Part shown: positions 1 to 45,506 of the stretch, one piece after another
Layout of the letters: every line of letters starts with the position of its first letter
How positions within the stretch are numbered: the first letter of the stretch is position 1
NCBI GenBank assembly: GCA_029974925.1
Contig: JARKQH010000325.1
Location: 1 to 45,506, forward strand
Reading direction: 5' to 3'
Origin: Verrucomicrobiota bacterium
GTDB taxonomy: Bacteria > Verrucomicrobiota > Verrucomicrobiia > Limisphaerales > UBA8199
DNA length: 45,506 nucleotides
Notes under the pieces: model-generated
What the model was told of the DNA's origin: nothing
Database searches by the model: none
What the model saw: only the letters and a program-made list of their open reading frames with translations
Program-made: the position numbers and the translations under genes

Positions 1-720
1 TTGACAGCGCGGCTCGTCCCGGGCAGGCCCGGTTCGAGATCAGCATTTAGGGCGGGGCCAAAATCCCCGCCAGTTACGTGCAGGACGCGGCACCCGTAAG
101 CGGTTGCAGCCACCCCCGCACAAGCCCGTCTCCGGGTCACCAGCCCGTCGAGCCACTCTGTACCAATCCGTCCTGTTGCGAGCTATTCCGAGCTCCAGCA
201 AAAACCCCGAAATCACAGCCCGTTTCAGCCGGCCCGGAGACGGTCCAGGTCAGACGAGCGTTCCGCGCTCCCTCTGCCCGTCGCCCGCACTCCGTTCCGG
301 GCCAGGAGGTTACGAAAGCAGCCTCCCCCTGTGTGGGTGGCGTGTCTGGTCCGCAGAGGTCGGTCAGCCAACACCTCAAAAGAGGCGTCTTAAGGCTCGG
401 ATTCAGGCTTTTGACCCGCGCGTGCGTGTCAAATACCCGCCTCATCCTTGGTTTATTTACGCTCTTCTGCGTGCTTCTGCGTGTTCTGCGGGCTTGCCCA
501 CGGACAGGCTTTTTCCGGCTACATACCCTGGGCATGAAGAACCATCTTGCCGCCCCCCACCCCTCGCGCGGGCTGGGGCGACGTGCCATCCCCCAGTCCC
601 AACGCTCTGCGAGGTCCTCAAACGAGCTCAAGCCCTTGCCCACGGTCCCAACCCCAAAAGCCTGCTTCATCGCTTGCGCCTTTCCCCTCCCGCCCACCCC
701 GGCAGTCCTCCCACGGTCCG

Positions 721-776
721 TTTCGGCATTTCAGCGTTTCAGCATTTCAGCATTTCAGCATGTCAGCATTTCAGCG
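721..776. repeat. Tandem 8-bp microsatellite, seven consecutive units of TTTCAGCA/G
   Basis: Read directly: TTTCGGCA TTTCAGCG TTTCAGCA TTTCAGCA TTTCAGCA TGTCAGCA TTTCAGCG, then TTTC. Confidence 0.9.
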
Positions 777-1007
777 TTTCCTGCGGCCCCTCCCCAATCC
801 GGTTCGAACCTGTCCGGGCCAAGTTCCCACGGAAATGGCAGACCTGTCAGGCCGAGGCCCAGGAGCGAACGCGGAAGCATCCTCCCCCGTGGATCGCGGA
901 AAACCGGCCCCGCGCCCCCGCATTTTTCGGTTGGCATTTGCCCAGGGAAGTTGCGATAAATGCATCCCATCAGGTTCTTTATCTGGTCGCGCAACTACAA
1001 AACACTT

Positions 1008-2273
1008 ATGAGCAATACCAAGAACATCGAAAAATCCTATCAACTCGCCCGGGAACGTTACGCCCAACTTGGAGTGGACACCGACCAAGCTCTTGCCCAG
1101 CTCGCGCGCATCTCCATCTCCATGCATTGCTGGCAGGGAGATGACGTTGGAGGGTTTGAAAATGTCGGGGGCGCCCTCGGCGATGGCCTGGCCGTCACGG
1201 GCAATTACCCGGGCAAAGCCCGCACGCCCGAACAGCTCCGGGCCGACTTCGAAAAGGCTCTTTCGCTCATTCCCGGCTCCCACCGCTTCAACATTCATGC
1301 CTGTTACGCGGAAATGGACGGCCGGAAAGTCGAGCGCGACGAGCTGAGCGCCGACCAGTTCAAGAACTGGATCGCCTGGGCCAAGTCCCTCAAGATCGGC
1401 ATGGATTTCAACCAGACCTATTTCTCCCATCCCATGGTCAAGGACGGCATGACCCTCACCCACCCCGACAAGTCCGTCCGCAAATTCTGGATTGAACACG
1501 GCATTCGTTCGCGCGAAATCGGCGCCGCCATCGGCAAGGCGCTCGGCAAAACCTGCCTCACCAACCTCTGGATCCCCGACGGCATGAAGGATACGCCCGC
1601 GGACCGGCGCGGACCGCGCGAGCGCCTGGTTGAATCCCTCGACGCCGTCTTCAAAAAGAAGATTGATCGCAAACTCAACGTGGACTCGGTCGAGCCCAAG
1701 CTCTTTGGCATCGGCGCCGAAAGCTACACGCCCGGCTCCCACGAGTTCTACCTCGGTTACGCCGTCAGCCGCGGCACCCTCCTCACGCTGGACGCCGGCC
1801 ACTATCACCCCACCGAGGGCATCGCCGACAAGATCTCCTCCGTGCTCTGCTACCTGCCCGAAATCGCCCTGCACGTCAGCCGGGGCGTCCGCTGGGACAG
1901 CGATCACGTCGTCACCCTCACCGACGAGTTGCAGGCGATCGCCCAGGAAATTGTCTGGGGCGGGTATGTCGGCCGGGTGCGCATCGGTCTGGACTACTTC
2001 GACGCCAGCATCAACCGCGTGGCCGCCTGGGTGATCGGCACCCGCAACATGATCAAGGCCCTGCTGCTGGCGCTGGTGGCCCCCATCGCGAAACTGAAGC
2101 AATTCGAGCGCGACGGCGACTACACCTCGCGCCTGGCCCTCATGGAGGATGCCAAAGTGCTCCCCTTCGGCGCCGTCTGGGACTACTACTGCCAGCAAAA
2201 AGGCGTCCCCGTCGGCGATGCCTGGCTTGCCGAAGTCAAACGCTACGAACGCGACGTGCTGTCCAAGCGCTGA
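1008..2273 (+). CDS. rhaA: L-rhamnose isomerase
   Basis: Protein MSNTKNIEKSYQLARERYAQLGVDTDQALAQLARISISMHCWQGDDVGGFE... has the RhaA hallmark SMHCWQGDDVGGFE and GSHRFNIHACYAE. ATG at 1008 chosen over the upstream ORF start at 960. Confidence 0.95.
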   Translation: MSNTKNIEKSYQLARERYAQLGVDTDQALAQLARISISMHCWQGDDVGGFENVGGALGDGLAVTGNYPGKARTPEQLRADFEKALSLIPGSHRFNIHACYAEMDGRKVERDELSADQFKNWIAWAKSLKIGMDFNQTYFSHPMVKDGMTLTHPDKSVRKFWIEHGIRSREIGAAIGKALGKTCLTNLWIPDGMKDTPADRRGPRERLVESLDAVFKKKIDRKLNVDSVEPKLFGIGAESYTPGSHEFYLGYAVSRGTLLTLDAGHYHPTEGIADKISSVLCYLPEIALHVSRGVRWDSDHVVTLTDELQAIAQEIVWGGYVGRVRIGLDYFDASINRVAAWVIGTRNMIKALLLALVAPIAKLKQFERDGDYTSRLALMEDAKVLPFGAVWDYYCQQKGVPVGDAWLAEVKRYERDVLSKR

Positions 2274-2274
2274 G

Positions 2275-2363
2275 CCGCACCGGCTGATTCTGACACCCAT
2301 GGGCTGGTGCGGAACCATCTGCAGGGATTCAAGCCGCTCTCCCCGCCTCCCCCGCGGGGAGAG
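2275..2363 (+). promoter_or_regulatory. Two tandem hairpins in the rhaA-rhaT intergenic region
   Basis: CCGCACC (2275-2281)/GGTGCGG (2306-2312), and CTCTCCCCGC (2337-2346)/GCGGGGAGAG (2354-2363), a perfect 10-bp stem with a 7-nt loop. No T-tract follows. Confidence 0.5.
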
Positions 2364-2439
2364 CCCCGACCGCCAATCCGGCCTGCAACCTGGATTCTCA
2401 TTTTTCCACCCGAACCCCTCATGTAAGTAAGGACTCGCC

Positions 2440-3552
2440 ATGAATGAACTTGCTCCCGCAACCACGAACCCCGCTCTGGGCGTAACCATCTTCGCGCTCG
2501 GCGGCCTGGCCGGCGCCGTCTTCTACCTCCCGTTCAAGAAAGTCAGGAACTGGGCCTGGGAAAGCTACTGGTTCATCTATGCGGTCTTCGGCCTGGTCAT
2601 CGTTCCCTGGATTCTGGCGCTGACCACCTCGCCCAATGTGTTTGCCGTGCTCAAGGCCTCGCCCGGCAACACCTTGCTTTATTGCTTTCTCTGCGGCGCC
2701 GCGTGGGGCGTCGGCGGCCTCACCTGGGGCCTGATGATCCGTTACCTCGGCGTGGGGCTGGGACTGGCCATCGGCTGCGGCCTGTGCGCCGCCGCCGGCA
2801 CGCTCGTCCCGCCCATCATTGCGGGCAAAATCGGCAGCCTCTACGGCACCCCCTCCGCCAACGTCTCGCTGGTCGGCGTGTTCGTCTCCCTCCTGGGCAT
2901 CATCTTCGTCGGCATGGCCGGCATGTCCAAGGAAAACGAATTGCCCGAGGCGGAAAAGAAAAAGGCCGTTGCCGAATACAATTTCAAGCGCGGCATCACC
3001 GTCGCGATTTTCTCCGGCCTCATGAGTTCGGCCATGAGCTTCGGCCTCCAGGGCGGCGCCACCATCGAGCAATTGGCCCAGACCACCGCCCCGGCCACCT
3101 CCGCCACCTGGCGGGGCATGCCCGTCCTGGTCGTGGTGCTGCTGGGCGGCTTTCTCGTCAATGGCGTGTGGTGCCTCTACCTCAACGCCCGGAACAAAAC
3201 CACCGGCGACTACCTGAAAGCCGGCGCCCCCATTGCCGGCAACTTCCTCTTCGCCGGCCTGGCCGGCGCCATTTGGTGCTCGCAATTCATCGCCTTCAAA
3301 ACCGGCGAGCCGGCCATGGGCAAAATGGCCTACATTGGCTGGGCCGTCCTCATGGCCAGCGCCATCCTCTTCAGCACCCTGCTGGGCATCTTTCTCGGCG
3401 AATGGCGCGGCACCAGCAGCAAGACCCGCTCGCTGCTCGCCTTGGGCTTGGTCCTTCTGCTGGGCTCGACGGTGCTGGCGGCCTACAGCGGGAAGCTCAG
3501 CCAGAAACAGGCGCCAGCCCTGCCCGCGGTTGAAACCACCGCCGCCCTTTGA
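2440..3552 (+). CDS. rhaT: L-rhamnose/H+ symporter RhaT
   Basis: Hydrophobic 370-aa protein with the RhaT-like segment NWAWESYWFIYAVFGLVIVPWILA; lies between rhaA and rhaB. Confidence 0.93.
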   Translation: MNELAPATTNPALGVTIFALGGLAGAVFYLPFKKVRNWAWESYWFIYAVFGLVIVPWILALTTSPNVFAVLKASPGNTLLYCFLCGAAWGVGGLTWGLMIRYLGVGLGLAIGCGLCAAAGTLVPPIIAGKIGSLYGTPSANVSLVGVFVSLLGIIFVGMAGMSKENELPEAEKKKAVAEYNFKRGITVAIFSGLMSSAMSFGLQGGATIEQLAQTTAPATSATWRGMPVLVVVLLGGFLVNGVWCLYLNARNKTTGDYLKAGAPIAGNFLFAGLAGAIWCSQFIAFKTGEPAMGKMAYIGWAVLMASAILFSTLLGIFLGEWRGTSSKTRSLLALGLVLLLGSTVLAAYSGKLSQKQAPALPAVETTAAL

Positions 3553-3595
3553 CCTTTTGACCTTTGACTGCTCACCGCCAACACTGAACTGACCT

Positions 3596-5086
3596 ATGCC
3601 ACAACGCGTTTATCTCGGTATTGACCTCGGGGCTGAAAGCGGCCGCGTCATCGCCGGCCTCTGGAACGGCAAGACCCTCAAACTCGAGGAAATCCATCGC
3701 TTCCCCAACGGCCCGGTTTACCTGGCCGACTCGATGCGCTGGGACGTCCTGCGGCTTTGGGCTGAAATCCAGAACGGCCTGGGTCTGGCCGCGCACAAGT
3801 ATGGCAAATCCATCGTCTCGGTGGGAGCCGACACCTGGGGCGTGGATTACGTCCTCCTGACCCGCCAGGGCGAAATGCTGGGGCAGCCGTTCCACTACCG
3901 CGATGCCCGCACCAACGGGATGATGGAAAAGGCGTTTCGCAAGGTGCCCCGCTCCGAGATTTTCGCCCAGACCGGCCTGCAGTTCATGCAATTCAACACC
4001 CTGTTCCAGTTGCTGGCCGCCAACCAGGCTGCGCCCGCCCTGCTGCAACAGGCCGATTGCATGCTCATGATGCCCGACTTCATCCATTGGGCGCTCTGCG
4101 GCTCGCGGGTCATCGAGTTTACCAACGGCACCACCACCCAGTGCATGCATCCGCTCAAACGCAACTGGGCCACCGACCTCCTCAAGAAATTTGGCCTCCC
4201 CCTCCATCTGTTCCCCAAAATCGTCCCCCCGGGCACCACCCTCGGCACCCTCCGCGCCTGCGTGGCCGAGCGCACCGGCCTGGGCGCCATCAAAGTCGTC
4301 GCCCCGCCCACGCACGACACCGCCTCGGCCGTCGCCGGCGTTCCGACGGCCAACACCGGCAAGCCCAACTGGGCTTATCTGAGCTCGGGCACCTGGTCGC
4401 TCATGGGCGTCGAGGTCCAGAAAGCCTCCCTGTCCCCGCGCACCGAGGAACTGAACCTGACCAACGAAGGCGGCCTCGACGGCACCTATCGGCTGCTGAA
4501 GAACATCATGGGCCTGTGGCTGGTCCAGCAATGCAAACGGTCCTTTGACGCCCGCGGCAGGAAATACGAATACTCGGACCTTGCCCGTCTGGCGGCCAAA
4601 GCCCCCGCCCTCCGCTCCATCGTCAACCCCGATGACCCGCGTTTCCTCAACCCGCCGGACATGCCCAAGGCCATCCAGGATTTCTGCCGCGAAACCGGCC
4701 AGCCCGTCCCGAAAACCGAAGGGGAGCTGGTCCGCTGCGCTTATGAAAGCCTGGCTTTGAAATACCGCCAGACCCTCGGCTGGCTCGAAGAGCTTGCCGA
4801 AAACCGCATCGAGGTCATTCACATCGTCGGCGGCGGTTCCAAGAGCGAGATGCTCAACCAGTTCACCGCCGACGCCTGCCAGCGCCCCGTCATCACCGGC
4901 CCCGTCGAGGCCACCGCCATGGGCAATCTCCTCGTCCAGGTCCGCTCCAGCGGCGAATTGTCCTCCCTGGCCGAAATGCGCCGGGTCGTCCGCAAGTCCA
5001 GCTCGGTGGCCACCTACGAGCCGGCGGACCCCGCTCGCTGGGAAACCGCCTCCGCGCGCTTCGCCGAGCTCCAGCGGGTCAAATAG
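3596..5086 (+). CDS. rhaB: Rhamnulokinase (FGGY sugar kinase family)
   Basis: [17 protein letters not shown]-terminus, STHDTASAV-like segment ([14 protein letters not shown]), [37 protein letters not shown]-terminal motif. Confidence 0.95.
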
Positions 5087-5090
5087 GCCC

Positions 5091-6494
5091 ATGAGCGATT
5101 CCGCGCAGGACCCGGTGAACGAACACGAGCGGGAGCCGGTGCCCGAAAAGGCCCGGCTCGGCCTCAAGAGCTTCGTCGGCCAGTTCGCCGGCGAGCACGT
5201 CGCGGGAACCGAACTGATGATCGGTCCCCTGTTCCTCGCGGCGGGCGTCAGCGCGTTCGACTTCATCGCCGGGCTGGTCGTGGGCAACCTCCTGGCGGTT
5301 CTGAGCTGGACGTTCCTCACCGCGCCCATCGCCACCCGGGCGCGGCTCACCCTCTATTACCAGCTCGAAAAAATTTGCGGCCGCCACGTGGTCACCCTCT
5401 ACAACACCGCCAACGGCGTCATGTTCACGGTGCTGGCCGGCGCCATGATGACCGTTTCGGCCACCGCCCTCGGCGTCTATTTCAAGTTCGCCATGCCGCA
5501 ATTGACCGACACCCTCCCGACCGGTGTCGGCTGGGTGCTGGCGGTGCTCGTGACCGGTTCCTTGTTCTCGGTCGTTGCGGCCTACGGTTACCGCTTCGTC
5601 TCCCGCTTCGCCAACATCGCCGCGCCATGGCTGGTCTGTATGTTCATTGCCTTTGGCGTGATTGGCCTCCGGGAAATGGGCCTGACCCGCCCGGGCGATT
5701 TCTGGCATGTCGCCACCACCGCCATCTGGACGGGCGGTCCGCCCCAACCCGGCCAGCTCAAATTCACCTTTTGGCACGTCATGTTCTTTGCCTGGTTCTG
5801 TAATATGGCCTGGCACGTCGGCATGGCCGATCTCTCCATCTTCCGCTTCGCCAGAAAATCCTGGTATGGCGTCGCCTCCGCCGCCGGCATGTTCCTCGGT
5901 CATTTCATGGCTTGGATTGCCGCCTCCGTTCTCTACGCGGTCCAATTGCGCCAGGACCCCGCCAATACCGCCGTCCTGCCCGGTCCCCTGGCCTATAATG
6001 CCTGCGGGCTGGCCGGCCTGATTGCCGTGGTCGCCGCCGGCTGGACCACCGCCAACCCAACCCTCTACCGCGCCGGCCTCGCCTTCCAGTCTCTCATCCC
6101 GGGCTCCTCCCGATACCGGGTCACGCTGGTCACCGGCCTCGTCGCGACAGTTACCGCCATCTTCCCCATCGTCACCATGCGGCTCCTGGACTTTGTCGCC
6201 CTCTGGGGCATGATCCTCATGCCGATGGGGGCGGTCATTTTCATGGATTTCTGGGTGCTCCCCCGGCTGGGCTTGCGCTCAAACTTTGCCGAAGCGGCCG
6301 GGCTCCACCTCAATTGGGCCGCCGGTCTGGCTTGGATTCTGACAGTTGCCGCCTGCTCCTGGCTGGTGCTGAGCGGTCGCGCTCAGATCTTCTTCGTCAG
6401 CCTGCCCGGCTGGTTCCTCACTTCGCTGCTCTACGTGGTTCTGAGCCGGATTCTGCAAACCCGCCGTTCGGCCAGTCCCCTCGCCGCCCCGTGA
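5091..6494 (+). CDS. NCS1-like (nucleobase:cation symporter-1 superfamily) membrane permease
   Basis: Polytopic protein with GEHVAGTELMIGPLFLAAGV near the N-terminus. ATG at 5091, 4 nt after the rhaB stop; the longer listed ORF overlaps rhaB out of frame. Confidence 0.75.
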   Translation: MSDSAQDPVNEHEREPVPEKARLGLKSFVGQFAGEHVAGTELMIGPLFLAAGVSAFDFIAGLVVGNLLAVLSWTFLTAPIATRARLTLYYQLEKICGRHVVTLYNTANGVMFTVLAGAMMTVSATALGVYFKFAMPQLTDTLPTGVGWVLAVLVTGSLFSVVAAYGYRFVSRFANIAAPWLVCMFIAFGVIGLREMGLTRPGDFWHVATTAIWTGGPPQPGQLKFTFWHVMFFAWFCNMAWHVGMADLSIFRFARKSWYGVASAAGMFLGHFMAWIAASVLYAVQLRQDPANTAVLPGPLAYNACGLAGLIAVVAAGWTTANPTLYRAGLAFQSLIPGSSRYRVTLVTGLVATVTAIFPIVTMRLLDFVALWGMILMPMGAVIFMDFWVLPRLGLRSNFAEAAGLHLNWAAGLAWILTVAACSWLVLSGRAQIFFVSLPGWFLTSLLYVVLSRILQTRRSASPLAAP

Positions 6495-6676
6495 AACCCC
6501 GCAGACTCATTCTTCAAGGCATTTCCGCTGTCGCATTGGGCGGGGTCGCCTTGGCCCCCATCCTCTTTTTCGCCGAAAGGCTCACCCTGCCCCAGGCCCA
6601 GGCCTGGCTGCTGGCCGGGACCTTCGCTTGGTTTGCCTCCGCCCCATTCTGGATGGAGCATAAGACCGGCGCCTGA
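6491..6676 (+). CDS. Small (~61 aa) two-TM hydrophobic protein, translationally coupled to the permease
   Basis: GTG start at 6491 overlaps the permease stop (GTGA). Translation MKPRRLILQGISAVALGGVALAPILFFAERLTLPQAQAWLLAGTFAWFASAPFWMEHKTGA. Confidence 0.6.
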   Translation: MKPRRLILQGISAVALGGVALAPILFFAERLTLPQAQAWLLAGTFAWFASAPFWMEHKTGA

Positions 6677-6764
6677 TCGCCTCTCGGTTTCATTCCCAAG
6701 TCCGGGGCTGTCGCGCAGACCCCACCCGCGCCGAAACGGGGTCACAAAAAACCTGTCAAAAAAA

Positions 6765-6797
6765 GCCTTGCAAATTACACAAGGCCGTACCCATAAT
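6765..6797 (+). promoter_or_regulatory. Candidate sigma-70-like promoter overlapped by an inverted repeat
   Basis: TTGCAA (6768-6773), 18-nt spacer, CATAAT (6792-6797). Inverted repeat GCCTTG (6765-6770)/CAAGGC (6780-6785) covers the -35 box. Confidence 0.4.
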
Positions 6798-7024
6798 CGC
6801 GCAAAATCAGCCCTTACATTGCACAGAACCACTGCCCATTCGCCTCATCCAATCAGCCCTGTTTAGGATACAGGTTGCGGACCGCGAGCCGGTGGCGGCG
6901 ATCGCCTGTTGCGACAGCGGCAGGCAGGGGACAACACCCCGAAATCGCCAGCACGGGTCGGGCACTCGAATGCGGCGAGCGTTCGGTCTGGGGTGGCGGT
7001 GATGCGGCAAAAAGTGGCGAGAAT

Positions 7025-10000
7025 ATGTCGTTTTGGAGTCAAGTTATGCGTACTATTACAACCCTCATCAACAGCACCCTCCTCTCCGCTTGTCTGTGGA
7101 CCGCGTCCTCCGCTGGCGCGGCCACCATGGTCACCACCAACGTCGTGGGCGGCAACACCGGCTGGAATACCACCGGCATCTGGAAAACCAATGGCGTCGG
7201 AACCGCTGTCACCGGTGTGGTTCCGGGAAACACCTACGAGTGCGCCTTTAACGGGGTGGCTTTTGGGAACAGCACGGCCAACACCCGAATGCGCAACCTC
7301 TACGCGACCACCTCGCCGCTCTTTCAAACCTTTCCCGGCGATTCTCTAACCCTTCACACCAACACCGAGTTTCGGTTCAAACGGATTGACGCCAACAACA
7401 TCCCCACCGTCAATTTCCCCGGCGTGGGCGGCAATCCCGGCCTGATTCTGAACGGGGGCGTGCTCAACGTCGGGGATGACATGGTCATGCCCATTGACGG
7501 AAAGATCTATGCTGTTCCCGGCACGGTGTCCTTCATCTGCCCGGGCGACAACGGCTTGGGATCAACCGCCCGCAACAATCGCACTTTTAACATCCTGGGC
7601 GAGCTGTCGGGTAGCGGCACCCTTTATCTCCTTCAGTCCCCCGCCGTCAATCCCCACCTGATCTCCGGCAACTCGAACACGTTTAGCGGACAGTGGACCA
7701 TCCGGGCCGGCTGGTTGCGAGGCGTGGGCACCAACTCCCTCGGCACCGGAAATATTGTGGTGGACCCCTACGCTGAAGTGCCGCTGGACCCGAACGTGGT
7801 CGCCACCACAACCATTTTTAACGGCCCGGCCATTCTTGAACCCATGTACGATCTGAACAGCCCTGGTACCCTGACTCTCGCCAACGGCGGTCAGATGCGG
7901 CTGCATCAGAATTGCGCCTTCACGGCCGTCACGATTGACGGCATGCCCCTGAGCAGTGGCACCCATTACTATGCCGAGCTGGCCGCGACTTATCCGGCCA
8001 ACTTCCCCGCCGGCGGCTCCGGTGCCATCACCGTCAAGCCCTATGGGCAGCTCCCGGTCATCTTCATCCAGCAGCCTTTGCCGCAAATGGTTTATCAGGG
8101 CAAAACCGCCCGCTTCAGCGCGGTGGCCAGTGGCCCGGGGACGATCTCCTATCAGTGGCGAAAGGGCGGAGTCAATTTGTCGGACGGCGGCAATATCAGT
8201 GGCGCCAACACACCGAGCCTGACGATCAGCAACGTGAGCACCCTCGATGGAGGCAATTACGATGTCGTGGTCTCCAATGGCGTGGACTCCAACACCAGCC
8301 GGGCGGTTCCCCTCACGGTCGTCATCCCCTCCGGCGAGGCTTATGAAGCGGCGGTTCTCGCGGCCAGTCCCGCGGTCTTCTATCGCCTCAATGAAATGGG
8401 CGATCCGCTCACCAATGCGTATGCCTTTGACTTTATCGGCGGGGGGCTGGGCAATTACGGCGCGGCAACTCTCAACGGCTTTAACGCCATCGCCGGTCCG
8501 ACCTCCGCCAGCGGCTTCCCGGGGTTCGCCGCCGGCAACAAGGCCGTTCAAGGCTCGGCCTATGTCGCCGGTTCCCGGGTAACAGTGGCCCCTTGGAATC
8601 TCAACACGAACACGGTGACCATCACGGCTTGGGTTAATCCCAGCACGGTCCAAGCGCCGTCGGTCGGCTTGGTCTTCTGTCGCGGCAGTGGCACGGTGGC
8701 CGGTTTGAACTTCTCCAGCGGTGTGGATGCTCTTGGGAACCGCACTTTGGGTTATACTTGGAATAATGAGTGGGAGACTTACTCGTGGGATTCGGGCATC
8801 GCGCCGCCCTCCGGTCAGTGGTCGTTTGTCGCCCTGGTTGTGAGCCCGACCAGCGCCACGCTCCACCTCATGAACGCAAACGGCTTGCTGGAATCCACCC
8901 GGACCTATGCTCATGTGCCCCAGTCCTTCGCCGGCACCACCTTGATCGGAGACGATCCCGCTGCCGGGGATGGTTCCCGCTCGTTTGCGGGGGTTATTGA
9001 CGACGTGGCGGTCTTCCCCACCTCGCTTTCCAAAGCGCAGTTGGTCGCCCTTTACAGCGCTGCCCTCGGCAGCGCCGCCAACTATGCGCCCGTGATCAGT
9101 CTCCAGCCTGCCTCCCAGTTCCTCTACGCGGGCCAAACCGCCACATTCCGGGTCGCGGGCGGCGGCACCGAACCCCTGACCTATCAATGGAAGAAAGGAG
9201 CGGTTGGCAGCGGTGTTTACGCCAACCTGACCGACGGGGGTAATGTTTCCGGCGCCACGACGGCGACCCTCGTCATCAGCAACATCTCCGCCGCGGACCA
9301 GATGGATTACGTCGTGACTCTTGCCAACTCCCTGGGTTCGGTCACCAGCACCCCGCCGGCGACCCTTACCGTGCTGCCCACGTCGCCTGCGGAAGAAATC
9401 CTCATGGCGGGGGTTTTGCAGCCTGCGGGTTCCGATTGGAACACCCCGGGACACTGGAGCGACGGACTTCCAGCCGCGGACTCGGCGGCGATGAAGCCGG
9501 GCAGCACGTATCGGCTCGTTCCTTCGGGCGGCCTGAACACCCGCCTGCGCACACCGGAGGCTCCCCGCACGGCCATCTTTCCGGGCAGCGTCCTGACGCT
9601 GGATGGCACAGGGGTGTTCACCAACAACTTCGGCACCAACGGCGCCTACACGGAAATCCGGTTCAAACAGCCCAACCCGGGCCGGGTCATTTTCCCCAAA
9701 CTCGTGATGAATGGCGGCCAGCTTGACTCGGGCAACGACGGCATTATTGAAATCGGCGGGTGGATCGAAGTCCGTACCAACACGCCGATTTACAACGACA
9801 GTGGCAACGATCGCGGGTACCTGATCTCCGCCCGCCTGACGGGCGGCGGAACCATCGAGTACTACGGCTACTCGCAAACTGCCTTCCGCTCCAACTACGT
9901 CAACAACCTCAACATCGCCTGCCCCACCAACACTTTCACCGGCAAGTGGAACGTGGTCATGGGCACCCTCCTGGGCACGGCGCCCAATGCCTTGGGCACC

Positions 10001-11605
10001 AATGACATCACTGTGGGCGCCAACGGCGCCCTGCAAACCACTTACGACATCAACAGTCCCAACGCGATGCTCATCCTGGACGGCCGGATGTACCTCCACC
10101 AGAATCACACCTTCAAGAGCGCCATTGTTAACGGCGTGCCGCTGGCCGTGGGCACCCACACCTTCGCCCAGTTGAACGCCGCCTATCCGGCCCAGTTCCC
10201 GGCCACGTGGATGCCTCAGGCAGGCGCGACCAACTACACCTCCGGTTCGGGTAGTATTACCGTGCTGGTTCAGCCCGCGCCCACCATTGTCCAGCAACCG
10301 GTGTCACTCTCCAAGTATCCCACTGAAACCGCTCAATTCACGGTCTTGGCGCAGGGCAACCAGCCGCTGTTCTATCGCTGGCGCAAGGGAGGCCTGCCAC
10401 TCACGGACGGCGGCAACCTCTCTGGCGCCACCACCGCGAGCCTTTCGATCTCCAACATCGTCCCGGCCGACGCCGGCTCGTACGATGTGGTCATCACCAA
10501 CGCCATCGGCTCCGTCACCAGCCTCGTGGCGACGCTGACCGTCCTGCCCACGGGCCCCGCCCTCAACCTCACCCTCGACTATGGCGGCGCCCCCGTCGTG
10601 CAACCGACAGGCGCGGACTGGGACACGCCCAATAGCTGGAGTGATGGCAACCCCGCCTCGCTCTCGGCTCTGGCGAACCCGGGCAGTACCTACACCGTCG
10701 TGCCCGGGGCGCGGCTTCGCACGCCCAACGGCGCCACCAACGCCGTGTTTCCGGGCGACGTCCTGACCGTCGCCGGGGATGGTGTCTTTGCCGAAAACGG
10801 CGCGAACATCGGCGAAATCCGGTTTAAGCACACCAGCCCCGGGGTGGTCTATTTCAAACGCCTGGTCATGAACGGCGGCCAACTGGACAGCGGCAACAAT
10901 GACGTTTGTGTCATCCAAGGCCGCATGGATGTCCTGGCCAATACTCCAATTTACGCCGATAGCGGTGCCGGCCAGGACCGCGGCTGGCGCATCGAAGCGT
11001 GGCTGACCGGCAACGGCAGCATCGAATTCCGCAACGCCACCGCCAACTTCACCGCCAACCTCGACATCGCCGGTACCAGCAATACTTTCTCCGGCACTTG
11101 GAACGTTGTGCGCGGCGTCTTGCTGGGCAGCGCCCCGGGCTCGCTCGGCACGAATCATATCAACGTCGGTGCCACCGGTGCCCTCGAGACGCTCTACGAC
11201 ATCAACAATCCTCACGCTTCCCTGACCTTGGATGGCCAGTTGTTCCTGCACCAAAACCACACCTTCAAAGCCGTCACGGTCGCGGGCACGCCGCTGGCGC
11301 CAGGCACTTACTCGTTTGCCCAGTTGAACAGTGCCTACCCCGCCAACTTCCCGGCCTCATGGCCGATGCAAGTCGGGAGCGCCTTCTCCACCGGCTCGGG
11401 CAGCGTCACGGTCTTGGGCGAGGCTCCGCCGCAAGTGCCGCTCGGATTCTCGTTTGCGGGCGGCAACCTGACCTTGACTTGGTCACAAGGCACTCTGCTT
11501 GAGGCCACCAATGTCACTGGTCCGTGGGTGACCAATAATGCGCCCTCGCCTTTCACGGTGACACCCACGGAACTCCGGAAGTTCTATCGGGTTCAGGTCC
11601 GCTAA
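7025..11605 (+). CDS. Large secreted protein: three autotransporter-associated-beta-strand-like modules, Ig-like domains and a LamG/concanavalin-like domain
   Basis: Signal peptide MRTITTLINSTLLSACLWTASSAGAA. Repeated NTFSGxWxVxxGxLxG...LHQNHTFKxxxVxGxPLxxGTxxFAQLNxAYPAxFP modules. Ig-like segments YQWRKGGVNLSDGGNISGANTPSLTISNVSTLDGGNYDVVVSN. LamG-like VTITAWVNPS...GVIDDVAVFPTSLS. Confidence 0.85.
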   Translation: MSFWSQVMRTITTLINSTLLSACLWTASSAGAATMVTTNVVGGNTGWNTTGIWKTNGVGTAVTGVVPGNTYECAFNGVAFGNSTANTRMRNLYATTSPLFQTFPGDSLTLHTNTEFRFKRIDANNIPTVNFPGVGGNPGLILNGGVLNVGDDMVMPIDGKIYAVPGTVSFICPGDNGLGSTARNNRTFNILGELSGSGTLYLLQSPAVNPHLISGNSNTFSGQWTIRAGWLRGVGTNSLGTGNIVVDPYAEVPLDPNVVATTTIFNGPAILEPMYDLNSPGTLTLANGGQMRLHQNCAFTAVTIDGMPLSSGTHYYAELAATYPANFPAGGSGAITVKPYGQLPVIFIQQPLPQMVYQGKTARFSAVASGPGTISYQWRKGGVNLSDGGNISGANTPSLTISNVSTLDGGNYDVVVSNGVDSNTSRAVPLTVVIPSGEAYEAAVLAASPAVFYRLNEMGDPLTNAYAFDFIGGGLGNYGAATLNGFNAIAGPTSASGFPGFAAGNKAVQGSAYVAGSRVTVAPWNLNTNTVTITAWVNPSTVQAPSVGLVFCRGSGTVAGLNFSSGVDALGNRTLGYTWNNEWETYSWDSGIAPPSGQWSFVALVVSPTSATLHLMNANGLLESTRTYAHVPQSFAGTTLIGDDPAAGDGSRSFAGVIDDVAVFPTSLSKAQLVALYSAALGSAANYAPVISLQPASQFLYAGQTATFRVAGGGTEPLTYQWKKGAVGSGVYANLTDGGNVSGATTATLVISNISAADQMDYVVTLANSLGSVTSTPPATLTVLPTSPAEEILMAGVLQPAGSDWNTPGHWSDGLPAADSAAMKPGSTYRLVPSGGLNTRLRTPEAPRTAIFPGSVLTLDGTGVFTNNFGTNGAYTEIRFKQPNPGRVIFPKLVMNGGQLDSGNDGIIEIGGWIEVRTNTPIYNDSGNDRGYLISARLTGGGTIEYYGYSQTAFRSNYVNNLNIACPTNTFTGKWNVVMGTLLGTAPNALGTNDITVGANGALQTTYDINSPNAMLILDGRMYLHQNHTFKSAIVNGVPLAVGTHTFAQLNAAYPAQFPATWMPQAGATNYTSGSGSITVLVQPAPTIVQQPVSLSKYPTETAQFTVLAQGNQPLFYRWRKGGLPLTDGGNLSGATTASLSISNIVPADAGSYDVVITNAIGSVTSLVATLTVLPTGPALNLTLDYGGAPVVQPTGADWDTPNSWSDGNPASLSALANPGSTYTVVPGARLRTPNGATNAVFPGDVLTVAGDGVFAENGANIGEIRFKHTSPGVVYFKRLVMNGGQLDSGNNDVCVIQGRMDVLANTPIYADSGAGQDRGWRIEAWLTGNGSIEFRNATANFTANLDIAGTSNTFSGTWNVVRGVLLGSAPGSLGTNHINVGATGALETLYDINNPHASLTLDGQLFLHQNHTFKAVTVAGTPLAPGTYSFAQLNSAYPANFPASWPMQVGSAFSTGSGSVTVLGEAPPQVPLGFSFAGGNLTLTWSQGTLLEATNVTGPWVTNNAPSPFTVTPTELRKFYRVQVR

Positions 11606-11628
11606 GCCGACTATCCGTAAAAACCCCG

Positions 11629-11662
11629 GCGCCCCCGTGAACTATTCAGCTCGCGGGGGCGC
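11629..11662 (+). terminator. GC-rich hairpin downstream of the first large secreted protein
   Basis: GCGCCCCCG (11629-11637)/CGGGGGCGC (11654-11662), a 9-bp perfect stem 24 nt after the stop. No strong T-tract on the plus strand. Confidence 0.4.
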
Positions 11663-11719
11663 TCTCCCTCATGGTAGGTTGAAGGGGTATTGGTGTCTTG
11701 TGCCGGCACCATCGCCGTT

Positions 11720-14700
11720 ATGTTGAAGAAGTATATCTCGCCCCACGGGTCTTTCCCCTTCGCGCTGACGTTCTTTCTTGCGGCAGGGATTATTCCCACC
11801 CCCGCCGCCAACCTGACCACCACCAACGTGGTTCCGGGCGGTTCGGACTGGAACGCAGCCATCTGGAAAACCAATGGAACCGGCACGCCGGTGGGGCCCC
11901 CCGTTCCGGGCAACACGTACGAGGCAGTCTTTAATGGCGTCAACTTCGGCTACAACAAAAACAACACCCGGCTCCGAAACCCCCTGAGTCCCTCGGTCGT
12001 TACGTTCCCGGGGGACTCGCTCACCCTCAACACCAACACCGAAATCCGCTTCAAACAAGGGTCAGGCGGCCCGCTCCTCCACTTCCCCGGCGTGGGCTCC
12101 AATGCCGGTCTGATCCTGAGGGGCGGCATTCTCAACGCCGGCGACGACCGGGTGTTCACGATCACCGGCCGGGTCGCCGTCGTCTCGCAATCCTACATCT
12201 GTCCTGCTGACGGGGGGGCGGGTCCCGTCCGGCCCCTGCGCGGGTTCAATCTCGCCGGCCAGCTTTCCGGCGGTGGCACAATGGTTATCTTCCAGGCCGG
12301 TACCAATGTGGCTCAGGAGGTCTCTGGCAATGCCAATACCTTCTCTGGTGAATGGGTGGTCAAAGCTGGCTGGCTGCTCGGTTCCGGCATCAATTCTCTC
12401 GGTACCAACAGCATCACCGTGGACCCCAACTACGTCGTGCCGCTTGACCCGAGCATCGCCTATGTTGCGGGCCCGGCGGTGTTCGAGCCCGGCTACGACC
12501 TCAACAGCAGCGGCACGCTCACGCTCGCCAACGGCGGCATGATGCGGTTGCACCAGAATTGCGCCTTCCGGTCGGTGGTGATTGAGGGGAATGTCCTGCC
12601 GCAAGGTTATTACCCTTACGCGAACCTCGCCGCTCTTTACCCCGCCAATTTTCCACCTGGGGGCAGTGGGTCCATTGCCGTGATTCCCCCAGGCGCACCC
12701 TTCTTCACCCGTCAACCGGCGTCGTTCGTCGCCTTCGGGGGTGTCGTGACCCAGTTGGTTGCCGCCGCGCTGGGCAACGCGCCGCTGGCCTATCAGTGGC
12801 AGAAGGGAACCAACGGAGTGTTTGTCAATCTATCCAATACGCCAACGGTCACGGGGGCCCGATCCAATGTGCTCACCTTCTTGAATCTCGACCTGGCCGA
12901 CAGCGGCGATTACCGCCTTGTTGTGACCAACACCATCGCACGCGCCACCAGCCAGGTCGCGACGGTGACCGTCCTGCTGCCGGATTTCTCCCCGCCCTTC
13001 ATCGCCGAGCTAATCCCCGCCCCGGGCTCCCTGCTCGGCAGCTTCACCCAACTGCAGGTCACCTTTAATGAAAACGTGGCTGGTGTCGCCGCGGCCGACC
13101 TCCTTGTCAACTCTGTCCCGGCCACGTCGGTCTCCGGTTCGGGGTCCAATTATGTCTTCAGCTTCCCTCAACCGGCCGCGGGGGCGGTGCAGGTCACCTG
13201 GGATGTTGACCATGCCATCACGGACCTTGCCGGCAATCCCTTCCTCGCCTCGACAGCTTGGACTTATACCGTGGCGGACACCACTCCTCCCGCCGTGGCT
13301 GAAACCTCCCCCGCTCCAAACTCAACCGTGGGCAGCCTCTTCGCCATCCGAATTCTCTTCAATGAACCCGTGACCGGGGTGCTGGCCGCCTCCCTTCGTG
13401 TCAACGGCCTGGCCTGTACGAATGTCACCGGCTTCGGACTTGGCCCCTACGTGTTCAGTTTTCCGCCGCCGGCACCCGGCGTGGTGCAGTTCGCCTGGGC
13501 GCCTGACGCTGGTATTCGCGATGCCTCTTCCAACCTGTTCTTTGGAGAACCCTGGTCGCTGACCCTCGAGCCCGCCGCCGCCGCCGCGCGCACCAACGTT
13601 GTCATCAACGAAATCCTCGCCGCGAACACCGGTGGACTATCCGATGAAGACGGCGAGTTTTCCGACTGGATCGAAATCCATAATCGCGGCTCTCAACCGG
13701 TGAATCTCGCCGGCTGGTCGCTGACCGACAACTCGAGCCAGCCGTCGCTCTGGACTTTTCCGTCAATAACCCTGGCGGGCGGTGAATACCGCATTGTTTT
13801 CGCCTCGGGCAAAGACCGTCGCGATCCCTTCGGGAATCTTCACACCAACTTCCGGCTCGGTTCCAACGGCGAGTATCTCGGCCTTTATGGTCCGGAGTTT
13901 CCTCCAGCCGCAGCCCATGAATACGCGCCCCAATACCCGGAACAGCGCAATAACATCTCCTTTGGCCCTGATGTCAGCGGGGCCCTGCGATACTTTTCCG
14001 TCCCCACTCCCGGCGCGCCCAACGGGACCAGCACGATTACCGGCTTGGTGGCCGACGTGAAATTCAGCGTTGCCAGCGGCTTCTTCAACAACCCCTTCCG
14101 CCTCCATCTCACCACTCGCACCCCTGGCGCGACGATCATTTACACCACCGACGCCAGCGAGCCGCAACTCAGCAGTGGTTTCACCAATGGCCAGCTTTAC
14201 GCCGGACCGCTCACCCTTGCCACCACCACCCCGCTGCGGGCGGCGGCCTTTGCACCAGACCTCCTCCCCTCCCGGGTTACTTCCCGGACTTACTTGTTTG
14301 TCGAGGACATCGTGCGCCAGCCTAACGACCCGCCGGGTTATCCCACCGGCTACGCTTGGACCCCCGTACCCGGCACCGTCCAAAATGGCTCCCTGGCCTA
14401 CTACCAGATGGATCCGGTCATTGTAAATGACCCCCGCTATTCCACCAGTGTCCGCCAAGGGCTCCTCTCCATTCCCACTCTCTCCCTCATTTCCCCGATT
14501 GACGGCCTGTTTGACCCCGATTACGGCATTTACACCCATCCCATGGAACGCGGGCTGGCGTGGGAACGCGCCTGCTCGATGGAACTGATCTTTCCCGGCG
14601 GCGCCGCCGGCATCCAGGCCGATTGCGCCCTGCAAATCCAGGGCGGCACTCAGCGCGATCCAAACAAGAACGCCAAGCACTCCTTCCGTGTCAGCTTCAA

Positions 14701-17700
14701 AGGGGATTATGGCCCGGGCCGGCTGGATTTCCCCGTCTTTCCCGATTCCCCGGTTACCAGCTTTAACACGCTCGTCCTCGATGGCGGCATCAACATGTGG
14801 TGGCACTATGTCGGCGGCGCCACGCCGGCCGACCAGCGTTTCCGCGCCCAATGTGTCCGGGACCAGTTCGCCAGCGACCTCATGATCGCCCTTGGCCAGC
14901 CTTCCTGTTACGGCCGCTTTTTCAACGTTTACCTCAACGGGCTTTACTGGGGTCTGCACTACGTCCACGAGCGGCCCGACGAGGACTTCGCCGCTTCCTG
15001 GCTTGGCGGATCGCCCGCGGATTTTGACGTCCTGCGCATCACCACCGCCGGCCTGGAGATCATTGCCGGAAACGCGGATGCCTGGAATGCCGCCCTCGCG
15101 CTCTCCAACACCGGCCTCACCAACAACACCCAATACGAGGCGCTTCAGCAATACGTGGACGTTGACAACCTCATTGACTACATGATTGTCAACCACTGGA
15201 TCGGCAACGAGGACTGGCCCCACCACAACTGGTATGTCCTTCGCAAGCGCGCCCCCGGCGAAGGATTCAAGTTCATCAGTTGGGACGCCGAACATATTCT
15301 CAAAACCACCAGCGTCAACCGGACCACCGCCAACAACAGCGGCACGCCCGCCCAAATCTATTGGGCCCTGATCAACAACAAGGAGTTCCGTCTCCGCTAC
15401 GCCGACCACCTCCAGCAACATTTCTCTCCCGGCGGCCTGTTTTACACGGACCCGGACCCCGCCGCCGCCCGTTGGGACCCGGCCCAGCCGCACAAAAACG
15501 TCCCCGCTTCCTATTACATGAAGCGAATTCAGGAGATTGACACTGCGATTGTCGCCGAGTCCGCCCGCTGGGGTGGCTACACGCTCACCACCAACTACAC
15601 CCGCGACGACCATTGGCTGCGCGAACTGCACAATCTGCTTGGCTACACCAACAACCCCGGCAACACGGCCAACTGGTTCCCCCTCCGCTCCGGCATTGTG
15701 CTTAACCAGTACAGATCGCTCGGGCTCTTTCCCACCAACGTAACCGCCCCCCTGTTTAGCCTGCCCTCGGGGACGGTTTCCGCCGGTCAGGTCCTCACGA
15801 TTTCCAATGCCGGCCCCAGCGGGGTCGTGTATTACACGACCAACGGAGCCGACCCCCGCACCTATGGAGCGAGCGTGCCCTCTGCTACGGCCCGGCCGTA
15901 CGCTGCGCCTTTAATCTTGAACCAGAGTTGCGTTGTAAAAGCCCGCGTGCTGGACGGCTCCTCCTGGAGCCCCCTTTCGCAGGCCACTTATTCCGTGGCC
16001 AGCTTCGGTGTGCCGGTACGGATTACCGAAATCATGTACAATCCCATCGGGGGTGATGCGTTCGAGTTCCTCGAACTCCAAAATGTGGGGCCCAGCCGCC
16101 TGAACCTTGCCGGCTTCAGCTTCCAAGGCATCACCTTTGTCTTTCCCAGCCCGGCCTACCTCCAGCCCGGCCAGACCCTCGTGCTGGCCTCCGCCGCCAA
16201 TCCCGCCGCGTTTGCCTCGCGCTACCCCGGCGTGGCGGTCTTCGGCTGGTTCGCCGGCAGCCTCTCCAATTCCGGGGAACGCATCGCGCTGCTCGACAGC
16301 GCCGGCGCCACCGTTGTTTCCGTGGATTACAAGGACTCCGCCGGCTGGCCCACGGCCCCGGACGGCCTCGGGTATTCCCTCGAGATCATTGATCCGCATT
16401 CTGACCCCGATGACCCGGCCAACTGGCGCGCCAGCAGCGCGCTGAACGGCTCACCGGGTGTCGGCCCCTCTCCTGCCGCCTTGCCCGCGGTGCGCCTCAA
16501 TGAGTTAATGGCCGACAACCTTGGCGCTGTAACCAACGGCGGCCTGTTCCCGGACTGGGTGGAGATTCACAATGCTTCGCCAGCGGCTGCTTCGCTGGCA
16601 AATTGGAGTCTTAGCGATGGGGGCAATCCACGCAAATTCGTGTTCCCGCCTGACACCAGCATTCCTGCCAACGGTTTCCTGGTGGTGTGGTGCGATACAG
16701 CCACCAATGCCCCCGGCCTCCACGCCGGCTTCGCGCTCGGTCGAAAGGGTGAATTCCTCGCCCTCTACGACGCCCAAACCAACCGGGTGGACGCGCTCTC
16801 GTTTGGCCTGCAACTGCCCAACGGCAGCATTGGCCGCGTCGGCCCTGCGGGAGCCTGGGCGCTGACCCTTCCCACGCCCGGCAGCCCGAATCTGGCCGCG
16901 CCCGTTACGCTCACCAACCTCGTCATCAATGAATGGCTCGCCAATGCGGCCCCCGGCGGCTCTGACTGGCTCGAACTCTACAACAGCTCTCCCAGCCTGC
17001 CCGCGGCTCTGGACGGCATCGCGTTTGGCACGAGCAACGCCATCTTCCATTTCAAGTCCCTCTCTTTCATCCCCCCGCTCCAGTTCATCCAGCTTTTCGC
17101 CGATGAAGCGCCAGGCAAAGACCACCTCGACTTCACCCTCAAAGCCGGGGGGGATGCCATCACCCTTTTTGCCGCTTCCGGCCAGGTGCTCGATACGGTC
17201 AGTTTCGGGCCGCAAATCGAAGGTGTTTCCGAAGGCCGCCTTCCCAACGGCTCCTCGACCCTTGTCTCTTTCCCGCTGACCCCCAGCCCCGGCGCCAGCA
17301 ATTACGTGATCGCGTATTCGGGGCCGCTCCTGAACGAAATCATGGCGCGGAACACCGGCAGCCTCTACGATCCGCGTGGCAACACGCCCGACTGGATTGA
17401 AATTTACAATCCCGGCGCCTCCCCCTTCGACCTCGGCGGCATGAGCCTCACCACTGACCCCGCCAACCCCGCCAAATGGACCTTCCCCGCCGGCACGACG
17501 CTCAATCCCGGCGCGTTCCTCCTCGTCTGGTGCGACGCGGACCACCCCGCTTCCACCACCGCCGGACCCGATATGAACACCGGTTTCGCCCTTTCGGCCG
17601 ACGGTGAGTCCGTTTACCTCTTTGACCCGGCCCGCCGCCTTGCCGACTCGATTGCCTTCGGGTTCCAGATATCCAACCGTTCCATCGGTCGCTCCGGAGG

Positions 17701-19621
17701 TAGCTGGGCCTTGCTCGCCTCGCCCACGCCGCGCGGGCCCAACGCTGGCCCCGCCGCCCTCGGACCCGCCTCCAGCCTCCGCATCAACGAATGGATGGCG
17801 TTTCCGGATGCGGGGGATGATTGGTTGGAACTGTTCAATTCGGCTTCGCTTCCGGTCAGCCTTACCGGCCTGTGCCTTACCGACGACCCTTCCATCAATG
17901 GTGTCTCCAACAGCCAGACAGGTCCCCTCAGTTTTGTCGCCCCCAAGGGCTGGGTGAAATGGACAGCCGACCGCAATCCGCGCAAGGGCCCATCCCACCT
18001 GAAATTCGCGCTCGACGGCGATGGTGACAGTATCCTCCTCTACGATGACCTCGGCGCGCTTCTCGATGCGGTGGACTTTGGACTGCAGGCACCCGGCGTT
18101 TCGCAAGGCCGCCTGCCTGATGGGGCGTCCTCCATCAGCAGTTTTTCCGCCACGCCAACCCCCGCTGAGAGCAATTACCTGCCACTGCCCGCGCTCTTTG
18201 TGAACGAGGTGCTTGCGCATACCGATCCGCCGCTCGAGGATGCCATCGAACTCTACAACGCCGGCGCCACCGGGCTCTCCATCGGCGGCTGGTTCATCAG
18301 CAATTCCCAGGATGATTTCAAGAAATACCGCATCCCGCCCGGCACTGTCGTGCCCGCCGGCGGTTACCGCGTCTTCTACGAATACCAGTTCAATTCCACC
18401 AATGCCTCCCCCTTCAGCCTCAACTCCGCCCATGGCGATTCAGTGTTCATCTCCGAGGCGGATGCCGTCGGCAACCTCACCGGCTACCGCGCACAGGTCT
18501 CCTTTGGCGCAACCCCCAACGGTGTCTCCCTCGGCCGCGTGCCCACCAGCACGGGCGTGGACTTCGTTCCCTTGGCCAGCCGCACTTTCGGCGTGGACAA
18601 TCCCGCCAGTCTCGCTCACTTTCGCACCGGCACCGGTCTCACCAATTCCGGCCCCCGCATCGGACCGGTGGTCATTTCCGAGATCATGTATCACCCGCCC
18701 AACAGCGGACCCAATGCCACGGAGAATCCCGAAGAGGAGTTCGTTGAGCTGTTCAACGTCACATCCAACCCCGTGCCGCTCTACGATCCCCTTGCCCCCT
18801 CGAACCGCTGGAAGATCAGCGGCGGCATCGAGTTCACTTTCCCTCCCGCCGCGCAATTGCCCGCCGGCACAGCGGCTTTGGTGGTGGGTTTTGACCCGGC
18901 CGTGACCGCTTCCCTCAACGCTTTCCGCGCCCGCTATGGTGTGAGTCCCGACGTTCCCGTGTACGGACCGTTCTCCGACAGACTGGATAACGCTGGAGAA
19001 ACCCTCACCTTGCTCGCCCCCGACACCCCCCAGTCCGCGCCTCATCCGGATGCCGGTTTCGTGCCCTATTACCAAATTGACTCGGTTGCCTACGACGATG
19101 TCCTTCCGTGGTCGCTCGAAGCCGATGGCCTCGGCGCCTCACTTCACCGGCGTCCCGCCAACGCCTATGGCAACGACCCGCTCAACTGGGTGGCGTGCCT
19201 TCCCAGCGCGGGCGTTCCATTCTGCCTCACAGACTCGGACGGAGACGGTTTGCCAGACGACTGGGAACGCGCGCACAATCTGGACCCGAACTCGGCTTCC
19301 GGGATTCACGGCGCCGGAGGGGATCCGGACGGTGACGGCCTGAGCAACGCCCAGGAGTACCTTGCCGGCACCGACCCGCGCAGCGCCGCCAGCGCCTTGA
19401 GAATTGATGGCTTTGGCGCAGCCGGCGGGGTCTTGACGTTGCGGTTTTCAACTGTCCCGGGGCGGTCTTATTCTGTTCAATACCGCACCAATCTTTCGAC
19501 CGGATCGTGGTCCAAACTTGCGGACTTCCCTCCCCAGCTCCTCGCCACCAACCTCTTCATCCAGGACGGGCCGCTGACCCACCCTCGCTTTTACCGCCTC
19601 ACAACGCCCCAAGTCCCCTGA
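11720..19621 (+). CDS. Giant secreted multidomain protein (~2634 aa): beta-strand module, Ig-like domains, CotH kinase-like domain, about eight lamin-tail-like domains, chitobiase-C-like segments, thrombospondin type-3-like tail
   Basis: Signal peptide MLKKYISPHGSFPFALTFFLAAGIIPTPAA. CotH-like core GNEDWPHHNWYVLRKRAPGEGFKFISWDAEHIL. Repeated LTD signature (V/L)xINE(I/W)(L/M)A...DW(I/L)E(I/L)xN. Chitobiase-C-like GATIIYTTDASEP and GVVYYTTNGADP. TSP3-like DSDGDGLPDDWERAHNLDP...DPDGDGLSNAQEYLAGTDP. Confidence 0.9.
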   Translation: MLKKYISPHGSFPFALTFFLAAGIIPTPAANLTTTNVVPGGSDWNAAIWKTNGTGTPVGPPVPGNTYEAVFNGVNFGYNKNNTRLRNPLSPSVVTFPGDSLTLNTNTEIRFKQGSGGPLLHFPGVGSNAGLILRGGILNAGDDRVFTITGRVAVVSQSYICPADGGAGPVRPLRGFNLAGQLSGGGTMVIFQAGTNVAQEVSGNANTFSGEWVVKAGWLLGSGINSLGTNSITVDPNYVVPLDPSIAYVAGPAVFEPGYDLNSSGTLTLANGGMMRLHQNCAFRSVVIEGNVLPQGYYPYANLAALYPANFPPGGSGSIAVIPPGAPFFTRQPASFVAFGGVVTQLVAAALGNAPLAYQWQKGTNGVFVNLSNTPTVTGARSNVLTFLNLDLADSGDYRLVVTNTIARATSQVATVTVLLPDFSPPFIAELIPAPGSLLGSFTQLQVTFNENVAGVAAADLLVNSVPATSVSGSGSNYVFSFPQPAAGAVQVTWDVDHAITDLAGNPFLASTAWTYTVADTTPPAVAETSPAPNSTVGSLFAIRILFNEPVTGVLAASLRVNGLACTNVTGFGLGPYVFSFPPPAPGVVQFAWAPDAGIRDASSNLFFGEPWSLTLEPAAAAARTNVVINEILAANTGGLSDEDGEFSDWIEIHNRGSQPVNLAGWSLTDNSSQPSLWTFPSITLAGGEYRIVFASGKDRRDPFGNLHTNFRLGSNGEYLGLYGPEFPPAAAHEYAPQYPEQRNNISFGPDVSGALRYFSVPTPGAPNGTSTITGLVADVKFSVASGFFNNPFRLHLTTRTPGATIIYTTDASEPQLSSGFTNGQLYAGPLTLATTTPLRAAAFAPDLLPSRVTSRTYLFVEDIVRQPNDPPGYPTGYAWTPVPGTVQNGSLAYYQMDPVIVNDPRYSTSVRQGLLSIPTLSLISPIDGLFDPDYGIYTHPMERGLAWERACSMELIFPGGAAGIQADCALQIQGGTQRDPNKNAKHSFRVSFKGDYGPGRLDFPVFPDSPVTSFNTLVLDGGINMWWHYVGGATPADQRFRAQCVRDQFASDLMIALGQPSCYGRFFNVYLNGLYWGLHYVHERPDEDFAASWLGGSPADFDVLRITTAGLEIIAGNADAWNAALALSNTGLTNNTQYEALQQYVDVDNLIDYMIVNHWIGNEDWPHHNWYVLRKRAPGEGFKFISWDAEHILKTTSVNRTTANNSGTPAQIYWALINNKEFRLRYADHLQQHFSPGGLFYTDPDPAAARWDPAQPHKNVPASYYMKRIQEIDTAIVAESARWGGYTLTTNYTRDDHWLRELHNLLGYTNNPGNTANWFPLRSGIVLNQYRSLGLFPTNVTAPLFSLPSGTVSAGQVLTISNAGPSGVVYYTTNGADPRTYGASVPSATARPYAAPLILNQSCVVKARVLDGSSWSPLSQATYSVASFGVPVRITEIMYNPIGGDAFEFLELQNVGPSRLNLAGFSFQGITFVFPSPAYLQPGQTLVLASAANPAAFASRYPGVAVFGWFAGSLSNSGERIALLDSAGATVVSVDYKDSAGWPTAPDGLGYSLEIIDPHSDPDDPANWRASSALNGSPGVGPSPAALPAVRLNELMADNLGAVTNGGLFPDWVEIHNASPAAASLANWSLSDGGNPRKFVFPPDTSIPANGFLVVWCDTATNAPGLHAGFALGRKGEFLALYDAQTNRVDALSFGLQLPNGSIGRVGPAGAWALTLPTPGSPNLAAPVTLTNLVINEWLANAAPGGSDWLELYNSSPSLPAALDGIAFGTSNAIFHFKSLSFIPPLQFIQLFADEAPGKDHLDFTLKAGGDAITLFAASGQVLDTVSFGPQIEGVSEGRLPNGSSTLVSFPLTPSPGASNYVIAYSGPLLNEIMARNTGSLYDPRGNTPDWIEIYNPGASPFDLGGMSLTTDPANPAKWTFPAGTTLNPGAFLLVWCDADHPASTTAGPDMNTGFALSADGESVYLFDPARRLADSIAFGFQISNRSIGRSGGSWALLASPTPRGPNAGPAALGPASSLRINEWMAFPDAGDDWLELFNSASLPVSLTGLCLTDDPSINGVSNSQTGPLSFVAPKGWVKWTADRNPRKGPSHLKFALDGDGDSILLYDDLGALLDAVDFGLQAPGVSQGRLPDGASSISSFSATPTPAESNYLPLPALFVNEVLAHTDPPLEDAIELYNAGATGLSIGGWFISNSQDDFKKYRIPPGTVVPAGGYRVFYEYQFNSTNASPFSLNSAHGDSVFISEADAVGNLTGYRAQVSFGATPNGVSLGRVPTSTGVDFVPLASRTFGVDNPASLAHFRTGTGLTNSGPRIGPVVISEIMYHPPNSGPNATENPEEEFVELFNVTSNPVPLYDPLAPSNRWKISGGIEFTFPPAAQLPAGTAALVVGFDPAVTASLNAFRARYGVSPDVPVYGPFSDRLDNAGETLTLLAPDTPQSAPHPDAGFVPYYQIDSVAYDDVLPWSLEADGLGASLHRRPANAYGNDPLNWVACLPSAGVPFCLTDSDGDGLPDDWERAHNLDPNSASGIHGAGGDPDGDGLSNAQEYLAGTDPRSAASALRIDGFGAAGGVLTLRFSTVPGRSYSVQYRTNLSTGSWSKLADFPPQLLATNLFIQDGPLTHPRFYRLTTPQVP

Positions 19622-19629
19622 GATCCCCG

Positions 19630-19660
19630 GGCCGGCCTCCCTGGTTCAGCGTGCGGGCCG
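19630..19660. terminator. Possible hairpin between convergent genes
   Basis: CCGGCC...GGCCGG inverted repeat just after the stop of the giant CDS, between convergent CDSs. No clear T-tract. Confidence 0.25.
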
Positions 19661-19681
19661 GTCAACGGCTTCGGCGCATCC

Positions 19682-20893
19682 TTATCTCTGCATCAACTGC
19701 ATCACCAGCACCCCAATCGGCGTCCCGATAACGTAACCCCAAATCCCCACCAGGATGCCCGGCAAAACCAGCCGCGGCCATCCCGCCGAAATGGCCATGG
19801 CCGCCGCGCTGGGCGCCCCGCCCAGGTTCGCGTTTACCGACAACAGAATCTCCTCCAAGTTCAGCCGGAACAGCTTTCCCAAGCCGAGCGTGACCAACAG
19901 GTTGACCAGGGCAATAATGCCACAGAAGACAAAGAACAGAGGCGCCTGCATCAGGACCGCCTTGAGGCTGGCCGGCAGGCCAATGCAGAAGAGAAAGAGG
20001 TACAACATCAGCGTCCCCAATTCCTCCGGTCCGCTGATTCCAGCCAGGGGTCGGTGCAACAGCGTCGCTACGGTCAGCGAGACGGCGGTAATCAGCACAA
20101 AGGGGTTGGTGCACAGCACTTGCAGCATCTGAACCGGCAGGGTGGCACTCGAGACGTCTCCAAAGGCCGTGACAGCCAGTTTCTGCAACAGCCTTGCGCC
20201 CGCCACCACGACAAATGCCACCCCGAGCGCCTTGGCCATGTCCAGCAGGCCCATTTCTTTTCGTTGCCAATGCGCGGCCGCCAGGCTCCCGGCCTGCGCC
20301 GGATTCCGTTGCTGACAGTGGGGGTGGGGATACCACCGGCGAAAAAGCGCGCTCGCCGCCGCCGCCAGCAAAACGACAAACAGCACCGCCATGACGAAGT
20401 TGTCCGCCACAATCAGCGGGTCGGCGACACTGGCCGGCACTGAATAGCTTGTCTTGATTGCCATGAAGTTTACCGAACCGCCTGTGTAACTGGCCGCCAT
20501 CATGCCCGCCGCTTGCTCCAGAACCGGCGACGGCACCCGCCCCTTGAGCAAGCCCACCGCCACGACGGTCCCCACCACTGTTCCCACCACGCTCAGGTGA
20601 AAAGCCAAAAACAGCCGCCCCGTCGTGCGGACGATATGCACGATATTGGCACGGAACAGCAGCAACGGAATCGCCAGCGGCACCAGGTAGTTCTCCACAA
20701 AATCATAAGCGCGCGCCTGCGCCGGCATGACGCCTGCATTGGAAAGCACCATCGCGATTAACAGCGCCAGCACCGGGCCGCTGAGCCGCGCCGCCCATCG
20801 GAACCGTTGCTCGAGCCAGATCGCGAGGGCGGCCCCCGACATGATCAAGGCCCACAAGGTCCACGTATCCTCCGGAGAAACGAGTGCGTTCAT
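19682..20893 (-). CDS. DUF819 family integral membrane protein
   Basis: MNALVSPEDTWTLWALIMSGAALAIWLEQRFRWAARLSGPVLALLIAMVLSNAGVMP...VPLAIPLLLFRANI...GGSVNFMAIKTSYSVP is typical of DUF819/YjcL-like proteins. Start taken at 20893. Confidence 0.85.
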   Translation of the reverse strand: MNALVSPEDTWTLWALIMSGAALAIWLEQRFRWAARLSGPVLALLIAMVLSNAGVMPAQARAYDFVENYLVPLAIPLLLFRANIVHIVRTTGRLFLAFHLSVVGTVVGTVVAVGLLKGRVPSPVLEQAAGMMAASYTGGSVNFMAIKTSYSVPASVADPLIVADNFVMAVLFVVLLAAAASALFRRWYPHPHCQQRNPAQAGSLAAAHWQRKEMGLLDMAKALGVAFVVVAGARLLQKLAVTAFGDVSSATLPVQMLQVLCTNPFVLITAVSLTVATLLHRPLAGISGPEELGTLMLYLFLFCIGLPASLKAVLMQAPLFFVFCGIIALVNLLVTLGLGKLFRLNLEEILLSVNANLGGAPSAAAMAISAGWPRLVLPGILVGIWGYVIGTPIGVLVMQLMQR

Positions 20894-20934
20894 GCGAGCA
20901 TTCCCTGGTTGTGAGTCAAAAGAGAAGACGGGCA

Positions 20935-22614
20935 TCAACGCCGCTTGAGAACCATGTTGGCGAGGCTGACGTAACGCGGCCGGCCACGCCCGTTCCCGAG
21001 GAACACCAGGTGCTCATCCGCGTACAACCCCGGCGGGAAGGCGAAGACATGCCGGTTTACCGGTGTGAGGCGGTAGTCCACCATGTTCTCCGTCATGGCG
21101 TACAAATTCCCGTTCCGTTCGCTGATCACGAGCGGGATAAAGCAGGGGCCATAACTCCCCAGGCAACCCCGCCACGGAGTGGGAATCGAGCGCGGCAGTG
21201 CGGCAACCCGCTGGAACGTTTGCGGTCCCATCACAAACCCGCGGACCCGGCCATCCTCACCCATCTCAAACACCGCGGGTGTGGCGTCGTGCAGCCGGCT
21301 GTCCGCCAGAAACCGGCGCGGTTCCACGGGGGTAAAGCGGGTCGGTTGCCCGGAGATTTCACCCTTCAGCACCCCCTTGTCTGCGCTCAACTTCGCCCAG
21401 AAACTCTGCGATTCGTAGTCGCCCGCAAAAGCCGCCAGCTCGACTGCTGATAAACGGATTGGCGCAGGCGGTTTTGGCGGCTTTTCGCCGAGTTTTACCT
21501 CCAGCATCAGCGACAGTGCCAGGTTGGCCAGCTTCTGAATCCTCGCGTTGATGATGTCTTCGTTGCTCAGCACCACGACTCCGACTCTTTGCTCCAGCAG
21601 GAAAACCAACGACGAGGAATGGCCATACACGGCGCCATTGTGGCTCACACTCTGGTGCTGCCGAAACCGGCCCACCATGAACCCGAGACCAAAACCGGTT
21701 GCTTCCCCGGTCAACTGCGGCGTGAACATCTCGCGCAAAGTCTCGGGGCGGAGGATGCGGCCGCCGGTGGTTTCGCCTTCAGCAGCCAGCATGGCCACAA
21801 ACCGGCCGAGGTCCCCGGCGGTGGTGAACAGGTTGCCCGCCGCCACCGTTCCCAAATCGAACACGGGCGAGTGCCGCCGGAAAAATCCCCCTCGTCCATC
21901 CGCAACCTGCATATGCGAGGTGATCAGCCGTCCACGTGGGATTTCGCGCCGCGCCCAAAACGAGTTGGACATGCCCAGGGGCCTGAGAATCCTCTCGCGT
22001 TGGTAATCGCCGAAGGTTTTTCCCGCCCGCAACTCAACAACGCGACCGGCCAGAGTCGGTCCCGCATTCGAATACCGGGTTTTTGCGTTGGGCGGAGTCG
22101 GCAGCACGGCCCCCGCCAGGCTCTCCACCGTCCGCTTCATTCCCGGCTCCGTGTCGTCGAAATAGCCGCCAACGGGAGGCTCTCGAATCAGACCCGAGCG
22201 GTGACTCAGCACCTGCCTCAGGGTGACAGGGAGGGCATTGCTGAACGGCACCACCGGCACCAAGCCCGGCGCAAAACGCTCGAGCGGAGCATCCAGCGTC
22301 AACTCGCCTTCCTCCACCATTTGCATCACAGCAATCGCCGTGAACAGCTTCGAAATCGAGCCGCACCGAAACACACTTTCGGCCTTCGCCTCGCCAAAAC
22401 CTTCGACCCAAACCGTTCGCCGATCGTCCACCAGCGCAATCGCGATTCCCCCGATTCCCCATTCTCCCATTTCCTCCCTCACCGCAACGGCGAGCTGTTG
22501 AATCGCGTTCCTGTAATCCGGCGGTTGAGCTCGTCCCCATTCCTCCCCTAACGAGCCTCCAGCCAAAGCGGCGACGGCGACGCAGAGAGTCCATTTCCAT
22601 TTCAGGTTTTGCAT
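20935..22614 (-). CDS. Class C beta-lactamase-like serine hydrolase (PF00144 family)
   Basis: SxxK motif FRCGSISKLFTAIAVMQ, YxN motif TRYSNAG, LSHRSGLI and HNGAVYGHSSSLVF. Signal peptide MQNLKWKWTLCVAVAALAGG from start 22614. Confidence 0.88.
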   Translation of the reverse strand: MQNLKWKWTLCVAVAALAGGSLGEEWGRAQPPDYRNAIQQLAVAVREEMGEWGIGGIAIALVDDRRTVWVEGFGEAKAESVFRCGSISKLFTAIAVMQMVEEGELTLDAPLERFAPGLVPVVPFSNALPVTLRQVLSHRSGLIREPPVGGYFDDTEPGMKRTVESLAGAVLPTPPNAKTRYSNAGPTLAGRVVELRAGKTFGDYQRERILRPLGMSNSFWARREIPRGRLITSHMQVADGRGGFFRRHSPVFDLGTVAAGNLFTTAGDLGRFVAMLAAEGETTGGRILRPETLREMFTPQLTGEATGFGLGFMVGRFRQHQSVSHNGAVYGHSSSLVFLLEQRVGVVVLSNEDIINARIQKLANLALSLMLEVKLGEKPPKPPAPIRLSAVELAAFAGDYESQSFWAKLSADKGVLKGEISGQPTRFTPVEPRRFLADSRLHDATPAVFEMGEDGRVRGFVMGPQTFQRVAALPRSIPTPWRGCLGSYGPCFIPLVISERNGNLYAMTENMVDYRLTPVNRHVFAFPPGLYADEHLVFLGNGRGRPRYVSLANMVLKRR

Positions 22615-22943
22615 AGGCTTTGGTGTTAACCATTGACTATTCGACGCGTCGGCGCCAGAAAAACCCTCCGGCCCTCGAGCCCTCGGGGGGCGAACCGTCT
22701 CGTCCCACGGGTATCCAGGCGTGCGGTAGTCTTGTCCGGCGGGTCGAGCGGCTGCGGTTCGTTGGCCCAACTCCGGAGTTGATTTCTGCACCCCCTCGCC
22801 TAATCTCACTCCATAACCTGAATTCAACCCGGAGGAGAAGCTCTGGTGCGCCAATCCTTTGGGCGCGGCGGGGGGAGTTCCCTGCCGGGAATGAAACTCA
22901 AACCGTGCTTCGGCTCATATCGCTGGTGCGGCAACCGAGATCC

Positions 22944-23651
22944 ATGATGAAACTCGTGAACTCAAAAAGCACCTTGTCCTCGCTCTTGGTCCTGCTGGCC
23001 TTGGGAGTCTGTTCCTGTTCCCGGATGCAACCTGTCTCCAGCTCCAATCCGGCAGGCTGGCGCGACCGCTTTGAGGTGAACAAAACCGCCCTCGCCCCCA
23101 CCGGTAACAATGCTTGGTTCCCCCTCCAACCCGGACGGGTCCTGAAACTCGCCCATGAGGGCGAACGACTCACCCTGACGGTCCTGCCGGAAACCCGGAT
23201 CGTGGACGGAGTTGTCACTGCCGTGCTGGAAGAGCGGGAGGAGAAAAATGGCCAGCTCGTCGAGGTGTCGCGCAATTATTTCGCCACGGACCCTGCCACC
23301 CGCGACGTCTATTACTTTGGCGAGGACGTGGATAATTACAAAGAAGGCAGAATTGTGAGCCACAACAGCGCCTGGCTGGCGGAGCAGGGGGGCGCTCGCT
23401 TTGGCCTGTTCTTGCCGGGAACGCCGCGGGTTGGCGACAAGTTCTATCAGGAAATCGCGCCCCAGGTAGCCATGGACCGAGCGGAAATCGTTTCCCTTGA
23501 TGAAACAGTGACAACTCCCGCCGGGACCTTCCATCACTGTTTGCACGTGCGCGAAACCACCCCCCTCGAACCTGGTGTCAGCCACAAGTACTTCGCCCCC
23601 GGCATCGGCCTGATCAAGGACGACGAGTTCGAGTTGGTTCAAAAGCCGTAA
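22944..23651 (+). CDS. Putative lipoprotein of unknown function (235 aa)
   Basis: MMKLVNSKSTLSSLLVLLALGVCSCS has a lipobox-like LGVC/S. No recognised domain. Confidence 0.7.
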   Translation: MMKLVNSKSTLSSLLVLLALGVCSCSRMQPVSSSNPAGWRDRFEVNKTALAPTGNNAWFPLQPGRVLKLAHEGERLTLTVLPETRIVDGVVTAVLEEREEKNGQLVEVSRNYFATDPATRDVYYFGEDVDNYKEGRIVSHNSAWLAEQGGARFGLFLPGTPRVGDKFYQEIAPQVAMDRAEIVSLDETVTTPAGTFHHCLHVRETTPLEPGVSHKYFAPGIGLIKDDEFELVQKP

Positions 23652-23689
23652 GTGCTGCGCTGCCTGGTGGACCGCAGCCTTCGCTTCGG

Positions 23690-24718
23690 TCAGCGGGGCG
23701 GGCCGCCGAACTCCACTCTGGGCCAGCCTTCCGCCGTCCAGGTCAGCCGCGCGATGCCCAGTGTCTTGGCGCCCCGCCGGTCGCCGTCGTAATAGTGGTA
23801 GCTCATGTACTCTTGCCCCTCGCGAGTGAAGAAACCGGCGTGCCCCGGCCCGATTCGCGGTCCCTGACTGTCCAGCACCAAGGTACCGCCGCCGCGCAGC
23901 AGGTCCTTCCCTTCCCGGTCCAAGTACGGACCGGTCGGCAGGCGGCTCCGTCCCACGCGAATGTTGTAAGTGCTGTTTGTGCCGCGGCAGCAGAGTCCCC
24001 AGTTCAAAAACAAATAGTAGTAACCGTCCCGTTGATGCATCGCGGCCGCCTCAATTTCATTCTTCCAAGCCAGCCCGACCGGCGGCGCATTCGTGTCCAG
24101 CCTCTTGCCCGTCGCCGGATCGAGCTCAACCAGCTTGATTCCGCCCCAGAACGATCCAAATACAAGCCACAATCGCCCGTCCGACGCCAGCATCACCGCG
24201 GGGTCAATCGCGTTGAAATCGTCCCCGCGCCTGGACTGAACCACCACCCCGCAATCCACCCAACCAAACGCCGGATCGGCTGGATTCAGCGTCGCGTTGG
24301 TAGCCAGCCCGATTGCCGAGACCTGCGAACCCCACGTCGAAACGGAGTAATACAGCAGGTATCGTCCGTTCAAGTGGATCACATCCGGCGCCCAAAAATG
24401 CCCGCGAAAGCCAGGAACCGCTTCGGCTGTCCAAGCCGGCGCGTTGGTAAACACGCGCGGCCCAGGCTCCCACGTTACCGTGTCGGCCGAGTGACGCGAA
24501 CTGATGCCCATGCCCGTCGCAAACAACCAATAACGGCCTTCGCACCGAACAATCCGGGACGGATCATGTACTGACCGGTCCCCCTCAGCCCAAGGTGCCG
24601 TCCCGCCTGCGGGCGCTGCTTCGGCGTCGGCGAGGGCACCAACCAGCACTACTGCCAGCAACCAAGCGACCTTGTTTGCCAGAGAGGGAGCGTTAGTGAT
24701 GGTTTTGAGGCGTTTCAT
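23690..24718 (-). CDS. Glycoside hydrolase family 43, arabinan endo-1,5-alpha-L-arabinosidase-like
   Basis: SVHDPSRIVRCEGRYWLFATG, GHFWAPDVIHLNGRYLLYYSVS, NAIDPAVMLASDGRLWLVFGSFWGGI, GPGHAGFF match the GH43 five-bladed propeller. Start MKRLKT at 24718. Confidence 0.9.
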   Translation of the reverse strand: MKRLKTITNAPSLANKVAWLLAVVLVGALADAEAAPAGGTAPWAEGDRSVHDPSRIVRCEGRYWLFATGMGISSRHSADTVTWEPGPRVFTNAPAWTAEAVPGFRGHFWAPDVIHLNGRYLLYYSVSTWGSQVSAIGLATNATLNPADPAFGWVDCGVVVQSRRGDDFNAIDPAVMLASDGRLWLVFGSFWGGIKLVELDPATGKRLDTNAPPVGLAWKNEIEAAAMHQRDGYYYLFLNWGLCCRGTNSTYNIRVGRSRLPTGPYLDREGKDLLRGGGTLVLDSQGPRIGPGHAGFFTREGQEYMSYHYYDGDRRGAKTLGIARLTWTAEGWPRVEFGGPPR

Positions 24719-24837
24719 AGTGGAATCCAGTGTTTCTGACGTTCTGATTACAGCGAGAACGGGCGCAAGGACGCTGAAAGCAAACGGTTTTGCGCTGAAA
24801 CAGGCAAACTCAAGTAACTTAGTCAAAATAATAAAAA

Positions 24838-24867
24838 TTCACTTGCTCTCACCTGAGAGTTGGTGAA
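24838..24867. promoter_or_regulatory. Symmetric two-block inverted repeat upstream of cysK
   Basis: TTCAC-ttg-CTCTC-acct-GAGAG-ttg-GTGAA: two perfect 5-bp blocks in matched spacing, 56 bp before the cysK ATG, in the divergent cysK/GH43 intergenic region. Confidence 0.5.
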
Positions 24868-24922
24868 CATTTGTCCCAAATTCGACAAACTGATAGGAAT
24901 TATCTTAAACGAATTAGCGAGT

Positions 24923-25906
24923 ATGGGACGCATTTACAACAACATTGTTGAAACGGTAGGCAACACGCCATTGGTCAGGCTGAACCGGGTGACGGAGGGT
25001 TTGCATGCCACGATTCTGCTCAAGTGCGAGTTTTTCAATCCACTGGGCAGCGTGAAGGACCGCATCGGAATGTCAATGATCGAGGACGCTGAGCGGAAGG
25101 GAATACTCAAGAAGGATACGGTTATCATCGAGCCAACGAGCGGCAACACGGGCATCGCGCTGGCGTTTGTAGCTGCCGCCAAAGGTTATCAGTTGATTCT
25201 CACAATGCCCGAAACGATGTCACTGGAGCGGCGCACGTTGCTGGCCATGCTCGGCGCCAGGCTGGTGCTGACGCCGGGAACCGAAGGCATGAAAGGCGCC
25301 ATCGCCCGCGCCGAACAACTGGCCAAGGAAACCCCCAACTCGTGGATTCCCCAGCAGTTCGAGAACGAGGCCAACCCCGCCATCCATGCCAAGACCACGG
25401 CGGAGGAAATCTGGCGTGATACCGACGGCAAGGTTGACATTCTGGTCGCGGCTGTGGGCACGGGCGGAACCATCACCGGTTGCACCGAAGTGATCAAATC
25501 CCGCAAACCGTCGTTCCAAGCCATCGCCGTCGAGCCCAAGGATTCCCCGGTCATCTCCCAAACTTTGGCCGGGCAGCCGCTCAAACCCGGCCCGCACAAG
25601 ATTCAAGGCACGGGCGCCGGTTTTATTCCAAAGAATCTGCACCTTAAGGACGCCAAAGGGAACCCGCAGATTGTCGAGTGCATTCAGGTGTCCAACGATG
25701 ACGCTTTTGCCATGGCGCGGCGCCTGGCCAAGGAGGAGGGCATCCTTGCCGGCATTTCCTCCGGCGCCAATGTCTGGGCAGCCATTGAAGTGGCCAAACG
25801 CCCGGAAAACAAAGGCAAAATGATCGTAACGGTCGCCTGCTCCACCGGCGAGCGTTACCTCAGTACTCCCCTCGCAGCCGAAGCGCGCGCCCAGGTCGGC
25901 GGCTGA
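24923..25906 (+). CDS. cysK: Cysteine synthase A (PLP-dependent)
   Basis: [69 protein letters not shown]. Confidence 0.95.
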
Positions 25907-25949
25907 GCCGAGGTTGACGCCTCCGTCATTTTCGCGTTAGCCTGTCTTC

Positions 25950-26216
25950 ATGGCTAATGCGAGCAGAAAGAAGAGCCGGCGAAAAGCCGTCATGGTCGGC
26001 GTCGGTCTCGACTCCGACGGTCACAAACGGCTGACCACCGGCCCGAACTTCGTGCTTGTCGGGGGAACCGAGGAGACCCACGAGGTCATGACCGAGAAGG
26101 TCGTCAAAATCAATGAAAAACTCAACGCCCGGGGCAAGTCCCTCGATGAGGTAAGCGGCGAGGAGTTTGACGACATCGCCCATTCCGTCGGCCTCAAGCG
26201 ACAGCCTCCGGAATAA
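25950..26216 (+). CDS. Conserved-looking small hypothetical protein (88 aa)
   Basis: Lys/Arg-rich N-terminus MANASRKKSRRKAVMVGVGLDSDGHKRLTTGPNFVLVGGTEETHEVMTEKVVKINEKL. Complete ORF in a clean intergenic slot, no recognised family. Confidence 0.6.
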   Translation: MANASRKKSRRKAVMVGVGLDSDGHKRLTTGPNFVLVGGTEETHEVMTEKVVKINEKLNARGKSLDEVSGEEFDDIAHSVGLKRQPPE

Positions 26217-26297
26217 ACCCGGCGCGGGCGATTTGTCCTTTTGACGCTTGCCCCGTTGCGCGGCTGGGGTGACTGATGGTATTGTTTAGGAACTGGA

Positions 26298-26678
26298 ATG
26301 ACACCGCCTGAACCCAGTTCATACCTTGTCCTGGCGCTGCTGCTGGTCGCCGCCCTGCTGTTTGGGCTCACGCCGCTGGCGCTGGCGTGGCTTTGGGCCC
26401 GGTTTTTTTCCCCCGCCAAGCCCGGCCCCACGAAGCACGCCATTTACGAATGCGGCTTGGAATCGCGCGGTGACGCCTGGATCCAGTTCCGGTCCGGCTA
26501 TTATCTTTACGCAATTTTGTTTCTGATTTTCGACGTCGAGACGGTCTTCCTCCTTCCCTTTGCGGTCGCGTTCGGCGGCCTTTCGATCGGCGGGTTCGTG
26601 GCCATGATGGTTTTTATCCTCCTGCTGGCCGAGGGCCTCGTATGGGCCTGGCAAAAAGGCGTGCTGGCCTGGAAGTGA
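26298..26678 (+). CDS. nuoA: NADH-quinone oxidoreductase subunit A
   Basis: [43 protein letters not shown]. Confidence 0.95.
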
Positions 26679-26698
26679 GAATTTCCGCCCCCCCGGCC

Positions 26699-27319
26699 AT
26701 GATGGACGAAGGATTACGCAGCGAACTGGGCAAGCAGGGGATTTTCACCACCACGCTCGAGGAGCTTTACAACTGGGGCCGCAAAAACTCCGTGTGGCCA
26801 CTCGGCTTCGGCCTGGCGTGCTGCGCCATTGAGATGATTGCGGCTTCCATGGCCCGGTGGGACCTCGCCCGCTTTGGCGCGGAAGTCTTCCGTCCCTCCC
26901 CGCGGCAGGCGGACCTGATGATTGTAGCCGGCACCGTCACCAAGAAAATGGCTCCGCAGGTGGTGCGGCTTTACAACCAGATGCCCGAGCCGAAATACGT
27001 CATTGCCATGGGCGCCTGCGCCATTTCCGGCGGCCCCTTCAAGCAGGGCTACAATGTCCTCAAGGGTATTGACCGCTACATCCCCGTGGACGTGCATATT
27101 CCAGGCTGCCCACCCCGGCCCGAAGCGTTGCTCCACGCCTTCATGAAGTTGCAGCAACTCATTGACGCGCAGGCGCTCACGGGAGGCAGCCGGCCCCGCC
27201 ATCTCCTCCCTGAGGCGCCTTCCGAATTCCTGGTGCCGGAATACGGCCCCCACGACCTCGAGCCCCCGAAGAACCCGGACGTCTGGTGCCCGCCCGTCGT
27301 CGGTGGGCGGGAAACTTGA
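26699..27319 (+). CDS. nuoB: NADH-quinone oxidoreductase subunit B
   Basis: [49 protein letters not shown]...[10 protein letters not shown]...[16 protein letters not shown]. Confidence 0.96.
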
Positions 27320-27344
27320 GACCCCGCTTCAGGACCTCCACACC

Positions 27345-27986
27345 ATGGAATCGCTTGAACAGCTCAAGGCTCGCCTGGCTCAAGCCCTGCCCGCCGCCCG
27401 GCTCGAGTTGGTCCCCAACGACAGCCCGGCGGGGCAACCCTCACTCCTGGTCAACAAGGAGGCCGCACTGGAGGTCGCCCGTTTCTTGCGCGATGACGCC
27501 CGCCTCAGGCTCGATTATGTGTCGAACGTCACCGGTGTGGATTGGCTCGACACCGCCGTGACCCGCAAAGTGCGGTCCAGGCAGGTCATTGAAGGCATCG
27601 AACGCGAAATCGAACAAACCTTCGAGGAGAAGAAGCCCGGCTTTCTGGAGGTTGTCTATCATCTTTATTCGATGGAGCTCAAACACGGCCCCTTGGTGCT
27701 CCGCCTGCGCACCGGGAACCGCTCGCACGACATCCATCTGCCCTCCCTGACCCCGGTCTGGCGCGGGGCCGAGTTTCAGGAACGCGAAGTGTTCGATCTC
27801 TATGGCGTCGTGTTTGACGGCCATCCCGATTTGCGCCGCATCTTGATGTGGGACGAATTCCAGGATTTTCCCATGCGCAAGGATTACGTGGGGCCCGACG
27901 ACTTCGAATACGAGCCGACCGCCCATGGCGAGGTGCTCGAACGAGCGCGCCGGCATGAGCAGTCCCCGGAGGTGCCGCGCCCGTGA
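27345..27986 (+). CDS. nuoC: NADH-quinone oxidoreductase subunit C
   Basis: [45 protein letters not shown]. Confidence 0.94.
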
Positions 27987-29170
27987 CTGCCGCCGAGTCC
28001 ATCCCGTCTCCCATGACCGCCGGAAAAAATTATGAGTTGCGCCCCAAAACGGCGCGCGCGGGTGAACCGGAAGCCGGCCTGCTCGAAATCTCCATGGGGC
28101 CGCAACACCCCTCGACTCACGGGGTTTTCCGCATGGACGTCGTTCTGGACGGGGAACGGGTCGTCAAGCTCAAGCCGGTGTTCGGGTACCTGCATCGGAA
28201 CCATGAGAAAATTGGCGAGACGACCACCTACCTGGGGTCGCTCCCCTACACCGACCGGCTGGATTATTTCTGCTCGCTCACGAACAACTGGGCGTATTGC
28301 CTGACGGTGGAGAAACTCGCCGGCCTTCAGCCACCCGAGCGCGCGGAATACATTCGCGTCATCACGGCCGAGCTGACCCGCCTGCAGAATCATACCTGCC
28401 TGGCGGGTTTCCTTCTGCAGGACATGGGGGCCTCCGGCACCCCATTGATGTATGCCTTTCGCGAGCGGGAAAAAATTCTCGATCTGTTCGAGTCGCTGAC
28501 CGGTGCCCGCATGATGTGCAATTACTTCCGCTTCGGCGGCTGCCGTTGCGACCTCCCGCCGGGCTGGCTCGATGCCGTCCGCCGCCTCGTTGACGGATTC
28601 CCCCGGTTTCTCGACGAGTACGAGCGCCTGCTCAATGAGAATGAGATTCTCATGTCGCGCACCCAGGGGGTGGGGGTGCTTCCGGCCAACCTTGCGGTGA
28701 ATGCCAGCATAACCGGCCCCATGCTCCGCGCCAGCGGCGTTAATTACGACATCCGAAAGGTTGACCGGTACGGCATCTACGACCGTTTTTCCTTCCGGGT
28801 TCCCCTCGGCGATCAGGGCGACGTTTACGACCGGTACCTGGTCCGCATGCTGGAGATGCGCGAATCCTTGAAGATTCTGGACCAGGCCCTCCGCGACATT
28901 CCCGAAGGCCCGATCTTGGATCCCAAGGCCAGGCTCCGCGGCTTTCGCCCCAAACCGGGGGAAGCCTACGGCCGGATTGAAGCCCCCAAAGGCGAGCTTG
29001 GTTTCTACCTTATCAGCGACGGCTCGCCCAATCCCTACCGCTACCGCGTTCGCCCCCCCAGTTTCATCAACCTGACCGTGCTGGAGGATATGTGCCTCGG
29101 CCACCACGTTGCCGATGTCGTCATTATCCTTGGTAGTGTGGATATTGTGCTTGGCGAGGTGGACCGCTAG
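27983..29170 (+). CDS. nuoD: NADH-quinone oxidoreductase subunit D
   Basis: [23 protein letters not shown]...[15 protein letters not shown] start overlaps the nuoC stop (GTGA). Confidence 0.95.
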
Positions 29171-29188
29171 CTGGGGCAAAAACAATTT

Positions 29189-29797
29189 ATGCTTGGCGAA
29201 GGAATCATCAAAGGTTTGGCCGAAACCGGCCGGAATTTTCTCGGCAGCTACTTCGAGCCGGACCGCCTGGTGACCGTCCAATACCCCGAAGAACGGTTGC
29301 CCGCGCCAGAAACCGCCCGCACCTTCCCCTTCCTCGTTTACGACGGCGACGATTGGCAAAAAGGCTTGCGCTGTGTGGCCTGCCAGATTTGCGAGAAGGA
29401 GTGCCCGCCCCAATGCATCTATATCGTCAAGGACATCACCAAGAAACCCGATTACATCGGCAAACTGCAATTCCAGCCGAAGGTCTTTGACATTGATCTG
29501 TCGGTGTGCATGAGCTGCCAAATTTGTGTGGAGGTTTGCCCTTTCGATGCCATCAAAATGGACGTCGAATTCGAGTTGAGCACGACGGACCGCTTTGGCC
29601 GGTTGCTGCTCCACAAGGCGGAACTGGCCAAACCCAACGAGTACTATCACAAGATTCATCCCGCCGAAGCGGCCGAGGTGGACGCCCGCCTGGCCGCTGA
29701 AAAGGCCAAGGCACTCGCCAAAACCCAGGCCGACGCCGCGGGCAAGTCCGTCTCGCCCAAACCCGCGCTCAAACCGCTGGCACCGGCGTCCGGGTGA
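29189..29797 (+). CDS. nuoI: NADH-quinone oxidoreductase subunit I (2x[4Fe-4S])
   Basis: CVACQICEKECPPQCIYI and CMSCQICVEVCPFDAIKM. Confidence 0.94.
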   Translation: MLGEGIIKGLAETGRNFLGSYFEPDRLVTVQYPEERLPAPETARTFPFLVYDGDDWQKGLRCVACQICEKECPPQCIYIVKDITKKPDYIGKLQFQPKVFDIDLSVCMSCQICVEVCPFDAIKMDVEFELSTTDRFGRLLLHKAELAKPNEYYHKIHPAEAAEVDARLAAEKAKALAKTQADAAGKSVSPKPALKPLAPASG

Positions 29798-29897
29798 TGT
29801 CCAACCCTCGCTTGCTGCGGATTCAAACCTGCGTCATAATTGACTTCAATCAACTTCCGACCAGGCGGTTTGATATTAAGGTCGGCCGGGTTGGGTG

Positions 29898-31085
29898 ATG
29901 GCTGAGAAACTCGACCAGATTTTTGTCCAAGCGAAGCACGAACTGGTGCGCTGGCTGCTGTGCCACGTGCCCGGCGCGTGGGCCGAGGTCCTTTCCGCTC
30001 TCCTCTCCATTGCGACTCTGCTGGTTGCCTTCGCCGCCCTGTTCGCATTGACCACCCTCCTGGAACGCAAAGGCCTGGGCCGGATCCAGAATCGCTACGG
30101 TCCCAACCGGGTTGGGCCGTTCGGTCTGCTGCAACCGGTTGCCGACGGCATCAAGGCGCTTACCAAGGAGGATGTCGTTCCTCGCGCCGCCGACCAGGTG
30201 GTGCATTTTATCGCGCCGCTGGTGTTGGTGGTGCCGGTCTTTCTGGCCCTGGCGGTTCTCCCGGTCGGCCGCAACATGGTGGTGGTGGACCTGGACGCCG
30301 GCTTGCTGTTCTTCTTCGCCGTGGGTGCGGCCACCGAGTTGTCCGTGTTCATGGCCGGCTGGTCGAGCCGAAACAAATATTCTCTGCTCGGTGCGATGCG
30401 CGCCATTGCTCAAATGATCAGCTATGAGGTGCCCTTGATTCTCTCGGCGGTGACCGTGGTCATGATGGCGGGGTCGCTCTCCACCGTTCGCATTGTAGAG
30501 GTTCAGGCCGGCTTTTCCGGCTGGCTGCCGCACTGGCATGTGCTGACCCCTTGGGGCCTTGCGGGGTTCCTTCTGTTCCTGATTGCCGCCGCCGCCGAGG
30601 CCAATCGTTGCCCGTTCGACCTGCCGGAAGGGGAGTCGGAAATCATTGCCGGCTATTACATCGAATACTCCGGCTTCAAATTCGCCCTCTTTTTCCTGGG
30701 CGAATACATCGGCCTGTTTGCCGTCAGCGGCCTGGCAATCACCCTTTTCCTGGGCGGTTGGACCGCCCCGCTGCCGTTTGTGCAGTGGGTGCCCTCGTAT
30801 GTCTGGTTCTTCCTCAAGCTGCTTTCGCTGATTGCTTTCTTCATTTGGGTTCGCGGCACCCTGCCGCGCTTGCGCATGGACCAGTTGATGAGTTTTGCCT
30901 GGAAATTCATGCTGCCCCTCTCGCTGATCAACCTGTTGGCGGCCGGCTTGTGGCGTTTTTTGCCGGAGGGTCTCACCCGGTGGGCGTTCTGTTCCCTTTT
31001 GTTGGCCGCCGCTTATATCGGCCTTGGCCGCAGCCTTGTCCAGCGGCGGAATCTGGGCAGGCGAACGTACCGATTTGCCGAATGA
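29898..31085 (+). CDS. nuoH: NADH-quinone oxidoreductase subunit H
   Basis: ERKGLGRIQNRYGPNRVGPFGLLQPVADGIKALTKED, EANRCPFDLPEGESEIIAGYYIEYSGFKFALFFLGEY. Confidence 0.96.
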   Translation: MAEKLDQIFVQAKHELVRWLLCHVPGAWAEVLSALLSIATLLVAFAALFALTTLLERKGLGRIQNRYGPNRVGPFGLLQPVADGIKALTKEDVVPRAADQVVHFIAPLVLVVPVFLALAVLPVGRNMVVVDLDAGLLFFFAVGAATELSVFMAGWSSRNKYSLLGAMRAIAQMISYEVPLILSAVTVVMMAGSLSTVRIVEVQAGFSGWLPHWHVLTPWGLAGFLLFLIAAAAEANRCPFDLPEGESEIIAGYYIEYSGFKFALFFLGEYIGLFAVSGLAITLFLGGWTAPLPFVQWVPSYVWFFLKLLSLIAFFIWVRGTLPRLRMDQLMSFAWKFMLPLSLINLLAAGLWRFLPEGLTRWAFCSLLLAAAYIGLGRSLVQRRNLGRRTYRFAE

Positions 31086-31109
31086 GCCCTTTCGCCATCT
31101 GTCTAATTC

Positions 31110-31655
31110 ATGACCGCTGATTTTCTCATCCTCAGCCTTCTGACCCTTGTTGGCGCGGTGGCCGCTGTCTCCCTCCGCAACCTCGTTCACTGTGCCCTGG
31201 CGCTCGCTGCGGCCCTGGCAGGCCTGGCCGGACTCTACCTCCACCTTCAGGCCCAATTTGTCGGTTTTGCCCAGCTTTTGGTTTATGTCGGGGCGGTGGC
31301 GATCCTCATCGTGTTCGCGATTCTGCTAACCCGAGGCAGCGACTCCGAACCGGATGGTCCTCCGGCCACTCGGGGCTGGGTTCCGGGCGCGGGGCTGGCT
31401 GCGGCCGCTGCCGGCCTGGTTGTGGCGGCGATCCTGAGCAGTCGCGCTCTCGCGCCCTCCTTGCAGTCCTCCCCCGAGGCGCCCGTCCGCGCCATCGGTG
31501 AACAGCTCATGACGCGGTATGTTTTGGCCCTCGAGTTGATCGGCATCTTGCTGACGGCGGCCTTGATCGGCGCAGTGATTATTGCCATGACCCTTCCAAG
31601 TCGGCGGAGCGCCGAACACAAACCTCAATCTCGAACCTCGATCCCGGACCTGTGA
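31110..31655 (+). CDS. nuoJ: NADH-quinone oxidoreductase subunit J
   Basis: FVGFAQLLVYVGAVAILIVFAILLT motif; position in operon. Confidence 0.92.
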   Translation: MTADFLILSLLTLVGAVAAVSLRNLVHCALALAAALAGLAGLYLHLQAQFVGFAQLLVYVGAVAILIVFAILLTRGSDSEPDGPPATRGWVPGAGLAAAAAGLVVAAILSSRALAPSLQSSPEAPVRAIGEQLMTRYVLALELIGILLTAALIGAVIIAMTLPSRRSAEHKPQSRTSIPDL

Positions 31656-31713
31656 GCCTCGATTCTCGAACTCAAACGGTTGAGCCGGTGAGGACACTGC
31701 GGAGGGCGGAAGG

Positions 31714-32025
31714 GTGACACCGCTGCACGCCACGCTCTTGGTTTCCGCTTTGTTGTTTGGCGTGGGATTGGCGGGCGCCTTGGCCCGCCGCAACGCCATT
31801 GGGGTGCTGATCGGCATCGAGTTGATGTTCAACGCCGCCAACTTGAACTTCATTGCCTTCTGGCGTTACGGCCCCCATCCCGAAGCACTGACTGGCATCC
31901 TGTTCGTCCTTTTCTCCATCGCGATTGCCGCGGCCGAAGCCGCCGTCGGGCTCGCGCTGATCATCGCCCTCTACCGCCACTGCCGGACGGTCCACCTCGA
32001 CAAAGTGAACTCGTTGAAAGGATGA
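31714..32025 (+). CDS. nuoK: NADH-quinone oxidoreductase subunit K
   Basis: RRNAIGVLIGIELMFNAANLNFIAF...AIAAAEAAVGLALIIALYR. Confidence 0.93.
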   Translation: MTPLHATLLVSALLFGVGLAGALARRNAIGVLIGIELMFNAANLNFIAFWRYGPHPEALTGILFVLFSIAIAAAEAAVGLALIIALYRHCRTVHLDKVNSLKG

Positions 32026-32032
32026 TTGCGAC

Positions 32033-34294
32033 GTGAACGCTCAGGACGCCATCGTCAAACTGCTCTGGCTCGCGCCGGTTTTGCCCCTGGCGACAGGCGG
32101 GGTTTGCGCGCTCCTGAAGCGCCGCCACCGCGCGGCTGCGGCCAGCCTGGCGATCGGGTCTGTCAGTGCATCCCTGTTGCTGGCGGTCTGGGCATTGGCC
32201 GCGACCGTGCGGGAGCCCGACCCCGTCCGGCACGTCGTTAACTTCAACTGGTTCCAGGCCGGCAATGCCTGGATTGGTCTCGGCTGGGTGCTCGATCCCC
32301 TTTCCGCCGTCATGCTGGTTATGGTGGCACTGGTGTCGTTGCTCATTTTCGTCTTTAGCGTCGGGTACATGGCCCACGACGAGAATTTCACCCGCTTTTT
32401 CTGTTTCCTCTCCCTGTTCGCGGGCGCCATGCTTGGCTTGGTCATCGCCAACAGCCTGTTGCTGCTGTTTGGGTGCTGGGAACTGGTCGGCCTGACTTCC
32501 TATCTGCTCATTGGTTTCTGGTATCACAAACCCAGCGCGGCGGCCGCGGCGAAAAAAGCTTTCATCACGACTCGAATCGGGGATCTCGCCTTCTTGTTGG
32601 GAATGATCTGGCTCTATGCGGAAACAGGCACGTTGCTGTTCTACGATCAGGGCAGGGGATGCCTGGAGCAATCCGCGTTGAACCTCCTGGCGCTCCGGAC
32701 CGCCGGCCTCGGCGTCGCGGTGGCAACAGCCGTGGGCTTGCTGCTGTTCCTCGGCGCCATGGGAAAATCCGGCCAGGTGCCCCTTCATGTCTGGCTGCCG
32801 GACGCCATGGAAGGTCCGACGCCAGTCAGCGCCCTGATTCATGCCGCCACGATGGTCGCCGCGGGCGTATTCTTGATGGCGCGCGTTCATCCGCTGGTCG
32901 CGATGACCGACGCGGACATCAAACCTACCGGGCTTTACGCGCAGAGCATTCCGGGCGACGCGGCTGCTTGCAGGCCAGGCGGGGTGCAGAAGATTCCGAT
33001 CACACCGCCCGGGCAGGCTGGCCACGACCTGAATCTCCCCGTGGACCCCAATGCTCCTGGTCGGACAACCGTTTCCACCGCCCTGAAAGTGGTCACGTGG
33101 GTGGGAGTTTTGACCGCCCTGTTTGCTGCGAGCGTTGCCGTCGCTCAGACGGACATCAAACGCATCCTGGCCTACTCGACGGTTTCACAGCTCGGTTTCA
33201 TGATGCTCGGCTTGGGAACCGGCGGCGTTGCCGTGGGCATGTTCCACCTGATTACCCACGCGTTTTTCAAGGCGTTGCTGTTTCTGGGAGCGGGCTCCGT
33301 GATTCATGGCTGTCATGAGGAGCAGGACATTCGGCGCATGGGCGGCTTGGGAAAACTCATGCCCGTCACGTTCAGTACCTACGCCATCGGCATGATGGCA
33401 TTGAGTGGTGTCCCCATTCTGTTTTCGGGCTTCTGGAGCAAGGATGAAATTCTGCACGCGGCACACGGCTGGCCCGTGTCCCGCCTCCCTTTTCTAATCG
33501 CGGTGCTGGCGGCGCTCCTTACCGCCTTTTACATGACCCGGCAAATCTGTTACGTGTTTCTTGGAGTCTGGCGCGGTTCTCCGGGCAACGCCGGGGATCC
33601 CCGGAAAGTCACCGCCCCATCTCATGCGGGCCGGGACACTTCCTCCTCAGGCGGGTTGCCTCATGAGAGCCCCGCCGTCATGACCGTCCCGCTCCTCGTT
33701 CTGGCGGTTGGCAGCGTTGTGCTCGGGTTCTTCGGCACGCCGGCCTGGCCCTGGTTTCAGGGCTTTCTGCTGGGCCGTCGCGAATCCCTGGAACTCGGCC
33801 GTTTGCTGGCGGGGGGCACGCTTGGCCTGATGGCCCTTTCCGCGCTGGTGGCGGGCGTGGGAATTCTCGTTGGATACTGGCTTTACGGCCGCCGTCCACC
33901 AGGCGCGGCCGATGAATCCGACCCCCTCGAGCATTTCCATCCGGCCGTTTTTTCCGTTCTGCGCCGCAAGTACTGCTTCGACGAACTGTACGACGTGGCG
34001 CTGGTCCGGCCGACGGCCGCCTTCGCGCGTGCCTGCCATTGGGCGGACCAGGTGCTTTGGGGCGGAGCGGTTCGAGCGGTTTCCAGGGTGACCACCGCGC
34101 TTTCGTGGGCGAGCCGCCTGGTGGACGAATACTTCGTGAACGCCGGTTTTGACCGGGTTTGCGACGGACTGAGCCGGGGCGGCGGTCACTGTTCGCGATT
34201 CCAGAACGGCCAGCCGCAGCGCTATCTCCGAGCCATCGCCGTGGGTTTGCTCGTCCTGGCCTTGCTGCTCCTGTGGGGATGTCGGACCGTATGA
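32033..34294 (+). CDS. nuoL: NADH-quinone oxidoreductase subunit L (long form, 753 aa)
   Basis: GKSGQVPLHVWLPDAMEGPTPVSALIHAATMVAAGVFLMARVHPL; QTDIKRILAYSTVSQLGFMMLGLG; ITHAFFKALLFLGAGSVIH. Confidence 0.95.
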   Translation: MNAQDAIVKLLWLAPVLPLATGGVCALLKRRHRAAAASLAIGSVSASLLLAVWALAATVREPDPVRHVVNFNWFQAGNAWIGLGWVLDPLSAVMLVMVALVSLLIFVFSVGYMAHDENFTRFFCFLSLFAGAMLGLVIANSLLLLFGCWELVGLTSYLLIGFWYHKPSAAAAAKKAFITTRIGDLAFLLGMIWLYAETGTLLFYDQGRGCLEQSALNLLALRTAGLGVAVATAVGLLLFLGAMGKSGQVPLHVWLPDAMEGPTPVSALIHAATMVAAGVFLMARVHPLVAMTDADIKPTGLYAQSIPGDAAACRPGGVQKIPITPPGQAGHDLNLPVDPNAPGRTTVSTALKVVTWVGVLTALFAASVAVAQTDIKRILAYSTVSQLGFMMLGLGTGGVAVGMFHLITHAFFKALLFLGAGSVIHGCHEEQDIRRMGGLGKLMPVTFSTYAIGMMALSGVPILFSGFWSKDEILHAAHGWPVSRLPFLIAVLAALLTAFYMTRQICYVFLGVWRGSPGNAGDPRKVTAPSHAGRDTSSSGGLPHESPAVMTVPLLVLAVGSVVLGFFGTPAWPWFQGFLLGRRESLELGRLLAGGTLGLMALSALVAGVGILVGYWLYGRRPPGAADESDPLEHFHPAVFSVLRRKYCFDELYDVALVRPTAAFARACHWADQVLWGGAVRAVSRVTTALSWASRLVDEYFVNAGFDRVCDGLSRGGGHCSRFQNGQPQRYLRAIAVGLLVLALLLLWGCRTV

Positions 34295-35844
34295 GTGATT
34301 TGCCGCTAATCACCATCCTGACGCTCACTCCGCTCTTGGGCGGCTTCCTTGTGATGGGTTTGGGGGCCGGTCGTTGGCCCCTGGCCCGGTGGCTCGCCCT
34401 GGCGTGCAGTTTTGTGGTGCTGGCCTTATGCCTGGTGATTAGTGCCCGCTTCGACCCCGCCGCGGGGGTGATGCAATTTGGGGAGCGGCATCAATGGATT
34501 GCGTCCCTGGCGGTGGATTACCGGGTGGGATTGGATGGCTTGAGTCTCCTGCTCGTTCTTCTGACCGCCCTGGTAACGCCCATGGCGATCCTGGCTTCCT
34601 GGCATATTGAGCGGCAGGCGCAGATTTATCACGGCCTGGTTCTGCTTCTGCAAGCCGGCCTCTTCGGCACTTTCACCGCCCTGAACTTCTTCCATTGGTT
34701 CCTGTTTTGGGAACTCAGCCTTGTCCCGGCGTTTTTCCTCATCCGGCTTTGGGGCAGCCCGGCCCGTAGCGCGGCCGCTACGCAATTCTTTGTTTACACC
34801 ATGGTGGGGAGTGTTGGGCTGTTGCTGGCTTTTCTGGCCATGTTCCTGGCCACACGAACGTTTGATTTTCTTGAATTGGCGAAGCTGGGTCGGGAGGGGG
34901 CGCTGGTGCAGGCATTGGCCGACACGCTTGGCTGGCGCGATTTGACCGTCCGGCGCCTGGCCGTGGTCATTTTTGGCGGAGCGTTCCTGGGGTTCGCCGT
35001 GAAAGTCCCGCTCATCCCGTTTCACACCTGGCTGCCCGCCACCTATGCCGAGGCGCCGACCGGTGTCACAATGCTCCTGACCGGCCTCATGTCCAAAATG
35101 GGTGTGTATGGATTCCTGCGAATTCTGCTGCCGCTTTTTCCTGAAGTGATGCGCTGGTTGACCACACCATTGCTGGTCCTGGCCGTCCTGACCATTGTCG
35201 CTTCGGCCGGAGCCGCCCTGGCTCAACGAGACCTTAAACGCATGCTGGCTTATTCCTCAATCAACCATCTGGGGTATTGCCTGCTGGGCATCTTCGCCGT
35301 CCTCAACAGCCCCGGCTCCGCCAGCGGTTCCCTGACTCACCAATCCGCCGCCCTGAGTGGTGTTCTCCTTCAATTGTTTAACCATGGTCTCACGGCGGCA
35401 ACACTGTTCGCCTTTATTGGCTTTCTTGAAAATCGTGCCGGCGGGCGGCGCGGATTGGACGATTTCGGGGGATTGCGAAAGGTGGCCCCCGTCTTTTGCG
35501 GGCTGATGGGTATCGCGGTGTTCAGTTCCCTCGGGTTGCCGGGCCTCAACGGGTTCATCAGCGAGTTCCTGATTTTCCAGGGAGCGTTTCCGCTGGCCCC
35601 GTGGGCCGCGTCGTTTTCGTTGCTGGGATTGCTCCTCACCGCGGTTTTCTTGCTGCGCCTCTTGCAGCGGGTCTTTTATGGACCCCTCAACGAGAAATGG
35701 GTGGCTCTGGCCGACTTGTCCGTTGGCGAACGGGCGCTGGTCGCCCCACCCCTCATCCTCATGCTCCTGATCGGGGTTTATCCCCAGCCCCTCCTGGCAG
35801 CAGTCAACGCCACGGTCATCCGGATGCTGGAGGGAGGAGGCTGA
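34291..35844 (+). CDS. nuoM: NADH-quinone oxidoreductase subunit M, copy 1
   Basis: FLFWELSLVPAFFLI, GFAVKVPLIPFHTWLPATYAEAPTGVTMLLTGLMSKMGVYG; ATGA overlap with the nuoL stop. Confidence 0.93.
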   Translation: MSDLPLITILTLTPLLGGFLVMGLGAGRWPLARWLALACSFVVLALCLVISARFDPAAGVMQFGERHQWIASLAVDYRVGLDGLSLLLVLLTALVTPMAILASWHIERQAQIYHGLVLLLQAGLFGTFTALNFFHWFLFWELSLVPAFFLIRLWGSPARSAAATQFFVYTMVGSVGLLLAFLAMFLATRTFDFLELAKLGREGALVQALADTLGWRDLTVRRLAVVIFGGAFLGFAVKVPLIPFHTWLPATYAEAPTGVTMLLTGLMSKMGVYGFLRILLPLFPEVMRWLTTPLLVLAVLTIVASAGAALAQRDLKRMLAYSSINHLGYCLLGIFAVLNSPGSASGSLTHQSAALSGVLLQLFNHGLTAATLFAFIGFLENRAGGRRGLDDFGGLRKVAPVFCGLMGIAVFSSLGLPGLNGFISEFLIFQGAFPLAPWAASFSLLGLLLTAVFLLRLLQRVFYGPLNEKWVALADLSVGERALVAPPLILMLLIGVYPQPLLAAVNATVIRMLEGGG

Positions 35845-35845
35845 G

Positions 35846-37402
35846 ATGCTGGCGTGGACCATCTACCTGTCCTTGGGCACGGCGCTCCTGCTGATGCTGC
35901 TGCCGGAACGACGTGAACAATGGGCCCGTTTTCTGGCCTTGGGGGCGGCTTTGGGGGGGCTTGTGCTTTCTGCGTCCGCTTTGTTCCAGAGCGCCCCCGG
36001 TTCCTTCCGGACGGTGACCCGCCTCTCATGGATTCCCACGCTAGGCATTGATTATCACCTCGGCGCGGACGGTATCAGCCTGGTTCTGGTCTTTTTGACC
36101 GGCCTTGCCGCGGTGGCCGGCATCCTTTTCAGTTGGAATATTGGGCACCGCCCCCGTGAGTTCTTCGCGCTTTATCTGGCGCTCATCGGTGGCGTCTATG
36201 GCGTCTTCCTCAGCTTTGACCTGTTTCTCCTCTTTGTGTTTTACGAGATTGCCATTATTCCCAAGTACTTCCTCATCGCAATTTGGGGTTCAACCCGGCG
36301 CGAATATGCCGCGATGAAACTGGCCCTCTATTCCTTCGTCGGCAGTGCAATGGTCCTTGTGGGGCTGGTGGCCGCTTTCGTCTTCGCCGGCGGTCAGACG
36401 ATGAGTCTCGCGGACCTTGCCGCGCACCGTTTCCCGCGCGAGTTCCAAATGTGGGCGTTCCCCCTCGTGTTCGTCGGTTTCGCTGTGTTGGCCGGTCTCT
36501 GGCCGTTCCACACCTGGGCGCCAACCGGCCACGTAGCTGCTCCAACGGCGGCCTCCATGCTTCTGGCCGGTGTCGTCATGAAGCTCGGGGCGTATGGTTG
36601 TCTCCGCGTCGCGATGACGCTCTTCCCGGAAGGCCTCCAGCCTTGGGGATTCGAATGGCTTGGGATCGGTTCCTGGCGTGACGTCTTTGCCTTGCTGGCC
36701 GTGACGGGCATTCTTTACGGAGGGATGGTCGCCCTCGTCCAGAAGGACTTCAAATTCGTCATTGGCTACTCCAGCGTGAGCCACATGGGGTTTGTCCTGC
36801 TGGGTCTCATGACCCTCCAGACCATCGGCCTGACCGGTGCCGTGCTGCAGATGTTTTCGCACGGCATTGTCGCCGGCCTCCTCTTCGCCGTCGTGGGCCG
36901 CATGGTTTACGACCGCGTCCATACGCGCCACCTGGATGACTTGCAGCCAATGAACCTTAGCCGCGGCTTGCCTTTCGCGGCGGTGACCTTCACGCTCGCA
37001 ACTCTCGCTTCCATCGGCCTTCCAGGATTCAGCGGGTTTGTCGCCGAACTCCAGGTTCTGATTGGTGCCTGGCATGCGTATCCCACGCTGGCAGTCTTGA
37101 CAGGCGCGGGCATTTTGGTCGGGGTGGCTTACGGCTTGCGCGCGCTCCAGCGTGCCTTTTTCGCCGAGCGCCGATCGTGCACCGATGGCCAGGCATCGGG
37201 TTCTGCGCGCGGCGCCCCGGCCCAGCCACCGGATTCTCCCGCGCCACTGGAGCCGATTTCGTTTCCCGAACGCGTGGGAAGCATCCTCTTGATCGCCGCG
37301 TCGCTGGCCGTTGGCCTTTATCCTGATCTTTTGCTGAAATACATCCTTCCCAGTTTCAATGCGCCTTGGTTTGACGGGTTGCGCGGAGGAGGGCTGCCAT
37401 GA
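35846..37402 (+). CDS. nuoM: NADH-quinone oxidoreductase subunit M-like, copy 2
   Basis: FVFYEIAIIPKYFLIAIWGSTRREYAAMKLALYSFVGS, WPFHTWAPTGHVAAPTAASMLLAGVVMKLGAYG, KFVIGYSSVSHMGFVLLG. Confidence 0.92.
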   Translation: MLAWTIYLSLGTALLLMLLPERREQWARFLALGAALGGLVLSASALFQSAPGSFRTVTRLSWIPTLGIDYHLGADGISLVLVFLTGLAAVAGILFSWNIGHRPREFFALYLALIGGVYGVFLSFDLFLLFVFYEIAIIPKYFLIAIWGSTRREYAAMKLALYSFVGSAMVLVGLVAAFVFAGGQTMSLADLAAHRFPREFQMWAFPLVFVGFAVLAGLWPFHTWAPTGHVAAPTAASMLLAGVVMKLGAYGCLRVAMTLFPEGLQPWGFEWLGIGSWRDVFALLAVTGILYGGMVALVQKDFKFVIGYSSVSHMGFVLLGLMTLQTIGLTGAVLQMFSHGIVAGLLFAVVGRMVYDRVHTRHLDDLQPMNLSRGLPFAAVTFTLATLASIGLPGFSGFVAELQVLIGAWHAYPTLAVLTGAGILVGVAYGLRALQRAFFAERRSCTDGQASGSARGAPAQPPDSPAPLEPISFPERVGSILLIAASLAVGLYPDLLLKYILPSFNAPWFDGLRGGGLP

Positions 37403-38868
37403 TTCCCGTGAACTACCTCGATCTGCTGCGCCTGGCTGCTCCCGAGACCGTGGTTCTCGCCGGGGCCTTGGTGGTGTTGGGAGTTGACCTGTTGGCCCTC
37501 CGAGAGGTCGAAACCGGCCTGCGGCGGTTGCTCCTCCTGATTCTGGGCGCTGTGACGTGTGGGGCGGCCATCGCCTGGATGGCGGCGTTCCCAAACCTTG
37601 GAAATTTCATGCAGGGCATGCTGGTGGTTACGCCGCTCACCCAATGGGTCAAAGGCGGCGTCCTGGCGCTGGCCATTCTGACTTTGCTTCTTTCCGGCGG
37701 CGCGAGTTTCACGAATCACTGGGGGGAGTACGTGGCGCTGCTGCTGCTGTCCGCCGTTGGTCTCATGTTCCTGGTCAGTTCGGAAAGTCTGCTCGTGATC
37801 TTCATCGCTCTGGAACTGGCCAGCCTCTCGCTGTACATCCTTGCCGCGTTTCACCATGACGCGCCCGAGTCGGCGGAAGCGGCCCTGAAGTACTTCCTTT
37901 TTGGCAGCGTCTCCGCCGGCTTCATGTTGTTTGGCTTGAGCCTGCTTTATGGCCTGTCCGGCTCGATTGACCTGCGGGAAATCGCCGCAGCGCTTGGCGG
38001 GCCATTCCTGGACCCGTTGCTCGCGGTGGCGATGGTCACGGTAGCGGTGGGATTGGGCTTCAAAATCGCGGCGGCGCCGTTCCACCTTTGGGCGCCGGAC
38101 GTTTACCAGGCTGCGCCGCCGCCCAGCGCCGCCTTTATCGCCTCGGCTTCCAAATTGGCCAGCTTCTTTGTTCTCGCCAAAGTGCTGAGTGTGGGCATGG
38201 GAGGGCTGGAGGGCAGGGCCGTGTTTGGCGATTACTTGCCGGGCTGGGTGCCTTTGCTCGCTGCACTGGCCGCCGCGTCCCTGCTGTGGGGTAATCTGGC
38301 CGCCATCGTCCAGACCAACGTGCGGCGCTTGATCGCCTATTCGGCCATCGCCCATGCGGGCTATATGCTGCTGGGCATCATGGGGGGCAAGGCCGGCCTG
38401 CCAGCGCTGGTCTATTATGCAATGACCTACGGCTTTACCACCTTGGGCGCATTCGGTGTCGCCAGCCTGGTTCGGGACCGTGTGGGCGGCGACAATCTCA
38501 GCGACTTCGCCGGCTTGAGCCGGCGCGAGCCGTGGATGGCCTTCTGCATGTTGGTGTTTATGTTGTCCCTGGCGGGCATTCCCCCCCTGGCGGGCTTCTT
38601 CGGAAAATTCTACCTGTTCGCCGCCGCGCTAAAAACTTCATCTCTCGATTTGCTCTGGCTGGTGATTCTGGCCATCGGCATGAGCGCCGTCTCGCTCTAT
38701 TACTATCTTCAGGTCCTCAAACAAATCTACGTCGTCCCACCCCCTTCCGGCCTGGCTGCTGCCCCCATCCCGTCGTTGCCCAAGACCGTTATTATCCTTG
38801 CCGCTCTGACTGTCATCGTTCTGGGCTGCGCCCCGAACCTCTTGTTGCGCGTGCTGGCAGCGCCGTGA
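37399..38868 (+). CDS. nuoN: NADH-quinone oxidoreductase subunit N
   Basis: GFKIAAAPFHLWAPDVYQAAPPPSAAFIASASKLASF; IAYSAIAHAGYMLLG; start overlaps the nuoM2 stop. Confidence 0.95.
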   Translation: MIPVNYLDLLRLAAPETVVLAGALVVLGVDLLALREVETGLRRLLLLILGAVTCGAAIAWMAAFPNLGNFMQGMLVVTPLTQWVKGGVLALAILTLLLSGGASFTNHWGEYVALLLLSAVGLMFLVSSESLLVIFIALELASLSLYILAAFHHDAPESAEAALKYFLFGSVSAGFMLFGLSLLYGLSGSIDLREIAAALGGPFLDPLLAVAMVTVAVGLGFKIAAAPFHLWAPDVYQAAPPPSAAFIASASKLASFFVLAKVLSVGMGGLEGRAVFGDYLPGWVPLLAALAAASLLWGNLAAIVQTNVRRLIAYSAIAHAGYMLLGIMGGKAGLPALVYYAMTYGFTTLGAFGVASLVRDRVGGDNLSDFAGLSRREPWMAFCMLVFMLSLAGIPPLAGFFGKFYLFAAALKTSSLDLLWLVILAIGMSAVSLYYYLQVLKQIYVVPPPSGLAAAPIPSLPKTVIILAALTVIVLGCAPNLLLRVLAAP

Positions 38869-38967
38869 ACTGATCCGATTGCCCTCCCTCTTTTAACTGC
38901 CTGAGCCGGCAATAGCGGTCATGACTCAACCGCCGGCCGCCGCTGTAGCGGGCCCGCCGCCGGGTTG

Positions 38968-39016
38968 GCATGAGTTATGCCTTTTCGAAAGGCGTTCCAG
39001 ACAAATTAACTCATGC
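38968..39016 (+). promoter_or_regulatory. Nested inverted repeat abutting the start codon of the 39018 ORF
   Basis: Perfect 10-bp arms GCATGAGTTA (38968-38977)/TAACTCATGC (39007-39016) enclose a second hairpin GCCTTT-TCG-AAAGGC (38979-38993). The right arm ends 1 nt before ATG 39018. Confidence 0.5.
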
Positions 39017-39017
39017 T

Positions 39018-39290
39018 ATGAAGACATTCTTGCGACACATGGCCACCGGCCATTACTTCCGTTCCCCCCAAAGGTGGACGCTCGACCGTGACGAAGCCCA
39101 TGATTTCCGCCGGGTTTCCGAGGCGCTGAAAACCGCCCACAAACTGCATATTCGCGACCTCGAGCTGGAGCTGACTTTTGATGAATCCGAAGCACCACCA
39201 GCCACTCCGTTTCAGAAGTTTCTTTTTGGAAGAAATCACTCGCGCAATCACCGTGCGGCGGTTGGGACCCGTCTCGCGCATGCCCAGTAG
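39018..39290 (+). CDS. Small hypothetical protein (90 aa)
   Basis: MKTFLRHMATGHYFRSPQRWTLDRDEAHDFRRVSEALKTAHKLHIRDLELELTFDESE; no recognised family. Confidence 0.55.
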   Translation: MKTFLRHMATGHYFRSPQRWTLDRDEAHDFRRVSEALKTAHKLHIRDLELELTFDESEAPPATPFQKFLFGRNHSRNHRAAVGTRLAHAQ

Positions 39291-39349
39291 CGTAAACATT
39301 TGAGACACTCGGGCGCAGGCCCTGGTCGCGGGCTTGGCCTGGATCGGGC

Positions 39350-40588
39350 CTACCCGATCCAGAGTAAAATGGCCATGCCGGCCACCGTTGTCAGCAAAGT
39401 CACTGGAATCCCATATTTCGCGTAGTCCCAAAAACCCACTTCACAATGCCCTCGGGCGGACTCGACCACGATGATGTTGGCGACGGACCCGAGGATGGTG
39501 AGGTTGCCGGCCAGCGTCGTGGCCAGGGCCATGACCTTCCACATGAGTTCGGGATTGGCAAAATTCGGTATCCATTTGCCCGCCACCAAAACGAAGGGCA
39601 CATTGGAGAAAATGTTCGATCCCAGCACGGAAAACCACGCCAGATTCCATGCCTGCGTGCGCACCGTTTGCCCAAACAGCGGATGAAGTCCGCCGTATAT
39701 CTGGTCCGGCAAGCCGGTGCTGTTTAGTCCTTCCACCACCACAAACAGCGCCGCGAAGAACACCAGCAGGTGCCAGTCCACCAGCTTGAGCACTTCATGC
39801 GTGTCGCGTCGTGCCAGCACCATGATCAGCGCGCCTCCCGCCAACGCTGTCCAAGCCAGATTCAGCCCCGCGACAAAGCCCGCAAACACCAGACCGAGCA
39901 CTGCAAAGGCCAGGGCGATCAGCCGGCGGTCCATCGGCCGCCTGTCGGCGGCCGGTGTCTCGATCCGCGCTGCCGCCAGCAGGCGCCGAAAGCCAAACCG
40001 CAACACGCCGTATTGAATGGCAAGCCCTGCCGCTGCCACGGGCGCCAGCGACAACGAAAACCGCGTGAACGAAATCTGCGACAGGCTGCCGATGATCATG
40101 TTTTGGGGATTCCCAACCAGGGTGGCGACACTGCCCAGGTTGGCGCTCATCGCCAACGCCAGCAGATAAGGGGGGAGGGGAAGTTTCCCCCGCGCGATTA
40201 CCGTTACGACCAGCGGGGTGAGCATCAGACATACCGTGTCATTGACCAGCAGGGCTGAAAGAATCCCGGAGGTCAGGATCAGGTAAAGCAACAAACGCTC
40301 CGGGGTCCGCGCCACCCGCAGCACCCAGTCCGCTGCCCAGTCAAAAAAGCCCGCCAGGAACAAGTACGCCGCGATGAGCATCATCCCCAGCAGCAGCACC
40401 AGCGTGTCGTAATCCACCGCGCGATAAGCTCGCTCGGGTGTCATCACGCCGGTGGCAACCATCAGCACCGTCCCCAGCAGCGCGGCCGCCGGCCGGTTCA
40501 GCGGCAGAATTTTCAACCGCCGTCCGCTGATCAGCGCGTAGGTGATCGCAAAAATGACTATCGCAAGAATCTCCCGCTGGGGGTCCAT
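39350..40588 (-). CDS. ArsB/NhaD-superfamily (SLC13/CitMHS-like) membrane transporter
   Basis: [17 protein letters not shown] and [25 protein letters not shown] are ion-transporter superfamily motifs; polytopic. Confidence 0.85.
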
Positions 40589-40618
40589 GGTAACGGGTGC
40601 CGGCTCCGGGTTGGCTCC

Positions 40619-41596
40619 TCAGGCTTGACCGGTCTCGACGCGCAAAAGGTGGGTCGGGGTGCTGGCGGCAAGTTCCACTTGCTCCAGGCAGGCTGGCACC
40701 AGGCAGAACTGGCCGCCTCCCAGCGTCAGCGCAGCCCGTCCATGAACGACGCGCAATTCCCCTTGAGTGGTGCCCAGAATCTGCATCCGCCCCGCTGGCA
40801 AGGTCACCTTCGCCCCCATTCGGAGATTGAGGGCCTCGACCGAAAACAATGGATCCCGCACCAGCCAATGGCGCTCGACAGGTCCCGGCCCGCCAGGCGG
40901 CCTCCGAACCGGGGAGGGTTCGAAATCCTCGAAATCAATGCTCTCCAGTGATTCGGCAAGATGCAGCGCGCGCGGTTTGCCGTCCAGGCCCGCGCGGTTC
41001 CAGTCGAACACGCGATAGGTCGTGTCCGAGTTCTGCTGAATCTCGAAAATCACCAGCCCGGCGCCAATGGCGTGGACCCGTCCGCTGGGTAGAAACATGG
41101 TGTCTCCCGCCTGGACCGCAACCCGATGGAAGCACTCGGCCACCGTCCCATCGCGAATTCGGCGCTCGAATTCCTCCCGCGTCACCCCCTGCCTGAGTCC
41201 CACGTAAAGCTCGGCCCCCGGCGCGGCCTCGGCGATCCACCACATCTCAGTCTTCGGTTCGCCCCCCAGCCGCGCGGCTTTGCCTGCCGGTGGGTGAACC
41301 TGCAGCGAAAGCGTCTCCCGGGCGTCCAGCAACTTGACGAGGAGCGGAAAGCGGGGGGGAGCTGGCGTGGTTGCGCCCAGCACTTCCGGGCCGTGGTTTT
41401 GGAGCAGCCAGCGCAGGTCCTTCCCGGCCAGTGGGCCGTTTGCTATTACACTGACGTCCCCCGGCCGGTCACTGACCTCCCAGGATTCTCCCACCCGGAC
41501 GCCGGCCGGCAGTGGCTTGTGATAGAGCTCCTCAAGCCTCCTCCCGCCCCACACGCGCTCCTTGAAGAGCGGATGAAAAACGAAGGGATAAAGCAT
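40619..41596 (-). CDS. manA: Mannose-6-phosphate isomerase, class I type
   Basis: FKERVWGGRRLEELY, VGESWEVSD, LSLQVHPP, TEMWWI, DTMFLPSGRVHAIGAGLVIFEIQQNSDTTYRVFDW. Confidence 0.92.
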   Translation of the reverse strand: MLYPFVFHPLFKERVWGGRRLEELYHKPLPAGVRVGESWEVSDRPGDVSVIANGPLAGKDLRWLLQNHGPEVLGATTPAPPRFPLLVKLLDARETLSLQVHPPAGKAARLGGEPKTEMWWIAEAAPGAELYVGLRQGVTREEFERRIRDGTVAECFHRVAVQAGDTMFLPSGRVHAIGAGLVIFEIQQNSDTTYRVFDWNRAGLDGKPRALHLAESLESIDFEDFEPSPVRRPPGGPGPVERHWLVRDPLFSVEALNLRMGAKVTLPAGRMQILGTTQGELRVVHGRAALTLGGGQFCLVPACLEQVELAASTPTHLLRVETGQA

Positions 41597-41616
41597 TTGC
41601 CGGCTCTGCTCGCCGT

Positions 41617-42624
41617 TCAGGTTTTGGGAGATTGCGCCTCAACCGCTTCTCCGGTGGTGGGCCTTTTTTCAAGGTAATGTCCAAACCGCCGGAATTTCTC
41701 GTAACGCTGTTTGAGCCGCTCTGCTGGTGACCAGGCCAGAATCTCCTCCAAGTGCTTTAGCAGGGCGGCCTTCAGGGTTTCGGCACAAGTTTCCGGGTCT
41801 GTATGCGCTCCGCCCAGCGGTTCCGGAACCACTTCGTCCACCAACCCAAGCGCCAAGAGGTCGCGCGCGGTGATTTTCAGCGCTTGGGCCGCTTTCGCAG
41901 CCGCGGCACGGTCCTTCCACAAAATCGCGGCACAACCCTCCGGACTGATGACCGAGTAGTAGGCGTTCTCGAGAATGAGCACCCGGTTGGCCACTCCGAT
42001 ACCCAGCGCCCCCCCCGACCCCCCTTCGCCGATCACGGCCGCTATAATCGGAACCTCCAGCAACATCATCTCCCGCAGATTCACCGCGATCGCCTCGGCA
42101 ATGTGCCGCTCCTCGGCCCCAATGCCGGGATAAGCCCCAGCCGTGTCTATCAATGAAATGATCGGAAGCCCGAATTTGTTAGCCAACTTCATCAGGCGCA
42201 ACGCCTTGCGGTAGCCCTCTGGATGGGCCGAACCGAAGTTGCGCAGGATGTTCTCCTTCGTGTCGCGCCCCTTCTGGGTGCCAATTACCATCACTTTGTG
42301 CGGCCCAAGGCAGGCGAAACCCCCAACCACTGCCCGGTCCTCGGCAAAGAGCCGGTCCCCATGCAATTCCGAAAAGTCGCTGAAGGCATGACGAATATAA
42401 TCCAGCGTGAAGGGCCGCTTCGGATGCCGTGCTATCTTGATCCGGTCCCATGCGCTCAGGTTCAGGAAGATCTGCCGCTTGGTTTCCTCCAGCTTCTTCT
42501 CGATCAAGGCCACTTCCTCTGCAAAACTGATGTCCAGCGAGTGAGCTTCCGGGTGTTTCTTCAACTCCGCGAGCTTGTTCTGCAGCTCTATGATTGGCTT
42601 CTCGAAGTCGAGATGATGTTTCAT
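41617..42624 (-). CDS. accA: Acetyl-CoA carboxylase carboxyltransferase subunit alpha
   Basis: IARHPKRPFTLDYI, GDRLFAEDRAVVGGFA, GAYPGIGAEERHIAEAIAVNLREMM, GEGGSGGALGIGVANRVLILENAYYSVISPEGCAAILWKD. Confidence 0.96.
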   Translation of the reverse strand: MKHHLDFEKPIIELQNKLAELKKHPEAHSLDISFAEEVALIEKKLEETKRQIFLNLSAWDRIKIARHPKRPFTLDYIRHAFSDFSELHGDRLFAEDRAVVGGFACLGPHKVMVIGTQKGRDTKENILRNFGSAHPEGYRKALRLMKLANKFGLPIISLIDTAGAYPGIGAEERHIAEAIAVNLREMMLLEVPIIAAVIGEGGSGGALGIGVANRVLILENAYYSVISPEGCAAILWKDRAAAAKAAQALKITARDLLALGLVDEVVPEPLGGAHTDPETCAETLKAALLKHLEEILAWSPAERLKQRYEKFRRFGHYLEKRPTTGEAVEAQSPKT

Positions 42625-42752
42625 CGGCGCGGAGGGTAATCCCTAACCCCAGGAGGCGCAACGCTCAATTGGGCGTCGGTACTGGTGCTGCCCAGATGGC
42701 ACGCCAGCGAAACCACTTCCCCCAGCACGTCCACGTAATTGAGTACAAACAA

Positions 42753-42776
42753 AGAGCCGGACTTGCGTCCGGCTCT
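42753..42776 (-). terminator. Rho-independent-like terminator, minus strand
   Basis: Minus strand AGAGCCGGAC-GCAA-GUCCGGCUCU (10-bp perfect stem, GCAA tetraloop) followed by UUUGUUUG. Confidence 0.7.
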
Positions 42777-43061
42777 AGTGGTGACGAGGTTTGTACGCCT
42801 TCACCCAGGCGCTCAGAAGGGTAATGCGGCCAACTATTTACTCGCTGTTCGAACCGCATTACAAGCAAAACCTCTATACTAACCCTAAACGAACAGCGAA
42901 ATCTTCTTCACTCGTCACTGCTTTGGACTTCTTTGGCGAGTGAATTGTTCAAAACAACCTGCATTTCAAACAACACCTTTCGCCCTTAGGCGACTTCCCT
43001 TGCGACCTCACTTCTTGTCGCTACCCAGCTTCAAAATGTCATTTCTGGGCAACCACGTCAA
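42753..43061 (-). ncRNA. Candidate structured RNA with closing helix, H-type pseudoknot and 3' terminator; class unassigned
   Basis: Closing helix 43051-43060/42782-42791 (UGACG-U-GGUU/AACC-U-CGUCA). Hairpins 43024-43028/43045-43049, 43002-43006/43017-43021, 42980-42984/42989-42993, 42937-42944/42907-42914 and 42796-42800/42807-42811. Pseudoknot stems 42890-42899/42842-42851 (10 bp) and 42854-42862/42821-42829 (9 bp). Terminator 42753-42776. No convincing ORF. Confidence 0.55.
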
Positions 43062-43106
43062 GGGGCCCAACGCAGATTTTTTCTTGGGAGAGCGAACGGG
43101 ATGGGG

Positions 43107-43135
43107 ATATTATTACATAAATTACTTGTAATCAG
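43107..43135 (-). promoter_or_regulatory. AT-rich candidate promoter for the structured RNA
   Basis: Minus strand CTGATTACAAGTAATTTATGTAATAATAT is an AT-rich island between the kinase stop and the RNA, with -10-like TAATAT. The -35 element is not clear. Confidence 0.3.
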
Positions 43136-43162
43136 TGTCTTGTGCTTGTAGAACCTCTCCTT

Positions 43163-45506
43163 CTAGACCGCGCTCCCCCTGTGCGGCTCGCCCTGATTCA
43201 CGCCGGATTTAACCGGCAGAGTAAGAACAACCCGGGTGCCTTCGCCTCTGGCGGTCTGCCATTCGCATTGCCCCCCGATTTCTTCCATTCGCCTTTGCAT
43301 ATTGGCCAGGCCGTTTCCCCCAGCGGTTCGGAATGGTTCGGTCGAATCCGCAGCCCCCCTGATACTGCCGGGATCGAACCCCCGACCGTTATCAATGATG
43401 GTGAGGGTGAAGCCTTGCGGACGGAGTTCGAGGCAAACGCGCACTTCCGTCGCGCCGGCATGCTTGATGACGTTATTCAAAGCTTCCTTAAGGGTCAGAT
43501 AAAGGTTGTGCCTGGACTCGGACGTGATCGTCCAGTGAGGCAGATTCAGCGGCACATCCAAGCGGCAGCGCAAGCCTGCCGAACTTAGAAAACTTTGCGC
43601 GAACCGGCCCAGGTAGGTCACCAGGCTGTCCAACGTGTCGTGTTTCGGGTTGACCGCCCACACAATTTCGTCCATGGCCCGCGTGAGTTCGCGCGCGGTG
43701 CTGTAAATCTGATCCACATCCGCCGCCGCTTGGGCCTGACCATCCAGCTCCGCCCGGGCGCTTTGACTCAGCAGCGTGATCCGCGTCAGGCTTGCACCCA
43801 GATCGTCGTGAATATCCCGGGCAATTCTCGCCCGCTCGCGCTCCAGCGCCCGCTGCCGTTCCAACTGTTCCAATTTGCGGCGGACGCGCTGCCGTCCCAG
43901 CGCCAGCACTGCCGCGCTGACCGCCATCGCGCCGACCATCAGTGACCCGGCCCGAAACCACCAGGTCTGCCAGACTTGCGGCAGCACTGTAAACGCGAGC
44001 ACCGCGCCCCGCTCGTTCCAGATGTCGTCGTTGTTGCACGCGATCACGCGGAAGCGGTAGCCGCCCGGCGGCAAGTAGCTGTATTGCGCGAACCGTTGCG
44101 ACCCCGCTTCCGTCCAGCCGGCTTCCAACCCCTCCAGCTTGTAGCGAAAACGCACCTTCTCGGGAGCCACGAAACTCAGGGCGGTATATCTGACCTCGAA
44201 TCGCTGGCGGCCGGGCGGAATCCGAAGTTCTCCGTCTGCTGCCTTCAAATCCACGGACACCCCATCGGCCAGCAGTTCCTCGATGACCACGGGCGGAGGC
44301 ACCGGATTGATCGTGACATTTGCCGGGTCTATTGAAGCCAGGCCTTTTGCCGTCGGAAACCACAAATGGCCGTCTTCCGTCTGACGCGCCCCCGGATTAA
44401 AACCGCCCGAGCACACCAAGGTGGCCAGTCCTTCGGCCTTCCCGTAACTGATGCAGCGCACCATGGGAAGTTCGCCCTCGGCACACCGATTCAACTCGAT
44501 CTTGTTCAGGCGGAAAATTCCGCGGTTGGAACTGATCCACAAATTGCCCGTTCCATCGTCCACCAAATGGCACAAGGCTGCGGCGGGCAAACCTTCCGCT
44601 CTCCCGATGCGGCTGAACCGCCCGGCCCGCCAGCGGCCCAGGCCCGCGTCCGAAGTGCCAATCCACAACGTCCCATCCGCTTCCGCCAAGAGCGCCTGGA
44701 CGAAATTGCTTGGAAGCCCGTCAGACTTCCGATACACGGTCAGGTCCCCATCCCGCAGCGCCCCCAACCCTCCCCCCGACATACCGAACCAGACCGTACC
44801 GTCCGGAGCCTCCGTAATCGCCCTCACATCCGGAAACATCAGCCGGCTCCGGTCCACGGACCACACCAGCTTGCCCCCCTGATACCGCCGCAATCCGGCT
44901 ATGGTCCCCACCCACAAATCTCCATTCCGGCTCTCGTGCAGCGCCACGACCGGTTCCGCGACCGGGCCGGTCTCCCCCGCTATTTCAAAACTGTCCCCTC
45001 GCCGCACAAAGAGCCCCGCCCCCCATGTCCCCACCAGCAAATCTCCGTTGCGTCGCTGCAGAACCGACCAAATATACTGATTCCCCAAACCGCTCGGTTT
45101 GGCAAAACGCGTCCAGTTCCCCGACTGATACCGATAGAGCCCCGCCCCCTCCGTTCCCACCCAAAACGCCCCGTCCTTCCCGACATCGAACGACAACGCC
45201 GCACACCCCTGCAATCCATCCGGCGGGCTGAGCATGCTTACTTTCCGCGGCCGCAGGGTGTCCATTCCTCCCCCAGTGCCAATCCAGATGTTGCCCTCGT
45301 GGTCCTCGCACAAGCACCGCACCCAGTTGTGCGATAGTCCGTTTTCCCGGTTAAAATGCTGGGGCGCCTCGCCCGGCGCAAACACGTATAAGCCTCGTGT
45401 TAACGTTCCCACCACCAACCCGCCATCGCGTCGCTCCAACACCGCGCTGGCCACCCCGGCCCCTGCGGGCAGAGTGCCGGGATCTTCCTCCCATCCCCTT
45501 GCGGCT
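43163..45506 (-). CDS. Sensor histidine kinase with two-component-regulator propeller, Y_Y_Y domain, HisKA_3 and HATPase_c (5' end beyond window)
   Basis: Repeated propeller strands (NIWIGTGGGMDTLRP, GTLWIGTSDAGLGRWRAGRF); Y_Y_Y-like YTALSFVAPEKVRFRYKLEGLEAGWTEAGSQRFAQYSYLPPGGYRFRVIACN; ERARIARDIHDDLGASLTRI; NNVIKHAGATEVRVCL...DNGRGFD. The frame stays open to the window edge. Confidence 0.92.
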   Translation of the reverse strand, partial: AARGWEEDPGTLPAGAGVASAVLERRDGGLVVGTLTRGLYVFAPGEAPQHFNRENGLSHNWVRCLCEDHEGNIWIGTGGGMDTLRPRKVSMLSPPDGLQGCAALSFDVGKDGAFWVGTEGAGLYRYQSGNWTRFAKPSGLGNQYIWSVLQRRNGDLLVGTWGAGLFVRRGDSFEIAGETGPVAEPVVALHESRNGDLWVGTIAGLRRYQGGKLVWSVDRSRLMFPDVRAITEAPDGTVWFGMSGGGLGALRDGDLTVYRKSDGLPSNFVQALLAEADGTLWIGTSDAGLGRWRAGRFSRIGRAEGLPAAALCHLVDDGTGNLWISSNRGIFRLNKIELNRCAEGELPMVRCISYGKAEGLATLVCSGGFNPGARQTEDGHLWFPTAKGLASIDPANVTINPVPPPVVIEELLADGVSVDLKAADGELRIPPGRQRFEVRYTALSFVAPEKVRFRYKLEGLEAGWTEAGSQRFAQYSYLPPGGYRFRVIACNNDDIWNERGAVLAFTVLPQVWQTWWFRAGSLMVGAMAVSAAVLALGRQRVRRKLEQLERQRALERERARIARDIHDDLGASLTRITLLSQSARAELDGQAQAAADVDQIYSTARELTRAMDEIVWAVNPKHDTLDSLVTYLGRFAQSFLSSAGLRCRLDVPLNLPHWTITSESRHNLYLTLKEALNNVIKHAGATEVRVCLELRPQGFTLTIIDNGRGFDPGSIRGAADSTEPFRTAGGNGLANMQRRMEEIGGQCEWQTARGEGTRVVLTLPVKSGVNQGEPHRGSAV

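Follow-up and report, generated by a model that had tools for sequence, protein, structure and literature searches.

A predicted stand-alone RNA with two covarying pseudoknots in the bacterial order Limisphaerales

A putative RNA gene between a histidine kinase gene and accA

The window (the whole stretch of DNA that was analysed, 45,506 nt) carries on its minus strand a histidine kinase gene with Reg_prop, Y_Y_Y, HisKA_3 and HATPase domains, followed by a gap and then by accA. An earlier note on this DNA had described the gap as AT-richer than its surroundings, and this is the case: its GC content falls to ~45-50% at the lowest, compared to 55-65% in most flanking windows. As judged from sequence comparison, we conclude that a stand-alone gene for a noncoding RNA occupies positions 42917-42745 of the minus strand, and that Rfam does not include its class. 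The features that delimit it are as follows.

42947-42952, minus strand: -35 element TTGAAC, with TT before it; exact in 87 of 117 homologue upstream regions
42924-42929, minus strand: -10-like element AGTCCA, 17 nt past the -35; resembles the RpoE/ECF -10 (GTCCAA / TCTANA), with an RTCTNA/GTCCAA column pattern across homologues
42745-42917, minus strand: predicted transcript of ~173 nt (variable 5' leader, conserved core, terminator), its 5' end placed from the promoter
42745-42776, minus strand: intrinsic terminator, the 10-bp GCAA-capped hairpin of the earlier note (42776-42753) plus a U-rich tail; 98.5% paired, two-sided changes in 8/8 outer pairs, present in homologues
41617-42624, minus strand: accA, a neighbour outside the RNA (Pfam ACCA, E=8.7e-140); downstream in 62/119 loci

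The limits of the gene come from conservation. Covariance models R1 and R2 both place the conserved core at 42900-42745 of the minus strand. A DNA search of 97 genomes, the window's own included, gave matches in 45, nearly all at query positions 206-368 (42905-42743); most members of the same family show 93-96% identity, and more distant genomes about 80%. Once the matches are oriented, the conserved stretch opens with TTTGAAC, breaks at a variable spacer and leader, restarts at CGCTG and ends with the terminator; of the 5' domain proposed earlier (42925-43061), relatives conserve nothing beyond the promoter. Since conservation runs only from promoter to terminator, and both the promoter-like element and the terminator stand in the alignments, the locus looks like a stand-alone unit.

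These limits alter the earlier picture, in which a domain of 279-309 nt was proposed; the actual unit measures ~170 nt (about 42917-42745). The helix thought to close this domain (43060-43051 with 42791-42782) forms nine of its ten pairs, with one U-U, and it competes with the conserved strands P3' (42792-42786) and P5' (42784-42780). Moreover, the 5' arm of this helix is located before the conserved promoter, in a part that shows no sequence conservation among relatives, and the additional hairpins at 42925-43060 fall in the same unconserved region, outside the RNA. The outer 279-nt domain, with its closing helix and upstream hairpins, was therefore rejected. The RNA had also been placed downstream of a sensor kinase: the kinase gene is there, but its presence is incidental, because most relatives carry a pgl-like (6-phosphogluconolactonase) gene in this position.

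Fold, covariation and comparison with known RNA families

The RNA core consists of five helices and two pseudoknots, one formed by P1 and P2 and the other by P4, the loop of which pairs as P5. The four strands of the first pseudoknot were found exactly where the earlier note had put them, and are perfectly complementary (UCGCUGUUCG, 42899-42890, with CGAACAGCGA, 42851-42842; GUAAUGCGG, 42862-42854, with CCGCAUUAC, 42829-42821); P3, P4, P5 and hence the second pseudoknot, as well as the promoter, are additions to it. From 5' to 3' the strand order is P1-P3-P2-P1'-P2'-P4-P5-P4'-P3'-P5'-terminator, so that P1/P2, P1/P3, P4/P5 and P3/P5 are interleaved.

42890-42899, minus strand: P1 5' strand UCGCUGUUCG; two-sided changes in 10/10 pairs, 93% of cells paired (61 sequences)
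42875-42889, minus strand: joining strand UUUAGGGUUAGUAUA, consensus UUUAGGGUUGGCAKA; nearly invariant in the alignments
42868-42874, minus strand: P3 5' strand GAGGUUU; two-sided changes in 6/7 pairs, 42869-42791 being the top mutual-information pair
42854-42862, minus strand: P2 5' strand GUAAUGCGG; two-sided changes in 8/9 pairs, 97.6% paired
42842-42851, minus strand: P1 3' strand CGAACAGCGA, in the P2 loop (pseudoknot 1); P1 pairs are among the top unsupervised mutual-information pairs
42830-42835, minus strand: conserved loop AGUUGG between P1' and P2', from the alignments; also in the phage copy
42821-42829, minus strand: P2 3' strand CCGCAUUAC; covariation (61 sequences)
42813-42820, minus strand: conserved joining strand CCUUCUGA between P2' and P4, from the alignments; also in the phage copy
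42795-42812, minus strand: P4 hairpin GCGCCU...AGGCGU, 6 bp; 99.3% paired, two-sided changes in 3/5 pairs, sixth pair (42807-42800) from mutual information
42801-42805, minus strand: P5 5' strand GGUGA in the P4 loop (pseudoknot 2); 99% paired, two-sided changes in 4/5 pairs
42786-42792, minus strand: P3 3' strand AAACCUC; covariation and mutual information
42780-42784, minus strand: P5 3' strand UCACC, directly before the terminator; covariation

In the single sequence, a perfect pseudoknot of 10 and 9 bp within 150 nt is unlikely to arise by chance (2 of 3000 dinucleotide-preserving shuffles of the 538-nt gap contained one), yet this is not decisive alone, and it is the homologues that decide. 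Both stems of the pseudoknot proposed earlier covary, with two-sided changes in all of P1 and in all but one pair of P2. Across alignment A4, which holds 61 diverse homologues, 96.3% of the pair cells are paired and two-sided changes affect 40 of 45 pairs (357 cells). The covariation score of 0.433 compares to 0.220 in shuffled alignments, with none of 500 shuffles reaching 0.433, and the signal was lost when the partner columns were slid (score at most 0.122). A second alignment, A1 (30 sequences), supports P1, P2, P3, P4, P5 and the terminator; here 98.2% of the cells are paired, 22 pairs show two-sided changes and 0/500 shuffles match any of the measures. When mutual information was scanned free of any structure, in 125 sequences with an effective number of 41, 14 of the 15 highest-ranking pairs belonged to the model, and the one exception lengthens P4 by a single pair. 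RNAalifold recovered P2, P3, P4 and the terminator, though its output cannot express pseudoknots. Compensatory changes were found in every helix, pseudoknots included, as in a structured noncoding RNA.

The claim that this RNA belongs to no assigned class has also stood. At the gathering threshold, Rfam 15 gave no match in the window and none in 20 homologous loci. The best permissive match, to the alphaproteobacterial sRNA BjrC1505 (RF02356), scored 20.3 bits (E=0.16) against a gathering score of 50 and came mostly from the terminator hairpin; the two folds differ. Orphan structured RNA classes that covary, are highly conserved and have no assigned function offer a general parallel (e.g. PMC2864571, PMC6429828), but the present RNA is matched by no Rfam 15 family and is essentially confined to the Limisphaerales. 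Among the papers that could be searched, none was relevant to the RNA itself or to RNAs of Limisphaerales or Pedosphaera. The RNA class is new in sequence and fold, a claim of novelty that concerns the class and leaves its mechanism aside. The motifs of a 2017 survey of 224 candidate RNAs are reportedly in Rfam.

A size near that of 6S RNA, and a single copy in most genomes, might suggest a diverged housekeeping RNA (6S, tmRNA, RNase P or SRP RNA). However, as the earlier note had judged from its features, it is none of these, since each is encoded elsewhere in the same genome, above the cut-off. The 6S RNA (RF00013) lies at G000:C405 (71.4 bits), and the locus has no RF00013 match; 6S is likewise ~170-190 nt long and stand-alone, but folds as one long hairpin opened by a central bubble, not as a double pseudoknot. 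Pseudoknots are also found in tmRNA, but ARAGORN and RF00023 found no tmRNA tRNA-like domain at the locus. RF00010 (RNase P RNA) matches this genome at C108 and C214 only, and RF00169 (SRP RNA) at C366, neither matching at the locus. Together with the lack of Rfam matches at the locus and its homologues, this refutes the housekeeping reading, to which we assign next to no probability. Note that two RNase P RNA genes above the cut-off occur in the window's own assembly (G000:C108:10728-11098 and C214:4254-4711; 304.8 and 211.7 bits); given the 4.4% contamination of this assembly, one of them may be foreign.

Promoter, distribution and gene neighbourhood

The arrangement TTGAAC-N16/19-(R)TC precedes the RNA in 90/119 loci, compared to 34 of 5388 control windows (0.6%). 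Among the loci that are unlinked to pgl, zwf or accA, it is present in 21/42, so that some of the extra copies are without it. RpoE promoters of Shewanella, Pseudomonas and E. coli read GAACTT-16/17-TCCAAA (PMC4336711), to which GAAC-N18-GTCCAA in the window is comparable. This likeness and the frequency of the motif make it likely that transcription is under ECF/RpoE-type control.

Of 294 Limisphaerales genomes, 144 carry the RNA according to model R1, which found it in none of the 393 other genomes of the phylum-wide sample. With R2 it was present in 47 of the 69 genomes of the order that are at least 95% complete, G068 being a marginal case at 26.9 bits. The share of the order's genomes that carry it thus lies between about half and two thirds. 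R2 also returned one convincing copy elsewhere in the class, in a draft genome of 72% completeness (G830, 90 bits); weak R2 matches of 26-30 bits outside the order were taken as noise. When 85,488 species genomes were scanned with a pattern, 82 stretches emerged, labelled Limisphaerales, Pedosphaera, Limisphaera or Verrucomicrobia (subdivision 3) bar a few, and these few labels look wrong. The current models probably miss part of the family. Two diverged relatives, with recognisable P4/P5, are found in G040 (L279:3964-4120, minus strand; 60 bits), in which, as read by eye, P1 is rewritten as CGCCACCC/GGGTGGCG and the promoter is kept, and in G020 (L240:1182-1333, plus strand; 37 bits).

Many nearly complete genomes of the order lack the RNA, single-contig ones included (G082, G107), and so it is not indispensable. 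An unfiltered search for decayed copies upstream of accA in RNA-lacking genomes (22 loci) gave only a contig-edge copy in G009, and in G031 (L261) and G082 (L262) pgl and accA are adjacent, with the RNA missing between them. Within one order, the RNA is mainly inherited vertically; it has been lost in places, one genus has additional copies of it, and a phage carries a homologue.

The usual position of the RNA is between pgl and accA. A pgl- or zwf-like gene lies 5' of it in 58/119 loci (by a rough end-motif test), and accA lies 3' in 62/119, other neighbours occupying the remaining loci; in distant families pgl-RNA is retained without accA (L219, L230, L232, L236). The pgl-RNA-accA arrangement looks like an ancestral synteny. 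Genomes of genus g52 carry 2-5 copies of the RNA, and in this genus a triple array (L156, 9609-10259, minus strand) and a double array (L157, 8743-9138, minus strand) both lie between glutathione peroxidase and hydrolase genes. The accA-less loci, the several copies per genome and the tandem arrays argue for action in trans.

The same data bear on a cis-acting leader of accA, a riboswitch or attenuator with the hairpin as expression platform. In 62/119 loci accA does start on the same strand, ~200 nt past the point where the RNA core begins. A cis-acting riboswitch or attenuator would, however, be expected to keep a constant gene, or class of genes, downstream in its transcript, and many loci retain the RNA where accA is missing, among them those of distant families and the tandem copies. 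Inspection of the alignments by eye revealed no conserved strand further upstream that could pair with the terminator arm; the terminator is variable, the core fixed. The accA leader was rejected as a general explanation on account of the accA-less loci and tandem copies, and we consider it very improbable; the synteny leaves room for some local role.

Phage copies and proposed function

A tailed phage carries a diverged copy of the RNA, complete with a terminator (L155:7888-8037, minus strand, IMGVR_UViG_3300047547_000443; 76.6 bits), between the head-morphogenesis and prohead protease genes of a terminase-portal-protease-capsid operon. Compared to the bacterial RNA, compensating changes have altered its helices P1 (GCACGGG/CCCGUGC), P3 (GGCUGUG/CACAGUC), P2 and P5 (GCGAC/GUCGU), P1 and P5 being read by eye, while the loops match the consensus, with GUUUAGGGUUGGC, AAGUUGGCC, CCUUCUGAGCGCC and AAGGCGUAU kept. 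The loops therefore appear to be selected apart from the helices, and this copy is the strongest sign that the joining loops are themselves functional. Since it lies inside an operon and no TTGAAC promoter was found immediately upstream, the phage RNA must be made differently.

Could the RNA then derive from a phage or mobile element, as a decoy or in packaging or counter-defence, and have been kept by some host genomes? Its patchy presence, the tandem and extra copies, the copy within the head operon and a second one on a viral-listed contig, near a transposase and an integrase-like gene, are compatible with such an origin. We nevertheless judge it improbable: one phage copy only is clear, 50,697 phage and 72,556 plasmid records gave no match, further pattern scans for viral copies gave none confirmed by covariance models, and the pgl-RNA-accA position is stable across many families, which indicates mostly vertical inheritance. 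The second copy (L177:8089-8244, plus strand, IMGVR_UViG_3300014199_000367) is of the bacterial type, and this region may be the host flank of a prophage.

Our best reading, a little on the probable side, is that of a trans-acting RNA driven by an ECF promoter, the folded core of which binds a protein or a ligand. An ECF/RpoE-type sigma factor would start transcription near 42917, and the transcript would end at the terminator, at ~42745. It would then fold compactly, with UUUAGGGUUGGCA, AGUUGG and CCUUCUGA packing against P1/P2 to create a binding, or perhaps active, surface. Rather than serving as a leader that controls accA, the RNA would act in trans; most likely it would be a regulator that works together with a protein, or a ligand, during envelope or oxidative stress.

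Second in our ranking comes a base-pairing stress sRNA, similar to the RpoE-dependent MicA and RybB of enterobacteria, in which the conserved unpaired strands would pair with mRNAs and the pseudoknots would only protect. Both are short stand-alone genes with an ECF-like GAAC...GTC promoter and an intrinsic terminator, and the conserved single-stranded stretches and the changes in copy number also agree with it. However, the Limisphaerales RNA has joining loops that are long and invariant, and two pseudoknots that covary. Its conservation, unlike that of a short seed, takes in all of the 130-nt fold as well as three joining regions, and both pseudoknots are under selection; we consider base pairing as its main mode unlikely. 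We know of no sequence relation between the MicA/RybB class and this RNA.

Where an RNA class combines several covarying pseudoknots with invariant loops, it has often proved to be a ribozyme, a riboswitch or a core RNP component. The compact double pseudoknot and the invariant joining strands resemble compact catalytic RNAs, so that a small ribozyme, self-cleaving or otherwise catalytic, might be considered. This has a small chance, because the RNA has a promoter and a terminator of its own, no product that it might process is obvious, and no known ribozyme family matches it; we rank it after the base-pairing sRNA and ahead of the mobile-element RNA and, lastly, the accA leader. More tentatively, and with considerable doubt, this RNA might be a new RNA machine of the Limisphaerales, a double pseudoknot that serves an ECF-controlled stress response as a dedicated RNP or as a catalyst, and which at least one tailed phage would have taken into its head-gene operon, keeping the loops and rewriting the helices. 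A new RNA class present in about half of the sampled genomes of a large, almost uncultured order, and in a phage, provides a concrete, testable entry point.

In its strict form, TTGAAC-N16/18-RTCTNA, the promoter motif occurs at 11 places in the window's own genome (e.g. L268 and L272), compared to one for the reversed control, a surplus that agrees with the ECF reading of the promoter. These places might form an ECF regulon, but their number is too small to claim one. Some of them lie just upstream of open reading frames with signal-peptide-like starts, apparently encoding exported proteins.
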